This document shows, one piece after another, positions 1-64,000 of a stretch of 64,000 nt of DNA. Under the pieces are notes generated by a model. That model saw only the letters and a program-made list of their open reading frames with translations, was not told the DNA's origin and made no database searches. This stretch comes from Polyangiaceae bacterium. GTDB lineage: Bacteria; Myxococcota_A; Polyangia; Polyangiales; Polyangiaceae. The stretch spans positions 62,001-126,000 of the forward strand of contig JANXOF010000037.1 in the NCBI GenBank assembly GCA_025353725.1. The letters are read 5' to 3'. The translations under genes were made by a program, and so were the position numbers. Every line of letters begins with the position of its first letter. The stretch's first letter is position 1.

Positions 1-1755
1 GAGCTTGGTTACGACGTCCACTGTTTTTGTTTTCAAGACAGCCCGCGCCGCGCGCACTCGATAGCGGCCCAAGGCGGGATCAACGCCGCAAAGAACTACC
101 AAAATGACGGCGACAGCGTTTGGCGGCTCTTTTACGACACAGTGAAAGGCGGCGACTATCGCGCCCGCGAGGCGAACGTTTACCGCCTTGCACAGATCAG
201 CGTGAACATTATTGACCAATGCGTCGCGCAAGGCGTCCCTTTCGCCCGCGAGTACGGCGGCACACTCTCAAATCGCTCGTTCGGTGGTGCCCAAGTGTCG
301 CGCACGTTTTACGCGCGCGGCCAGACAGGCCAGCAACTTTTGCTGGGCGCATACCAAGCTCTCGAGCGACAGATTGGCGCGGGCAAGGTCAAGATGTACC
401 CGCGAACGGAGATGCTCGATCTCGTCGTGGTCGACGGGCGAGCCCGCGGGATCATTACGCGGAACCTCGTCACCGGGAAAACCGAAGCCCACGCGGCGGA
501 CGCCGTCGTCCTCGGCACAGGCGGTTACGGCAACGTTTTTCATCTGTCGACCAACGCGAAAGGCTCGAACGCCACGGCGAGCTGGCGCGCCCATAAGCGA
601 GGCGCTTACTTCGCCAATCCGTGCTTCACGCAAATTCACCCGACGTGTATTCCGGTGGCCGGTGATTACCAATCCAAGCTGACCCTCATGAGCGAGTCGC
701 TTCGCAACGACGGTCGTATTTGGGTTCCTTCAAAAAAGGGTGATCCGCGTAGCCCGAGCCAGATACCTGAGAGCGAACGTGACTACTACCTCGAGAGGCG
801 TTACCCCGCATTCGGTAACCTTGTGCCGCGCGACGTCGCTTCTCGCGCCGCGAAGCTCGTATGCGACGAAGGGCGCGGTGTTGGTCCGGGAGGCCGAGGC
901 GTTTATCTCGATTTTGCCGATTCGATTGGCCGGCTCGGCGAGAACGTCATCCGAGAGCGCTACGGCAATCTTTTCGACATGTACGCTCGGATTACAGGGG
1001 AAAACCCTTACAAAGTGCCGATGCGAATTTACCCCGCGATTCACTACACGATGGGCGGACTTTGGGTCGACTACGACCTTATGAGCACCATTCCAGGTAT
1101 GTTCGTGATGGGCGAGGCAAACTTTTCAGACCACGGTGCGAACCGCCTTGGCGCGAGCGCGCTGATGCAGGGCCTTGCGGACGGCTACTTCATTCTGCCT
1201 TACACGATTGGCAACTATCTCGCGCAGTCGAAGGGACCCAAAATAGAGGCCTCGCACTCCGCGTTTCAAGACGCGCTCAAGGGCGTGAAGCTCGCGACCG
1301 CGAAGTTTGTGTCGTCGAGGGGGAAGCGAACGGTGGATTCGTTCCACCGCGAGTTAGGCAAAATCGTTTGGGAGAAGTGCGGAATGGCCCGCAGCCGCAC
1401 GGGGCTCGAAGAAGCGCTCGCGAGAATCCCGGAGCTGCGCGAGGAGTTCAACTCCAACGTCATGATTCCTGGCAGCGGCGAAGAGATGAACCGAGAACTC
1501 GAGAAAGCCGGGCGCGTGGCGGACTTCTTTGAGCTGGCGGAGCTCATGTGCTTCGACGCGTTGCAGCGTAACGAGTCATGCGGCGGTCACTTTCGCGAGG
1601 AGTTTCAGACGCCCGAGGGGGAGGCGCTTCGTGACGACGAGGCGTTCTGCTACGCGGCGGCATGGGAGTACAAGGGGCAGAATGAGCGGCAGACGCTGCA
1701 TCGCGAGGCCCTCTCGTTCGACAACGTCCACCTGACGCAACGGAGCTATAAGTAA
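1..1755 (+). CDS. sdhA: Succinate dehydrogenase/fumarate reductase flavoprotein subunit, 5' partial
   Basis: This is the FAD subunit of respiratory complex II, which oxidises succinate to fumarate on the cytoplasmic face of the membrane. The reading frame is open from base 1. The ORF-track start at 142 is an internal GTG, because the 47 codons before it encode the FAD region, including [11 protein letters not shown], whose His is the family's covalent FAD ligand. Catalytic-region motifs follow: [19 protein letters not shown] and HYTMGG, then the [16 protein letters not shown] flavin segment. About 584 residues are visible, and the dinucleotide-binding N-terminus lies outside the window. The sequence resembles the B. 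subtilis/deltaproteobacterial type of SdhA. The stop overlaps the sdhB start by one base (taATG), so the two are co-transcribed. A cytochrome b subunit gene is expected upstream but cannot be seen. Confidence 0.96.
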
Positions 1756-2537
1756 TGCGAACGTTCTCCCTCACCCTCAACGTGTGGCGGCAAAAGAGCG
1801 CGAGCGAACCCGGCAAGTTCGTCACGTACAAAGCGCCGAACGTCAGCGAGCACATGTCGTTCCTCGAGATGCTCGACGTTGTGAATGACGATTTAATCCT
1901 TACCGGTGGAGAGCCTATCGTCTTCGATCACGACTGCCGCGAGGGGATATGCGGATCCTGCGGTTTTATGATCAACGGAATAGCCCATGGGCCTAACCGT
2001 GCGACCACGGTCTGTCAGCTTCACATGCGCTCGTTCAAAGACGGCGAAGAGCTTTGGCTCGAGCCTTGGCGTTCGGCGGCGTTTCCTGTCGTCAAAGATC
2101 TCGCCGTTGACCGAAGCGCGTTCGACCGCGTGATCGCCGCCGGTGGGTTCGTGACGGCGCCCACGGGGAGCGCGGTGGATGGCAATGCCATCCTCGTACC
2201 AAAGCCCGATGCCGATCTCGCGATGGATGCCGCAGCGTGCATTGGGTGTGGTGCGTGCGTGGCCTCGTGCCCCAACGGCTCCGCAGCGCTGTTTTCGGCG
2301 GCGAAAATCGGGCATCTCGGCTTTCTCCCGCAAGGCCAGCCTGAGCGAGACAATCGCGTTCTCGCCATGGTCGAGCAGGTGACGCTCGAGGGCTTCGGTC
2401 ACTGTACGAGCACCGGTGAGTGCGAGGCTGTATGCCCGAAAGGCATCCAAATCAGCTACATCGCTCGAATGAACCGCGACTACCTCAAAGCCAGTATCGC
2501 CAAAAGGCCCGAGGCAAGCGTTGGCGGTTCGGGCTGA
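1755..2537 (+). CDS. sdhB: Succinate dehydrogenase/fumarate reductase iron-sulfur subunit
   Basis: This is the electron-transfer subunit of complex II (260 residues), passing electrons from the SdhA flavin to the membrane quinone site. All three cluster motifs are visible: an N-terminal plant-ferredoxin-type 2Fe-2S site ([10 protein letters not shown] plus a downstream TVCQLHM Cys), a 4Fe-4S motif [12 protein letters not shown], and a C-terminal [15 protein letters not shown] that supplies the 3Fe-4S ligands. The length is normal for the non-classical SdhB family. The ATG overlaps the sdhA stop codon by one base, and a GGAGC purine run lies just upstream. No frame damage is seen. Whether the enzyme works as a dehydrogenase or a fumarate reductase cannot be settled from these two subunits. 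Confidence 0.96.
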
Positions 2538-2834
2538 GGTTCGCGAAAAGCCTCATCTCCGACCTCTGCGATCCGCCTTCGCACACGTTGTGCGGGCCTT
2601 CCAAAGGTTCACGAAGGTTCACGGTAAGTCTGCGCCTAGGTACCATAATGAGGCTAGGCGTCGCCATTCTACATGGACCCGTTGCGATTCGCGTGACGTG
2701 ACGGCGCATGGCGGATGATGCCTCGCAAGCTCGCGAGGATTCGTCGCGCCGTGGAGGAGCGCGATTCGCGCTATCAATCCCTCATCGCGAAAGAGAGCGC
2801 CGCCGCCATTCGCCATCTCCTGCACGTTCAAGGC
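2538..2834. other. Non-coding stretch after sdhB with short repeats
   Basis: No convincing gene is seen here. A 10-bp tandem duplication (AAGGTTCACG twice, 2604-2623) is followed by a 7-bp inverted repeat CGCCTAG/CTAGGCG (2633-2639 and 2654-2660) with a 14-base spacer. The short ORFs on both strands (2619-2831 minus, 2708-2923 and 2715-2954 plus) have arginine-rich shadow-like compositions. The region could be the sdh 3' UTR or hold a small RNA that ends at the hairpin at 2835. Confidence 0.4.
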
Positions 2835-2857
2835 CCAAACCGGCCGGTTTGGCTTTT
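2835..2857 (+). terminator. Probable intrinsic terminator downstream of sdhAB
   Basis: An 18-base perfect palindrome, CCAAACCGGCCGGTTTGG (2835-2852), is followed directly by CTTTT. As RNA it would fold into a 7-bp stem closed by a GGCC loop with a short U-tract, which fits a rho-independent terminator for plus-strand transcription. It lies about 300 bases beyond the sdhB stop, so it may end a long sdh transcript or a small RNA. Confidence 0.45.
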
Positions 2858-2919
2858 CGAGCGGTTCTCGAGAGCGTGTTCGCGCCCGATCGAACCGAAA
2901 AAGCGGACCCCGAGCGATT

Positions 2920-3457
2920 GTGACTGCATACGGTTGCGTGGAAGACTGTGGTGACGATGGGCGTTCTACTTGGCATGAACTGTGGGTAGCGGTTCGTGCT
3001 GTCTCTGGTCTTTGCGGGCTGCAGCTCGCCGTGCGGCTCGCGAGACGAAACGGCGCCTTCTCTATCCAAGTCGACGCTTCGAACGCGGTCGCACCGCAGG
3101 AGAGCGAAGTCGACTACGTTCGCGCGATCGGCGTCGGGTCCCGACCGGGCTCCCAGCTTCTGTACGGCGCTCACGCGTACGGGAACGGCAACATCCACGA
3201 ATGGAAGGTTGTCGATTACGCGCGCGGCGCCTTACGCGAATGGTCGACCGATGCCGATTCGTTGGCGCACGCCGGTCTCGGCGCCAATCCGCGCCCGTCC
3301 CAAACTCCGAGCGCCCGATTTCGAAGGATAGCCCTCGCGCACCCGCGGCCTCGTCGCGTCGGCGTCAAAGCCGTTTGGAGAACACCGCAGCAGCCATGCC
3401 TTCCGCCTCGACTGCGTGGCGGGAGTTATCGCAGGCTGGTATGCCCGGCGCGTGGCG
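2920..3457 (+). pseudogene. Possible remnant of a lipoprotein gene
   Basis: No intact gene is assignable here. In frame 2, a GTG at 2996 opens onto a lipobox-like start (LSLVFAGCSS). The protein-like composition then continues in frame 1 (segments such as DYVRAIGVGSRPGSQLLYGAHAYG and HEWKVVDYARGALREW). This pattern would fit a small lipoprotein gene with a frameshift near 3040-3060. The frame-1 ORF (2920-3720) then runs antisense into the well-supported minus-strand peptidase gene, so its 3' part cannot be real. No homologue is recognised. The alternative is that the whole stretch is non-coding GC-rich DNA. Confidence 0.25.
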
Positions 3458-5059
3458 CTAGAGTCGAGGTTTTGAGGCGAGTTCGTCATCGCCCGGGGCC
3501 AGGCTGGGATCGCTTGGAAGCAGGGCGGGAGGCGGTACGAGCGGCGCGTTCATCCACCGCGTCAGTGTCTCGACCGCCCGCGCTCTGTCGCTGGGCGCAA
3601 GCACGCGAAGGTTCGCCCCGTGATTGGCGCCCGGGGCGACGAAAAGCATCGAGTCCTTCGCAGCGCCGATTTCGAACTTTCCCGCCGTCCATGGGTCGTC
3701 TTCGCCGTAAACGAACATGAGCGACACTCCCTTGGTTTTCACCCACGTCTGAACGTCGACGATGGCTGCGGCATCGAAAACTGTGGGTACGTTCTTCGGC
3801 GCGTAGGAGGCGGGCTTGTACGTGGAACGGTAGCTCAGAAGGTCCACAATCCCGTCGTCGGAGCCGGCTGGCGCACCGAGCTGCGTCGCCGCCTGATAGT
3901 AGTACGGCGTGTATGCGTCGAAGTCCGCACCGCCGTAGCTTTCGAGTTGAGTGACTACTCTGAAGAAGCCAAACAGTGTATCGATGGGGGCTGACTCATC
4001 AGGAATCTTGCTACATCCAAAATCCGGATCTCCGGGGTCCGTATACTGCCAAAAAGCGAACGGCATCTCGAGTACGGCGTGTTCAAGCGCCACGGCTTTG
4101 CCCCCGAGCTGGTCGTAGGTGCCCTCCATCTTCTCAAGCACCTCGACTCGGCGGTTCAAAACAGCCTTTTGAAGGCCCAGAAGCTTCGAGCGGCAATCGG
4201 CGTACGGCTCGCCGCCGACCGTCGCTAAAAACGAGGTGTAGCGTGGGTCTGCCGTCCCGTACGACAGCGGCGCGACGTAGGCGACCGTGCCATCCAAATC
4301 GAGAGGGTAAAATCGCCTGTGGTAGGCGGAGGTCATTCCGCCTTTGCTCACTCCCGTGTTCACCCAGTGGGCTCCGTAAATGGTCTTGAGTAGCGTGACG
4401 ATCCGGTGATAGTCCGCCGCGGATTGCTTGATCGTCAAGTCCTTCCAGGTCGGAGGCGCAGGTGAGGACGGGGTAAAAAACCGGTGTTCGACCTGTAGTT
4501 GGTTTGATTTGAACGCGCGCGTGATCTCCGTCACATTCCGCCTGAGACCATAGCCGCTGCTCGCGAGCACCATCGGGGCCGTCTCCGAAACGTGCAGCAG
4601 CGAGAGCCTTTGTGCGAAATGTGCGCTTAAAGCGTCCTCGTGGTCGGCAGGCTGGTCGACGGTGAGCTCGAACCTGCGATAGCCCGCGGGTACGACCGGG
4701 GAGCCGCCGTCGGGATTGCTCCTAACCTCCTCTAGAGTGAGCCCGGGGATACACGCCAGGCGTCCTTTGATATCGGTCGCGAGGCACGCTGGGGCATCGC
4801 TTCGGGCGTCCGACGTCGCGCCACCGTCGGCGACGGTTCGACCTGCGTTGTCGTCGCTTCGATCGCCGGCCTCGTTCGCCTGCGGCGCGAAGGCGTCGTA
4901 TACGCCCGACTCGGTGATTCCACACGCGGACGCAAACGTAAACGTAAAGAGCGCGACTGCCGCGAGCACGACTGTGATGGGTATCCCACGGACGCGGCGC
5001 GCGTTCGACGCACGTACACTGTCGCTCTGTTCGCGAACGTTCATGGGCGTTTCGTACAC
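3458..5059 (-). CDS. Secreted PS-10 / S37-type peptidase lipoprotein
   Basis: This 533-residue protein resembles the S37 family (Streptomyces PS-10 tripeptidyl aminopeptidase type), serine exopeptidases with an alpha/beta-hydrolase-like fold. A hydrophobic signal (VVLAAVALFTFTFASAC) ends in a lipobox, so the mature protein should be a lipoprotein. A short Asp/Gly-rich tether precedes the enzyme domain. Family hallmarks are FELTVDQPADHEDA near the domain start, LASSGYGL, the nucleophile elbow TGVSKGGMTSAYHRRFYP, an acid-residue region YGEDDPW and a C-terminal GANHGAN histidine. The start could be the ATG at 5059 or the one at 5041. It lies 33 bases downstream of the kelch lipoprotein gene on the same strand and is probably co-transcribed with it. 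Its role is probably extracellular peptide degradation; the substrate is unknown. Confidence 0.85.
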   Translation of the reverse strand: MYETPMNVREQSDSVRASNARRVRGIPITVVLAAVALFTFTFASACGITESGVYDAFAPQANEAGDRSDDNAGRTVADGGATSDARSDAPACLATDIKGRLACIPGLTLEEVRSNPDGGSPVVPAGYRRFELTVDQPADHEDALSAHFAQRLSLLHVSETAPMVLASSGYGLRRNVTEITRAFKSNQLQVEHRFFTPSSPAPPTWKDLTIKQSAADYHRIVTLLKTIYGAHWVNTGVSKGGMTSAYHRRFYPLDLDGTVAYVAPLSYGTADPRYTSFLATVGGEPYADCRSKLLGLQKAVLNRRVEVLEKMEGTYDQLGGKAVALEHAVLEMPFAFWQYTDPGDPDFGCSKIPDESAPIDTLFGFFRVVTQLESYGGADFDAYTPYYYQAATQLGAPAGSDDGIVDLLSYRSTYKPASYAPKNVPTVFDAAAIVDVQTWVKTKGVSLMFVYGEDDPWTAGKFEIGAAKDSMLFVAPGANHGANLRVLAPSDRARAVETLTRWMNAPLVPPPALLPSDPSLAPGDDELASKPRL

Positions 5060-5092
5060 CTGTCTGTGGCTCTCTGCGATACGAAATGGGCT

Positions 5093-6973
5093 TTATAAAC
5101 GCCCGATGCGGAGATTGTGCGCCACGCTCACGCCGCCGACGCCTCGAACGCCAATGGAGATTCGGGCGTCGCTATCGAGCTCGCTAACGCATGTGCGAGG
5201 CGCGCCGTCGTCGAAGACCGTTTCGACCTTCGCGCCGCGGCGGGTGACCTTGACTTGGCGGGTCGCGGTCTGGGCGAACGCGCATCCGTCGCCGCCGACC
5301 TCGAGCTCACGGCCGTTTTCCTGGCGCAGGACGATGAGAGGTGAGGGGACGCCGTCGAGCTCGATGATCACGTCGGCGTAGGTGACGTCGGTGACAAAGG
5401 CGCTCGCGCCGGGTCCGAGCTCGAGACCGCGGCCGTCGATGAACGTCAGCGAACTCCCGGGCGCTCCCGCTAGCCTGTCGGGGGCGAGCCCGAACGGACC
5501 CTCCACGAGCAGTGGGTTCTTGACCCTCCCGTAGCGAGACCGCGTAGCAAATCGGTACCCGCGTACATACAGTTGACCGTCGAGTGTGACCGCATCGTCT
5601 TCGGAGCGACCGTCAAGCCAAAGGGCAAGTCCGCTGTCACCAGACGCTATCGCGCTTGTAAGAGGTCCTCGTAACGGTGCGTTCGCGATGGGTTCAAACG
5701 CTCCAGACCAAGGTTGCCAACGTAGCCAACGGGTACCGGTCCAGAGTACCGGCGCGCCGTCTGAGCCTGGAAAGAGGCGTACGACACCGAGCTCGCGAGG
5801 AGTCACGGGGACCCCGGCCTCGAGCGTCCCGTCCGCAGAAATAACCCACACAGTTTTGAAGTCGCTCAGCGCGTTGACAGGTGCGACGACGGCGAGCGCG
5901 CCACCTGCACTCAGTGGGACAAAGCCGCGTTCACGCCCTCCGACGAGCGCGACAGGCCGCTTGGTCGCTCGGCTCGCGTCCGGCGCGAACCATTCGAGCG
6001 TGGCTACGTTTTCGCCGCTCGCGTCGACGCCGCCCGCGACGAGAATCTCCCCGGAGGCGAGGCGCAAAACGGTCGGGTTTGCGCGCGGCACGGCCAGAAG
6101 CGCCACGCCGGTCGTACGATTACGGCGAGTTTTGGGGTCGAGAATCTCCATGGTTCGCAGTGGCGTGCCGGCTTGCCCAGTGCCGCCCACGAGCAGCGTC
6201 TCTCCCGTGACAAGCACCACTGCGCCATGTTTTGTACGTGGTTCGGCGAGGTCGATTCGCGCGCGCTCGACGTCGCCTAAGGCGTTTTCATCACCTCGCG
6301 CTGGCACATAAATTTCGGCCGTAGCGAGGGCCGCTTGCGTGTCAGGATCGTCTCCGCCGGCGATGATGGCGGGCGAAGGATCTTGTTCGACAGACGCACG
6401 AAACGCCGTCACGGTGGCGCGTGCGCGACGGCCTTCGAGTCCGAATTCGAGCTTTTCAATGACGCCTGTAGAAAGATCACCCACGAACGTGTGCGGGACC
6501 TGACCGTCGACACGACCGCCCGCGACCATCAAGTGACGACCGAAAACGCCAAGGGTTACGTCGACCCGCGGCTCTACGTTGCGCGAGAGGCGACACGTTT
6601 CGGATCTTGGCCAAACGAGCACGTTCACCGCGCCGGAGGTTCGCACGTCTGCCGTCCCTTGCCAGTCGGTATTCTGAGCCGCTTGCGAGACGTCGATGAT
6701 CACGGAGCGCGCGTTTGGGGGAAGTGCGCTGAGCTCGCGGCCGACATCGCGCAAGAACAGCGAGCTGATAGCGCTTTGGGTGTCGTCGAAGTCCCCGAGA
6801 CCGTAAATCACGGAGTACGCCTCGCTCTGCGCGACCGGACATGAGCGCGGCGCGTAGACGAACAACGTCCGCGCCTCTGTCTCTGGAGGCGAAGTACACG
6901 CGCTCAGGAAGGCGCTGCTCGTGGCGGAAACAACGACGAAGGCCGCAACAGCGAGTTTGGCGAAGAGATTCAT
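5093..6973 (-). CDS. Kelch-repeat beta-propeller lipoprotein
   Basis: The track ORF starts at 7132, but its first 53 residues are Arg/Cys-rich. The ATG at 6973 begins a proper signal peptide (MNLFAKLAVAAFVVV) ending in the lipobox LSAC, giving 626 residues. Kelch-type blades are visible in the middle of the protein: GRHLMVAGGRVDG, TGETLLVGGTGQAG and ASGEILVAGGVDASG, each followed by a Leu/Glu-containing strand pattern. The C-terminal third is another beta-rich domain without a recognised motif. It is predicted to sit on the outer membrane or cell surface, perhaps binding sugars or proteins. It is divergent from the kinase gene at 7051, with only 77 bases between the two, and is followed by the S37 peptidase gene. 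Confidence 0.75.
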   Translation of the reverse strand: MNLFAKLAVAAFVVVSATSSAFLSACTSPPETEARTLFVYAPRSCPVAQSEAYSVIYGLGDFDDTQSAISSLFLRDVGRELSALPPNARSVIIDVSQAAQNTDWQGTADVRTSGAVNVLVWPRSETCRLSRNVEPRVDVTLGVFGRHLMVAGGRVDGQVPHTFVGDLSTGVIEKLEFGLEGRRARATVTAFRASVEQDPSPAIIAGGDDPDTQAALATAEIYVPARGDENALGDVERARIDLAEPRTKHGAVVLVTGETLLVGGTGQAGTPLRTMEILDPKTRRNRTTGVALLAVPRANPTVLRLASGEILVAGGVDASGENVATLEWFAPDASRATKRPVALVGGRERGFVPLSAGGALAVVAPVNALSDFKTVWVISADGTLEAGVPVTPRELGVVRLFPGSDGAPVLWTGTRWLRWQPWSGAFEPIANAPLRGPLTSAIASGDSGLALWLDGRSEDDAVTLDGQLYVRGYRFATRSRYGRVKNPLLVEGPFGLAPDRLAGAPGSSLTFIDGRGLELGPGASAFVTDVTYADVIIELDGVPSPLIVLRQENGRELEVGGDGCAFAQTATRQVKVTRRGAKVETVFDDGAPRTCVSELDSDARISIGVRGVGGVSVAHNLRIGRL

Positions 6974-7050
6974 CCGCACGCACAGTGTAAGGCATATCGA
7001 GCCGACAGGATGAACCAGGAAGTGAGCCTTCCTGGTACGCTCCGAGCTGC

Positions 7051-8898
7051 GTGTATCCGCAGATCTTCGGCAAGTACGTGCTCGAACGCGAGCTTTCGCG
7101 CGGTGGCATGGCCCGCGTGCTGCTCGCGACATTGCGTGGTGCGGGCGGGTTTGAGAAAAAACTCGTGGTCAAGCAGATTAGAGACGAGCTGTCCTTCGAC
7201 CAGCAGTTCGTGCGTCGCTTCGTGGAGGAAGCGAAAACGACGGTCGCGTTAAGTCATCCGAACATCGTTCCGGTCTACGAATTAGGGGTTGAGCAGGGAA
7301 CGTACTTCCTCGCGATGGAGCTCATTGAGGGCTTCAGTGTCGCCGAGTTGCTGCTGGAGCGGAACGCGGACCGAACGCGTCGTGTTTTGGCGCCCGAAGA
7401 AGGGGCCTACCTTGGCATGGAGGTCTGTCGTGCGCTTGATTACGCACACCGACGCATGAACGTCGTCCATCGCGACATTACGCCGAGGAACGTGATGCTC
7501 GACGAAGAGGGGCAGGTGAAGCTCATCGACTTCGGTATTGCGGCGCCAGCCCTCGTGGCCGGACAGGAGATTTTAGGCTCTCCCGGGCATATGCCGCCCG
7601 AACAAGTCGAGGGCAAAGAACTTGGGCCTGCTACGGACATCTTCGCCGTCGCCGTTTTGCTCATGGAGGCCTGGAGCGGCGTCGCGCCCTTTCGTCGCGC
7701 AACGCCTGAGGCATGCGATGAGGCCATGCGAGGCCCGCACCCGCGTCCGAGTGACTACGACGCGCGCCTCCTTCCGCTCGACGACGTGATTGTTCGCGCG
7801 TTGCAGCTCGACCCGCGTGAGCGTCAGCAGGACGCCGCCGACGTGGCCCGCGCGCTGCGAGCGTTCTTGCAAGGTACCGATGTGACGGACATCGCACGCG
7901 ATTTGGGCTCTCGCGTTCGGGCGCTCCGCGAGTCGGGGTTCGACCCAAGTCCGACGTCGGCACACGGTGAGCCCCGCGCTGGCCATGCGAATGCCGGGGA
8001 GTGCGGTACAAAGACGTTTGCCGCGCGTGAGGAGGTGAGCCACTGGTCGAAGCCCCCGCCCCGTGACCTCGAGGAGCCTCCCGGCGCGAGCACGCGCAGA
8101 TTAAAAGACAGCATTCCTCCTGCGGGGCGCGTCCCGAAGGACGTCTTGGAGATGCTTGACCCAAAGCGAGACAGCGCGCCTGGAGGAGACACCCCCGAGG
8201 TTGACGCGGCGCTGTCGAATCCGCTCGTGATGCTTGCTGCGAATCCGGAACGCGATGGGCGAACGAACACGACACGGCGCAAAAAAGGTACGGGCGAACT
8301 CGCCGCGGGCTCGCTCGAGGCTCTCGTGCCCGCGGATAAAAGCGAGGCGCGACGTGTGGTCAAGCCGACGCGTGCGAAACCGCGGATGCCGCTTTTCTTG
8401 GTGATCGTGGCCACGCTCTGCCTCGGTGCGGGCGCGACGTGGGGACTCAACATTCGAGCGAGCGCGCGTGACCAACGCTCCCCTCCGACGCTTGACAAGG
8501 GAGCCGCTGCGGCAAGCACGCAGGCTGCCGCAGCGTCCACGAGCACGGCTCGAAGCGTGGCTAGCTCCGAAGTGCTCGCGAGCGCTCCGGCGACCGGGAG
8601 CTCTGTCGTGATGCTCGCTTCACCCGCGACGGCAAAGCCGGCGACCGCCGCGGAACGAACCGTACGCGCGAACGTCTCCTTTCTCGGCGACCCAGGCACG
8701 CGGGTCTATGTCGACGGCGCGTCACGAGGCCTGGCGCCGGTTCGCGTGAGTCTAGAGCAGGGCGCGCACATCGTACGCTTTCAGTTCGACACGACTCTCG
8801 AAAGTCGAAGTGAGCACTTCACCGTGATAGCCGACGAGACGCTCACGGTCCGTGCCGAATTTACGGGCGCATCACCCCTTATCCGCGTCGAACGATAG
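7051..8898 (+). CDS. Membrane Ser/Thr protein kinase with C-terminal PEGA domain
   Basis: This 615-residue Hanks-type kinase has a cytoplasmic kinase domain at about residues 8-275: glycine loop LSRGGMARV, ATP-binding Lys in LVVKQI, catalytic loop VVHRDITPRN, metal-binding DFG in LIDFGIA, and MPPEQV in the activation/P+1 region. A low-complexity linker follows, then one membrane segment (about 447-466, MPLFLVIVATLCLGAGATWG), an Ala/Ser/Thr-rich spacer and a PEGA domain (about 540-615; FLGDPGTRVYVDGASRGLAP). The start is a GTG giving MYPQIFGKYVLERE, the usual beginning of such kinases. The PEGA domain should lie outside the cytoplasmic membrane and may sense envelope state. A hairpin follows the stop. 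Confidence 0.93.
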   Translation: MYPQIFGKYVLERELSRGGMARVLLATLRGAGGFEKKLVVKQIRDELSFDQQFVRRFVEEAKTTVALSHPNIVPVYELGVEQGTYFLAMELIEGFSVAELLLERNADRTRRVLAPEEGAYLGMEVCRALDYAHRRMNVVHRDITPRNVMLDEEGQVKLIDFGIAAPALVAGQEILGSPGHMPPEQVEGKELGPATDIFAVAVLLMEAWSGVAPFRRATPEACDEAMRGPHPRPSDYDARLLPLDDVIVRALQLDPRERQQDAADVARALRAFLQGTDVTDIARDLGSRVRALRESGFDPSPTSAHGEPRAGHANAGECGTKTFAAREEVSHWSKPPPRDLEEPPGASTRRLKDSIPPAGRVPKDVLEMLDPKRDSAPGGDTPEVDAALSNPLVMLAANPERDGRTNTTRRKKGTGELAAGSLEALVPADKSEARRVVKPTRAKPRMPLFLVIVATLCLGAGATWGLNIRASARDQRSPPTLDKGAAAASTQAAAASTSTARSVASSEVLASAPATGSSVVMLASPATAKPATAAERTVRANVSFLGDPGTRVYVDGASRGLAPVRVSLEQGAHIVRFQFDTTLESRSEHFTVIADETLTVRAEFTGASPLIRVER

Positions 8899-8917
8899 CG
8901 ACTTATGCGCGCCATCA

Positions 8918-8950
8918 CGCCCGTTGACGTGAAGCCTCATTTCACGGGCG
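8918..8950 (+). terminator. Hairpin after the kinase gene, possible terminator
   Basis: An interrupted inverted repeat with outer arms CGCCCGT and ACGGGCG begins 20 bases after the kinase stop codon, with partial GTGAA/TTTCAC pairing inside. There is no U-tract, so it could be a terminator, an mRNA-end stabiliser or a chance structure. Confidence 0.3.
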
Positions 8951-9073
8951 CATTCACAAAGTAGCCTGCGCGGTGGGGGAAGGCGGGACGCGTGGGCGGA
9001 CTCGTCTGGCTTTCAAGTGTGAGCTTGGCTTTTTCATCCGCCGATCGCCGTGCTAGGAACACAGGCCAAAGCC

Positions 9074-10246
9074 ATGAGCGATTTCTTCGATATTTCCAGG
9101 CATTTTTCCCCTGAAGAGCGCGCGGTTCAGAGTACGGTGCGGGCATTTGTCGACGCGCGCGTCCTGCCCGGTATCAGCGACCACTTCGAGCATGGGACCT
9201 TCCCGAGCGAGCTCATTCCCGAAATCGCGAAGCTCGGATTGCTGGGCTGTAATCTGCACGGATACGGCTGCGCCGGTCTGAGCGAGGTCGGTTACGGCCT
9301 CGCGATGCAAGAGCTCGAACGCGGCGATTCGGGCATCCGCAGCTTCGCGAGCGTTCAAGGGGGCCTGGTCATGTACCCGATTCATGCCTTCGGCTCCGAG
9401 GCGCAAAAAGACCGCTACTTGCCGAAAATGGCGAAGGGCGAACTCATCGGCTGCTTCGGTTTGACGGAGCCTGACGCGGGGTCGAACCCCTCGAGCATGC
9501 GTACGAGCGCTATCGATGACGGCGACGCGTGGGTACTCAATGGCACGAAGCGGTGGATCACGAACGGCAACCTCGCCCACGTCGCGCTTGTTTGGGCGAA
9601 GGTTGGCGGCGCGAATCAGGACGCGAGTGAGGTTCGCGGCTTTCTCGTGCCGACCGAGACGAAGGGGTTCGAGGCTCGACTCATTCATAAAAAAATGAGT
9701 CTGCGCGCTAGCGTCACGAGCGAACTCATCATGGAGGACGTGCGGATACCGAAAGACGCCCTTCTCCCCAACGTCAAAGGCATGAAGGGACCTCTGTCGT
9801 GTTTGAGCGCGGCACGCTTCGGCATCGCGTGGGGCGTCATTGGCGCGGCCCGGGCTTGCTTTGATAGCGCGCTCGACTACGCGAAAAATCGCGTGCAGTT
9901 CGCAGGCAAACCGATTGCCGCCCACCAGCTCGTTCAGGCTAAATTCGCCGAGATGCAGACGCAGCTGGCGGCGAGCCAACTCATGGCTTTTGAGGCCGCG
10001 CAGCTCAAAGAGGAGAAAAAGCTTCGGCCCGCGCACGTCAGTATGATCAAGCGCCACAACGTTCGCGCCGCGCTCGAGATCGCGCGGACGTGCCGCGATA
10101 TCCTAGGCGGGAACGGCATTACGCTCGAGTATCCCGTCATGCGCCACATGTGCAACCTCGAGACGGTGTTCACGTACGAGGGAACGCACGACATTCACAC
10201 GCTCGTTTTAGGTCAGGACATTACGGGAATCGCGGCTTACGACTGA
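9074..10246 (+). CDS. gcdH: Glutaryl-CoA dehydrogenase
   Basis: This is an acyl-CoA dehydrogenase-fold FAD enzyme (390 residues from the ATG at 9074; the track start at 9050 adds eight residues of uncertain reality). It oxidatively decarboxylates glutaryl-CoA to crotonyl-CoA in lysine, hydroxylysine and tryptophan breakdown. Glutaryl-CoA dehydrogenase is favoured over other family members by DSGIRSFASVQGGLVMYPI, which aligns with the substrate-carboxylate Arg/Ser region, and by the C-terminus YEGTHDIHTLVLGQDITGI, which carries the catalytic Glu. The FAD/substrate segment GLTEPDAGSNPSSMRT and the DRVQF-like helix KNRVQFGK-type region are also present. It stands alone and converges with trmL, with 22 bases between their stops. 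Confidence 0.92.
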   Translation: MSDFFDISRHFSPEERAVQSTVRAFVDARVLPGISDHFEHGTFPSELIPEIAKLGLLGCNLHGYGCAGLSEVGYGLAMQELERGDSGIRSFASVQGGLVMYPIHAFGSEAQKDRYLPKMAKGELIGCFGLTEPDAGSNPSSMRTSAIDDGDAWVLNGTKRWITNGNLAHVALVWAKVGGANQDASEVRGFLVPTETKGFEARLIHKKMSLRASVTSELIMEDVRIPKDALLPNVKGMKGPLSCLSAARFGIAWGVIGAARACFDSALDYAKNRVQFAGKPIAAHQLVQAKFAEMQTQLAASQLMAFEAAQLKEEKKLRPAHVSMIKRHNVRAALEIARTCRDILGGNGITLEYPVMRHMCNLETVFTYEGTHDIHTLVLGQDITGIAAYD

Positions 10247-10268
10247 ACGGGGTGTGGACGTCAGCGCC

Positions 10269-10814
10269 TCAGCCGCTGAACGTGGTGTCGAACGCTCCGC
10301 ATTGCCGGAGCGCTTCCCACATTCCGATGCCTGCCGCGTTCGCTAGGTTGAGCGAACGCACCGCGCCGATCGTCGGGATTCCAACCGTCCTGTCGCTGTA
10401 TTGCGCAAGCAATTCGTCCGGCAATCCTACACTCTCCTTGCCGAAGATGAGCGCGTCACCCCCCGCGAAATGTGCGTCCAAAAAACTTTTTTTGGAGACT
10501 CCGCTGAATAGGTGCAGCTGACCCGGTGGGCCTGGAGCGGTCTCCTTGATAAACGCCTGCAAAAAGTGAGCGAAATCAAGATGCCTCCGAACGTCGACGA
10601 GATGCCAGTAGTCAACGCCCGCCCGCCTCACGCTTTGCTCGTCGATCCGAAACCCGAGCGGGCCGACAAGGTGCAACGGTGCGGCGGCGGCGGCGCAAAG
10701 GCGCGCAATATTTCCCGTATTCGGAGGTATTTCAGGTTCGACGAGAACGACGTGAAGAGGCCGTGCCAGCGTGGGTGCGCGGAGCTTAGGTGTGCCGTTG
10801 GAGGAGCGGGGCAT
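10269..10814 (-). CDS. trmL: tRNA (cytidine/uridine-34 2'-O)-methyltransferase, SPOUT family
   Basis: This is a knotted SPOUT methyltransferase that modifies the ribose of the tRNA wobble base using S-adenosylmethionine. Motifs read in order: the N-terminal strand LHVVLVEPEIPPNTGNIARL (motif 1), LFGKESVGLP-type sequence (ALIFGKESVGLPDELL, motif 2), and IPTIGAVRSLNLANAAGI (motif 3, the SAM-binding knot). The track ORF reaches 11492, but its first 226 codons are antisense to a lipoprotein gene and show no family sequence. The ATG at 10814 gives 181 residues, close to the family size of about 155-160. It is convergent with gcdH and divergent from the lipoprotein gene at 10875. Confidence 0.9.
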   Translation of the reverse strand: MPRSSNGTPKLRAPTLARPLHVVLVEPEIPPNTGNIARLCAAAAAPLHLVGPLGFRIDEQSVRRAGVDYWHLVDVRRHLDFAHFLQAFIKETAPGPPGQLHLFSGVSKKSFLDAHFAGGDALIFGKESVGLPDELLAQYSDRTVGIPTIGAVRSLNLANAAGIGMWEALRQCGAFDTTFSG

Positions 10815-10874
10815 ACCTTGCTGTATTGCATAGTCGCGATACGCTTTCGAGATGGACTCGCCTTGGAGGTGACC

Positions 10875-11570
10875 GTGAAGCCAATGGGTCTTGTGGCGTC
10901 GCTCGTGTCGGCCGTGGGTCTCGTCTCGCTTGGTGTAGCGGCGTGCGGAGGTGCGGCCGCCAGCGAATTCTTCGAGGCTCCGAGTTCGGAAATTACGGGC
11001 GACGCCCGCGGAGGCGGCGCGACGGCTGACGGTGGCGTTGACGGTGGCGGCGGAACCCGGACCGTGGATGCAGGAGGCGTCCCGGCGCCTTTGGTGGGGT
11101 GTCGACCCTCGGTTCCGGCCGACTGCAAGCCCAAGGAGTACTGCAAGGTTGCCGCCTGCGCAGCGGCGGGTGGCACCTGTACCGCGCGACCCGAAGCCAA
11201 CGGCGACCCAAACGCAGTTTGTGGTTGCGACAACGTTTCCTACTGGAATGAGTCCACGGCCGCGCGCGACTTCGCCACGAACATAAAATCCGCGGGGGCG
11301 TGCCCGCCCGCGTCTGCCGTTCGGTGTACGGCGGGTGGAGCGGCTAAGTGTGAGGGCACCCGTGCGTGTAACCTCGAAGTTCCAAGCCAAAACTCGTGCG
11401 GGACTGTCGCTAGCTTTTTGGGAACCTGCTGGGGGGTTCCCTTTCCGGCAAACTGCGCGGCGCCTGCGGTCGGGTATGCTGTCTGTAACCAAGGCAACCG
11501 ATGCATCAATCCGTGCAACGCAATCAAAGACGAGAAGCCGTTTTACTCCAACGCTGGTTGCAAGCCGTAA
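10875..11570 (+). CDS. Cys-rich lipoprotein with Kazal-like segment
   Basis: The start is set by a GGAGG Shine-Dalgarno sequence at 10865-10869, five bases before a GTG at 10875. This yields 231 residues beginning VKPMGLVASLV; the longer track ORF from 10512 is antisense to trmL. The signal peptide ends in a lipobox-type GVAAC, followed by a Gly/Asp/Ala tether. The mature part is Cys-rich, and NAVCGCDNVSYWNES resembles the core of Kazal-type inhibitor domains (VCGCD.xTYxN). Two or three further Cys-rich segments follow. It probably acts on the cell surface, perhaps as a protease inhibitor or binding protein, but function is unproven. The next gene overlaps its 3' end. Confidence 0.7.
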   Translation: MKPMGLVASLVSAVGLVSLGVAACGGAAASEFFEAPSSEITGDARGGGATADGGVDGGGGTRTVDAGGVPAPLVGCRPSVPADCKPKEYCKVAACAAAGGTCTARPEANGDPNAVCGCDNVSYWNESTAARDFATNIKSAGACPPASAVRCTAGGAAKCEGTRACNLEVPSQNSCGTVASFLGTCWGVPFPANCAAPAVGYAVCNQGNRCINPCNAIKDEKPFYSNAGCKP

Positions 11571-12115
11571 CGGCTACGGGTACGCGCACAGTCGCTCTCG
11601 CCGCTGTCATCGTCGCCGCGACGGCTCAAGCTTGTGCCGCAACACCTGCGGCCATGGTGGGAGCGAGCAATAGGTCCCCCGGCGCCCCGCGACTTGCTCA
11701 GGTGCGCGATGCGGGCGTGGTCCCGGGGGCACCTTCACTGCCCGAGGACTATCGGACCAAGTTCGCCAAGTTAAACCACGTGAGAGTCGTGTCGGCGGGG
11801 CATGCGGCGGGTAGGTGGGAGGTCGATGTTTGGGCGAACGAGTTGGCTGCCAAAGCGTTGACTGCGAAGTCTCGCGAGGTTCCCGTAGGCGCCATCGTCG
11901 TTCAAGAACACTTCGAAAAAAGTTCAAAAACGCAGGGGGTTGGCCCCATTATGGTCATGGAGAAGCGCGCGAAAGGGTTTGCGCCCTCGCATGGCGATTG
12001 GCGCTATAGCGTCATCGCCTCGAGCGGCGCGCTCGTGAAAGACGGTCCTGTCGAGTCGTGTGCTGGATGCCACGATGATTCCCCGATGGACGGCTTCTTT
12101 CCATTTGCCGACTGA
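11501..12115 (+). CDS. Cytochrome P460-like c-type heme protein
   Basis: The C-terminal two thirds match the cytochrome P460 domain: TKFAKLNHVRVV, VGAIVVQEHF, GPIMVMEKRAKGF, HGDWRYSVI and the heme c attachment site ESCAGCHDDSPMDGFFPF. P460 proteins carry a c-type heme with an extra Lys crosslink and include hydroxylamine-oxidising enzymes. Without such a pathway here, the substrate is unknown. The N-terminus holds an export signal (TVALAAVIVAATAQAC) that could be a lipobox. The track ATG at 11501 has an upstream AAGG but overlaps the preceding gene by 70 bases; a TTG at 11558 is an alternative that leaves a more normal signal peptide. It is probably co-transcribed with the Kazal-like lipoprotein. 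Confidence 0.82.
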   Translation: MHQSVQRNQRREAVLLQRWLQAVTATGTRTVALAAVIVAATAQACAATPAAMVGASNRSPGAPRLAQVRDAGVVPGAPSLPEDYRTKFAKLNHVRVVSAGHAAGRWEVDVWANELAAKALTAKSREVPVGAIVVQEHFEKSSKTQGVGPIMVMEKRAKGFAPSHGDWRYSVIASSGALVKDGPVESCAGCHDDSPMDGFFPFAD

Positions 12116-12742
12116 CTAATGAAGGTTTTCGCCTCGCGACGTGCCGCGCGCTACTTTGATATCGTCGACTCGGCCGCCTAGCCGGGTCGCGACGGCGATA
12201 GCTGTCAACGAGAGCGCGAGCACGGCATAGATTGGCCAATCCCATGTAAAGCGCACGGGTACGAGACCGCCGCGAGGAGGCTTCGACAGGAGGATCGTCG
12301 CCGCGACTGCCGGAATAGCGCTCAGGAAGGCCGCGGCCACACGCGCACCGCGGAGCGCGGCTATCGTGCGCCGACTAAACACGGTTGGGATGAGTACGGT
12401 CCAGCCGACAAACGAAGCCCACAGCCAACCAATGCGCTGATGCGACAGCTCGAATCCAGACTTTGAGTCGACGTACGGCAGCGTGAGTCGTACCCACGGC
12501 AAAAAGAAGAGAACGACGCCCAAGGCCGCGAAGGCCACCATGACGCCTCTGCCGCGTCCCAGATAGGCCCACGGGAGCGGCTCGTGCTCGGGGGCGAGGG
12601 GCACGCCCCCGTCGTCGTGAACGGCGTCCAGAGAGACCGGAAGCTTTTCGAACTTGGTCAGCGCCATGCCGCAGACGGGGCACGTCTTTGCCTCGCCCTC
12701 TTCGAACATCTCGCGACAGAACGGACACGCAAGTAAACCCAC
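12116..12742 (-). CDS. Zinc-ribbon membrane protein of unknown function
   Basis: The GTG at 12742 starts directly before a two-CxxC zinc ribbon (LACPFCREMFEEGEAKTCPVCG), giving 208 residues; the 48 codons upstream in the track ORF are Arg/Pro-rich and probably not translated. After a charged linker there are about four to five hydrophobic segments, for example VMVAFAALGVVLFFLPWV, WLWASFVGWTVLIPTVF, VAAAFLSAIPAVAATILL and WPIYAVLALSLTAIAVA. The topology suggests a cytoplasmic metal-binding head on a membrane anchor. No specific family is recognised. It is divergent from the pterin dehydratase gene. Confidence 0.7.
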   Translation of the reverse strand: MGLLACPFCREMFEEGEAKTCPVCGMALTKFEKLPVSLDAVHDDGGVPLAPEHEPLPWAYLGRGRGVMVAFAALGVVLFFLPWVRLTLPYVDSKSGFELSHQRIGWLWASFVGWTVLIPTVFSRRTIAALRGARVAAAFLSAIPAVAATILLSKPPRGGLVPVRFTWDWPIYAVLALSLTAIAVATRLGGRVDDIKVARGTSRGENLH

Positions 12743-12873
12743 GGGCCTAGGATAGCGAATTCGCGTACGCAGAGGTCCCGCGTTCGTCGGATGTTTGCGG
12801 GCGCCCGGCTCGCAAAAGCGCGTGACGCGCGGAGGACTGTCCAGGCGCATGGCGACGCGGTAGGTTCCGCGCG

Positions 12874-13167
12874 ATGTCTCGTCCAACGAAATTAGAACCC
12901 TCTCAGGTCGATGCTTGGCTCGAGGCGCACTCGACCTGGTTGCGTGAGGGAGACAGCGCCATCGTTCGTCGCTTCACGTTTGCAGACTTTGGCGCAGCCG
13001 TCGCCTTCACCGTACGCCTTGGCTTCGCGGCCGAAAAGCGAGACCATCATCCGACGGTGAGCTTGGGCTGGGGCTACGCCTGTGTGCTCTGGACGACCCA
13101 CGATGCCGGCGGACTGACGCAGCTCGACTTAGACCTTGCCGAAACCACGGAAAAGGTGGCGGGATGA
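12874..13167 (+). CDS. phhB: Pterin-4a-carbinolamine dehydratase
   Basis: This 97-residue protein belongs to the PCD/DCoH family, which dehydrates 4a-hydroxytetrahydropterin during pterin cofactor recycling for aromatic amino acid hydroxylases. The diagnostic pattern is present: EKRDHHPTVSLGWGYACVLWTTHDAGGLTQLD, with the paired active-site histidines in HHP and the THxxGGLT motif. The length is normal for the family. The last codons overlap the rnc start by four bases (ATGA), so the two are translationally coupled. No phenylalanine hydroxylase gene lies in the window. Confidence 0.9.
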   Translation: MSRPTKLEPSQVDAWLEAHSTWLREGDSAIVRRFTFADFGAAVAFTVRLGFAAEKRDHHPTVSLGWGYACVLWTTHDAGGLTQLDLDLAETTEKVAG

Positions 13168-13925
13168 CCGCAAAGGAACAAGCGCTCGTCGACGCGCGCG
13201 CACGTCTCGAGGCACGCGTCGCGGCGATTGTCGGCGAGGGGCCGATCGCTCGTTTCGAGGAAGCGCTGACGCACCCAAGCTTTGCCAATGAGTCGACGGC
13301 GGCAGACAATCAGCGTCTCGAGTTTCTTGGGGACGCGGTCCTTGGCCTATGTGTGAGCGAGTTACTCGCCAAGACCCAACCTGAGGCCGACGAGGGCACC
13401 TTAACGCGAATGCGAAGCGCACTCGTCAACGCGGAGGCGCTGGCTCAGTGGGCACGGACGGAAGGGATAGGCGAAGCGTTGGCACTCGGAAAGGGCGCTT
13501 GCTCGGGAACGGAGCGCGAACAGACGAACGTCTTGGCCGACGCCGTCGAGGCGCTCGTTGCGAGCGTCTATGAGGCTCACGGGCTCCAGGGCGCACGGAA
13601 GCTCGTCGAGCATGTTGTCCGCGAGCCGATGCGCGAGGCGCCTTCGCTGGGCTCCCGCGACCCGAAAAGCATGCTCCAAGAGCACGTGCAGGCGCGAGGC
13701 TACGCGGCCCCGACCTACCGCGTGAAAGGCATGCGCGGCCCTCCCCACGATCCAACGTTTGAGGTCGAGGTTTTGCTCGGCGAGGAGGTGCTTGGCGTCG
13801 CGGAGGGGCGCTCGAAGCGCGTCGCCGAACGAGCTGCGGCGCTCGCGGCGCTCTCGCCTACGTTGGCACGTTCGGCGCGCCTCGAGGAGCTGAGCGCCGA
13901 GGCGTCGGTGGGACCGGAGGTGTAG
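13164..13925 (+). CDS. rnc: Ribonuclease III
   Basis: This 253-residue double-strand-specific endoribonuclease processes rRNA precursors and structured mRNAs. The N-terminal RNase III domain carries the signature NQRLEFLGDAVLGL with its metal-binding acids and a second acidic cluster NVLADAVEALVASVY. The C-terminal double-stranded-RNA-binding domain spans about residues 168-235 (DPKSMLQEHVQARGYAAPTY to KRVAERAAALAAL). A short acidic tail follows. It starts inside the phhB stop (ATGA overlap). No era or lepB gene is adjacent, unlike the usual proteobacterial arrangement. Confidence 0.95.
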   Translation: MTAKEQALVDARARLEARVAAIVGEGPIARFEEALTHPSFANESTAADNQRLEFLGDAVLGLCVSELLAKTQPEADEGTLTRMRSALVNAEALAQWARTEGIGEALALGKGACSGTEREQTNVLADAVEALVASVYEAHGLQGARKLVEHVVREPMREAPSLGSRDPKSMLQEHVQARGYAAPTYRVKGMRGPPHDPTFEVEVLLGEEVLGVAEGRSKRVAERAAALAALSPTLARSARLEELSAEASVGPEV

Positions 13926-14272
13926 GGCTTTCGGTCGCGGCCCATCGATTTCGATATGCCCTTAGCCTCATAAGGCCGAGATACGTATATTTCGATAGGC
14001 GACACGTCCGGTATGCGTTTGCAGCCCCGCGAAGGTTGGCGCTCTTGGGAGCGATACCATCGACATCGCTCAAGCCTAGCATTGCCGGCTTGCATGGGCT
14101 CGTTCACTCGCACGTAGCGGTGCCCTATCGAGGTGCCCGTGATTGCGAGCGACCTTACTGAGGCGGGAAGCCAAGCGGTTGACCCGGGTTTTTGGTCAGG
14201 GTCTCTCGACCGCGCCGAAGCAAGGGCTGCGCCACGCGATTCGAGCTGAGTCGCATCGCTTTTTCGTTATCG
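13926..14272. other. Intergenic gap between convergent genes
   Basis: This 347-base stretch separates rnc from the convergent parvulin gene. Only a weak 5-bp hairpin (CCTTA/TAAGG near 13960-13976) is visible. The overlapping small ORFs are shadows. No tRNA or regulatory motif is recognised. Confidence 0.4.
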
Positions 14273-15376
14273 CTACTTTTCTACTTTCGACGCCCCGGGA
14301 GTCGCTGAGCCCAGGGGCGCCGCTGGGAGCGGAGCCCTCGGAAGGCCAAGCCCAGCGTCGTACGGACGAAGTTCGATGAGTCCGAGAAGGCCGGCGTTGA
14401 GCTCTTTCAGGTTTGTGGCGCGGAGGTCGTCGATGAGCTTTCGTTCCGCTGCCTCCGTTCGCTCACGGAAAAGCGCGGCACGGATCTGAGCCGCGGCGTC
14501 GTCGAGCGACCGCTTGTTGGCCGGTACGGTGCCACGTCGCCAGACGACCGCGAACGCGTTGGCCTCTGCGACCGGCTGCACAACAAACTCGCCGTCTTTA
14601 GCTGTCTGCGCGGCTTTCACGAGGCCCGCGTCGACCTTGACCCCGGCTTCGTTGCTCGTGCCGTCGGGGGCTAAAAACCCAAGGTTTCCGCCGCGTAGAT
14701 ACGTCGCCTTGTCGAGGCTATGCTCACGCGCCAAGATGTTGTAGTTTGCAATGGTTGGCTCGTGGCGCGCGAGGTCGAGGACGCTCGACGCCTCTTCGCG
14801 CGTTCGGCAGAGAATGCGCCAAAGGTTCACGCGCTCGGGGGCGTCAAAGCGAGAGAGATTTTCATTGTAGTAACGACGGACGTCCTCCATCGGAATCGCT
14901 GCCGCCGAGGGGTAGACGCCGTGGCTCTTTCGGAGCGTCGCGCTCGACAGCGCGCGTGCGAGGAGGTGGGAGGTAGGAAGTTCCTTATCGAGCCCGCGGA
15001 CTTCGGCGCCGCGGGTGAGTACCAGATCACGTACGAGGACCTGTTCGACGTAAGCGCGAGCGACCGCCTCCGGAGAAGCGCCGAGGAGCGCCATTTGGTA
15101 AGGCGGAACGCCTGCGAGGTGAGCTTCGAGCTCGCCCACTGTGACCTTCCGATCTCCCACGGTAAGAGCAACCCGTTGCCGGCGTGCGGTGTCCTGCACG
15201 GCGTCGGCCTCAGCGTTTGCCTTCGGCTCGACGCGAACGGGGGCCGCATCGGCGGGTCGTGAACCGACGCTTTTAGCCACGAGAACGACTGCGCCGGCCT
15301 GCAGGACCCTGACGAGGAAGGCGCCCAGGCGACGTTTGCCGCGGTCACAGTAGCTTTTAGGCCAAATGCTCTCCAC
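14273..15376 (-). CDS. SurA/PpiC-type peptidyl-prolyl isomerase (parvulin)
   Basis: This 367-residue exported chaperone or isomerase has an N-terminal hydrophobic segment (VLQAGAVVLVAKSVG), a helical SurA-like N-domain (VTVGELEAHLAGVPPYQMALLG, then EQVLVRDLVLTRGAE) and a PpiC rotamase domain (about 190-300). Its core shows ERVNLWRILCRTREEAS, LAREHSLDKATYLRGGNLGFL and VVQPVAEANAFAVVWRRG, the usual parvulin layout. The expected role is folding of outer-membrane or secreted proteins in the periplasm. It lies 47 bases downstream of the yhhQ-like gene and is probably the last gene of that operon. The exact start is uncertain. Confidence 0.85.
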   Translation of the reverse strand: MESIWPKSYCDRGKRRLGAFLVRVLQAGAVVLVAKSVGSRPADAAPVRVEPKANAEADAVQDTARRQRVALTVGDRKVTVGELEAHLAGVPPYQMALLGASPEAVARAYVEQVLVRDLVLTRGAEVRGLDKELPTSHLLARALSSATLRKSHGVYPSAAAIPMEDVRRYYNENLSRFDAPERVNLWRILCRTREEASSVLDLARHEPTIANYNILAREHSLDKATYLRGGNLGFLAPDGTSNEAGVKVDAGLVKAAQTAKDGEFVVQPVAEANAFAVVWRRGTVPANKRSLDDAAAQIRAALFRERTEAAERKLIDDLRATNLKELNAGLLGLIELRPYDAGLGLPRAPLPAAPLGSATPGASKVEK

Positions 15377-15423
15377 GACCGCGTGTACCAGAAAGCGGCT
15401 CCGGCGTAGAGCTTCGAGCCGCT

Positions 15424-16260
15424 CTAGCTTCGTCTTCCTTTAATTTCGTGCGCTTCGGGCTCGATCCTTAGCCACTTCACGATCGCGCCGTGAAGGCCGT
15501 AGACGACGGGCGTAAGCAGAAGAGCTACGAGCACTTTGATGGCGTATTCGCGCCCGATTTTGGCGAAGACCCAAGCTGCGCGGTCTCCCGACGACATCTT
15601 GCCGAGGAACGAGGTCGGATCCGACGCGGCCGTCCAGGTCCAAAAAATGAAATTAATCAGGACAGAATCGACGACCTGGCTAAGAAGAGTGGACCCCGTT
15701 GCGCGGAGCCAGAGGTGGCGTGATCGGGTAAGCGCCTTCCAAAATTGAAACACCTGAATATCGAGAAACTGTCCGCACAAATAGGAAATCATTGAGGCGA
15801 TAAAGAGTTGCGAGCTCCCGCCGAAAATTTTCGCGTACTCGGGTTGAGTAAAGTACGTCGATTCGTGTGCGGGAAGCGCGGTTGTCACCTGAAGAAGTGT
15901 GTAAGCGAGCACGGCCATGGCAAAGCCGACGAGCGTGAGAAAACGGGCGCCCCGGCGCCCATAGAAATCGTTTACGACGTCGGTAAGTAGAAACGTAATC
16001 GGGAAAGGAATAAGTCCGACCGAGATGGGCCCGAGGTCGTGACCGGCGAGCGTTACGGTCGGGATGGTCTTGCCCCCGATAACGTCGCCGAGGAGCAGAC
16101 ACGACACAAACACGGCCGTGAGACAAACGTAGAGCTTGTGCTCAGCCTTCATGCCCGAAAAGGCACCCGGCGACGCCTCTGGAACCGCATCCGGGAGAGC
16201 ATTCGGGAAAGTCGAAGAGGACTTGACGCTTCTGTTCTCAGTCGGGACGGGCGCTTCCAT
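15424..16260 (-). CDS. Queuosine precursor transporter (YhhQ/VUT family)
   Basis: This is a DUF165-family integral membrane protein; family members import queuine precursors such as preQ0/preQ1. The track start at 16386 would overlap the upstream histidine kinase by 92 bases; the ATG at 16260 leaves a 34-base gap and gives 278 residues. A further ATG at 16152 (MKAEHKLYVC) would remove a Pro/Ser-rich leader. Family features are GDVIGGKTI, the acidic loop FLLTDVVNDFYGRRGAR, SYLCGQFLDIQVFQFWK and a long final helix region STLLSQVVDSVLINFIFW. There are about six membrane segments. No queuosine synthesis genes are nearby. Confidence 0.9.
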   Translation of the reverse strand: MEAPVPTENRSVKSSSTFPNALPDAVPEASPGAFSGMKAEHKLYVCLTAVFVSCLLLGDVIGGKTIPTVTLAGHDLGPISVGLIPFPITFLLTDVVNDFYGRRGARFLTLVGFAMAVLAYTLLQVTTALPAHESTYFTQPEYAKIFGGSSQLFIASMISYLCGQFLDIQVFQFWKALTRSRHLWLRATGSTLLSQVVDSVLINFIFWTWTAASDPTSFLGKMSSGDRAAWVFAKIGREYAIKVLVALLLTPVVYGLHGAIVKWLRIEPEAHEIKGRRS

Positions 16261-16294
16261 CGCGCGACGGACTATCGCATGCCTTGTTTGAGCG

Positions 16295-18010
16295 TTACTT
16301 AGAAACCGAATCGGGCGCGGGTGCGTCGCTACGCTTCGACGGTCCTTCAATAGGCAAAAGGAACCTAAAAACTGCACCTCGGCCATTTGCGGAAGAGCCT
16401 ACGTAGGAGAGCTCTCCGTTATGTTCGAGCGCGATGCGCTGGGCAATGGCGAGGCCGAGGCCGGTACCGCTGGCTTTGGTCGTCGCGTACGGTTCGAAAA
16501 GGCGACTGGCAATCTCTAGTGCAATGCCCGGTCCGTTGTCGGCGACGGTGAAGACGGCGTAGTGGCCGTCTGTGTCCGTCGAGACGCTCACAGCGCCTCC
16601 GCTCGACCCTCGGACCGATTCGAGTGCATTTTGCACGAGATTGGTGAGGACTTGAATCACCTGGTCACGGTCGGCCCGGAGCGATGGTACCCGGCGCTGA
16701 GAGGCATACGTAAGAGCGACGTCGCTCGTGGTGGAGCTGTGGTTTTGAACGACGTACCGCGCGATCTCCTCGGCGTCGACGTCTTGCGGACGCGGCTCGG
16801 GGAGTCGCGCGAACCGCGTGAACTCTGTGACGATGTTCGCGATGCGGTGAACCTCGCCGAGCACCGTGCGGGTGGCTTCATCGAAGTACTCGTCGAACTG
16901 CGGATCACCGCGCGCCCTGAGGCGACGCAACGTTTCGACGGCCGCTCGAATCGGCATCAGCGGATTTTTCACTTCGTGCGCGACCCGTTTTGCAACCTCC
17001 CGCCAGGCGGCCACACGGCTCGCGGCCGCAAGACGCCGACGCGTGACCGCGAGGTCTTGAATCATTCGGTCAAATGCGGTCGCGAGGTCCCGCACCTCAC
17101 CCGAACCGCGCGCCCTTAGGGGCAGAGGTTGCGCGTCTCCGCCCACTACCTTGCCCGCCTCGGCAGCGAGTATCGAAAGCGGTTGTCCTATGCTGCGTGC
17201 GAGAAAGATCGCGACGACGAAAGCGACGAACGCCGAAACGGCGGCATACAGGCTTAAGGTGCGATTGAGATCGTCGAGATTGGCCTCGAGTTCTTTCGTG
17301 GACTTCAGCACATCGAAGGTGAGTGCGTGGCCTTCATCATCCGAAAGCCGACAGGCGGCGAGGGCTAACGCGTTTTCGCTTTTCTCGGTCGTGCTCGCGG
17401 AGGTAGCCGCGCTTGCCGCTTGCCATGGCGAAGTCACGCTCACGTCGAGTGTCCGTGCGAGTCGCTGCAAGAGCGCATCGACCTGACGCGCTCCAACCAT
17501 GCCGACGATGCGCCCGCCGTCGGACTTTTTCGTGCACCGCGACACGAGCGCGGGTAGGCCGCTGGTGCGCACCGTGAACGTCCGCGTGTTGCCTCGCAGG
17601 AGCGCATCGACCTCGCGCGGTCCCAAGGCGACCAAAGTTGTCGGACTTGCGCCTACAAGATCGCCGCCGGAGGCCCCCACGACGAGCTCGTCAAGACCGA
17701 AGGCTTTGCGCTGCGTGCGAACGATTTCCGAAAACCCCGTGCGCCGCTCGTCCAACTCGCCGCGATCGAGCGCGATGGTCACGCGTTGGACGAGCTCGCC
17801 ATTCTGACAGGCGCCGGCGATGAGCGCGTAGTCAGCCTCGCCTTGCCGCCGAACCTCGTCGGCGATTCGGTCGCACACGCCGAGGACCTCACGCTGAAAG
17901 CGACGCGTCTCTTTCTGGGCAAACCTCGTTCTCACCGCCAACCCGACGCCAGCGGTGGAGACCGCGGCGAGCAGACCGAACGTGAGAGCGAGGCGAGGGG
18001 CTAGGCGCAC
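16295..18010 (-). CDS. NtrY-like membrane sensor histidine kinase
   Basis: This 571-residue two-component sensor has a membrane helix at about 8-26, an extracytoplasmic sensing region (about 27-250), a second helix (LYAAVSAFVAFVVAIFLA), a HAMP linker, a HisKA domain with phospho-acceptor His in VAHEVKNPLMPIRAA, and a HATPase domain with N-box NLVQNALES, G1 VADNGPGIA and G2 GTGLGLAIA. The HEVKNPL box is typical of NtrY/NtrB-type kinases that pair with sigma54 activators. No response regulator gene adjoins it; the sigma54 activator at 21017 lacks a receiver domain, so the partner lies elsewhere. It appears to be the first gene of an operon with the transporter and parvulin genes. Confidence 0.93.
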   Translation of the reverse strand: MRLAPRLALTFGLLAAVSTAGVGLAVRTRFAQKETRRFQREVLGVCDRIADEVRRQGEADYALIAGACQNGELVQRVTIALDRGELDERRTGFSEIVRTQRKAFGLDELVVGASGGDLVGASPTTLVALGPREVDALLRGNTRTFTVRTSGLPALVSRCTKKSDGGRIVGMVGARQVDALLQRLARTLDVSVTSPWQAASAATSASTTEKSENALALAACRLSDDEGHALTFDVLKSTKELEANLDDLNRTLSLYAAVSAFVAFVVAIFLARSIGQPLSILAAEAGKVVGGDAQPLPLRARGSGEVRDLATAFDRMIQDLAVTRRRLAAASRVAAWREVAKRVAHEVKNPLMPIRAAVETLRRLRARGDPQFDEYFDEATRTVLGEVHRIANIVTEFTRFARLPEPRPQDVDAEEIARYVVQNHSSTTSDVALTYASQRRVPSLRADRDQVIQVLTNLVQNALESVRGSSGGAVSVSTDTDGHYAVFTVADNGPGIALEIASRLFEPYATTKASGTGLGLAIAQRIALEHNGELSYVGSSANGRGAVFRFLLPIEGPSKRSDAPAPDSVSK

Positions 18011-18151
18011 GCGAGGTTGCCGAGGGTAGAACGCTCACTATTCGCCGTCCATGGGCTAGAGATGTCTCAGCTGCGGACTGAAGCGCGCGCCGTTTCGGCC
18101 GTGCGTGCTATGGCTTACAGTAGGCGCTGTGTCCGAGGTTATCCAAGCCAA

Positions 18152-18469
18152 ATGCCTGAAAACACAGCCGCTTTCGAGCGCGTGGAGGTCGTTTCAAGAC
18201 AACGGACGACGACTTCCAAGTACGCTCGTTCGATCCCCCTTCGGCTCGCAGTGACCACGGGGATAGGCCTCGTGTTTGCCATCCTTGGGAGTGCGGGCAA
18301 CGGCGGCTGCAACGCCATTGTAGGTAATCAGGAGATTACGTACGACTCACCCGACGGAGAGGCGTCGATGCGCCGAGCGTCCCAACCAGATGCCGACGCC
18401 GACGCTCTCCCGTCGCCCCCGTCGCCCCCTCCAGAACCCCGGAGGGCCGATCCTGTTCCGCTGCGATAG
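18152..18469 (+). CDS. Small lipoprotein-like protein, possibly truncated
   Basis: From the ATG at 18152 the protein has 105 residues; the earlier track start at 18017 adds a sequence without signal features. A hydrophobic stretch (LRLAVTTGIGLVFAILG) leads to GGCNAIVGNQEITYD, which resembles the start of many polyangial lipoproteins (C-N-x-I-x-G-N). In those, an acidic or Pro-rich tether and then a folded domain usually follow. Here the protein ends in Asp/Pro-rich sequence (PDADADALPSPPSPPP) without a domain, so it may be a truncated remnant or a small surface peptide. Confidence 0.5.
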   Translation: MPENTAAFERVEVVSRQRTTTSKYARSIPLRLAVTTGIGLVFAILGSAGNGGCNAIVGNQEITYDSPDGEASMRRASQPDADADALPSPPSPPPEPRRADPVPLR

Positions 18470-18479
18470 CTTAGAAGCG

Positions 18480-19457
18480 TTAGCGGGGGCTGCGTGAGGT
18501 TGGGGAGGCGAAGTACAGCGCGAGGCCGCTGACGAGCAAGACTGCGCCGGAGATGACCGCGATCGTCGCTACCGTTCCCGTCGACTCGGCCGTACCATTG
18601 ACGCTTTGGAGGTTAGGGCGATCGGCGACGTCGCAACGCGGGTAGGTAGGGCACCGACCCACAAGAGAAGCGTGAGCGCTGAGCGAGATCACACCAAAGA
18701 TCGCGCCTGTTGCGAGTCCCGCAATCCCCACGCCGCCTGCGACAACGCCCAATGTCCGAGATGTCGACGACTGCGGCGCGGAGGATGCTTTCCACGTGTC
18801 CTCGCGTTCAGGGTCCCGCGTGGGGGGGAAGGCCATCCGCGCGGCGAGGCTACTCGTGGGCGCTGGCCCCTTCGGGAGCGCCGGCACGCTCGCGGTCCAT
18901 TCAAGTCGATCGCCCTTCGCGCGCAACGACACTTGCGCCATCTGCTTCGGGTGAGAGGCTGTAAGAATCTCGATTTCGTGCATGCCAGGGTCTATCGGTA
19001 CCGCGGTCTCCCAACGGTCACGTGGCCATGTCTCCCCGTCGACGTGAACCTCCGTGGTCATCCCGAGTGACGCGGGAATGTGAAGTACGAGGGTCGGGAT
19101 GTCCTTCTCAATCGCCTTCGCACGCCCTGCCGCTTCGTCTCGGCGTTTGAGGTCATCACGTGAGGCGGCGACCTCCTGGGCGCGAAGAAACCACCGATGC
19201 GCACTCGCGCTTTTGCCAAGGGTCTCGTAGCAGTTGCCGAGATTCAGTAGGGGCCCGACGCCTTCGGCAAACCGTACGCTTTCGAAGAGGACGGGGATCG
19301 CCTCCTGGCAGCGGCCGTCGCGTGCGAGCTTGCGTCCTTTGTCGAAGAGCGTGACGGCGCGTTGCTCGTCCGTTTCGGCGTGGGCCGGCAGCGACACGAG
19401 CGAAACGAGCAGTACGGCGGCCATCGGCGCTAACGTTTTGGCGCTAAAAGCGGTCAT
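18480..19457 (-). CDS. Exported TPR protein with C-terminal membrane segments
   Basis: This 325-residue protein has a signal peptide (MAAVLLVSLVSLPAHA), a TPR region (ETDEQRAVTLFDKGRKLARDGRCQEAI through GPLLNLGNCYETLGKSASAHRWF), a PEGA-like beta segment (LVLHIPASLGMTTEVHVDG) and two hydrophobic helices near the C-terminus (GVVAGGVGIAGLATGAIFGV and TIAVISGAVLLVSGLALYF). This architecture commonly sits beside Ser/Thr kinases in Polyangia. The start overlaps the kinase stop by 14 bases, so the two are co-transcribed. A periplasmic partner or substrate role for the kinase is inference. The ATG at 19424 is an alternative start. Confidence 0.75.
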   Translation of the reverse strand: MTAFSAKTLAPMAAVLLVSLVSLPAHAETDEQRAVTLFDKGRKLARDGRCQEAIPVLFESVRFAEGVGPLLNLGNCYETLGKSASAHRWFLRAQEVAASRDDLKRRDEAAGRAKAIEKDIPTLVLHIPASLGMTTEVHVDGETWPRDRWETAVPIDPGMHEIEILTASHPKQMAQVSLRAKGDRLEWTASVPALPKGPAPTSSLAARMAFPPTRDPEREDTWKASSAPQSSTSRTLGVVAGGVGIAGLATGAIFGVISLSAHASLVGRCPTYPRCDVADRPNLQSVNGTAESTGTVATIAVISGAVLLVSGLALYFASPTSRSPR

Positions 19458-20994
19458 ACGCGCTCGAAGGCTCGGGCCTGGGGGGCGGTGGGCTTGTGGG
19501 AACGCCGGCAGTCTTCGGTGCTTTCGGCAGGCGCTTCGGGTGCGTCGCCTGCGGCGGTGGCGTCGCCTGCGGAGGTGCGGTCGCGACTGCGCTCCGAGCG
19601 GAGGCTTCTACGACGAGGCTCGCGCTCAGCGCCGCCGTAGCGATCGCTACCGGGTCTGCGGTGGGCATCAAGGAAGGGCTATCTTCCCTCGTTGTCTTCG
19701 TCGCTCGATCGGCCGTGGGTTGGGCCTTATTCGGGCTGAGCGTCGCCCAGAGCGTCGCCGTCGAGGCCGCCGTGGCAACGAGCAAAAGCGCACCCGACCA
19801 CCGACGCCCCGGCCTGCCCGGTGGGACCGTCGCCGAAGCGTCCGATGCGTGCGAACTCAACGTGGCGGCGTCGACGGTGGTTCCCGCGCGGGAGAGTCCT
19901 GCCTCGGTGCTTTCCGGACGACCGCCCGTGAAAGCCCGCGACATGTCCTGGGTCAGCTCGTTCGCGATCCCCGGAACTTTGGTCGCGTTAGCGTCCTGCA
20001 CAAACTCATGGGCGTGCGGTCCTGATTCCAGGATGGCTTGAATTCGCACGCTTGCGCCGCGGTCTGGCGAAAATAACGCCACGGCCTCGGCGAACTGCGC
20101 CACGTTGGCGAATCTCCTGCGGACATCCCGTTCCAAGGCGCGCTCGACGGCGGCGGCGATCTCGGGCGGCACATCGCGGACGATGGCGCGAACGTTGGGT
20201 GCGGGCCTTCCTTGAATAGAGGCGCAGACGCCAGCGACAGTGTCGCCGTCAAAAGGAAGCGCGCCTGTGAGCATCGCGTAAAGGCACACGCCGAGCGACC
20301 AAACGTCTGCGCGAGCATCCACGACGTTGGAGGCTCGAATCTGCTCCGGTGCCATGTAGTGAACGGAGCCGACGAGCGCTGTGGCGCCGGTCAGCGAGGC
20401 TTCGCGCGCGCTTGCTCCACCCAACTGAGACGTTGCGCTTGGCGACGAGGCCAGGTCTCGCACGTCGGCCACCTGCGAGAGTTTGACGACTCCGAAGTCG
20501 ATCACCTTGATGAGCGGGCGTCCGTCACGACGCTTCGTCAAAAAAAGATTTTTCAGTTTGAGATCGCGGTGGACCATCCCCAACGCATGCGCTTCGGCGA
20601 CGCCTTCACAGGCCTGCGTTAGAAAGGTTATCGCTTCGTCCGGCTCGAGCCTTCCGCGCTGCTTGACGAGTGCGTGCAGGTCGACGCCGTCGATAAGCTC
20701 CATCACGATGTAGGGATCTCCCTCGGGAAGGAAATCTACGTCGAAAACGCGTGCCACGTGCTCGCTACGGATGCGCGCAGCTGCGCGTGCCTCGCGCTGA
20801 AAACGTGCGAGCGCGTCGGTTCCCGCGGCGCGTTCCTCGCGAATCAATTTGACGGCGACCATTTCGTCTAAGCCGAGGTGCCGCGCGGCAAGCACGATTC
20901 CCATGCCGCCTTCACCGATTACCCGTTCAATACGGTATTTCCCGGCGATGACCGTGCCGCGCTCGTAGCTCACACGAGGAAGTATACGCGGCAA
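19444..20994 (-). CDS. Membrane Ser/Thr protein kinase
   Basis: This 516-residue Hanks-type kinase has its kinase domain at about residues 20-285: glycine loop IGEGGMGIV, Lys in VAVKLI, catalytic loop MVHRDLKLKN, DFG in VIDFGVVKL and activation/P+1 region VGSVHYMAPEQI. A linker with Ser/Thr/Ala precedes one membrane helix near residue 400 (SGALLLVATAASTATLWATL). The outside tail is low-complexity Ala/Thr/Pro-rich (VVEASARSAVATAPPQATPP) with no PEGA domain. It lies 22 bases after the sigma54/FHA activator gene and overlaps the TPR gene. FHA domains bind phospho-threonine, so the kinase may regulate the activator by phosphorylation; this is inference from gene order. Confidence 0.93.
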   Translation of the reverse strand: MPRILPRVSYERGTVIAGKYRIERVIGEGGMGIVLAARHLGLDEMVAVKLIREERAAGTDALARFQREARAAARIRSEHVARVFDVDFLPEGDPYIVMELIDGVDLHALVKQRGRLEPDEAITFLTQACEGVAEAHALGMVHRDLKLKNLFLTKRRDGRPLIKVIDFGVVKLSQVADVRDLASSPSATSQLGGASAREASLTGATALVGSVHYMAPEQIRASNVVDARADVWSLGVCLYAMLTGALPFDGDTVAGVCASIQGRPAPNVRAIVRDVPPEIAAAVERALERDVRRRFANVAQFAEAVALFSPDRGASVRIQAILESGPHAHEFVQDANATKVPGIANELTQDMSRAFTGGRPESTEAGLSRAGTTVDAATLSSHASDASATVPPGRPGRRWSGALLLVATAASTATLWATLSPNKAQPTADRATKTTREDSPSLMPTADPVAIATAALSASLVVEASARSAVATAPPQATPPPQATHPKRLPKAPKTAGVPTSPPPPRPEPSSAYDRF

Positions 20995-21016
20995 AAAGGC
21001 GTACGTCGCAACGCGA

Positions 21017-22360
21017 TCAGCCCTTTGCGAGACCGTGTTTTAGGAGGAGCCTCCACAGCCACGAGCGATCGAGTCCCGAAAGGCGCGCCGCCGCCGATTG
21101 GTTCCCCGCCGTGTGTTGCATGAGGCGAACGAGATAGCTGCGTGTGAACTGTTCGACCAACTCGTCTTTTTGATCGGCGTAGGGTCGCGTGACGTCGATG
21201 ACGGGCTCGTTCCCAACGTTCCCATGGCCGGAGCTCCCACTTCCTGGTGCTTCGGGCGGAAGTCGACCGAGCGCGGCATAGGCTTGCACGACGTTTCGAA
21301 GCTCTCGCACGTTGCCAGGCCAGCGCCGCGCGTGCAGCCGTGCGATGAGCGGCGCGGGCAGCGCGGTGAGGCCTGCGACCTGAGCAAAACGATTTGCGAG
21401 CTCTTCGACGTCGTCGATGCGGTCGCGGAGCGGGGGCACCTCGAGCTCGACGACCGCGATGCGATAGTAAAGGTCCTCACGGAAGCGGTTTGCGCGGACC
21501 TCGCTTCGCAAATCGCGGTGCGTTGCGGCAAGAATACGAACGCGCACGTGCGTCGACTTGTCTGCGCCCACAGCTCTGATTTCGCCTGACTCGAGCGCTC
21601 GGAGCAGCATGGGTTGCACGTCGAGGGGGAGCTCACCTATCTCGTCGAGAAAGAGCGTACCGCCGTCTGCGCTCTCGAACGCCCCACGGCGTGCATCGCT
21701 TGCACCCGTGAAGGCTCCACGGCGATGACCAAAGAGTTCGCTCGCAACGAGCTCCGGCGCGATCGCCCCACAGTTGACGGTCACGAGTGGGCCCGACGCG
21801 AGAGTCGACCCTTCGTGAAGGGCCCGCGCGACGAGTTCTTTGCCCACGCCCGATTCGCCGCCGACAAGTACGGTCACGAGCGAACCTTCGAGACGCGCGA
21901 GCGCCCCGAACAGCGCCCGCATGCTGAGCGACGCGCCGATCATCCCGCGGTACGTCGCGTCGGTATATGGCTCACCGCCTTCGAGGGTGTCGAGGTCGGC
22001 GTCGAGCGCGACCTCGACCGGCCCCAGATGAATGCGCGCGCCCGGCGCGAGCGTCATCGCCTGTACGCGCTGCCCAAGATAGAACGTGCCGTTACGACTA
22101 TTGAGATCGCGAACACTGATTCCCTCGGGCACGAGGCCAAGCTCCACGTGCTGCCGCGAAACGCTCGAATTCGCGATCACGACATCGCACTCCGAGCCGG
22201 CGCCGACGAGGCACGTACCCGCTTCGAGGCGAAACGAGACAGGCCGCGCGGGCGCACCGTGCACGCGCACGAGTGCTCCAAGGGGGCGCGGAGGCGCGCT
22301 ACCGCTGGCGACCGTTACAGTCGCGCGGGTCGCGGCAGTCTTGGGTCGCGTTCGCTGCAA
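21017..22360 (-). CDS. Sigma54-dependent transcriptional activator with FHA domain
   Basis: This 447-residue enhancer-binding protein has an N-terminal FHA domain (about 45-115; SRQHVELG and LNSRNGTFY hallmarks), a central AAA+ domain (about 140-365) with Walker A GESGVGKE, the sigma54-contacting loop GAFTGA, Walker B GTLFLDEIGEL and arginine-finger region FREDLYYRI, and a C-terminal Fis-type helix-turn-helix (QSAAARLSGLDRSWLWRLL). The motifs are intact, so it should remodel sigma54-RNA polymerase. FHA domains recognise phospho-threonine, and a Ser/Thr kinase gene follows 22 bases downstream, suggesting kinase-driven sensing in place of a response-regulator receiver. It is divergent from the cupredoxin gene. 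This combination is common in myxobacteria. Confidence 0.95.
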   Translation of the reverse strand: MQRTRPKTAATRATVTVASGSAPPRPLGALVRVHGAPARPVSFRLEAGTCLVGAGSECDVVIANSSVSRQHVELGLVPEGISVRDLNSRNGTFYLGQRVQAMTLAPGARIHLGPVEVALDADLDTLEGGEPYTDATYRGMIGASLSMRALFGALARLEGSLVTVLVGGESGVGKELVARALHEGSTLASGPLVTVNCGAIAPELVASELFGHRRGAFTGASDARRGAFESADGGTLFLDEIGELPLDVQPMLLRALESGEIRAVGADKSTHVRVRILAATHRDLRSEVRANRFREDLYYRIAVVELEVPPLRDRIDDVEELANRFAQVAGLTALPAPLIARLHARRWPGNVRELRNVVQAYAALGRLPPEAPGSGSSGHGNVGNEPVIDVTRPYADQKDELVEQFTRSYLVRLMQHTAGNQSAAARLSGLDRSWLWRLLLKHGLAKG

Positions 22361-22406
22361 GGCTCCAGATATACTCGATTCTTCGGGTTGACCGAGGAGG
22401 TCCTAA

Positions 22407-22958
22407 ATGCTGTTTCATCGCTTGCTTTCTGCCGTTTCGTCGGTCCTAATCGTACCTGTCGCACTGTCTGCGTGCAGCAGCACCGACACCGCGGCGCCGC
22501 CCGCGGTGGTCGATGCCGGGCGTGACGGGTCAACGACGACGACGACTACGCCGGACGCGGGTCGCACGGATCTCCCCGCGCCCGATTCAGGCACCGGGGC
22601 AAAGGTCGCCGTACGTTGCACCCAAGCCGATTTCGACGCTGACAATGCGCTTGGCAAAGGGGGCGACTATACCAAGTTCGGAGGCGCCGATATTTCGTTC
22701 CCGCTCACCGCCGCACCCGCGCAATACAACCTTCCGTGTGTGAAGGTAAAGGTAGGATCGGGCATCACGTTTTTTGGCAACTTCCAGCTGCATCCGCTCG
22801 AACCGAACGGCGGAGACATACCTACGCCTATTCCGACGCAAGCCGCGAAGACTCCCATGGATACGCTTACCTTCAACGTGCCGACGGCCGGCACCTTCGG
22901 TTACCAGTGTAGCTTCCACGCAGGGACGATGTTCGGCGCGATTCAGGTTGTTCCGTAG
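22407..22958 (+). CDS. Cupredoxin-like (blue-copper) lipoprotein
   Basis: This 183-residue lipoprotein has a signal peptide ending in the lipobox LSAC, a Thr/Asp/Pro tether containing a run of ACG/ACT codons (TTTTTT), and a C-terminal plastocyanin-like domain. Copper ligands are visible as the His in FQLHPL and the terminal loop YQCSFHAGTMFGAI, which supplies Cys, His and Met in type 1 copper order. A strong Shine-Dalgarno GAGGAGGT (22394-22401) sits five bases before the ATG. It is divergent from the sigma54/FHA activator gene with 46 bases between, so the activator may control it; no sigma54 promoter consensus is obvious. A role in periplasmic electron transfer is likely. Confidence 0.82.
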   Translation: MLFHRLLSAVSSVLIVPVALSACSSTDTAAPPAVVDAGRDGSTTTTTTPDAGRTDLPAPDSGTGAKVAVRCTQADFDADNALGKGGDYTKFGGADISFPLTAAPAQYNLPCVKVKVGSGITFFGNFQLHPLEPNGGDIPTPIPTQAAKTPMDTLTFNVPTAGTFGYQCSFHAGTMFGAIQVVP

Positions 22959-23002
22959 CCGATAAGCGGCGCGCGTAAGCAGGCGCCACGCCGACGCGCG
23001 GG

Positions 23003-24382
23003 TCAGCGCGAGGGCGAGCGTTCACGGTACGCCGCGGCGAGGTCGAAACTGTGGACGGCACTCGAGGCCGGAAGGAGCACGTCGTGCGCGTGGGCTCCCT
23101 GAACGCGGACTTCGCCGACGACCCCACAGTGCATCGTTCGGGCCAACGCGCGGGGCGTCACCTCGCCTACCTTCGGCGGGTGGCGCGTAAGCTCGCCGGC
23201 TTGAAGGGCGTTGTCAGCGCTGGCGAGAGCGACGAGCGTAGCTAGGCTTCCTGGCGCGAACGGTCGCACGACGTCGAGTGCGAGGCCGTAGCTACGGGCA
23301 AGGCGTCGTTGCGTAAGCTCGGTTGACGGGACGAGCTTCACGGTCACCTCGTGCGAGGGACGCGAGAGCGTGGCCGCCAAGGCTTTCGCGAGTTCGATGA
23401 GCCACGGTGAGAGTTCACTCACGAGGAGCGACGTGGGTGGGCCTCCCCACCCTTGCTCCGGCTCGGTCGACCACGCGGGGCCGAGTGCGAGGTAGGATAG
23501 GCGCGCTGGAGGAATCCCGTCGCAGAGCCGCTGCGCGACGCCCGGAGCATCCCACCTTGCGGCCTCGTGCCCCGTGAACAGTACCGCCCACGCCGCGACT
23601 CCGAAGTCGAAGGCGCGCGAGCCCGCACGTGGTTCGTGCAGGCCCGCGCCGAGCCAGCCGATGTCGTCCGTGCCGCTTTCGAAGGCGTGGAGAGACGCCG
23701 CGAGGTCAGGAGCCGCTCGGAGGATGACCTCGTCGAGGTACGAGGGGCCTCGCGCGGCGAGCGCATTTCGGACAAGGGCGACGGCGTCGCCTCGCGTGGT
23801 GAATTTCATCGGCCCCGTCCCATCGACGGCCTCGGGCGTGAACGTCGGAGGGACGACGGCCGTAAGCGGCGACGAAAGCGCGCGGGTGAGTTTACTCGCG
23901 TCGGTCATCGCAAAGAGCAGGGAGTTCCCCTCGACCTTGGGCGCCGGCACCTCGGCCAGCCATGCGCGTGCGCCGAGGGTGCGCGAGCGAGCGATCGAGG
24001 CGGCGACGTCACGCGCGTGGAGCGTGCGTCCTTTTGCCGTCCGGAGATCGGCGCGCAGGCGAACGCGCAGCTGTGTGTGAAGCACTTCGGGTTCGGCCTC
24101 CGCGAGCGAGGGCGCGAAGCTGCTGGCGTCGCGCGCGACGTACAGCGTGTCAAAGAGCGCGTCGCCGAAGAGGGCCGCGGCCACATCCTCGGCGCGATGA
24201 GGATCGACTGTGGAGATAGGCCAAGGCAAGCGCAGCTCGAGGCGGCCGCCTATCGGCGTTCGGCCGCGTGCAAGACTTGAGCGCGCGGTGGCGAAGTGGC
24301 CCAGACTCGCGAGCCCAAACGCCGCGCTTATCTGCATCGCACGGCGGCGGGAAACCGTGTGTAAACCTCGCTCACCGAACAA
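23003..24382 (-). CDS. Tat-exported peptide-type ABC solute-binding protein
   Basis: This 459-residue protein starts with a twin-arginine signal (TVSRRRAMQISAAFGLASLG). The mature part follows the family 5 (DppA/OppA) solute-binding layout: a start strand LRLPWPISTVDPHRAED, LRADLRTAKGRTLHARDVAASIARS as the domain-I helix, and GTGPMKFTTRGDAVALVRN as the hinge region. It is shorter than typical members (about 500-530) and diverges in its C-terminal half. No permease or ATPase genes are nearby, so it may act as a stand-alone binding or signalling protein. The ATG overlaps the FG-GAP gene stop by 11 bases, making it the last gene of a long minus-strand run. Confidence 0.75.
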   Translation of the reverse strand: MFGERGLHTVSRRRAMQISAAFGLASLGHFATARSSLARGRTPIGGRLELRLPWPISTVDPHRAEDVAAALFGDALFDTLYVARDASSFAPSLAEAEPEVLHTQLRVRLRADLRTAKGRTLHARDVAASIARSRTLGARAWLAEVPAPKVEGNSLLFAMTDASKLTRALSSPLTAVVPPTFTPEAVDGTGPMKFTTRGDAVALVRNALAARGPSYLDEVILRAAPDLAASLHAFESGTDDIGWLGAGLHEPRAGSRAFDFGVAAWAVLFTGHEAARWDAPGVAQRLCDGIPPARLSYLALGPAWSTEPEQGWGGPPTSLLVSELSPWLIELAKALAATLSRPSHEVTVKLVPSTELTQRRLARSYGLALDVVRPFAPGSLATLVALASADNALQAGELTRHPPKVGEVTPRALARTMHCGVVGEVRVQGAHAHDVLLPASSAVHSFDLAAAYRERSPSR

Positions 24383-25829
24383 GCCAAACCTCGCTCCCTA
24401 CGACGGCCGCGAGACTGGGAACCCCCTTGTCTTCGGGGGGGCAAATCGCAAGTGCACGCACGCCTTCGGGAGCCTCGAAGCGAAGGCGCGGAAGGAGTTC
24501 GCCGCTCCTCGTGAGCGTCGCGACGAGGACGACATCGGACCCGTCGAATCCGGTCGTGATGACCTCGGGTTGCCCGTCCAGATCGAGATCGGCGAGGGCC
24601 ACTTGAGCCCCCGTCGCCTCCATCCGCGCGGAGGCGATAGTCACGCCGTCTTGCGCATCCCAGCGCAGACCAAGACGCCCGCTGGGCTCGCGTGTCGCGA
24701 TGACATGGGAGACAGAGCCGTCAGAAGCGATGGCATCGAACGTTGCGATGGCGTCGTAACGCGCGACCGGCGGCGCGAACGCAAGCCGTGCGACTTCGCG
24801 CTGTCCGCGTCCCGCGTCGCACGGTACGGCCGGGCCCTCAAACGAGCCGAGTTCGGGACTTCCGATGACGCACGCGTCGCCGTTCGCGCCTGGCACGGGC
24901 AAACCCGCAAGCGGGCGTCGCACGACCAGCGCCGCATCCACCGCGACGCTTCCTCGATCGGTTGTGCCCATGAGAATTTCAGAACGATGCCCGCGCGGCG
25001 CCACAAGGACCGAGGCAAGTGGCTCGCGCATAGGAATCGGCGCGCGAGAGAGGAGCGTGCTCCACGCCGCCGTATGCGAGACGACGACCTTCCCGGCGCG
25101 AAGTTTCAAAGTCGCTACCTCGGTCTGCGCCACGAGGACAAGCTCGAGGCCGCCGTCCTCGTCGACGTCACCGCAGCCGACGGCGAGGACGTCACCTAGA
25201 CCGTGCTTTGCCTTGTGCAAAAGCGCCTTCTCGAGCAAGACGGGTTCGAGAAATCCTCGTATTTCGGCGTCGATGGGAGCCCTCACAAAGGCGTGGGCGC
25301 GTGGACCATTCGAAACCGGGTTTCGCACACGCTCCCAGCTATTCGACAAGGCAGTATAAAGATCCGCCGTCACACGAAAATCGCCTTTCACGATTTCCAG
25401 CTGCAGATAAACGAGAGACCCACTACGACCCGCGAGCAAACGCGCGGCGCCGAGCACCTTGGGCTGTCCGTAGGCGCGAGCCGTTCCGAGCGCTCCTGCA
25501 ACCAGGGAGGCGAACCGTACCGCGAGCTCGCTTCCCTTCGTCGCGGGAAGGTCGCTCGTGACGGGTGAGGCGACGACGAGCGTTCCCGCGGTGACGTTTC
25601 CAAGGCTGCTGGCGATTTCCTGAGCTTCGCGCGCGAGTGCGCTCGCGGCCGCGGGTTCGGGCAGCGCCGCTTTGGTCGTCGGTGGCTTTTTGGCAGGGAC
25701 GGGTTGAACCTGCTTCGGTTCTTTTCTGTCTGCGCTTTGGGCGTCTGCGGGCCCGGACACAGCGCCCGCCGCGAGGGCGAAGCACACCGCAACACAGACT
25801 CGGGCGTGTAACGCCTTCGAGGGCCTCAT
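24372..25829 (-). CDS. Exported FG-GAP/VCBS-like repeat protein
   Basis: This 485-residue protein has a signal peptide (VCVAVCFALAAGAVSGPADAQ), a Pro/Lys-rich tether and a helical segment, then beta-propeller-like repeats with acidic loops of the FG-GAP/VCBS type: GCGDVDEDGGLELVLV and LADLDLDGQPEVITT. These loops usually bind calcium. The C-terminal repeats (GVPSLAAVVGSEVWLV) end the protein. The function is unknown; similar proteins act in envelope adhesion or assembly. It overlaps PBP1A by four bases upstream and the solute-binding protein gene by 11 downstream, pointing to a coordinated envelope operon. Confidence 0.65.
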   Translation of the reverse strand: MRPSKALHARVCVAVCFALAAGAVSGPADAQSADRKEPKQVQPVPAKKPPTTKAALPEPAAASALAREAQEIASSLGNVTAGTLVVASPVTSDLPATKGSELAVRFASLVAGALGTARAYGQPKVLGAARLLAGRSGSLVYLQLEIVKGDFRVTADLYTALSNSWERVRNPVSNGPRAHAFVRAPIDAEIRGFLEPVLLEKALLHKAKHGLGDVLAVGCGDVDEDGGLELVLVAQTEVATLKLRAGKVVVSHTAAWSTLLSRAPIPMREPLASVLVAPRGHRSEILMGTTDRGSVAVDAALVVRRPLAGLPVPGANGDACVIGSPELGSFEGPAVPCDAGRGQREVARLAFAPPVARYDAIATFDAIASDGSVSHVIATREPSGRLGLRWDAQDGVTIASARMEATGAQVALADLDLDGQPEVITTGFDGSDVVLVATLTRSGELLPRLRFEAPEGVRALAICPPEDKGVPSLAAVVGSEVWLVR

Positions 25830-28303
25830 GGGGAGGTCTTTCCCTCCGGCACTTCGGACCCAGGTTCTGGCTTTGAACCTGCCTCGTCGTGCTCCTCGAC
25901 GGAGGGAGGCACTTCAGGCGGCTCGGTGCCCTCCAAAAAGACTTCGTCCATCGACTCCACGTCGAGTGTCGCCCGGTTACCTGTCTTCGGATCGATGGCT
26001 ATCGTCACGACACCGGACGGCCTCGGAAATTCCGCGCGCGGCCTATTTTCGTGCGCGAATTTCATGAGTTGAATCCACGCGGGCAACGCCGTTGAGGCAC
26101 CACTTTCGCCCGAGCCAAGGGGCTTGTTGTCGTCGTAGCCCACCCACACGACGCTCGCGAGCTCGGTCGAATATCCGGCAAACCAAGTATCTTTCGAATC
26201 GTTGCTTGTTCCCGTTTTGCCTGCAACGGGGCGTGCAAGCGACCGGGCTTTCACGCCTGTACCGTGATCGATCACGCTTTGCAGCAAACTCGTGGTGACG
26301 TAGGCCTCTGCGGCCTCGAGAACGCGTCTCGGCGGGGGCGGCGCGTTGAGCTCGACGTCTTTTCCGTCAGGTCCAACGATACGTGTCACGAGGCGCGGCT
26401 CTTCGTACATGCCGCCTGCTGCAAACGTCGCGTAAGCGCCAATGAGCTCCATGGAGTGAATTTCGTACGAGCCGAGTGCGAGCGACAGATCGGGCTTTAG
26501 CATCGACGTAATGCCGAGCGCTTTTGCCCAGTCGACCACATTTGCAGGCCCTACGTCGTCAAGCACGCGGACGGCGCCGACGTTCACCGAGTTCGCGAGA
26601 ACTTCGCGGAGGCGAAGCGGTTCCTTACCGGTCCACCCTTCGTAGTTGCTTGGCTTGTAGTTGCCGGCGAAGACAGTCGGCTGGACGTCAATGAGAGACG
26701 CTGGCGTAAAGCGCCGCGCGTGAATGGCATACGAGTACAAGATAGGTTTGAACGTCGAGCCCGGTTGACGCCTCGATTGCGTCGCGCGGTCGAGTCCGAA
26801 GGCCACGCCTTCGTAGCTGCCTACGAGTGCGAGCACGTCCCTCGAGCGAACATCGAGCAGTATCAGGGCTGATTCGGGGCCGAGTTCGAGGCGCAGCGGC
26901 ACTTTCGCGATTGGTTTTTCAGCGGCCGCAGCGTTCAAAGCGGGTGCGAGTAAACTTACCCGCATGCGTGCGCCGACTTCGGCGAACTGGGACGCCTTGA
27001 GCCCGTTTGGGTTGTAACGCTTGCAATCTGCAATTCGGACAGAGCCGACGACCGTGCCCACGCGGATATCCAGAGTACCCGCGGCGTCGTCGGCTTCGAT
27101 GACCGCGCCGACAAAGACCTTGTGTGATTCGTAGCTTGGCGTTCCCTCGAAGAGCGCCGGTGGAGTCGCGCTTGGCTTTTTGACCTTCGATCGCGCGGTG
27201 GCTCCGCTTGGTGCTACCGTCGGCGCCAAAATCGGCGAGACGAGCGCGTGCCGTTTGTCATAGGCCTGCAGATTGTCGCGGAGCGCCTTTCGCGCCTCCG
27301 CTTGAAGGTGCGCGTCGATCGTGGTCGTGATGGTAAAACCGCCGCGCGGTCCGCGATTCGGTTCGAGTTGAAGGAGCAGCTTTTTCGCACTAACGACGGC
27401 CTCTGGCGCGAGCTCACTATCGGTCTCGTGAACTGCAACCAGGCGGACGGGTTCGTCTTTCGCCGCCGCGAACTGGGCCTCGCTCAAAAAGCCTTTGTCG
27501 CGCATTTGCTCAAGGACAAACTCTCGCCTGATGAGCGCGCGCTTCAAATCTCGCTTTGGCGAATAAATCTCGGGTCCAGCAGGAATACCCGCGAGCATAG
27601 CGGCCTCCGCAAAAGAAAGTTCTCTCGCGGATTTTCCAAAGTTGAAGCGTGCCGCTTCTTCGATCCCGTAGCGACCAGACCCGAAGTAGATGTGGTTTAG
27701 ATAGAGCTCGAGGATCTTGTCTTTTCGGCGGCGATGACCGGCCTCGTCGGGGCCACAGGTTGGGGCGGGCCCGGACTCAGGGCACAGCTCCTGCTCGAGG
27801 CGACGTGCAAGCAGCGCCTCGCGCATTTTGCGCTTGTAGGTGCGCTCTTGGGTGTCGAGCAGGATGTTCTTTACCACCTGCTGTGTGATGGTCGAGCCCC
27901 CTTGGCGCGTGCGCCTAGACCGCAGGTTCACGACGAATGCGCGCGCAATGCCGAGATAGTTTATGCCTTCATGATTGTAGAAGTTCGCGTCCTCGGCCGC
28001 GAGCACCGCGAGCTTCACGTGCGGCGGGAGCGAGTCAATGCTCACGATGGTGCGCCGTTCTGTGAAAAGCTCCGCGAGGAGCGTCCCATCACGCGCGACG
28101 ACGCGGGTTACTTGAGAAGGGTGATAACCGCGTTCGAGTTCGGCCACGCTGGGTAGGTCGGTTTCGTAGTGGCGAATGAGAAGCCAGGCTGCGGCACCGC
28201 CCGCGACCACGAGCCCCGCGGCGACAGCGGCGAGGCGCACGGCCCACAGGCGCGCCTTCCCGAAATCGCGGCGACGCGGCGCAAGGTCGTCGGAGAGAGG
28301 CAC
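25826..28303 (-). CDS. mrcA: Bifunctional penicillin-binding protein 1A
   Basis: This 825-residue peptidoglycan synthase has an N-terminal membrane anchor (AVRLAAVAAGLVVAGGAAAWLLI), a GT51 glycosyltransferase domain with catalytic AAEDANFYNHEGI and the RQGGSTITQQVVKN motif, and a transpeptidase domain with SxxK nucleophile in QPGSTFKP (about residue 516), NSVN as SxN (about 572) and KTGTS (about 696). An inserted beta domain sits between the two catalytic parts, as in PonA/MrcA types. The acidic, Glu/Pro-rich tail is unusual but common in the phylum. It lies 48 bases after ligA and overlaps the next gene. Confidence 0.95.
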   Translation of the reverse strand: MPLSDDLAPRRRDFGKARLWAVRLAAVAAGLVVAGGAAAWLLIRHYETDLPSVAELERGYHPSQVTRVVARDGTLLAELFTERRTIVSIDSLPPHVKLAVLAAEDANFYNHEGINYLGIARAFVVNLRSRRTRQGGSTITQQVVKNILLDTQERTYKRKMREALLARRLEQELCPESGPAPTCGPDEAGHRRRKDKILELYLNHIYFGSGRYGIEEAARFNFGKSARELSFAEAAMLAGIPAGPEIYSPKRDLKRALIRREFVLEQMRDKGFLSEAQFAAAKDEPVRLVAVHETDSELAPEAVVSAKKLLLQLEPNRGPRGGFTITTTIDAHLQAEARKALRDNLQAYDKRHALVSPILAPTVAPSGATARSKVKKPSATPPALFEGTPSYESHKVFVGAVIEADDAAGTLDIRVGTVVGSVRIADCKRYNPNGLKASQFAEVGARMRVSLLAPALNAAAAEKPIAKVPLRLELGPESALILLDVRSRDVLALVGSYEGVAFGLDRATQSRRQPGSTFKPILYSYAIHARRFTPASLIDVQPTVFAGNYKPSNYEGWTGKEPLRLREVLANSVNVGAVRVLDDVGPANVVDWAKALGITSMLKPDLSLALGSYEIHSMELIGAYATFAAGGMYEEPRLVTRIVGPDGKDVELNAPPPPRRVLEAAEAYVTTSLLQSVIDHGTGVKARSLARPVAGKTGTSNDSKDTWFAGYSTELASVVWVGYDDNKPLGSGESGASTALPAWIQLMKFAHENRPRAEFPRPSGVVTIAIDPKTGNRATLDVESMDEVFLEGTEPPEVPPSVEEHDEAGSKPEPGSEVPEGKTSP

Positions 28304-28351
28304 GCCGGTACCATACCGCGACGGCGCGAGAACACGAGTGTCCGCCTGCGA

Positions 28352-30313
<1,962 letters not shown>

Positions 30314-31693
30314 CTACTTCGTGAGTGTTCGCGAGAAGCTCGTGGAACCGTCCGTCTCCACCATCTCGGCCGTGAGATTCTTGCCATCAATGACGATGTA
30401 GACAAACCCAAGTGCTGCGCTTTGAAAGCGAGTGGTGTTCGTACCGCCGAGGCGCGTGGGAGAAGACCCCGTGCCCGACACGACAAATTCGGTCCCTCCG
30501 CACGGTTCGCTGAGCCATTGCCTCGAGTGGTCATGACCACTTAGGTAGAGATCGGCGTGGCCGCATACGACCTCTTCGGCGAAAGACTTGACTGTCGCGC
30601 CGTTGAAGTTCGGGACATTCGGGTTGCCGTCATAGTTCCCCGCGTTGCCGTGCGGTCCGTTCGACCGATACGGATGGTGGGCGAGAGCCACTTTCCATTT
30701 GGCCGTTGAGCCTGAAAGCCACGCTTTTACGTCGGTCCGCTGCTGCGCGTCGTTTCCGTAAAGCTGCGCGTTCGTATCGAGTGCGAAGAACTCGGCGTCG
30801 AGGTTCTTGAATCGATAGTAGGGCGCCGGCATTTTCCATTTGCTCGACTGAGCGCTGTAAGCGACCTCGTTTTGCTCCTTTCCGAATTCGTTGCCCGCGC
30901 CGTTGCCGCCGTAATCATGATTTCCAAGAATGGCGTAAAAGGGGACCGGAATCGCGGCGTAAGGCTTTTCGAATCTGTCTTGAAAGAGAGGGTCCGTGAC
31001 CGAAGACGCGCCGCTTTCGTAGATGTTGTCACCGAGAAGAACGACGAAGTCACACCCGCTTACACGGCACTTTGCATCCATCGCGCGCGCGACTTCGTAC
31101 TGACCGGCGTTTCCCTTCCCCGTGTCGCCGACGGCGATGAACCGGACGGTCGTCGCCGGAGCGTCACACGCGTTCGGAACGCAAGTGACGCGTGCGATTT
31201 GGTTGTTTTGGTCGGGGGGTACCACGGCGTGGAAAGCGTCTGTCTTCCACGAGGCACAAGCGCCATTCGAGCGCGGGTCGACGCAGTACTTGTAGTTTAC
31301 AGTCGCTCCAGGCCGGACCGAAGCCGCCGCTCGCCAAGTCGTTCCGTCCTTCGTCATCGGAATGCCTTTAGACCAGGCCCCCTGCGCGAAGTCACCTCGC
31401 AGCTCGACCGACGAGGCCGTCGTGTCCGAGACCGTAAAGTCGACTGAGCAGCGCTGACGCTCCGCTGGGCACTCCGCCGCGCTGAGAGGTGCGGGCTGGG
31501 CGGAGGTCTCCGTAGGTAACTCTGACGAAGAGGGGAGCGGTAGACTCGGCGGTGACTTTGCTGCAGGCTCATTTTCGCGGCTGGATGCAGAGTCCGTGGG
31601 CTTTGCCCCGCCTACTTCATCTTGCGACTTCGAGCGAGTTCCGCAGCCACAAGTCAGTGCAACTGCTACAAATGCATACAGAGGACGGCGCAT
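30314..31693 (-). CDS. Metallophosphatase lipoprotein with glycogen-binding-like domain
   Basis: This 459-residue lipoprotein has a short signal ending in a Cys (VALTCGCG) and a Ser/Pro/Glu tether. The N-terminal domain (FTVSDTTASSVELRGDFAQGAW through GATVNYKYCVD) looks like an AMPK/CBM48-type glycogen-binding sandwich. The C-terminal part is a calcineurin-like phosphoesterase: GDTGKGN, LLGDNIYESG, LGNHDYGG, HHPYRSNG and SGHDHSRQ, supplying the two-metal ligands in the order seen in tartrate-resistant (purple) acid phosphatases. It is predicted to remove phosphate from extracellular substrates. It lies between an unknown gene and ligA with very short gaps, so it belongs to the same run. Confidence 0.88.
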   Translation of the reverse strand: MRRPLYAFVAVALTCGCGTRSKSQDEVGGAKPTDSASSRENEPAAKSPPSLPLPSSSELPTETSAQPAPLSAAECPAERQRCSVDFTVSDTTASSVELRGDFAQGAWSKGIPMTKDGTTWRAAASVRPGATVNYKYCVDPRSNGACASWKTDAFHAVVPPDQNNQIARVTCVPNACDAPATTVRFIAVGDTGKGNAGQYEVARAMDAKCRVSGCDFVVLLGDNIYESGASSVTDPLFQDRFEKPYAAIPVPFYAILGNHDYGGNGAGNEFGKEQNEVAYSAQSSKWKMPAPYYRFKNLDAEFFALDTNAQLYGNDAQQRTDVKAWLSGSTAKWKVALAHHPYRSNGPHGNAGNYDGNPNVPNFNGATVKSFAEEVVCGHADLYLSGHDHSRQWLSEPCGGTEFVVSGTGSSPTRLGGTNTTRFQSAALGFVYIVIDGKNLTAEMVETDGSTSFSRTLTK

Positions 31694-31723
31694 GGCAAAG
31701 CGTTATCCAGAGGTTCTCGTGAG

Positions 31724-32284
31724 TCAACCCGCCTGGTTACGAAGGGTGGTCCAAAGAGAAGCCGGTGAGGGTAGCGGAGTGCCATCGCGTTGAGGCAAGC
31801 CGTCCAGCGCCAAGGTGAAGGAGTTGTCAGCGCGACGCATTCGGACGTCGACGTATCCCGTTGAATAAATAATGGAGCTGCGCGCGTACGTACTCGCCAT
31901 ATCGAACTGCCATCGCTGATATCCCTCCAAAAAGTCTGCAATCTCTCGCTTCGCCGTCGTGCCGTTGGTGTACGGCCCGCAGAATGGAAGGCGGACGTAG
32001 TGGCGTCTCGTGGCGTCGACAAGCGTAAGAACGAAGTAGGTCGTCTGCGGGCCTGTCGCGCACAAGCCAGCGGCAGCGTACCCTCCGACATCCTCGAGAA
32101 AGCGAGGTTGAGCCATGGCGTCTGACGTGAGTGCGGGGTAGGGCTGACTCCGGAAGAATGAGCTTCCCGGAACGACTTGGAGAGGTCCAACGTCGACGGA
32201 GCAGCGTTGCCCGAAGGTAAGAAAATACCACGGCTCGAAGTCACCCATCAACGCCGAATGCTCCGTACCCATGCAAGGGCTCAT
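31724..32284 (-). CDS. Conserved-looking protein of unknown function
   Basis: This 186-residue ORF is not recognised. It starts within the preceding gene's stop (ATGA at 32281-32284), which favours translation. The composition is protein-like, with aromatic and small residues: YFLTFGQRCSVDVGPLQVV, YFVLTLVDATRRHYVRLPFCG and SIIYSTGYVDVRMRRADNSF look like beta strands. No signal peptide is visible, unlike the two genes upstream. Overlapping ORFs in other frames (31666-32244, 31827-32231) are Arg/Ser-rich and rejected. It may act with the adjacent PI-kinase-like lipoprotein. Confidence 0.6.
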   Translation of the reverse strand: MSPCMGTEHSALMGDFEPWYFLTFGQRCSVDVGPLQVVPGSSFFRSQPYPALTSDAMAQPRFLEDVGGYAAAGLCATGPQTTYFVLTLVDATRRHYVRLPFCGPYTNGTTAKREIADFLEGYQRWQFDMASTYARSSIIYSTGYVDVRMRRADNSFTLALDGLPQRDGTPLPSPASLWTTLRNQAG

Positions 32285-33231
32285 TGGCCTGCGGCACTGA
32301 ACGGGAAGCCGTAATGATCAAGAATCTGCTGCGCGCGGATGCGTTGCCCCTCGACCACCTGAAGCGACTCCGGCCCTCGGCCCGTGGTTCCTGCATCGAG
32401 CAGATCTTGACGTGTCGCCTCTGCGATTTTTCGAAGCGCGGGAAACACATCTTCTGGAATTTGCTCTTTGGTCACGCCTTTGCCCATGACGACGGCCTTC
32501 CAAGGCTGGTGATTTTCGCTTGGGCTATTCCAGCATGCTCCGCAGTCAATAATGACTCCGCGCCAAACGCTGCGGCCAGAAGGAAGCATGACCTTGGCGA
32601 GCCCGCCGTTGTTCGCATTCGAGGCCGGACCATCGACGTTGCCCGCGACGTAAGATGCGATGAGAGAACGCGCGATTTCAGTGCGGAGTGCGTCTCCCTC
32701 AAAACCTTCGGGTGCACCTTTTGCGAACGGACGATATTCGTTCCAAATGCGAATAAGTGCTCTACCCTCAGAAGGGTAATACTGCGCCTCGGGCGCGACG
32801 GTGGCGAGGCCGTAGCCTGACCAGTTGAGGAGGCGCTCCACTTGCACGTCCTTGAATCGGTTGTTCCAGTATGTGTCCGTATTGTGAAAGTATGCCGAAA
32901 GGAACGCTATCGGTTTCCCCGCGTATTCTCGGGTCGGGCGGAGCTGTTCGACGCGAAGTACTGCCTCGTTTGAGCTCGGCCGGGCCTCCCCGAAAAATTC
33001 CCCGACCCCCATCGGGCTCTCGACCCGCGCCGCGCCGTTGTCGCGGCCGTATAGGTCTAACGCGCTTCGCACGCTTGACAGTGAAGGAAAGGGCTCGGCG
33101 CTGTCGACGGGGCGTCGACCTTTGACCGCGGATTCGTGATTCTCCGAGTCGAGCTCTTCGGTTTGTGCGCCGCAGGCAGCATTCCCCACGAGAAGTGCGG
33201 CTGCGAGAGTGAAAATGTATTTGATTCGCAT
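32281..33231 (-). CDS. Lipoprotein with possible PI3/4-kinase-like fold
   Basis: This 316-residue protein has a signal MRIKYIFTLAAALLVGNAAC ending in a lipobox. The middle contains VQVERLLNWSGYGLATVAPEAQYY, and later IARSLIASYVAGNVDGPASNAN followed about 20 residues on by GVIIDCGACW. That order (a helix Glu, a GNxD...N catalytic-like segment, then a hydrophobic-Asp-Gly motif) resembles PI3/4-kinase and FAM20-type kinase folds, with Asp and Asn as catalytic-like residues and IID as the metal-binding Asp. A clear glycine loop and nucleotide Lys are not seen, and the Arg of DRH is missing, so the assignment is a hypothesis. It may be a surface kinase, a pseudokinase or unrelated. Confidence 0.4.
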   Translation of the reverse strand: MRIKYIFTLAAALLVGNAACGAQTEELDSENHESAVKGRRPVDSAEPFPSLSSVRSALDLYGRDNGAARVESPMGVGEFFGEARPSSNEAVLRVEQLRPTREYAGKPIAFLSAYFHNTDTYWNNRFKDVQVERLLNWSGYGLATVAPEAQYYPSEGRALIRIWNEYRPFAKGAPEGFEGDALRTEIARSLIASYVAGNVDGPASNANNGGLAKVMLPSGRSVWRGVIIDCGACWNSPSENHQPWKAVVMGKGVTKEQIPEDVFPALRKIAEATRQDLLDAGTTGRGPESLQVVEGQRIRAQQILDHYGFPFSAAGQ

Positions 33232-33257
33232 GATTGAAATTATTTTCGTCTGTCAGC

Positions 33258-34265
33258 TTAAGAGTCGGTGCAATTCCCATCAACGGTTCGCTGCTTGAAG
33301 GGAGCCGAGCTCCAGCAGTCTCGCTGCTTCACGAAGTTTGTGATGAACGCTTTGGCCCGCTCGTCGTACTGTTGCTTTTCCGTAGGAGAAAGAATCGCCC
33401 CTGAAGTGCTGAACGTCTCGCCGACGCTCACTTCACCACGGTCGTTCTCGAGAAGGTTTACATGAACCGTGGCTCGGGTCGAGGAGGCCTCTCCGCTCGT
33501 CCGGTCAAGATTCATCATGACGGAGCCGCCCGCGACTCCTACTCCTCCGCTCGCTCGCGTCGCGCCGTCAGCCTGTTCGGCAAAGCCTATTGGGCTTAGC
33601 CAGAACGTGCCCACGATGACGCGTTTGACTGGACGGCCGTTCGGATCGACGGAGCCTGATGTCCAATCATGTTCCGTGAAGTTTTCGTCAAACCACGGGA
33701 TGGAATGCACGGACATCTTTCCTTCAATGCCGCCCGTCATGACGACGGAAAGACAGGGCTGGTCGCTCCCCGTGCGCATACGGAGAGGGGAATGGCGGTA
33801 AAAATTGAAGTCGGCGACCTTGGTATCGATGTACTCCTCCTCGAGTCCAACTTTGGCCAGAGTATACGCGGGCTTGCTATCCGTACCGCGAGGAATTCTA
33901 ATGTTGATTTTGGCTGTCAGGTAGCCGCTGCCGATTTGGCCTGGCTCGTAGAGCTTGGCGAGCTCGCGCGCCGAATTCCCCGGGGCCGCCCAGTCGGCCG
34001 GGTTAAACTGTCCGCGAAGGTTGGGCGTGAACGGCACAGTCGAATTGGCAAAGAAGTAGCCGACGTCTTCCAATCTATTTTTCGTAAAGTGCAAGGGCAC
34101 GGATACGACAACCGGAGGGCGCGTCGTATCGACGGTCGCGCCGAGTCCATCGTCGCTCTCCCGCGTGGCCTCGGACGTGTCGCGGTTTGCACAACCGTTG
34201 ATACCGGCGCAGGCGAGGGCCGTCACCAGGCCGGCGCGCGCCATTGCGTGAGCTCGTAGGTACAT
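33258..34265 (-). CDS. Lipoprotein of unknown function
   Basis: From the ATG at 34265 (MYLRAHAMARAG) the protein has 335 residues; the track start at 34298 adds eleven more, and MARAG at 34244 is another option. The signal LVTALACAGINGC ends in a lipobox-type Cys, followed by an acidic tether. The mature part is beta-rich with segments such as VVVSVPLHFTKNRLEDVGYFF, GYLTAKINIRIPRG, GTFWLSPIGFAEQ and ATVHVNLLENDRGEVSVGE. It ends in a short Cys-containing tail (RDCWSSAPF). No family is recognised. It is the first gene of the minus-strand run through 23003 and is divergent from ung with 100 bases between. Confidence 0.6.
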   Translation of the reverse strand: MYLRAHAMARAGLVTALACAGINGCANRDTSEATRESDDGLGATVDTTRPPVVVSVPLHFTKNRLEDVGYFFANSTVPFTPNLRGQFNPADWAAPGNSARELAKLYEPGQIGSGYLTAKINIRIPRGTDSKPAYTLAKVGLEEEYIDTKVADFNFYRHSPLRMRTGSDQPCLSVVMTGGIEGKMSVHSIPWFDENFTEHDWTSGSVDPNGRPVKRVIVGTFWLSPIGFAEQADGATRASGGVGVAGGSVMMNLDRTSGEASSTRATVHVNLLENDRGEVSVGETFSTSGAILSPTEKQQYDERAKAFITNFVKQRDCWSSAPFKQRTVDGNCTDS

Positions 34266-34365
34266 GTCATTGTCTTGAGCACATGGCGTACCAAGCAAGA
34301 GCTGTCCTCAGTCCGCGCAAAAAGCCTGCGAAAAGCGAGTCGTACGCACGGATCACGACCGGCTC

Positions 34366-35082
34366 GTGGGTCGCGAGCCTGCCTTCAAGAGCCGAGTTCG
34401 CGTCGTCCGTGGCTCCCGCGTGAAGCTTCCCGACGGGTGGCTCGACGCTCTCCGCGACGAACCGCGAAAACCGTATTTTTGCGACCTTATCGCTTTCCTC
34501 AAGGCAGAGCGAGCGTCGAAGACCGTCTTCCCCGAAGCGGCCGATGTGTTCCGCGCTCTTTCGCTAACGCCACTTGAGAAAGTGAACGTTGTCTTGCTCG
34601 GCCAAGACCCCTACCACGACGTTGGACAGGCGGACGGTCTGTGCTTCTCCGTGCGGTCCGCGACGCGCGTTCCGCCCTCCCTGCGGAATGTCTTTCGCGA
34701 GCTAAAGAGCGACCTCGGCATCGACGTGCCCGCAGGCCGCGGCGACCTCAGCGCTTGGGCGCGCCAGGGGGTTCTACTCCTCAATACGGTGCTTACGGTC
34801 GTCGCGCACGAGCCAGCCTCCCATAAGCATCGAGGCTGGGAGACGTTTACGGATGCCATCCTCGCAAAGGTGAATCAGCGCTCGTCAGGGATAGTGTTCT
34901 GCCTTTGGGGAGCGCACGCCCGGCTCAAGGCGGCTAACGTCGACGCCGCGCGGCATGTGGTCCTAGAGAGCGCGCATCCGTCGCCGCTCTCGGCCAGGCG
35001 CTTTTTCGGCTCGAGGCCGTTTTCGAAGATCAACGCGGCGCTCGCGGCGTCTGGGCGATCGCCCATTGATTGGTCCGTTTGA
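34366..35082 (+). CDS. ung: Uracil-DNA glycosylase
   Basis: This 238-residue family 1 UDG removes uracil from DNA in base-excision repair. Motifs are LLGQDPYHDVGQADGLCFSV (the water-activating Asp), RQGVLLLNTVLTV (uracil contact), and ESAHPSPLSARRFFGSRPFSKIN (His in HPSP, DNA intercalation loop). The start is either the GTG at 34366 or the GTG at 34420; the latter begins nearer the family N-terminus (KLPDGWLDALRDE), and neither has a clear Shine-Dalgarno. Its upstream region is shared with the divergent lipoprotein operon. Confidence 0.94.
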   Translation: MGREPAFKSRVRVVRGSRVKLPDGWLDALRDEPRKPYFCDLIAFLKAERASKTVFPEAADVFRALSLTPLEKVNVVLLGQDPYHDVGQADGLCFSVRSATRVPPSLRNVFRELKSDLGIDVPAGRGDLSAWARQGVLLLNTVLTVVAHEPASHKHRGWETFTDAILAKVNQRSSGIVFCLWGAHARLKAANVDAARHVVLESAHPSPLSARRFFGSRPFSKINAALAASGRSPIDWSV

Positions 35083-35186
35083 CGATGGGGGGCGTCGCGC
35101 TTTTCTGCCTCCTTCGCGTCGAAATCGAACGCGCAAGCGGCTCCTTTTTCTTGCGCATCCGCGGTTATGGGGTACGTGCGTGTCAT

Positions 35187-36479
35187 ATGAAAATCGGTCT
35201 CGCTCCTCGACGGCTTTACGCCACCGCTGCGGTTCTGGTGCTTCCGCTCGCCGCTCTTTCGGCCGGCGCGTGCGGTGATTCAACCTCGGTCTCGAGTTCG
35301 AATTCGAGTTCAAGCGAACTTCGCGCCGGGTTTCCCGAAGTCGCCGAGAAGGACCTCGCGATCGCGTTTTCACTCAACTCGAGTGCACCGGTTCGGGCAA
35401 AGGATACGATCCCAGGCGGCGCGCTCTTCCCGGAAAGTTGGTATAGCGCGGCCAAGGCCGCCTTTCGCGGCACTGGGGTCGATGGCGCGCTCGAAACGGA
35501 AAGCCTCTACGACGATTGGCAAATAGTCTCGATGCGCATCGCGCCCTGTAGCGCGCTAGGGAGTTCGCCCTTGGCAAATACGGATCACCTGTGTTGGCCT
35601 GAGCTTCGCATCGTGTGGCAGCCTGTCGTCCATGACATCGTGGTGCACGAACGTCGCGCTGACTCGTTCGCGGACGACCGAGCTTTCCATGCCCTCTACG
35701 ACGTTCCCGCCGAACTCGCTCTCAACGCGGCTGATGCCGCGCGCGCTCGGTCACTTTTTGATCGAGTAAAGGCCTTCGACGCCACGTGGCGCGGTGGCGC
35801 GTTCGCGCCGCTCGCTCCTGCGGAGGTGACCGAGTTCGACGCGCTCCGTGACCGCGTCGTCGCTGAGCTTCTCCAACGGGTGCGTGGCCTTCGTGCGCCG
35901 GCCCTACCTGCGGTCACCTTTCGAGGTCTCGGAGTGCGTCCCGAGAGCGACGATGGGACGGAGGCTCAAAGCGCTTTTCGTACGCGGGTGCTCGGGTTGC
36001 TCAGCGGAATTGCGCGGCCTAATGCGCTCAAGGCACTCACGGCGTTTTCGGCTCCCGAAGGGCGCGAGCCTGCCACTCTCGACTCGTGGGTCTTTCTCTC
36101 GTTCAAAGGGAACTCGGGTAGCCTTGTGCAGGAGGACATTCGGCTGATCTCGCGCGTCGACGGGCGCAGCCTTGTGAACGTCGGAAAATCCGTTCATGCC
36201 ACCACAGGTGCAGACGATGAAGCCTTTCGCGCGTCGACGAGTCCAGAGGTGAAGGACAGCATCATCCTGGCAGGCAGCGACATCGCAAGGCTCACACCCG
36301 TTATCCGTGACAGGCGCCAGCGGCTCGTGCCCAATACGGGGTGCGCGTCGTGCCACCAATTGAACGATCTGCGCTTCGACTTTCACAACTTTGGATACCT
36401 CGAGGACCGTGACCTTACGATCGCGCCTCGCGTCGCCACCGACGTTCAGCTCGACCTCGCCTGGCTCGCGCGTCCCTGA
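35187..36479 (+). CDS. c-type cytochrome-like lipoprotein
   Basis: The track start at 35070 overlaps ung; the ATG at 35187 gives 430 residues with a signal ending in LSAGAC, then a Ser/Asn-rich run (VSSSNSSSSEL). The protein has no recognised fold through the middle, but ends with one heme c attachment motif in TGCASCHQLNDLRFDFHNF. A His within the motif plus a distal ligand would hold the heme. The repetitive TTCGAG/TTCAAG DNA behind the signal encodes the Ser/Asn tether. It may deliver electrons on the outer membrane; the partner is unknown. A palindrome follows between this gene and gltB. Confidence 0.6.
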   Translation: MKIGLAPRRLYATAAVLVLPLAALSAGACGDSTSVSSSNSSSSELRAGFPEVAEKDLAIAFSLNSSAPVRAKDTIPGGALFPESWYSAAKAAFRGTGVDGALETESLYDDWQIVSMRIAPCSALGSSPLANTDHLCWPELRIVWQPVVHDIVVHERRADSFADDRAFHALYDVPAELALNAADAARARSLFDRVKAFDATWRGGAFAPLAPAEVTEFDALRDRVVAELLQRVRGLRAPALPAVTFRGLGVRPESDDGTEAQSAFRTRVLGLLSGIARPNALKALTAFSAPEGREPATLDSWVFLSFKGNSGSLVQEDIRLISRVDGRSLVNVGKSVHATTGADDEAFRASTSPEVKDSIILAGSDIARLTPVIRDRRQRLVPNTGCASCHQLNDLRFDFHNFGYLEDRDLTIAPRVATDVQLDLAWLARP

Positions 36480-36483
36480 TACG

Positions 36484-36526
36484 GCCCCGTCGCAAGGCGT
36501 AACTCAGATCTGAGTTACGTCGGGGC
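36484..36526. promoter_or_regulatory. Perfect 22-bp palindrome within a longer hairpin before gltB
   Basis: A perfect 22-base palindrome, CGTAACTCAGATCTGAGTTACG (36498-36519), is flanked by the arms GCCCCG (36484-36489) and CGGGGC (36521-36526). It lies 19 bases after the preceding stop codon and 46 bases before the gltB ATG. It could be a dimeric-repressor operator controlling gltBD, or the stem of a transcript-end hairpin. There is no U-tract, and the perfect dyad favours protein binding. Confidence 0.5.
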
Positions 36527-36565
36527 TGGCGTGGTGCGTCAATCGTTTGCTATGCCTGTAAGCCG

Positions 36566-39500
36566 ATGCAGCACCTTGGTTCACGTGTTGGCGGCTTCCC
36601 TGAGCCCGTAGGCCTCTATAATCCGACGGCGGAGCACGACGCGTGCGGCCTCGGATTCGTCGCCGATCTCAAGGGCAGCCCCTCCCACAGGACCGTCGAG
36701 ATGGGTCTCGAAATCCTGAGCCGGCTTGCCCATCGCGGCGCCGCCGGGTGCGATCCGCTGACCGGTGACGGAGCGGGAATTTTAGTCCAAGTCCCGCACC
36801 GTTACTTCGAACGTGCGTTGTATCGCGACGGCAAAGAGCTCCCGCTTGCGGGCGACTACGGCGTAGCGCAGTGTTTTTTGTCGCGTAACGAGGCGAAGCG
36901 GCAACTTCAAATGAAGGCGCTCTCGGACATCGTCCGCTACCACAACCAAAAGGTTATCGGTTGGCGCGATGTGCCCGTTAACGCGCGCGCTGTCGGACCG
37001 CTTTCACGAGCTTGCATGCCAGTGATGAAGCAGCTCTTCATCGCCCGGATGAGCGACGCCGCGGCCTTCGAACGCACGCTGTTTATGATTCGCAAGCGCG
37101 CGGGTAAAATGTGTACGGCGCGCGGTTACGGTGACGACTTTTACGTGGCGAGTTTCTCGGCGAAGACCTTGGTTTACAAGGGCCTGATGCTCCCGACGCG
37201 GGTGGCTGATTTTTATGAAGATCTCCAGGCTGACGACTTTGAAAGTCGGCTCGCTCTGGTTCATTCGCGTTTCTCTACAAATACGTTTCCGACATGGGAA
37301 CGTGCCCATCCGTACCGGCGGATTGCGCACAACGGCGAAATTAATACGCTGCGCGGCAACCGTAATTGGATGAGGGCACGCGAGTCGCTCCTCGCGTCAA
37401 AACTTTTCGGAGAACACCTCGAGGACTTTAAACCCATTATCCGGCCTGATGGGTCGGACTCCTCGTCCCTCGACAACGTCGTCGATTTCCTCGTGGCCGG
37501 AGGGCGTTCACTTCCACACGTGATGATGATGCTCGTGCCCGAGGCGTGGGCGACTCAAGCCGACATGCCCGCTTACAAGCGAGCCTTTTACGAGTACCAC
37601 GCGTCGCTCGTCGAGCCTTGGGACGGGCCAGCAGCCTTAGTTTTCACCGACGGCGACGTTGTCGGAGCGACGCTCGACCGAAACGGCCTTCGTCCTGCCA
37701 AGTACGTCATTACCAAGGGCGGACTCGTGGTGATGTCGAGCGAGTTGGGTGTATTCACATTTCCGCCTGAGGACATCGAGGCGAAGGGGCGGCTCGCTCC
37801 CGGGAAAATGTTTCTCGTCGACCTCAGACAGAAGCGCATCGTGTCGGACGAGGAACTGAAGCGAGAGGTTGCTTCAAAGCAGCCTTACGGCGTTTGGGTA
37901 CATAAAAATAAAATCGAACTTTCGGACGTCGCGGAAGTTCCTTTGCTTTCGTCGCTAGGTCCCGAGGAGAGAACGCGCCTGTTTCATGTCTTCGGTTACA
38001 CGCGCGAGGATAGGAGCGTCCTGCTCGCGCCAATGGCAAATAACGGCGAAGAGTCGACGGGAAGTATGGGCACGGATGTGCCGATCGCTGTCCTGAGCGA
38101 CCGGCCCGTACCGCTATTTCGCTACTTCAAACAGCAGTTCGCCCAGGTAACGAATCCTCCGATCGATCCCATTCGCGAAGACCTCGTCATGAGCCTCGTG
38201 AGCTGCGTGGGGGGAGAAGGCAACCTTCTCGAAGAAACGCCGCAGCAATGCCGGCTGCTCGAGCTTCCGCATCCGATTTTGACCGACGCGGACCTCGCAA
38301 AGATCCGCCATGTGGCAAAGGACTTTCGTGCGATCACGCTCGACGCCCACTTTGCCGTAGCCGGCGAACCCGGTGAGGCACTCGAGGCCGCGCTGCACGC
38401 GCTCCAAGCACGCGCGTCGCGAGCGGTCGACGAAGGTTATGGCATCGTTGTGGTCAGCGACCGCGCGGTCAGCGCGCACCACGTTCCAATACCGAGCCTC
38501 CTCGCGGTCGCCGCGGTGCATCATCACCTCATTCGCGAAGGCACGCGCGTACGGGTTGGACTCATCGCCGAATCTGGGGATGCGCGCGAGGTGGCCGATG
38601 TCGCATTGCTCGTCGGGTTTGGCGCAGGCGCCGTAAATCCATATCTCGCGTTCGAGGCGTTGACCGAGCTCGTCCGGGATCAGGCGGAGTCGAGCCCGCG
38701 CGTCGCGCTCGATCTCCCGACGGCGACGAAAAATTATGTGAGTGCTCTAAAAAAGGGCCTCCTCAAAGTGATGTCCAAAATGGGCATAAGTACGGTCGCA
38801 AGCTACCATGGCGCGCAGATTTTCGAAGCCTTAGGTCTTTCGAGTGACGTCGTGAAAGCGTACTTCGAGGGTACTTCGTCACCCCTCGGGGGTATCGGTT
38901 TAGCGGAGCTTGCCACGGAAGCACGGGTGCGGCACGCCGAAGGCTATAGGGCGACATCACGCGATCTTGACGTCGGCGGCGTATACGCATGGCGGGCGAA
39001 TGGGGAGCGCCACCTTTGGACCCCGCGGAGTGTTGCTTCGCTTCAGCGCGCCGTGCGACTCGAAGACGCATCGTCGTATGCCGAGTACGCACGAGCGATT
39101 AACGATCAGGGCGACAGCCCGGTCACTCTCCGCGGGTTGCTAGACTTCCGCCCAGCAGGCGCTTTGGTCCCGCTCGCAGAGGTCGAACAGGCTCCTAGCA
39201 TCGTGCGTCGCTTTACGACCGGCGCAATGAGCTTTGGCAGCATCTCCAAAGAGGCGCACGAGAACCTCGCGGTCGCGATGAACCGCATGGGAGGACGGAG
39301 CAATACGGGGGAGGGCGGGGAAGACGAAGCCCGCTATCTTAAAGACGCCAAAGGTGATCTGCGCCGCTCGGCCATCAAACAGATCGCGAGCGGTCGCTTC
39401 GGAGTTACGGCGCATTACCTTGTGAATGCCGACGAACTTCAGGTCAAAATGGCGCAGGGGGCGAAGCCTGGCGAAGGCGGGCAGCTTCCCGGACATAAAG

Positions 39501-41122
39501 TCGACGCCGTCATCGCTCGTGTGCGGCACTCCACGGAGGGAGTCACGCTTATTTCCCCACCGCCTCATCATGACATCTATTCGATTGAGGACCTCGCGCA
39601 GCTCATCTTCGATCTCAAGAACGTGAACCCTCGAGCCCGAATAAGCGTAAAGCTCGTTAGTGAGTCAGGGGTCGGTACCGTCGCCGCCGGCGTGGCAAAG
39701 GCCCACGCCGATGTTATTTTGATTGCGGGCCACGATGGCGGGACTGGCGCGAGCCCCGTGTCCTCGATTCAACATGCCGGGACGCCTTGGGAGCTCGGTC
39801 TTGCCGAGGCGCAGCAAGTGCTCATTCTGAACGGCCTCCGTTCGAGGGTGACGCTGCAAGTCGACGGGCAGCTTAAAACAGGGCGCGACGTCGCGTTTGC
39901 GGCTCTTTTTGGTGCCGAGGAGTTCGGCTTCGCCACGGCGCCGCTTGTCGCAAGTGGGTGCATCATGATGCGCAAGTGTCATCTCAATACGTGCCCCGTG
40001 GGCATCGCGACGCAAGATCCAGTGCTACGCGCACGCTTTACCGGAACGCCGGAGCACGTCATCAACTACATGTTTTTCGTTGCCGAGGAGTTGCGCGGGA
40101 TCATGGCTTCACTTGGGTTTCGCTCGGTCGATGAAATGATCGGCCGAGTCGATTGTGTGGAGCGTCGTGAGGGCATCGCTCACCGCAAAGCGAAATGGCT
40201 CGATTTTTCACGGATGCTTCATGTGCCTCCCCAAGAAGCCATACGGAGGCGCACGATCGATCAAGACCACGGCATCGCGCACGTCGCCGACCGAACGCTG
40301 ATCGAGGCTGCGCGACCCGCGCTCGAGCGCGGCGAGGCTGTCACCGTGAGTTTTGGGATCACGAACGCGCACCGCACGTTCGGGGCGATGCTTGCCGGCG
40401 AGGTCGCGCGGCGGTTCGGCGCGGAAGGGCTTCCGGCGGGCGCTATCACGCTCGAGGTGACGGGAACGGCAGGGCAATCGTTCGGCGCCTTTGCCGCGCC
40501 AGGCATGACGCTTCTCCTCCAAGGCGATGCGAATGATTACGTCGGTAAGGGGCTTTCGGGAGGCGTTATTGCGATAAGACCTCACGACTCCGCTACGTTC
40601 CGAGCGTCGGAGAACGTAATCGTTGGCAACACTGTGCTCTACGGCGCAACCCGTGGGCGTGCCTTCTTCGCCGGTCAAGCGGGAGAGCGATTTGCCGTTC
40701 GCAATAGTGGAGCTATGGCCGTGGTCGAGGGGACGGGGGATCACGGGTGTGAGTACATGACCGGCGGCATCGTCGTCGTCCTTGGCCCCACAGGCCGTAA
40801 CTTCGGAGCCGGGATGAGTGGTGGTCTTGCGTTTGTCCTCGATGAGGACGGAACGTTCGCGTCGCGATGTAACATGGGTATGCTTGTGATAGAGGCCGTG
40901 TCGGAAGCGAAGGACCTGGCGATCGTGAGTGATTTGCTTGAGGAGCACGTCGCTCGCACGCATAGCGTTCGCGGCGCGGAGGTTCTAGCGGCCTTGGCTA
41001 CGTTTCTTCCGCACTTCAAGAAGGTCATCCCGCTGGACTATAAGCGCGCCCTGCACGCGGCGGAGGGCGCCCGACTGGCCAATTCCCAACCCGCGCGGTC
41101 CCTTGCGCAGGTAACGAGCTAG
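36566..41122 (+). CDS. gltB: Glutamate synthase large subunit
   Basis: GltB (1518 residues) makes glutamate from glutamine and 2-oxoglutarate with GltD supplying electrons. Cleavage before the Cys in [13 protein letters not shown] would expose the class II glutaminase nucleophile. The amidotransferase domain includes [30 protein letters not shown] and a conserved RDGSDS-like segment ([12 protein letters not shown]). The FMN/synthase domain is intact through [22 protein letters not shown], and the 3Fe-4S motif [12 protein letters not shown] is present. A C-terminal GXGXG beta-helix domain ([14 protein letters not shown] through [16 protein letters not shown]) ends the protein. Length is normal. 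The ATG is 46 bases after the palindrome; gltD follows two bases after the stop. Confidence 0.97.
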
Positions 41123-41124
41123 CC

Positions 41125-42576
41125 ATGGCCGACCCCCGAGGTTTTTTGACGGTCGAGAGAGCCACGTCGCGTGAGCGTCCAGCGGTGGATCGCATTCAAG
41201 ACTACGAAGAGTTCGTGGTCGAACCGTCGGACGATGAAGTTCGGGCCCAGGCGTCGCGCTGTATGGATTGCGGCATTCCCTTTTGCCATCACGGCTGTCC
41301 CCTCGGAAATGTCATTCCTGAATTCAATGATCTCGTTTACCGCGGGCGTATGGCCGAGGCGGTGCGGGTGCTCCATGCGACGAATAACTTCCCGGAGATC
41401 ACGGGTCGTATTTGCCCCGCACCGTGCGAGGCGTCGTGCGTGCTCGAGATCGACCACGCCGCCGTTACCATTAAAAACGTCGAACGCGCCATCGCGCGCG
41501 CCGCTATCGAAGACGGAGTCGGAGGCGGCCTCGAGCCCGTCGTCCCGGTCTCGCGTACGGGTAAAACCGTGGCCATCGTCGGGTCAGGCCCAGCGGGGCT
41601 CGCGGCCGCACAGCAGCTTGCCCGCGCGGGTCACGCCGTGACGGTGTTCGAGCGTGACGCCGGCCTCGGGGGACTTCTCCGCTACGGGATTCCCGACTTC
41701 AAAATGGAGAAAGGAATCATCGATTCGCGCGTGGAGCAGATGCGCGGGGAGGGCGTTGCATTCCTGACCGGCGTGGCCATTGGCGAAACCCATTCGGCTG
41801 CCGATGTGCTTGCGCGTTTCGACGTGCTCGTGCTCTGCGTGGGCGCGCGCGTCCCGCGGGATATTCAAGTTCCGGGGCGCGACCTCGAGGGCGTTACCTT
41901 TGCGATGGACTTTCTCGCGCAGCAGAATCGCCGCGTCGCGGGCGCCGTCGTTCCCGCGGCAAGCGAAATCTTAGCGACCGGAAAACACGTTGTCGTCATC
42001 GGCGGAGGCGATACCGGGTCCGATTGCGTCGGCACATCGAACCGCCAGCACGCGACGAGCGTGTCGCAACTCGAGCTGATGCCCGAGCCGCCCTTGGTGC
42101 GCATGCCCGAAAATCCGTGGCCTGCATGGCCCCTCGTGCTTCGCACCTCTTCCTCGCAGGCCGAGGGTTGCGAACGAGGCTTTTCGGTGATGACCAAGGC
42201 TTTCGTTGCCGACGCCTCGGGGAAGCGTCTCGCGAAAATTGTCGCCGCGCGCGCGGAGCTGACGCGCGGAACCATCCGCGAAATTCCTGGGACAGACTTC
42301 GACATTCCGTGCGACCTGGCGCTCCTTGCGATGGGGTTCACAGGGGCTGAGCGAGGTGGCGTCGTCGGCGAACTTGGACTCGCCCTCGACACCCGCGGGA
42401 ATGTCGTGACTGAGGGGTCAGGCGCCACGAATGTTCCGCGCGTGTTTGCAGCGGGTGATGCGTCGCGTGGGCAGTCGCTCGTGGTGTGGGCTATCGCGGA
42501 CGGCCGCCGCGTCGCCGCGGGCGTTGACGCCTACCTTCGTGGCTCCGTGCAGCTGCGTGTAACGTCGTCGTGTTGA
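41125..42576 (+). CDS. gltD: Glutamate synthase small subunit
   Basis: GltD (483 residues) is the NADPH-oxidising flavoprotein partner of GltB. The N-terminal Cys-rich region (CMDCGIPFCHHGCPLGNVIPE, then CPAPCEASCVL) binds two 4Fe-4S clusters; the FAD site is VAIVGSGPAGLAAAQQLA, and the NADPH site is VVVIGGGDTGSDCVG. The C-terminal flavin contact NVPRVFAAGDASRGQSLVVWAI is present. Length matches the family. It lies two bases after gltB and is co-transcribed with it. The next gene is a broken membrane-protein gene starting about 20 bases downstream. Confidence 0.97.
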   Translation: MADPRGFLTVERATSRERPAVDRIQDYEEFVVEPSDDEVRAQASRCMDCGIPFCHHGCPLGNVIPEFNDLVYRGRMAEAVRVLHATNNFPEITGRICPAPCEASCVLEIDHAAVTIKNVERAIARAAIEDGVGGGLEPVVPVSRTGKTVAIVGSGPAGLAAAQQLARAGHAVTVFERDAGLGGLLRYGIPDFKMEKGIIDSRVEQMRGEGVAFLTGVAIGETHSAADVLARFDVLVLCVGARVPRDIQVPGRDLEGVTFAMDFLAQQNRRVAGAVVPAASEILATGKHVVVIGGGDTGSDCVGTSNRQHATSVSQLELMPEPPLVRMPENPWPAWPLVLRTSSSQAEGCERGFSVMTKAFVADASGKRLAKIVAARAELTRGTIREIPGTDFDIPCDLALLAMGFTGAERGGVVGELGLALDTRGNVVTEGSGATNVPRVFAAGDASRGQSLVVWAIADGRRVAAGVDAYLRGSVQLRVTSSC

Positions 42577-42595
42577 GAGCGTTTGGGGCCTTTCG

Positions 42596-43364
42596 TTGTT
42601 TCGCCACCAGGGACCGGGTCGCACCGCTCGCGAAAATCGAATCGTGGCCGGTTGTCTCGCCCTCGTCGGCCGATACGTAAACTCCGTCGGTTTCGGTCTT
42701 ATTGGTAGCTTTACTTCCCATGTGACTGGCAACGTGGGCCGCCTCTCTCAGGACCTCGTTCGTGGCGATTTCGCCGCCATGGCAACGGCGTTCATCAACG
42801 CTCCTTTCGTTTTTTAGCGGTTCCGTTTTCGCAAGTATGAGGATCGAAAGTCGATTTTTCGGTCGCCCGAGCAGTGGCTACGCCGCCGCACCGATCGTCG
42901 AATCGCTCCTGCTTTCGCTCTTTCCATGCGCCGCTACGCTTAACCCGGCGGCAGATCCTCGCCTTCTCGACGTGGAAGCCGCGATCCTCTGCGCTTCGAT
43001 GGGGATGCAAAATAGCCTTGTGACACGGCTCTCCGGCGCCGTCGTACGCACGACGCGTCTCACCGCTGTGTTCACAGATTTAGGTATTGAGGCCGCACGA
43101 TGGTTCCGATGGTGACGTGGCGACCTCTCCGCGAGGTTGGCTGTCAACCGTGTCGCCGGAAAGAACCCGCCGGAGAGGCCAGCCGGTCCGAAGACGGAGC
43201 TTTTGTTGACGATTGCCTTCTCCTTTGCCGTCGGATCGATCGCGGGCGCCGCCGCGGTGGCGACTCTACGACATGCAGCGATGTTGTTTCCAAGCGCCGC
43301 CGTGGCCTTACTGGCGTTCTATACCCTTTTCCAGCGATCGGACCCGCCGTCTCCTGCCCCTTAG
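42596..43364 (+). pseudogene. Disrupted DUF1275 (YoaK-like) membrane protein gene
   Basis: Three consecutive ORF pieces together match the DUF1275 membrane family. Piece 1 (from TTG 42596, frame 2) reads LALVGRYVNSVGFGLIGSF and SHVTGNVGRL and breaks at FINAPFVF. Piece 2 (frame 0) continues FFSGSVFASMRIESRFFG, SMGMQNSLVTRLSGAVVRTT and AVFTDLGIEAARW, and ends at an in-frame TGA (43113-43115). Piece 3 continues in the same frame with TELLLTIAFSFAVGSIAGAAAV. The frame change falls at a run of six Ts (42810-42815); the net length is 769 bases, and loss of one T would restore the frame up to the TGA. Two independent lesions favour a real pseudogene, though sequencing error at the T run is possible. 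Confidence 0.75.
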
Positions 43365-43521
43365 GTGCAGCAACGTGCCACGGACTCATAAGGAACGCGT
43401 TAACGTCTCGCGTCGTCGGTTGTGCGACCTGCTCATCGGAGGATGAAGCATCAAGACGCGTCTCGACGAACCGTGGCCGTTCCAGCTACCCTCCGAAAGG
43501 CGCCTTGCCTGAAAACCACCC

Positions 43522-45423
43522 ATGAGCCACGCCATCGGTATCGATCTCGGCACGACGAACACCGTGATCGCGGCCGTCGTGGACGGCGTCGCAGTCACGC
43601 TAGAGGACGAGCAACAGCGCCGCCTGCTCCCGTCGATCGTCTCGTTTCACCCGTCGGGTACCGTGCTGGTCGGTGATGCGGCGCGCGAGCGGCGTCTCGT
43701 CGACCCCGAGAATACGATCTTCTCGGTCAAAACGTTGCTCGGACGCACCTTCGATTCTGACGAGGTACAGGCGCTCCGTGCGCGGTTTCCGTTTCGCCTG
43801 GTCGAGGGCACGAAAAGCAGTACCGCCGTCCTCGCGCGCGGCGTGACCTATGCCTTGCCTGAGATTAGCGCGTTTGTCCTTCGCCGCGCGAAGGCCATCG
43901 CCGAGCATGCGCTCGGTGGGCCTGTCGAACGCGCGGTGATCACCGTGCCTGCGAACTTCAACGATCTGCAGCGTGCGTCGACGAAAGTAGCGGGTAAGCT
44001 CGCGGGGCTGGAGGTCTTGCGTATTCTCAACGAACCTACCGCGGCTGCGCTCGCGTACGGTCAATCTATCGATAAGCCAGAAAAAATAGCTGTTTATGAC
44101 TTCGGCGGCGGCACGTTCGACATCACTCTTCTCGATCTCACCGGGAGCGTGTTCGAGGTTCTTGCAACCGCCGGTGACTCCGCCCTTGGCGGTGACGACG
44201 TCGACGGATTGCTGGCCGATCATCTCGCGCTCGAGATTATCAAGCGCGCCAACTACGATCCCCGCGGGAACCCGATAGCCCTCGCGCGCCTACGCTTCAT
44301 CGCGGAGGAAGTGAAAAAAAAGCTCTCGACTCAAGCCTTCGTCGATCAAGAGATAAGTGGCACTTCGTACGCGGAGGGCGGTATTCCACCTGGGATAAAA
44401 GTTCGCATCTCACGCGAGCAACTAGAGCGTCTCTCGATGCCTCTGATCGAGCGCACGATTGCTGTAGCGCGGCAGTCGATGGAGCAAGTTGGGTTGACGG
44501 CCCAGGACTTCGATCGCGTGATTCTCGTCGGCGGCTCGACGCGCATGCCGCTCGCTGCGCGGCTTGTCGAGCGGCTCTTTGGTCAGGCTCCTCACCTCAG
44601 GGTCAACCCCGACGAGGTCGTAGCGCTCGGTGCGGCCATCCAGGCAAATGCGCTTCATCGGTCGAAGGGCGGGAACAAGCGGCGCCCTGGGGCCGACCCT
44701 TCCGCGCCTTCACAAATAGCTGCAGCGCCGACTGCGACTCTCAAAGACGTCCCGCGTTCGCCCGGCCTCCCGGCGGATATGACGGACTCCTCCGACGTTC
44801 CCCCGATGTTCATCGCCTTCTCCAAGGCCGCGCGCGTGATGACGTTCTCGCCGCCGCCTCCTCCGCTCATCGCGCCCGGATCTTCGTCTGGACTCCTCGC
44901 GGAGGTGCCGCGCGCTCCGGCGGCCCCGGACCTTCAGTCAAAAGATTTCTTCCCGTCTTCCGAGGCTTTCGCCCGCGGGAGCGCCATCGCGACGTCGAAA
45001 AAGGCACCTCTCCTCATCGATGTGACCCCGATGAGTCTCCGTATCGAGACGGTGGGGGGGTACTCCGATGTTCTTATTTCGGCGAATTCGCCTGTGCCCT
45101 GCGAAAAAGCGCGAACCTTTTTGTCCGCGTCAGACAATCAAACTGTGGTGGTGATTCGCGTCTCGCAAGGTGAGTCTGCAAGGTTTGCCGAAAATACGCG
45201 CCTGGGCGAGCTCGAGCTTTCCGGCCTCAAGGCTGGACGGCGCGGTGAGGTGAAGATCCTTGTAACCTTCGAGCTGGACGCGGATGGGATCCTCAAGGTT
45301 CGCGCGAAGGACAAAGACACAGATCGCGAGACCAAGGCGACGATGAAACTGCTCGGCGCCTCTACGGACGCAGCCGAGGTCGACGCGATGGCCGCTCGCC
45401 AAGCACGCCACGTCGTCACTTGA
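43522..45423 (+). CDS. Hsp70-family chaperone (DnaK-like) with long linker and no lid
   Basis: This 633-residue Hsp70 has an intact nucleotide-binding domain: [52 protein letters not shown] and [10 protein letters not shown]. In place of the short conserved linker there is about 110 residues of Pro/Ser/Ala-rich sequence ([16 protein letters not shown]). A beta substrate domain follows ([17 protein letters not shown] to [16 protein letters not shown]), and the protein ends shortly after, so the alpha-helical lid is largely absent. It is likely a specialised Hsp70, not the housekeeping DnaK. A J-domain gene follows 14 bases downstream (or overlaps by four from the TTG at 45420), and grpE is absent. 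Confidence 0.9.
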
Positions 45424-45437
45424 GCGTAAGCGAACCC

Positions 45438-45959
45438 ATGATTGCCGCATCCACCCTTGCCTTCTGGGCCGAGTCCCTCGAGACGATGCACTATTACGAT
45501 GTCCTTCGCGTATCGCCAGACGCCTCCGCGAAGGATATCCAACATGCGTTTCATGCTCTTTCGTTGCTTTGCCATCCTGACAAGTTTGCCTCTGATTCTG
45601 ACGAGGTGATTCAGGCGGCGTCGACGGTCTTCAAACGCCTCGCCGAGGCCTATCACGTCCTTCGGCGACCGCTTACTCGCACGCGATACGACGCGCAGCT
45701 CGCGTTGAGCGCGGGTTCGAAGTTTGACGAGCACGCAGTCTCCGCGAAGCCAACGTTTGAACAGCGCACGCTAACCATGATCGCGCGCAATCCAAAAGCC
45801 AAACAGTTCGCCTCCAAGGCGGACCGTTTTCTCTCGAATGGCCAACTCGAAGAAGCGCGCATTCAGGTCATTAGCGCGTACCAGCATGACCCAGGCAATG
45901 ACGAGCTGAAGGAGCGCCTCGATATCCTCTACGAGGCGCTCGCCCTCGAACCGCCTTAA
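45438..45959 (+). CDS. J-domain protein with C-terminal TPR-like region
   Basis: The N-terminal J domain (about residues 17-84) includes MHYYDVLRVSPDASAKDIQHAFHALSL, the catalytic HPD in CHPDKF and VFKRLAEAYHVLRRPLTRTRYD. There is no Gly/Phe region or zinc finger; the C-terminal half (ARNPKAKQFASKADRFLSNGQLEEARIQVISAYQ) resembles a TPR pair. From the ATG at 45438 the length is 173 residues; the track TTG at 45420 would overlap the Hsp70 stop by four bases. It is expected to stimulate the ATPase of the adjacent lidless Hsp70, and both may serve a lineage-specific client. Confidence 0.88.
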   Translation: MIAASTLAFWAESLETMHYYDVLRVSPDASAKDIQHAFHALSLLCHPDKFASDSDEVIQAASTVFKRLAEAYHVLRRPLTRTRYDAQLALSAGSKFDEHAVSAKPTFEQRTLTMIARNPKAKQFASKADRFLSNGQLEEARIQVISAYQHDPGNDELKERLDILYEALALEPP

Positions 45960-45971
45960 CGGAGCTCGAAG

Positions 45972-46919
45972 TTAAGGGGTAGCTTGAATCGCAATAATCG
46001 TTACCTGAGCGGGGCGAACCAAAACCGTGAACGTTCCGAGGCGCTTGCCGATGGACTCCACGCGCGCTTCAATCGTCACCAGGTTCGTCGGAACATTGAA
46101 AAAGCCGGCTTCCCCTCTCGCCTTGGTTTCGCGCAACGTGCTCGTGGGCGTTCCCGTGTCGTCGTTGTAAAACGAGACAGTCTTACGATCCCGAACGGAA
46201 AGTGTCGCAGAAACCCCGGACGCGGGATTGCCCTCACAGTCGACAGCCCCGAACAGAACGTGGCCAAGCTGAGGCTCGGGTTTGGTTTCCAGAACGGACC
46301 CAACCAAGTCTAGTTCGGGTGCCGTTAGGACAGGAAAAGATTGGTCATCCGTCGCAACTTCATCGGGCAAACTAGCCTTCGTAAGCGTGCCCGGGTAGAT
46401 GAGAGTTCCGAGCAAACTCAAGCCGCCCCCGCCTCCGTCTGGGGTCAAGGGGGCTACTTCATAGTAGCCTGCGAAGAACTTAGGTACGTTTTGATTCGCG
46501 TAACCTGACTCGTCGGTCGTCGTTGTGGTTAAGGGGGCCGAGCAGGAAATGTCTCGCGTGTTGCAAGCCTTGACGACCACGCCTGAAAGTCCCGTTCTGG
46601 AACTGAACCCTGAAAGTCGATAGCGACTTAGCGTCGGCTCCGCCGAATTTTCGGGCTCAGTTTTCACGCTGCCTAAACAACTCCACTTTGGGTCGAGCGC
46701 TGGCGCGTCCGCGGTTGACCCGCCATCTGTGACGACGCTGGGTGGGGCGCCGCAAAGATTCGCGCTGCACACGCTTGTGGGGAACCCTCGGTCGACACAG
46801 TCCCGGTCCGTGCGGCACTGAACGACATTCGAGTCGATAATAATGCTGCACGCAGCGAGTGTGGTGAGGGCCACGAATGAGAAATGTGCCTTACTTAATC
46901 TATATTGAGACGTTTTCAT
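45972..46919 (-). CDS. Lipoprotein with carboxypeptidase-regulatory-like repeats
   Basis: This 315-residue lipoprotein has a signal FVALTTLAACSIIID with a lipobox Cys and a Cys-rich segment (VVQCRTDRDCVDRGFPTSVCSANLCG) of a type frequent in myxobacterial surface proteins. Two beta-sandwich-like segments follow, with a carboxypeptidase-regulatory pattern (LSGVVVKACNTRDISC through TDESGYANQNVPKFFAGYYEV, and FGAVDCEGNPASGVSATLSV through GEAGFFNVPTNLVTIEARV). It starts in an ATGA overlap with the TPR-PEGA gene stop, so it is the last gene of the frameshifted kinase operon. It may be expressed poorly if coupling to the broken gene matters. Confidence 0.7.
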   Translation of the reverse strand: MKTSQYRLSKAHFSFVALTTLAACSIIIDSNVVQCRTDRDCVDRGFPTSVCSANLCGAPPSVVTDGGSTADAPALDPKWSCLGSVKTEPENSAEPTLSRYRLSGFSSRTGLSGVVVKACNTRDISCSAPLTTTTTDESGYANQNVPKFFAGYYEVAPLTPDGGGGGLSLLGTLIYPGTLTKASLPDEVATDDQSFPVLTAPELDLVGSVLETKPEPQLGHVLFGAVDCEGNPASGVSATLSVRDRKTVSFYNDDTGTPTSTLRETKARGEAGFFNVPTNLVTIEARVESIGKRLGTFTVLVRPAQVTIIAIQATP

Positions 46920-47924
46920 CTAAAGTGACGCACCGTTTCCCGTCGGTAAAGTTCGCCATGCGTGTTTTTTGTAGGCTCACGTGTCGACGGCTGTGTCGAT
47001 GTAAAATACAGTACAATTGAAACAATTGTAGAAGCGATGGCAACACTCCCCACGATATCCGTCACCGTGGTGAGTGTTTTCACTCGGCCGCGCGAGGAAT
47101 CCATTTCCGCTGCGGAAATCCCGGACTGCTGAGCCGCGCGGTCGAGCGAGTACTTTGCATCGAGGCTCAGGAAACCAAGTACGGCGGTTGCTGTGGCAAG
47201 CGCACCCGTGCCCACGAGGGATAAAACGAAGGGCCTTCTTGATCGCGTCTCCGGTTCTCGCACGACGCGCGGGTTCGCTGCCTGCGTTGGAGTAAGGACC
47301 GCCTTTGGTTCCGCGCTCACGCTTAGAGGCTTTCCGACGTCAGCTTCGACAAGATCGAGCGCGATTTCGATGTCGTCACCGCTCGCGATGTCGACGGTTC
47401 TCGATGAAGGCGCAAGTGGTGGGAGGGTGGCCGTAAATTTATGTCTGCCTGCGCCAATGCTGAGCTCATAAATCGGGCTCTTGCCGACACTGATATCGTC
47501 AACAGTGATTTCAGCGCCCTCTCTGTTCACGAGAATGCGAACGCGCGCGACGAGCGCGGTCAGTCGGGCAACTTCGAGATCAACCTCTTTCTTGCGAAGA
47601 GCTGGAATGGCATTCCCTCCTTCGCTCAGGTAGCGCGCGAAAGCTTTTAGTGCCCCGGCGTAGTCTTGAACTTCCAAAGACGCTTGCGCGATATTGTATT
47701 GTATTGTATTGGATTCGGAAGTTTGGCGCTAATTCATAAGCCTTGTTAAACTCGATGAGAGCTGCTCGAAAGTCGGCTTCTTTAAAGAGTATTACGGCCC
47801 GATTGAAGTGGCTTCGCCCGTCATCAACCGTGGTGCTCGCTTGCGGTGCGGCATGCGCCTTCGACTGGACAAAAACCGAGCTCAGGATGACGAAAGTAAA
47901 TGCGACGGAGCGAGCTCTATTCAT
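46916..47924 (-). pseudogene. Frameshifted TPR-PEGA protein gene
   Basis: Two ORFs form one gene. The N-terminal piece (47924 to 47580) has a signal peptide (VAFTFVILSSVFVQSKAHA) and TPR HFNRAVILFKEADFRAALIEFNKAYELAPNFRIQYN. The C-terminal piece (47677 to 46916) continues VQDYAGALKAFARYLSEGGNAIPALRKKEVD, then a PEGA-like segment (RILVNREGAEITVDDISVGKSPI) and a membrane helix (VLSLVGTGALATATAVLGFL). The break is at four CAATA units (plus strand TATTG, 47692-47711). Two units would give PNFRIQYNIAQASLEVQDY, the expected TPR sequence; five would also be in frame. Total length is 1009 bases, one over a multiple of three. It is either phase-variable or inactivated. It overlaps the kinase stop and the lipoprotein start. 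Confidence 0.8.
47692..47711 (-). repeat. CAATA x4 microsatellite causing a frameshift
   Basis: Four perfect tandem TATTG units on the plus strand (CAATA on the coding strand) sit in the TPR-PEGA coding region. Two or five copies keep the frame; four copies break it. Such pentanucleotide tracts are prone to slipped-strand changes. Confidence 0.85.
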
Positions 47925-49562
47925 TTGTAAGGGTCTGCATCGTCAATGCTACGATGGAGCTTTTGCGGACGTGTGGAAATGGGTTTCGGCAAGGCGTCAT
48001 CGCGTCGTTCCGGCGTTGTTAGGGGAGACAAAGTCAGTGTTACGCGGCTGTCATCATATTCGCTTATATCGCGCTCCAAAGGACGAAATCCGGTAGCTTC
48101 TGCGTGAAGTCGATGCGGGCGCGCAAGCAGTGTGCCGTCATACGGATTTGAGACAGGATTTCCGTCCAGCCTTAGGAGAGCTCCGCTCGGATTGGTTGTG
48201 ATTCGCACGTTAAATGATTGCGAACCTATCGAGGAACTTGCTGATTTCGTGAAGGGTGTCGGGGACAGCGTCTCAGGTGGCGAAACAGTCGCGTTATTCT
48301 GTATACGCGGTAGTAGGTTGACGGGCTCGGTGTGGGTCATCGTCGACGCTTGACCGTTGCCCCATCGATATATCCCTACCGCCGCTCCGAGTAAGGCTAC
48401 TGCCGCTAGGCTCGAGGGGAGCGCACGAGAGGTAGCCTTCGTGGTTACGCTGACTTCTCGTGCGAGCGGAAGCGGTACCTCCGTGGATGCCGTGGAGCTT
48501 ATCGTAGTACTCCGTATTCCAATCCGCGGCAGGGACGCCTGCGATGCCCTTGCGTTGGCTCCGACAATCAGCTTTACCTTGGAGCGCTCTTCCTTGAAGT
48601 GCTCATCGAGCAAAGCCGCGACGTGGCGTGATTCGCAGTTGCCTACGTGCTCAAGGTAAGCGTCGATGGCGTCGCGCATGGCGCCTGCGGTCGCGAAGCG
48701 GTCCGAAGCGTCGAGCGCCATCGCTTTTTCGCATATAGCGACGACCGGATCCGGAGCGTCCGGTACCACGTCGCGAATTCGGCGTTCGTTTCCGTGAATG
48801 CGTCGCGTCACGACCGCGATGTCGTCTGCGCCCTTTTCGACAAGACGAGTTCGCGCGAGCAGCTCCCACAAGATGACGCCAACCGCGAACAGGTCCGCTC
48901 GCCGGTCTATCGGCTTCCCCATGAGCTGTTCGGGAGCCATATAGGCAATCTTGCCCTTAATAACGCCTTTCTGCGTTTTTTCGCTAGAAAGTCCTCCCTT
49001 TGCAATCCCAAAATCTAGGATTTTTGAATGACCTAAGTTAGGTAGTAAAAATATTTTGGGGGCTCACGTCGCGATGGACGAGATTCATCGCTTGGCCGTC
49101 GTAGTCTGCCAGCTCGTGAGCGTAGTGAAGTCCGGCCAGCGCTTCGGCAAGCACTCGGAGGCCGATCGGCAGTGGAACCGCATGGCGCCCGACCCGACGG
49201 AGCACGCCGCTCAACGGCTGTCCGTCGAGGTATTCCATGACGATGTAGATCTTTCCGTCGTGCTCTTCGACTTCGTACGTGTGAATCACGTTCGGGTGGT
49301 TGAGGCGCGCCGCGATGCGTGCCTCGCTCAGGAACATGGCTCGAAAGTCTTGATCTTCGGCGAGCTCGGCCCGTAGCGATTTGAGTACGAGAAGTTTCTG
49401 GAAGCCGCCCGCACGATTGGATATGGCGAGATGAACGTGGGCCATTCCGCCTTCGCCGAGGTTCGCAACGAGCTGGTAATCGCCTACCGTTCGGTTGTCA
49501 GTGCTCAACGGATGTTCCCCCTGCCGGAAAGACGGAAGATGTCCATGGGATGCAGGGCGCAT
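47921..49562 (-). pseudogene. Frameshifted membrane Ser/Thr protein kinase gene
   Basis: Two ORFs form one Hanks-type kinase. The N-terminal piece (49562 to 49038) carries LGEGGMAHVHLA, the catalytic Lys in LLVLKSL and VHRDVSPQNIFTT, then stops at TAA. Just past the break, another frame reads NLGHSKILDFGIAKGGLSSEKTQ, then IAYMAPEQLMGKPIDRRADLF, and continues through a membrane segment (LPSSLAAVALLGAAVGIYRW) to a PEGA-like domain (VRITTNPSGALLRLDGNPV). The lesion lies near 49025-49032, where one extra base (or a two-base loss) separates ACTACC from AACTTAGGT. The total length of 1642 bases is one over a multiple of three. A TTG at 49508 with GGGGA upstream is an alternative start. Without repair the kinase lacks its DFG motif. 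Confidence 0.8.
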
Positions 49563-49979
49563 CGGCTACCATGCGAATGTTCGTCTCTGGAACCCGTGAA
49601 ACGGTGAAGCACATCGTAGAGTGATTAATATCATCGCCGCGCTCTACGGTGCACGTTCTTTGCGTGTCCGAGCTATGAGGCGTTGGGATGTGGGCGTGTC
49701 CGCATCTTGGTCCGCGTCGGGCGCACACTCGCGAACATCGCTTTTATGCGTGTTCGTTACAGACGCTCCCGTGAGTACCTAGAGTAGGCAATTATGAGCG
49801 TTTGAGAGTGCGCCGAGGTGGTTCCACGTGTTGTCGTTGCCGATCGTTCCGCCGCGCGAACCGAAGCGTTACGCCGTGGCCCTGCGAGCGGACAATCAGA
49901 CGCAAGCCGTCTATCCTTCGCTGTCCGCGGCTGCCGGCGCGCCTCGTTACCGTTAGAGAGCACAAGACGGAACCGCGGT
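49563..49979. other. Intergenic gap upstream of the broken kinase
   Basis: This 417-base gap lies between the frameshifted kinase gene and the beta-helix lipoprotein gene, both on the minus strand. Only Arg-rich shadow ORFs cover it. It should hold the kinase-operon promoter (49563-49760, where the local base composition is less GC-rich), but no clear -35/-10 or sigma54 element is identified. Confidence 0.35.
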
Positions 49980-51068
49980 TCAGCGCGGCTTTGCGTTCGT
50001 GATGGCCGCGTTCGCGGCGTTTGAGATTCTCGCGTTTGGTTGGAGGGCATTCTTCCCGCCCGTGAACGACTTGTCGATGGTCAGCGCGCCGTTGGTGCCC
50101 GACATGTCGAGGTCTGTCTGCGTACTTCGAATATTTGAGGAAATAATCTGGTTCGGGCCTGCCCCAGACCCATAAAGCATGGCGCCGTAGGTGTTTTGAT
50201 CGTCTGAAACATGGTCGATAATAAACTGGTCGACCGACGAGAAGTGCAGGCCGCAATGCGACCCGGTAATTGTTGAATATTCGATCTTCACGAGTTTTCC
50301 GGCGCGCGACACAATGTAGTCGCTGCCTCCAACACCGCGGAGCGTTGAATCTGAAATAGTCATCGAACCTGCAGGGTCGCTTAGTTCGAGTCCGCCTGCC
50401 GTGCCCTTGTCGTAGTCCATATAGGACGCCGTGAACGTCCCCGCAATCACGCTCGAGCCGGTCGCGTTGACCACCTTGGACTTCGTAAACGATACCTTTG
50501 CGCCAGGCTCCATTTTGATGGGCACCGACGCGTTGGAGATCGACGAATTCAAAAACGTCGCTTCAGCATTGCCGGTCATTGCCCACACGCCGAACTCGGC
50601 GTTGTCGATATCAAGGCCATCGACCACGAGCGAGCCGCCCGCAGCGACGACGATTCCTTTCCAATTTGTGCCGACGAGCTTCGCGTGGTTCGCGGCAGCC
50701 TTGACCGTCAGCGTCCCTTTCACCGTGATGGCCGTGCCCGCCGCGGCGGTAACGGTGGCACCTGGCTCGATGTCAACCGTCTCGCTTGTCTTGACCGTGA
50801 CGCTTGCCGCGAGTTGCTTGCCATCTTTCCACGTCTCGCTTCCGACCTCAGTACCGCCTGTAGGGACTGGCGCTGCCGGCGATGCCGCGGGAAGGTCGTC
50901 GACCGAGGTCTTCGGAACGTCCACCGTCGATTCAGGCGTGGTGGCCGCGCCCGCGGCGTTACCTCGACCGATCGGCGCCGTGGACGGGGCGACGCATCCT
51001 ATGGCGACGAGGGCGACCAGGACGGTGAGCGAAGCGAAGGAACCGGAGGCGAGGGTAGAGGAGCGCAT
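49980..51068 (-). CDS. Right-handed beta-helix lipoprotein
   Basis: This 362-residue lipoprotein has a signal (LTVLVALVAIGC) ending in a lipobox, an Ala/Pro/Thr tether and then a stack of short beta-strand repeats typical of parallel beta-helix proteins: VTVKTSETVDIEPGATVTAAAGTAITVKGTLTV, GIVVAAGGSLVVDGLDIDNA, TFLNSSISNASVPIK and TISDSTLRGVGGSDYIV. Such folds often bind or cleave polysaccharide, though no catalytic residues are evident. It is predicted to be surface-exposed. It stands alone; the small plus-strand ORF at 51090 begins just upstream of it. Confidence 0.75.
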   Translation of the reverse strand: MRSSTLASGSFASLTVLVALVAIGCVAPSTAPIGRGNAAGAATTPESTVDVPKTSVDDLPAASPAAPVPTGGTEVGSETWKDGKQLAASVTVKTSETVDIEPGATVTAAAGTAITVKGTLTVKAAANHAKLVGTNWKGIVVAAGGSLVVDGLDIDNAEFGVWAMTGNAEATFLNSSISNASVPIKMEPGAKVSFTKSKVVNATGSSVIAGTFTASYMDYDKGTAGGLELSDPAGSMTISDSTLRGVGGSDYIVSRAGKLVKIEYSTITGSHCGLHFSSVDQFIIDHVSDDQNTYGAMLYGSGAGPNQIISSNIRSTQTDLDMSGTNGALTIDKSFTGGKNALQPNARISNAANAAITNAKPR

Positions 51069-51089
51069 GGCCGTCGCTATGCAGACTGC

Positions 51090-51266
51090 ATGCCCTTGTC
51101 GAATCCTCGAAAAGTCATCGCTTACTCCGCAATACTCAAGGAGCTCCGTGCGGAGCCTCGATATTCGTGGGACGACTTATCCATCGATGTGCAAGTCGCA
51201 GTTCGGCGCGCGAAGGCGACGTTGTCGGAGCGCTCAGACACCTTCGGCCTGAAGCTTCTGAAGTAG
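51090..51266 (+). CDS. Possible small protein (58 residues)
   Basis: The last part of a long track ORF (50685-51266) differs sharply in composition from its Arg-rich upstream part. From the ATG at 51090 it encodes a balanced, helix-like peptide: MPLSNPRKVIAYSAILKELR, AEPRYSWDDLSIDVQVAVRR and AKATLSERSDTFGLKLLK. It ends 33 bases inside the 3' end of the convergent giant TPR gene. No family is recognised. It could be a genuine small gene or a chance ORF. Confidence 0.4.
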   Translation: MPLSNPRKVIAYSAILKELRAEPRYSWDDLSIDVQVAVRRAKATLSERSDTFGLKLLK

Positions 51267-54200
51267 GTCGCGAGCGCTTTGGAGGGTGGGGTCATCATCG
51301 ATGGCTCGCTTGAGCATCATCATGGCTCGCTTTCCGTCGCCTTGCTGGCGCGCGATTTCGCCAAGATGCTGGTAGGCCAGGGCCTTCGGGAGCGGCGCAG
51401 GCTCTTTGAGCATCGTGATCACGCGAAGCGCGCGTTGCGCCAGGTCAAGGCTCTGTAGCTCAATCGCGCGTTGTGCGAGTTCAGACGCAACGCCTCCGCT
51501 TTGAGGGTCCATGTCGAGAGCGGTCGTTAGGTGTTGCAGCTCAGCGTGATTGTCGCCTTGCACTTCGGCAATGCGGGCGAGCCGATGGTACAGCGCCGAG
51601 AGCTCTCTCGCGCGTCGGCCCTTGAACGTTCCGATGGTGCGCTGGAGCAAGTCGAGGGCTTCGTCGAACCTACCCGACGCCACATAAGCGTCCGACAAAA
51701 GCGCGCTGCAATCAAGGTCTCCCGATCGCAGCGCGTGAGCTTCTTCCAGTGGCGCAATGGCTGCGTTCAGGGCAAGGCCCGGGGGCGCTGAAGGATCCTG
51801 CGCGTACTCCAGGAAGAGCTGCCCAGCTCGCATCAGTCCCTCGAACCGTGGGGCGATGTCACCCACCGAGGCACGCGCCTCTTCGAGAACCAGTTCGGCC
51901 AACTCCCTCGTAGCGCCTAGCGCCTCATAGAGCCAAGCAAGTCGCTGGCGAAGCGGCGCGTCGTTTGGAGCCGCCATGCGTGCTCGCTCGAGCCCTCCGC
52001 GCGCGTCCGCAAGGCGGCCCGCTTTTTCGCATGTTTCTGCCAGTTTTAGGGCCGCGGATACAATTCCTACCTCATCTTCTAGGCCCACGAGTCGACGGTA
52101 CGTTGCACTTGCGGCGTCCCACCTACCTTCCAGTTCATCGAGGTGCGCTACGGCTCGAAGCGTCGCCTTGTCTTTACTGTCTGCTTTGAGCAGCTCGGTG
52201 AGCACGTCGCGCGCTTGGTCGATCTCGCCTAGCTCAAGCCTGAGCTGCGCCATGCGTAGACGATAGGTCCGCCAGCCGTTCGAGTCTCCGCGCCCCGCGG
52301 CCTGCATAGCGAGTGTCCCAAGGTGCTCGGCAAGAGGCGCACGGAGGGAGACGAGGCCGCACTCGATGGCTTCGTCGAAGTCTTCGAGCGCCCCTTCCCC
52401 CTGGCCCAGGCGAACGCGCAACCCCGCGCGCCGACTTAGGAGCTCTGCTCGCCTGGCGTAGTCAGCGACCGTATCGAGTCCGTCTTGTCTTTCGATAGCG
52501 CCCGAAAGTTCCGTGACCGCCGCCGCAAGCTCGCCGGCCGCGATCAGCATTTCGACGAGCTCGTGAAAGAGTTCCTGATTCCCCGGAGCCGCGTCGCGCG
52601 CCTCACGCAAACTCTTTGCTCCTTGCTCGGGATCCGAGAGTTCGTCGCGGTAAAGGCGCGCCGCTTCGCGCAAGCGTTCACTCATCGCTTCGGGTTCATG
52701 CCTCGAACGCGCGTCGGTAACGAAGAGCTCGGCGAGCTTGTCGTATTCGAGCTGTTCGCGATAGGCCGCCTCGAGCTTCGAGCAAAGCTCACGACTCTCC
52801 GGTGCTGCTTTGAACCCCATTTCGAGCGCTCGCAGCGCGCCTTCGCTATCGCCTCCTGAATGGCGCACTGAGGCGAGCGCGAGCGCAAGCTGCTCCGCCA
52901 CCGCGCCGTGCTCGATGGCGAGGCGGCGTTCCATAACGTCCGCCCTTTGCTCGCTCTCGCCGCCCTGCTCGTGCAACGCTTCAAGCGCTATGAGTACGTC
53001 TTTCGCACGCGGATCCCAGTCGAGTGCCGCCGAGTACACCAAGCGTGCCTGGACGCTGTCACGGCCCTCTAGAAGTTTTCCCAGCCGCCACGAGAGCGAG
53101 CTCACCGCGTCTGCATCTTGACGATCTTTGGCGGCGTCGAGCTGTTTGCCGAGCAGCTCCACGAGGTCTTCTTCACGACCGCTACGCTCCAGGATAGCGA
53201 CCAGGAGGATAGCGCCATCGACCTGCGCCGGATCTTCGTCGACGATCTCACGAAGAGCGACAGCGGCGTCGTCGTCGGAGAGCTTCAGCTTCTCCATTCC
53301 GACGCGCACGCGCTCAAGACGAAGCTTGGAACGCTCACCGCTATCGTCCACATAGCCGACGACCTCCTGAAGGAGGGCGCCTAGCTTCTCGAAGTCGTCG
53401 GTGCGCCGGTAAACGTCAAGGAGCAACTCCCACGCGTCGCGATCGACGGGGTCGAGTCCGTGAAGCTCCTCGTAAACACTTCCTGCGAGTCGCAGATCGC
53501 TGAGCGGGCCCGACGCGAGACCTGCGACGTCGTAGAGAAGGCGGCGCGCGTCCGCCGGCTCTGAAAGGTCAGCCGCTTCGCGTTTGAGCACGACGGCCTC
53601 GCGCACGTTGCCCGCCTCCTCGCAGAGACCCGCGAGCTTCGCGAGGGCCCAAACGCGCCCTTCCTTGTCGTCTTGGATACCTTCGAGGTACCTACGCAAA
53701 AGGGACTCTGTAAGGTCTCGATCGGAAAGTTCGACCGAGGCTATCTCGACCGCCTCGCGCATGGGTGCCGTGCTCGACGTGGGCAGCGCCCATCGTCTCA
53801 CGAGGGCATCGACGAGCTCGCGTGGGCGACCCGACTCTCGGGCGAGACGTTCGAGAATGTCCACGACGCGTTCGCTCGCGGGGTGCGCTTCCGCCGCGAC
53901 GCGCATGAGTGGCTGCGCGCGGTCACTATCGGCATCCGCGGCAAACGCCTGCTCGAACGCGTTGCATGCAGCGTCGACATCGTTTCCTCGAAAAAGAAGC
54001 TGGACGAGGCGATACAGAACATCGCTCGACGGACTGCTGTCCTCGGTGTCAAGCGCAACCCGCACTCCAAGAACACGCGCCTGAGCCCCGTAATCACCCA
54101 GCCGCTCGTAGGCCAGGTCGAGCGCGGCGAGCACGCTGCGGTCACGGCTGTCGGCTGCGGCGGCCCTTTCGTAGAGTCTCGCCGCTTCGCGGTCGTCCTT

Positions 54201-57200
54201 GCCATCGGCTTCCGCGAACGCTCCGAGGCGAACGAACAGCGCGCACGCCCGCGCCGGATGTGTCTTGAGCTCGGCTTCGGCGAGGGCCCGAACGCGCTCG
54301 TTGTAGCCCTCGGACTTGCCGAGGACCTTCCCGAGCCGAAGGGCGGCGTCGTGGGCAGCGCCACACGCAGAGTCGACCTCGATGGCCTGCACGTGCATCT
54401 CAAAAGCGTCGTCGGCTCGCCCGAGTCGCTCCTCGTACAAGTGGCCGAGTTCGTTGTAGAGCGCCGCAGCATCGGGCGGCGTACCACCGCGCATAATGCG
54501 CGCTTCGAGCGCGCGGACCAGGCTGACGAAGTCCCCCGACGTACGGAGCGAAGCCTCGAGGCGACGACCTTCGAGAGCGCTCTCGGAAGCGATCTCGAAC
54601 GCCGACTCGAGCACCTCCTTCGCGCGCTCAGGCTCGCCTTGAAGCGTGGCGACTTTGCTCAGCTCGAACATCACTTCTGACCGCGAAATCGGAGCGTCTT
54701 CGCCGAGGGGTTCGTGGCGGCGGAGCACCGTCAGCAGCGCGCGATAGGATCGCTCGGCGCGATCGAGCTGCCCATCGTCGCGGGCGAGCTCCGCGAGGGT
54801 GTGTAAGATCTCCGGATTCGCAGGATCGATGCGCGTAGCGGCGTCGAGCTCCACGAGCGCTTGGGCGCGCTCCCCAACTCTCAGGTCGAGTCGCGCGAGG
54901 TGGTAGTGCACGGGGGCACGCTCCTTCGGGCGTCGACCGCCGAACGCCTCGACCAGGGCGCGCAAGAGAGCGCGGGCATCATCGAAACGGTCAGCCGCAC
55001 CGAAAGCGTCGGCGAGCAGGAGCTTGATGGTGTTGTCCTCCGGAGCGAGGTCTGTGGCTTGCTCAAGAAGTGGAATCGCACGTTCGGGCTGCCCCGTGCG
55101 CGTGCGGTGAAGATCTGCCGCTTCGCGGAGTCGTCCGAAACGTGTGGCTTTGTCGACGGCGTACCGAGCCCCATCGGTGAGAAGCTCCGCAAGCGGACCC
55201 CAGGCTTCGGAAGCGTTGTAAGCCGAGGCGAGGCGCATGCGCACTCGGTCGCCCTCGGGATAGAGGGCGACCTCCGCTTCCAGTGTTGCTTGCGCCGCGG
55301 CGCCCAGGCCGGAGGCGAGCTGCGCATCCGCGAGTCTGAGCGCCACAGCCTCGCGAGAGGGGCCAAGAGTTCGTTCTCGCAGCTTATCGAGGTAGCTTGC
55401 CGCGCCCGGGTAGTCGCCGGCGGCGGTCGCTAGGCGTGCGAGCGAATCTAACGCAGCAGGCCTCTCCTCGAGGTCGATGACGCGACGGAGATGTCGCGTC
55501 GCGGCTTGAGAGCTACCCAGCATTACCTCCGCGATTTCTGCCGCGCGCTGGTGGAGGTCTGCCGCAGCGGTCGGCTCGAAAGCGTTCTCTGCGAGGGTTG
55601 CCTGCTGCGCAAGCAGCTCCTCGAGTTGGCTATACTGCTCGTCGCGCGTGAACAATGCCTCAAGCCGCGCCCGCGTGGCTTCGTTTCGCGGAGACTCTTC
55701 CAGGTTCTGCAAAAGAACCGTGGCCGCTTTTGCGGCGTCTCCGAGTTCGTCTTCGAGGTGTGCGACCTCCAAGCGAAGCGCAAGGCGCTCTTCTTGCGTC
55801 CGAGCGGTTTCGACGAGTCCGCGTTTCAGCGCGCGCAGCTCGGTTTTTTGCCCCGCGCTAAGGTAAAGGCGCACGAGGGATTCGATAGCCCGCGTGTCTT
55901 GTGGATCTTCGGCGATGAGCTGGAGGTAGATCTCCTTGGCACGCTCCTCCGCGTTGAGCCGTTCGAGAGCAAAGCGTGCCGCATCGTGACGAAGCGACCG
56001 CGATTTTTCGCGCGACCAAGGCAACGAAGCCGTTTCGACGAGGAGCGAGATGACCTTGTCATCGTCGCCGTCGCTTTCGTAGAGGTCTTTGAGTTCCGTC
56101 GCGGCTCGTTCGACATAGGTCTCTGGGGCGGCGGGAGTTCCTGACGAGACCGTAAACGCGAGCTTCGCGCCGCCGTCGTGGTCCTCGCCAGGAACGTCAC
56201 GCGTCGGGGAGCCTGTCCAACGCTCCACGGCGAGACGCCTGAGTTTCTCTAGAATTGCTTTAGAGAGGGCACGATCTCCCACGCTGCCCCGTGCAACATC
56301 CGCCGCTTCGCGCAGCAGATCGAGGTCTCCGCCCGTAGCGTCGGAGAGGCGGACGAGGCTGTCCACGAGCGGGCGTCCGTTCGCTCGACGTTGGAGCTTT
56401 GTCAGCTCCGCGAGGATCCCCGAGTTCGCGCTGTCGTACGTGAGAGCTCGCACGTACGCCGCTTCGGCGGAGTCCGGATCTCCTCTTCTTTCACGGTGCC
56501 AGACGGCGAGCGACGCTTCCATATCTCGGGCAAGCGGTGGCTCGAGACCGCCGCCGTCTCGTAAAAGCTCGGTCAAACATGACGTGAGAGCATCCCAGTC
56601 GGAAGACGTCGTGGCAGCCTTGGTTGCAGCTTCGAGCAGCTCGGGCTCGAGCCTCGCGCATGCCCGCGTACTCTCGACCAGGGTGACAGCTGCTGCGTCC
56701 CACCGTGCGGTGCGACCGGCCACGCGAAGAACGGCGGCCGCTGCTACGAGGTCGGTCGGGTCATCGTGTGCAGTATGCACGTAGGCGTCGAGCGCCGTTT
56801 CGGGTTCTTCGAGTCGTGTCTCAAGGACTTCGCCCAAGCGGAAACGCCGATCCCTTGACCACGATGCGGAGGGCGCCTCCGGGCTCGACACACACTCGAG
56901 AAGTGCATCCGCGAGCGAACGGAAGCTGCGGGTCGCTTCGGCGAGGCGGAACAGCTCGTCCAGGGTTCCTACGAGCGCGCACGACGGGTCGAGCATGAAC
57001 GCACGCCGCACGAATGCAAAGGCCGCAGGCGCGTCTTGCGCGCGTACTTCCGCCAGAGTTGCCGCCTCGAGCAGAATCGTGATCTCCGCTTCGTGAGTTG
57101 GCGACCCGTTCGTTGCGGCGTTGAGGCGATGCTCGGTGAGATCGAGAACCAGGCGCCAATCGTCCGCCGCTCGGAATGCCAGCAGCAATACGCGTACGAC

Positions 57201-60200
57201 GTCGGCCCGGTGGTCGGCTTGTTCGAGCAGCGCACGAAGACCGGCGCGCGAACCTTCGCTTCGAGCATCGTACCGAAGCGCGGACTCATAGCTCTCGACG
57301 GCTTGCGATGTCGCCGCGAGTTCTGTGCGTTGAATATCCCCAAGATCGCGCAAAAAGGACGCCTTTTCGCGGGCGTTTTCGGTTCTTCGAGCCGCTTGTG
57401 CAAAGAGTTCAGCGAGGTCGCTCCAGCGCCGGGTCGCCCGATAGAGAGCCGCGAGTGCGCGCGTTCCCTCGGCTTCATGCCCGAACGTCGCTTCTACGTC
57501 GACCCAGGCCGTGATGGCTTCTTCAGGGGCCTCGAGCTTCTCGCTGAACAGCGTTGCGATACGAATTCGATCGGCACGCTGCTCGTGGGCTGGACGATCG
57601 AGCTTGTCGCGCTTCGTGAGGACATCAATGAGCGGCTGCCAGCGCTGCGCTTCCTCGAACTGAACGACCAGACCATCGAGCGCTTCGCGATCGTGCGGGG
57701 CGGTCTCAAGGCGACCCTCCCACGCCCAGATCGCGCGCGGATTTTCGTGCAACTCAGTGGCGAGACGCGCGACGGCGCCGAGCACACGAAAGCGCTCTTC
57801 TTGACGTTCTTCGAGGAGCGCGAGTCGCTCTAACACATCGAGGCGATCCGATTTACGCCCGGCGGTTTCGAGCAGCGGCTCAACCTTCCGGCATGCGGCG
57901 AGTTTCGCCTCGCTTCCAGCTTGGGCGGTCGCAAGGATACGAAAGAATATGTCGATTGCGCGGTCTGGGTCTTTGAGCTTGTCGGTCGTGACGACGCCCG
58001 CCTGCATCAGGAGGTCGACCTTCAGTGTGTCCTCGGCGCACGCGTCTGCGGCCGATACGAGGACGTCGGCGAGTCGCTCGAAGCGACCGACGCTTTCGGC
58101 GAGCCGAGCGAGCTCCGTCCGGTGCGCGGCAAACGTGGGCTCGAGAAGCACGAGCTGGATGAAGTGTTCCATCGCGCGTTCGTCGTCGCCGAGATGCGCG
58201 TAAAGAACGGCGATTTGGTGGTGCCTTTGCGTTCGCTCCTCAATAGTTTTGGAGCCCTCGAGTTCGACCTCGAGCGCTCGCGCGAGGTTTTCCTCCATGC
58301 CGGAGGCTTCGTACCGAGCCCTCAAAAGCGCCGCGGCGCGTTGACGAACGAGCCCCGCAGCCTTCGCTTTCGGGGCGTAGGAGTCGCGACGGCCCTCGGC
58401 TGGACGCATCACTTCGGGACGAACTTCGGCGGTGTGCGGAGCCTTCGCGAGTACCCGTTCAAGTAACGCCGTCACGTCTAACGCAGGCATCAAAGGAGGC
58501 GGTAGGCTGCACGGCAGCATCCGCTCCGACGGCAGCGCGAGCGAGCTTGCTCGGACGTTCACGTCCGCGGTTTGGCGTCCGTTCTCACGCTCGTTCGCGT
58601 TCTCATTCTCATTCTGATGCGCGAGAATATCTTCGATCACGATGAGCGCGCTCGATGCGTCGCTCAGCTCGTCGAGCCAGAGGTTTGCCATTCGGGCGCG
58701 TTCGCGCTGCGCTTCGTCGTACGTGAGCTGCGGAAGCCGCTCACCAAGGAGGCCGATGAGTTCGCGATGAAAGCCGTGTCTTTCGTAGAGGCGCTCGAGC
58801 GCGGCTTCGATCCGCGTTGTGCCGGGCTTTAGAGCGAGGAGCTGCTCGAGATAGCCGATTGCCCGTTTGGAGTGATTGGCAAAGTCTTTGGCGATTTGAG
58901 CGGCTTCTTCTAAAAGCTCGAGGCGTCGGGGCGCCTCCGCACGAGCGGCGGTGCGATCGTAGAGGGCAAAAAGGTCATCCCATCGTTCCTGGGCGTCGAA
59001 GATAAGCTTCAGTCGGTCGAATGCCCAATTGTCTAGCGGGTCAATTTCGAGGAGACGCTCGAGAATACCCACGACGCGCACGCTGTCCTCGAGCCACTCT
59101 TCGAAAAAGGCGACCGCGCGCTGACCAAGATCGTTCGCAACGACACCATCGAGCGGGCGGCGCAGCACTTCTTCGTAAAGTGCCGCGACGGAGTCGGGCG
59201 ATGAGAGCTTTCGTGCGAGGGTTTCGGCGCGGTCCCACAACGCGGCGTGGTGTGGAAGTTCCCTGGCAGCGCGGACGACGACGTCGAACGCGTCGGCCGT
59301 GTTGTCGAGGTCCGCGTAAATGTCGAGCAGGCGCTCGTAGTGCCCCAAACGAAAATCGATTCCGGGTTCACCGTGACCGAGCAAGCGACGCAAAATGGCC
59401 GCCCGAGAGACCGGATCGCAGACCGCGTCGAGGCATGTGTCCAAGAGTGCGGCGGCCTCGGTTTTGATGTCCACATCCGACAGCAGGACCGCCGCGAGCT
59501 CGAGGGCTTGCGAATCATCAGGTGAGGCGTCGAGCACACTTGCGAGGTACGGCAAAGCTTCGCGCTCTCGTCCCGCGCAGCCCACCAAGAGTGTCGCAAT
59601 TTGGACGGCGAGCGCCTGGCGTACCTCGCCCTCGCTCGTCGCATGTCGAGTCGTCAGGGCGGTGAGTGCGCCTGCGAGATCGCCCTGCGACAGAGAGAGC
59701 CGCGTGACCGAGCCAAGGGCATCAAGGTCGTCGGCCTCGTTCGCGAGGACATCTTTGTAAAGTTCAAGCGCACGCGTTGGGTTTTTCAGCAAGGTTTCCT
59801 CCAAAGCGGCCCACGAGGTGAGTGCACGCGAGCGATCTGCAGGTCGTGCGTTTTCGACGTGCCATGCCGCGAGCCAGCGAACGTCTGCATTGCGGCCTTC
59901 ACTCGGGGGCATGGCCTCGAGCAGCGAGCGAAGTCCCAACGCCGCAGCGGCGCGGTTTGGCTCGTCGGCGGCGGTCTCAATCACGGTCCGGTAAGCTCTT
60001 GCGGCGTCTGCATGGCTTGCGGGTTGGGTCGCCAGCACACGCGCCATCGCGAGCGTGACTTCCGCCGTCTCGTGGAGGCCCTTTGACGCCGCTGCGATAG
60101 CCAAGGCAAACGCTTCGACGTCGCCCGTACGTCGCGCAAGCGTTTCAAATTCGGCGAGTACCCCGCGATGACAAGGCGCGAGTGCGAAGGCGTTGGCCGC

Positions 60201-63200
60201 GGCAGCGAATGCCCCCGGTAAGTCGTGCGCGTGTTCGGCAAGGAGTCGCGCCTGGCGACGGAAAAGCGACACGCGCTCCGAAGGCTCGCCGGCGACCTCG
60301 AGCAGCACATCGAGGAGCGCTCTCGTGCGTGCGTAGTTCCCCGTGCGCTCATAGAGGTCGACAAGTTGCGCGGTGGCTTCGATATCGCGAGGGTTGCACT
60401 CTCGCACGCGCACAAGGAGCGCGACGAGCGTGGCTTCGTCTCCGCTGCTGCGAGCGATCTCGGCGGCCTGTTTCAAGTGCTCGACGGCTCGGCGGCTGTC
60501 GCCTGATGCGAGATCGAGTGTCGCGATTCGCTCGAGTCCCTGCGATTGTTGCCGAGGGTCCGTCGTGTGGGCGACGCGCCTTTCGAGCACGAGGCGAAGC
60601 AAGTCTACGTCGTTGATGACGATGGCTACGTGTTCGACGAGGTCGAGGTCGCTCGACACGGCCTCGGCGCTATGGAGGAGTGCGCGCGCGTGAAGTCCGG
60701 CCCGCTCATGTTGTCCATGAGCCGACGCTATCTCAGCGATGCGTGCGTGCGACCCGCGAGCCTCTTCCGGCGACGAGGCGATCGGAAGGTGCGCTTCGAG
60801 GATGTCGCAGAGGTCGCTCCAGGCTCCGACTTCCGAGAGGAGCTCGACGAGCGCATCGTAGGCGATTTGATCCGAGGCGTTGTCCCCGAGCGCTTGGCGG
60901 TAGACCCCTAAAGCCGCCTCGAGGTTTCGCAGTTCGTAGCGCTCGATGCTGCCAATGCTGTGAAGAAGCTCGCCACGGCGAGCCGCGTCTGGACCTCGTT
61001 CGAGAGCTGCGCGAAACAGCGCGACGCGCTCTTCGGGGTTACCTGACTCGCGCAGAAGGCCGTCGATGCGCGACAACAAGGAGAGTGAGGATGGCTCGAA
61101 GCTGAGGGCTCGCCGGAGGGCGACAAGCGCCGCTCCTAGGTCGCCCGATGCGGCATGCTCTGAGCCGACTCGCTCGGCAAGTGCGGCAAGTGGGGACGAC
61201 GAGATCGGGTGCTCCCCGAGACCCTTCCCCAAGATCGCTGCGCGTCGTTTGGGGTCGGTGTCGCCCGCGAAGGCGTCAAACCGCTCGAGCCACGGCTGAA
61301 TCGGCTCGTTGCCGGTGACGGCCTCCGCAAGGCCCTTGCCGACGAGGTCGAGCGCTTTGTCGCGCGACGTCGCGAACGACAGGACGGCCGCTTCGTCGAT
61401 GGCGACGAGGCGTTCGCGTAGGTGGGCTGACAGCCTAGCCTTGATATCCAGCACGCGAAGCAGGCCTTGACTGTCCTCATCGCGGCGGTAGGCCGGCTCG
61501 AGCACGAGCGCCGCGGCGAGACGGTGCTCCCCCGCAGAAAGGAGCTTTTCGAGGGCTCCACGACTCGCTCGGTCTGCAGGGTCGGCGTCCAGTGCGCTCT
61601 TGAATGCATCGATGGCCGCGACGTAGTCGCGTGTGCGTGTAAGGTGCACGAGTCCGAGTCTCGAGAGAACCGACGACCGTTCGGTAAGAGGCGCCATTTG
61701 CGCCTCCTGTGAGAGCGCTGCCGCGAGCTCGGGCCATTGACGTTGGAGCTCGAGAAGTGGAATCCATTGGGCGTAGATGTCCCTCGCGGGACCGTAGGTC
61801 TCGACGAGCTGTCGCCACGCTTCGGCCGCGCTCGTGATGTCCTTCGCAAGGTGCGTGAGAACTTCGGCGGCACGGAACGAGAGCTGCCTCGCGAGGGCGC
61901 TGTCACCGCTCTTCGCCGCGAGTCCACGTGCACGCTGCTCAAGCACGAACGAAAGGTCGAGCCAAGACTCTCGTTTCTCATAAAGCGGCTCGAGAGCCTC
62001 GAAAGCGCGCTCGCGCGCGGGGCTATCGACGAGGCGACGCCAAGCGTCGATGGCTCGCTCGATGTCGCCGAGGGGAGTCGTACAGAGCTGTGCGATACGT
62101 TCCGTGGCTTGCTGCTTTTCGCTATCGTCGTTGCTTAACTCTGCGACGCGCGACAAAACCTCGACGAGGTTCTTCGCATCGTTTTCTGCCTCATAAAGGC
62201 TCGTGAGGGCCCGCGACGCCACGAGGATCGCAGCGGCGGCGGAGCCCGTGGCAGTGAGCACGCCAACGAGCGCGGTTCGCGCGCGCTTCGCGTCGCCTCC
62301 CAGGAGCAGCAGCTCGCCCATCTCGGCGTTGATGAGAGACCGCACGCTCGCATCTTTGGCGGCGGTCGAAATCCGCGCAAACGTCCGCGCGACGTCGAGT
62401 GGTCCTTTCAGCGTCGAACCGAGCGCGACGTAGCGACGGCGCAAATCGTCCTCGGTCGGATCAATGCCTAAGGCCTGCTCGAACGCATCCAGTGCACCTT
62501 GGGGATCGTTGAGCTCGTCTTGTTTGAGAATGCCAATTCGCCGCAGGACATCACGACGCCTCGGGCCGCGTGTATTTTCGAGTTCGATGGCGAGGTAGCG
62601 GGCAGCCTCCTCCGTGGTCGGTGCACCCGACGCAAGGGCGGCCGCTGACCGAGCGGCGAGGCCTTTGCTTTCGAGAAGGCGGAGGGCCACACGCCGCGCC
62701 TCTGGGTGGGTCGGGTCGACGTCGAGGAGCGCCTCGACATGAGGCATCGCGCGTTCCGGCTCTTTGAGCTGATTTGCGAACACCTCGACGAGTTTGGCGC
62801 GGATCTGCGCGGTGTCGTCGACGTCTGGGGGAGGGTCAGCGGCGAGCGCTTGCTCGAACATTCGCGCGACGTCACGGTACCGGTTCGCTTTGACGTAGCG
62901 CGCCTCAAGGACGCTCCGCAGGGGCTCGTCCGTAGGGTCTAGTTTGACCAGCTGTTGATAAGTCTCAATCGCCTTGTCTTCGAGATTGGCACGTTCATAG
63001 AGAATGGCCGCTCGCTTGAGGAGAAGGAGTTGGTCTGGCTTATTTCGATGGGTTGCCGTGTAAACGCAGAGATCCGCCAACTTCTTGTTGTCGTCGACGC
63101 GCGTGAGGTGGGCGTCGATTCGCTTGAATGCGCCTGCGTGAGCGGGCCAGGCCGTAAGCGCTCTTTCGAGGTAGGTCGTGGCGCCAAACTCGTCTCCAAG

Positions 63201-63527
63201 GACCTCTCCAAAAAAACCTGCCGCGCGGTAGAAAAGCTCGGCCTGCACCAGAGGCACGAGGGTTTTCAGTCGTCGTCCTTGCGCAACGGATTCGTAAGCG
63301 AACGCGAGTTCCGACACACGGTCGTGGCGGACGGCGGCCTCATGCAACTCCAGCCAAATGCCGTCATCGAGCTGATTTTTGGAGAGCCCGAAAAGCAACG
63401 CATCAAGGATTTCCTCTTCGTTCTCGAGTTTGGTCTCGAACGAAGGAATTCCGTGACGGGATTTGTGAAATGACGGCGGCGACGATGGCATGGGCATCCG
63501 AGCGAGCCGAGAGGGGAGGGAGGCCAA
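51234..63527 (-). CDS. Giant tetratricopeptide-repeat protein (4097 residues)
   Basis: One uninterrupted frame encodes about 450 kDa of TPR-like helical repeats from end to end, with units such as AIETYQQLVKLDPTDEPLRSVL, ALDAFEQALGIDPTEDDLRRRY and RAMMMLKRAIDDDPTLQSARDLL. No signal peptide, membrane helix or catalytic domain is seen, so it is probably a cytoplasmic scaffold. A disordered Asn/Glu linker (NENENANEREN, near residue 1640) divides the repeats. The start may be the ATG at 63527 or one of the following Met codons (MPMPSS). Very large TPR proteins are known in myxobacteria, including the gliding-motility protein AgmK/GltI (about 3800 residues), but orthology cannot be judged here. 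It is divergent from ctaB. Confidence 0.9.
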   Translation of the reverse strand: MASLPSRLARMPMPSSPPSFHKSRHGIPSFETKLENEEEILDALLFGLSKNQLDDGIWLELHEAAVRHDRVSELAFAYESVAQGRRLKTLVPLVQAELFYRAAGFFGEVLGDEFGATTYLERALTAWPAHAGAFKRIDAHLTRVDDNKKLADLCVYTATHRNKPDQLLLLKRAAILYERANLEDKAIETYQQLVKLDPTDEPLRSVLEARYVKANRYRDVARMFEQALAADPPPDVDDTAQIRAKLVEVFANQLKEPERAMPHVEALLDVDPTHPEARRVALRLLESKGLAARSAAALASGAPTTEEAARYLAIELENTRGPRRRDVLRRIGILKQDELNDPQGALDAFEQALGIDPTEDDLRRRYVALGSTLKGPLDVARTFARISTAAKDASVRSLINAEMGELLLLGGDAKRARTALVGVLTATGSAAAAILVASRALTSLYEAENDAKNLVEVLSRVAELSNDDSEKQQATERIAQLCTTPLGDIERAIDAWRRLVDSPARERAFEALEPLYEKRESWLDLSFVLEQRARGLAAKSGDSALARQLSFRAAEVLTHLAKDITSAAEAWRQLVETYGPARDIYAQWIPLLELQRQWPELAAALSQEAQMAPLTERSSVLSRLGLVHLTRTRDYVAAIDAFKSALDADPADRASRGALEKLLSAGEHRLAAALVLEPAYRRDEDSQGLLRVLDIKARLSAHLRERLVAIDEAAVLSFATSRDKALDLVGKGLAEAVTGNEPIQPWLERFDAFAGDTDPKRRAAILGKGLGEHPISSSPLAALAERVGSEHAASGDLGAALVALRRALSFEPSSLSLLSRIDGLLRESGNPEERVALFRAALERGPDAARRGELLHSIGSIERYELRNLEAALGVYRQALGDNASDQIAYDALVELLSEVGAWSDLCDILEAHLPIASSPEEARGSHARIAEIASAHGQHERAGLHARALLHSAEAVSSDLDLVEHVAIVINDVDLLRLVLERRVAHTTDPRQQSQGLERIATLDLASGDSRRAVEHLKQAAEIARSSGDEATLVALLVRVRECNPRDIEATAQLVDLYERTGNYARTRALLDVLLEVAGEPSERVSLFRRQARLLAEHAHDLPGAFAAAANAFALAPCHRGVLAEFETLARRTGDVEAFALAIAAASKGLHETAEVTLAMARVLATQPASHADAARAYRTVIETAADEPNRAAAALGLRSLLEAMPPSEGRNADVRWLAAWHVENARPADRSRALTSWAALEETLLKNPTRALELYKDVLANEADDLDALGSVTRLSLSQGDLAGALTALTTRHATSEGEVRQALAVQIATLLVGCAGREREALPYLASVLDASPDDSQALELAAVLLSDVDIKTEAAALLDTCLDAVCDPVSRAAILRRLLGHGEPGIDFRLGHYERLLDIYADLDNTADAFDVVVRAARELPHHAALWDRAETLARKLSSPDSVAALYEEVLRRPLDGVVANDLGQRAVAFFEEWLEDSVRVVGILERLLEIDPLDNWAFDRLKLIFDAQERWDDLFALYDRTAARAEAPRRLELLEEAAQIAKDFANHSKRAIGYLEQLLALKPGTTRIEAALERLYERHGFHRELIGLLGERLPQLTYDEAQRERARMANLWLDELSDASSALIVIEDILAHQNENENANERENGRQTADVNVRASSLALPSERMLPCSLPPPLMPALDVTALLERVLAKAPHTAEVRPEVMRPAEGRRDSYAPKAKAAGLVRQRAAALLRARYEASGMEENLARALEVELEGSKTIEERTQRHHQIAVLYAHLGDDERAMEHFIQLVLLEPTFAAHRTELARLAESVGRFERLADVLVSAADACAEDTLKVDLLMQAGVVTTDKLKDPDRAIDIFFRILATAQAGSEAKLAACRKVEPLLETAGRKSDRLDVLERLALLEERQEERFRVLGAVARLATELHENPRAIWAWEGRLETAPHDREALDGLVVQFEEAQRWQPLIDVLTKRDKLDRPAHEQRADRIRIATLFSEKLEAPEEAITAWVDVEATFGHEAEGTRALAALYRATRRWSDLAELFAQAARRTENAREKASFLRDLGDIQRTELAATSQAVESYESALRYDARSEGSRAGLRALLEQADHRADVVRVLLLAFRAADDWRLVLDLTEHRLNAATNGSPTHEAEITILLEAATLAEVRAQDAPAAFAFVRRAFMLDPSCALVGTLDELFRLAEATRSFRSLADALLECVSSPEAPSASWSRDRRFRLGEVLETRLEEPETALDAYVHTAHDDPTDLVAAAAVLRVAGRTARWDAAAVTLVESTRACARLEPELLEAATKAATTSSDWDALTSCLTELLRDGGGLEPPLARDMEASLAVWHRERRGDPDSAEAAYVRALTYDSANSGILAELTKLQRRANGRPLVDSLVRLSDATGGDLDLLREAADVARGSVGDRALSKAILEKLRRLAVERWTGSPTRDVPGEDHDGGAKLAFTVSSGTPAAPETYVERAATELKDLYESDGDDDKVISLLVETASLPWSREKSRSLRHDAARFALERLNAEERAKEIYLQLIAEDPQDTRAIESLVRLYLSAGQKTELRALKRGLVETARTQEERLALRLEVAHLEDELGDAAKAATVLLQNLEESPRNEATRARLEALFTRDEQYSQLEELLAQQATLAENAFEPTAAADLHQRAAEIAEVMLGSSQAATRHLRRVIDLEERPAALDSLARLATAAGDYPGAASYLDKLRERTLGPSREAVALRLADAQLASGLGAAAQATLEAEVALYPEGDRVRMRLASAYNASEAWGPLAELLTDGARYAVDKATRFGRLREAADLHRTRTGQPERAIPLLEQATDLAPEDNTIKLLLADAFGAADRFDDARALLRALVEAFGGRRPKERAPVHYHLARLDLRVGERAQALVELDAATRIDPANPEILHTLAELARDDGQLDRAERSYRALLTVLRRHEPLGEDAPISRSEVMFELSKVATLQGEPERAKEVLESAFEIASESALEGRRLEASLRTSGDFVSLVRALEARIMRGGTPPDAAALYNELGHLYEERLGRADDAFEMHVQAIEVDSACGAAHDAALRLGKVLGKSEGYNERVRALAEAELKTHPARACALFVRLGAFAEADGKDDREAARLYERAAAADSRDRSVLAALDLAYERLGDYGAQARVLGVRVALDTEDSSPSSDVLYRLVQLLFRGNDVDAACNAFEQAFAADADSDRAQPLMRVAAEAHPASERVVDILERLARESGRPRELVDALVRRWALPTSSTAPMREAVEIASVELSDRDLTESLLRRYLEGIQDDKEGRVWALAKLAGLCEEAGNVREAVVLKREAADLSEPADARRLLYDVAGLASGPLSDLRLAGSVYEELHGLDPVDRDAWELLLDVYRRTDDFEKLGALLQEVVGYVDDSGERSKLRLERVRVGMEKLKLSDDDAAVALREIVDEDPAQVDGAILLVAILERSGREEDLVELLGKQLDAAKDRQDADAVSSLSWRLGKLLEGRDSVQARLVYSAALDWDPRAKDVLIALEALHEQGGESEQRADVMERRLAIEHGAVAEQLALALASVRHSGGDSEGALRALEMGFKAAPESRELCSKLEAAYREQLEYDKLAELFVTDARSRHEPEAMSERLREAARLYRDELSDPEQGAKSLREARDAAPGNQELFHELVEMLIAAGELAAAVTELSGAIERQDGLDTVADYARRAELLSRRAGLRVRLGQGEGALEDFDEAIECGLVSLRAPLAEHLGTLAMQAAGRGDSNGWRTYRLRMAQLRLELGEIDQARDVLTELLKADSKDKATLRAVAHLDELEGRWDAASATYRRLVGLEDEVGIVSAALKLAETCEKAGRLADARGGLERARMAAPNDAPLRQRLAWLYEALGATRELAELVLEEARASVGDIAPRFEGLMRAGQLFLEYAQDPSAPPGLALNAAIAPLEEAHALRSGDLDCSALLSDAYVASGRFDEALDLLQRTIGTFKGRRARELSALYHRLARIAEVQGDNHAELQHLTTALDMDPQSGGVASELAQRAIELQSLDLAQRALRVITMLKEPAPLPKALAYQHLGEIARQQGDGKRAMMMLKRAIDDDPTLQSARDLLQKLQAEGV
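58579..58614 (-). repeat. Degenerate hexamer repeats in the TPR linker
   Basis: Six consecutive hexamers on the plus strand (CGTTCT, CACGCT, CGTTCG, CGTTCT, CATTCT, CATTCT) encode the Asn-Glu-rich linker of the giant TPR protein on the minus strand. Copy-number change would alter the linker by two residues per unit without a frameshift. Confidence 0.7.
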
Positions 63528-63680
63528 GCGTATCGGAAATTAGCGAAGCGCAACGCGAAACGGGCGCACACAACCGTTCCCTGGGTCGCCTTCATGAGGG
63601 GCGTGTGCGAGCGTCCCAACGGGGGGGGCCACATCTCCTTGACGGAGAGCGGCTACCTCCCTAACAAGCTCCGCACGCCC

Positions 63681-64000
63681 ATGGAGAAGTCCGCTTCGAC
63701 GGCTGCCCAAGCTTCGACGGCCGCGCGAGAGGAGCGCGGCTGCCCGGGTACGCCCTCTATTTCTATTTCTATTTCTCTTTCGAGTTCCGGTATCACGAGC
63801 ACGTTGCTCAGGGGGCCCGTTCCCGTTCGCGTTCCCGTTCCCGTTTCCCTGGGCCGCGATCTCGTGGTCCTCGCGAAGCCCCGGATTACGCTTATGGTCG
63901 TGATCACCGCTGCCGGAGGGCTCTTTCTTTCTAGGCGCGTGTCCGATTCGGCGCCGCTTTCGGCGGTTACGGTCGTTTTGACACTGCTCGGCTGCGCGCT
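63681..64000 (+). CDS. ctaB: Heme O synthase (protoheme IX farnesyltransferase), 3' partial
   Basis: This gene is missing from the ORF track because it runs off the window. The frame opens at the ATG 63681 and reaches GRDLVVLAKPRITLMVVIT, then AAGGLFLSRR and a hydrophobic helix (PLSAVTVVLTLLGCA), the classic start of CtaB/CyoE, the UbiA-family enzyme that farnesylates heme B for cytochrome oxidase. The N-terminal extension of about 55 residues is built partly from hexamer repeats: SISISISL and PVPVRVPVPV. A TTG at 63639 is an upstream alternative. The minus-strand ORF 63653-63907 is its shadow. The giant TPR gene is divergent, with 153 bases between that include a run of eight Gs. Confidence 0.85.
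   Translation, partial: MEKSASTAAQASTAAREERGCPGTPSISISISLSSSGITSTLLRGPVPVRVPVPVSLGRDLVVLAKPRITLMVVITAAGGLFLSRRVSDSAPLSAVTVVLTLLGCA
63756..63779 (+). repeat. TCTATT hexamer repeat in the ctaB leader
   Basis: Three perfect TCTATT units and one TCTCTT encode the SISISISL stretch of the CtaB N-terminal extension. The unit is a multiple of three, so copy change would lengthen or shorten the protein in frame. Confidence 0.8.
63816..63845 (+). repeat. CCCGTT hexamer repeat in the ctaB leader
   Basis: Five hexamers (CCCGTT twice, CGCGTT, CCCGTT twice) encode PVPVRVPVPV directly before the conserved CtaB domain. Together with the TCTATT tract, this makes most of the leader repeat-derived. Confidence 0.8.

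Follow-up and report, generated by a model that had tools for sequence, protein, structure and literature searches.

Organization of the operon

Three adjacent genes on the minus strand of the window (the whole 64,000-nucleotide stretch of DNA analyzed here) form an operon. Its predicted products are a Hanks-type membrane kinase that ends in a PEGA-like domain, an exported protein with TPR and PEGA domains, and a lipoprotein-like protein. The following features were identified:

47921-49562, minus strand: Hanks-type Ser/Thr kinase gene with a C-terminal PEGA-like domain, in two frames
49041-49053, minus strand: lesion of the kinase gene (one net extra base), located after HRDVSPQN and ahead of the premature stop at 49038-49040
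46916-47924, minus strand: TPR-PEGA gene, 1009 bp, in two frames (N-terminal part, 47692-47924; C-terminal part, 46916-47691)
47692-47711, minus strand: (CAATA)x4 tract, two native units plus a two-unit (10-bp) frame-breaking expansion
45972-46919, minus strand: third gene of the operon, lipoprotein-like protein of 315 amino acids (aa), apparently intact and overlapping the TPR-PEGA gene by ATGA

The same ATGA overlap is found at both junctions (kinase/TPR-PEGA and TPR-PEGA/lipoprotein-like gene). The TPR-PEGA gene is indeed paired with a Ser/Thr kinase, as the original prediction for this locus had stated. The lipoprotein-like protein has a putative lipobox-like start (LTTLAACS) and no match in Pfam or NCBIfam. 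Elsewhere in the window, positions 51234 to 63527 (minus strand) are occupied by one intact 4,097-aa ORF of tetratricopeptide-like repeats, whose best NCBIfam match, PEP_TPR_lipo, is under its cut-off. Hexanucleotide arrays (TCTATT x4.3 and CCCGTT x5) are located at 63756 to 63845, ~230 to 320 bp upstream of this ORF.

The CAATA tract and the frame of the TPR-PEGA gene

Four CAATA units were predicted to part a TPR ORF from its continuation, and the tract was found at exactly 47692 to 47711, where both the open frame and the coding potential calculated from codon usage change frame. The gene extends from 47924 to 46916, and its 1009 bp are, as had been counted, one base over a multiple of three. 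As assembled, the product stops at 47580 and comprises 114 aa (77 through the end of the tract plus a frameshifted tail). The repeat unit is not a multiple of three and lies within the reading frame, and the number of units sets that frame: 2, 5, and 8 units give a single open frame of 332, 337, and 342 aa, respectively, while 0, 1, 3, 4, 6, and 7 units leave it closed. Restoration by two or five units, expected beforehand, was thus reproduced, with eight as a further open state. In the two-unit register, TPR_2 (29.1 bits; cut-off, 27) and PEGA (22.6 bits; cut-off, 20.8) both score above their curated cut-offs, in agreement with the predicted identity of the protein.

The native CAATA units correspond to the codons CAA TAC AAT A, which are part of the conserved TPR motif QYNIAQ; in the two-unit register, the motif in this genome reads CGA ATC CAA TAC AAT ATC GCG CAA. 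An ortholog in genome G009 (L004/L095) has RIQYNLAQ, encoded by CGC ATC CAG TAC AAC CTC GCG CAG. As half of the tract thus consists of native codons, what is anomalous is the gain of 10 bp on a two-unit repeat present by chance, and a slippage-type expansion of that length is the likely cause of the frame break.

The tract is more than a chance occurrence. Frameshifts and repeats were surveyed in 1.264 Mb of the 6.6-Mb genome, and the CAATA tract was the sole pentanucleotide tract with at least four units in the sequence surveyed; none arose in five order-2 Markov simulations. Three CAATA units (CAATACAATACAATA) have no other occurrence in the whole 6.6-Mb genome.

The exact frame logic (2, 5, and 8 open, the others closed) and the uniqueness of the tract in the 1.264 Mb sampled speak for slipped-strand phase variation, in which the number of units would move between two or five (on) and four (off) and so turn the kinase's partner, TPR-PEGA, on and off. 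A precedent exists in Haemophilus influenzae hsdM, in which a (GACGA)4 tract, also a four-unit pentanucleotide in a coding region with the unit number setting the frame, has high measured rates of phase variation (PMC2651432). Unlike the CAATA tract, however, which is represented by one allele and is accompanied by another lesion in the kinase gene, hsdM has a measured rate and several alleles among strains. A four-unit tract is at or below the usual simple sequence repeat cut-offs and is shorter than the five pentanucleotide units that PhasomeIt requires as a minimum, the threshold applied in a Campylobacter survey (PMC6321876). In addition, the CAATA tract lies within a conserved TPR helix, into which five units would insert five residues, and the one genome available for the species displays no alternative allele.

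A second frameshift in the kinase gene

The kinase gene carries a +1 frameshift that falls after HRDVSPQN and before the DFG motif and that the original prediction had overlooked. Frame one encodes the N-lobe through HRDVSPQN, and frame two encodes the DFG motif, the C-lobe, a linker, and the PEGA-like domain. Pfam matched Pkinase in both parts, and the C-terminal PEGA match was slightly below its cut-off. As assembled, the product (49038 to 49562) has 174 aa and ends past the catalytic loop. The surrounding sequence is homopolymer rich (C5-A4-TA-T5), and the extra base can be placed only to within 49041 to 49053.

The DFG motif of kinases is metal binding. Since the truncated kinase would be without both this motif and the C-lobe, it should be inactive, a prediction based on established kinase biochemistry. 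As the kinase has this separate +1 lesion, returning TPR-PEGA to frame would still leave the module with a truncated kinase.

Homologous loci and the ancestral register

Homologous loci were found by an alignment-based scan of genome contigs. The 55 loci fetched include 14 pairs in which one record was fetched twice, leaving ~41 distinct loci. All 55 cross the TPR site in a single frame and in the two-unit register, and the CAATA repeat is absent at this site from all of them and from the paralogues; a conserved regulatory repeat was therefore rejected. In 47 of the 55 loci, a kinase homologue lies near the TPR-PEGA homologue on the same strand, and for 44 of these 47 a single alignment spans the HRD-DFG region. 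Translated in a single register, each of the two genes aligns to 9 to 10 homologues without a frame break at the lesion sites, which was the outcome of the alignment of the repaired protein that had been suggested as a check. Judged from these sequences, the two-unit register is the ancestral form of the TPR-PEGA gene.

The closest orthologous module (L093, from MAG P-RSF-IL-17) belongs to another genus of Polyangiaceae and has both genes intact, with 50 to 51% identity; no homologue within the family exceeds 52%. Against intact L093, each of the two genes in the window is split over two frames: the kinase aligns with 74% identity over 154 aa and then 43% over 383 aa, and TPR-PEGA with 49% over 83 aa and then 47% over 258 aa. 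In L093 and in the other Polyangiaceae modules (L023/L095, L026/L097, L024/L104, and L025/L106), the kinase (44 to 51% identical to the one described here) and TPR-PEGA (36 to 50%) genes are close together on one strand, as in the window. However, each gene in these relatives is one open frame without a CAATA repeat, and the gene order is variable. Homologues of the lipoprotein are present in L093, L023, L026, L029, and L030, and those in L093, L023, and L026 are located near the other two genes. At another locus of MAG P-RSF-IL-17 (L113), a kinase beside a different TPR-PEGA homologue has an in-frame stop within the aligned segment and is possibly another broken kinase of the same type.

The reversible slipped-strand switch originally proposed is not supported, as the kinase is separately frameshifted and no homologue or paralogue has the repeat at this site, and we consider it improbable. 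A variant in which the CAATA tract does reversibly switch a kinase-linked envelope protein, and in which the lesion in the kinase is either an error of assembly or another off state, appears similarly doubtful. If reads did contain several unit counts, this would be a repeat-driven switch in myxobacterial kinase signaling.

Programmed ribosomal frameshifting could also yield full-length proteins by reading through both genes, each of which is one base over and keeps coding potential on both sides of its lesion. However, all 55 loci (~41 distinct) can be translated across the TPR site without a shift, the kinase junction has no recognizable slippery +1 site, and the sequences at the two lesion sites show no relationship, making this explanation highly improbable.

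Assembly quality and other kinases of the genome

The main rival to decay of the module is a sequencing or assembly error, or a strain mixture in the bin, in which case the extra kinase base and possibly the repeat count would not be present in the real chromosome. The assembly consists of 98 contigs and is 97.6% complete with 3.4% contamination. The kinase lesion falls in sequence rich in homopolymers, where sequencing error is likeliest, and both genes are otherwise intact. On the other hand, a pentamer gain of 10 bp is not a typical single-base error, and the two lesions fall within one operon.

A census of the kinase family yielded 152 Pkinase matches in the genome. Among the matches listed, only the kinase of this module was in a short open frame (175 aa, the next smallest being 315 aa), and ~150 kinase domains elsewhere were in long open frames; all nine other TPR-PEGA matches were unbroken as well, and the 4,097-aa ORF of the window is likewise intact. 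The idea that the genome contains a second, intact copy was set aside, the best other copy being 38% identical.

We relied on this census because the ab initio frameshift detector was unspecific, flagging junctions between genes as well as glycine-rich frames; of 40 simulated insertions it recovered 30, and it missed the kinase lesion. Five strong candidates that it proposed elsewhere were tested by Pfam, and none had both halves in one family, several halves having matched nothing. With no lesions in ~116 kb of kinase domain, the upper 95% bound on the lesion rate is ~0.026/kb, at which two lesions in the 2.65 kb of the module would have a probability of ~0.002, assuming random scatter. Comparable genes elsewhere in the assembly (the kinases listed and the other TPR-PEGA matches) carry fewer lesions than this module. 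What remains of the error explanation, which we regard as unlikely overall, is a patch of locally poor sequence quality.

Probable decay of the module

The probable explanation is that one signaling module has recently decayed and that slippage at a chance repeat contributed one of the two hits. This is more likely than an assembly error or strain mixture, which in turn is more likely than a genuine switch. The two lesions share one operon in an otherwise clean assembly, which argues for recent loss of the module, and such clustering would be expected once constraint is lost. In the course of events that we infer, replication slippage on the native two-unit sequence (CAATACAATA) would have added two units (10 bp) and put TPR-PEGA out of frame, and the kinase would separately have gained one net base after HRDVSPQN, leaving a product of 174 residues that lacks both the DFG motif and the C-lobe. 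Loss of function would follow and would be nearly irreversible. As the genes overlap by ATGA, the early stops probably lower downstream translation too.

Neither gene contains further stops beyond the two lesions, and the catalytic motifs of the kinase are retained, suggesting that the lesions are either of recent origin or artifactual; this otherwise clean state fits only a very recent loss and fits an assembly error equally. The GC3 values of TPR-PEGA and of the C-terminal part of the kinase are 0.56 to 0.59, compared to 0.69 in long ORFs, and those of the paralogous kinase and TPR-PEGA genes are 0.61 to 0.72. Relative-rate tests against L093 gave a significant excess of change on this branch for both genes with one outgroup but not with others.

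As the evidence stands, the locus represents ordinary gene loss, in one lineage, of one module from a large and redundant repertoire of ~150 kinases. The practical lesson is that a second lesion should be looked for in the operon partner before a frame-breaking repeat is named a switch.

Other phase-variable systems and repeats

No useful papers on PEGA kinases in Myxococcota emerged from our literature search. In Myxococcus xanthus, yellow/tan phase variation changes the expression of Ser/Thr kinases (PMC3986340), which resembles the proposed switch in being phase variation that touches Ser/Thr kinases in a myxobacterium. However, the text of that report does not mention repeats or slipped-strand events, and the kinases are regulated genes and not switched by a tract (PMC3986340).

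Two other repeats were observed in the same genome. An ATAG tract of 5.5 copies (L052:6078-6099; G000 contig C13, ~452078-452099) ends at the ATG of a minus-strand gene and thus occupies the ribosome-binding region. The gene encodes a class II glutamine amidotransferase (GATase_4) that starts with Met-Cys, and the tract is a better site for repeat-controlled expression than the CAATA tract. The second repeat (TTTCTCGA x4.1; 8-bp unit) is located at the 5' end of a 380-aa ORF (L074:5371-5403; G000 contig C90, 25371-25403). The likely true start of this ORF, MNPSAF..., is lipoprotein-like and lies directly downstream of the 8-bp tract.
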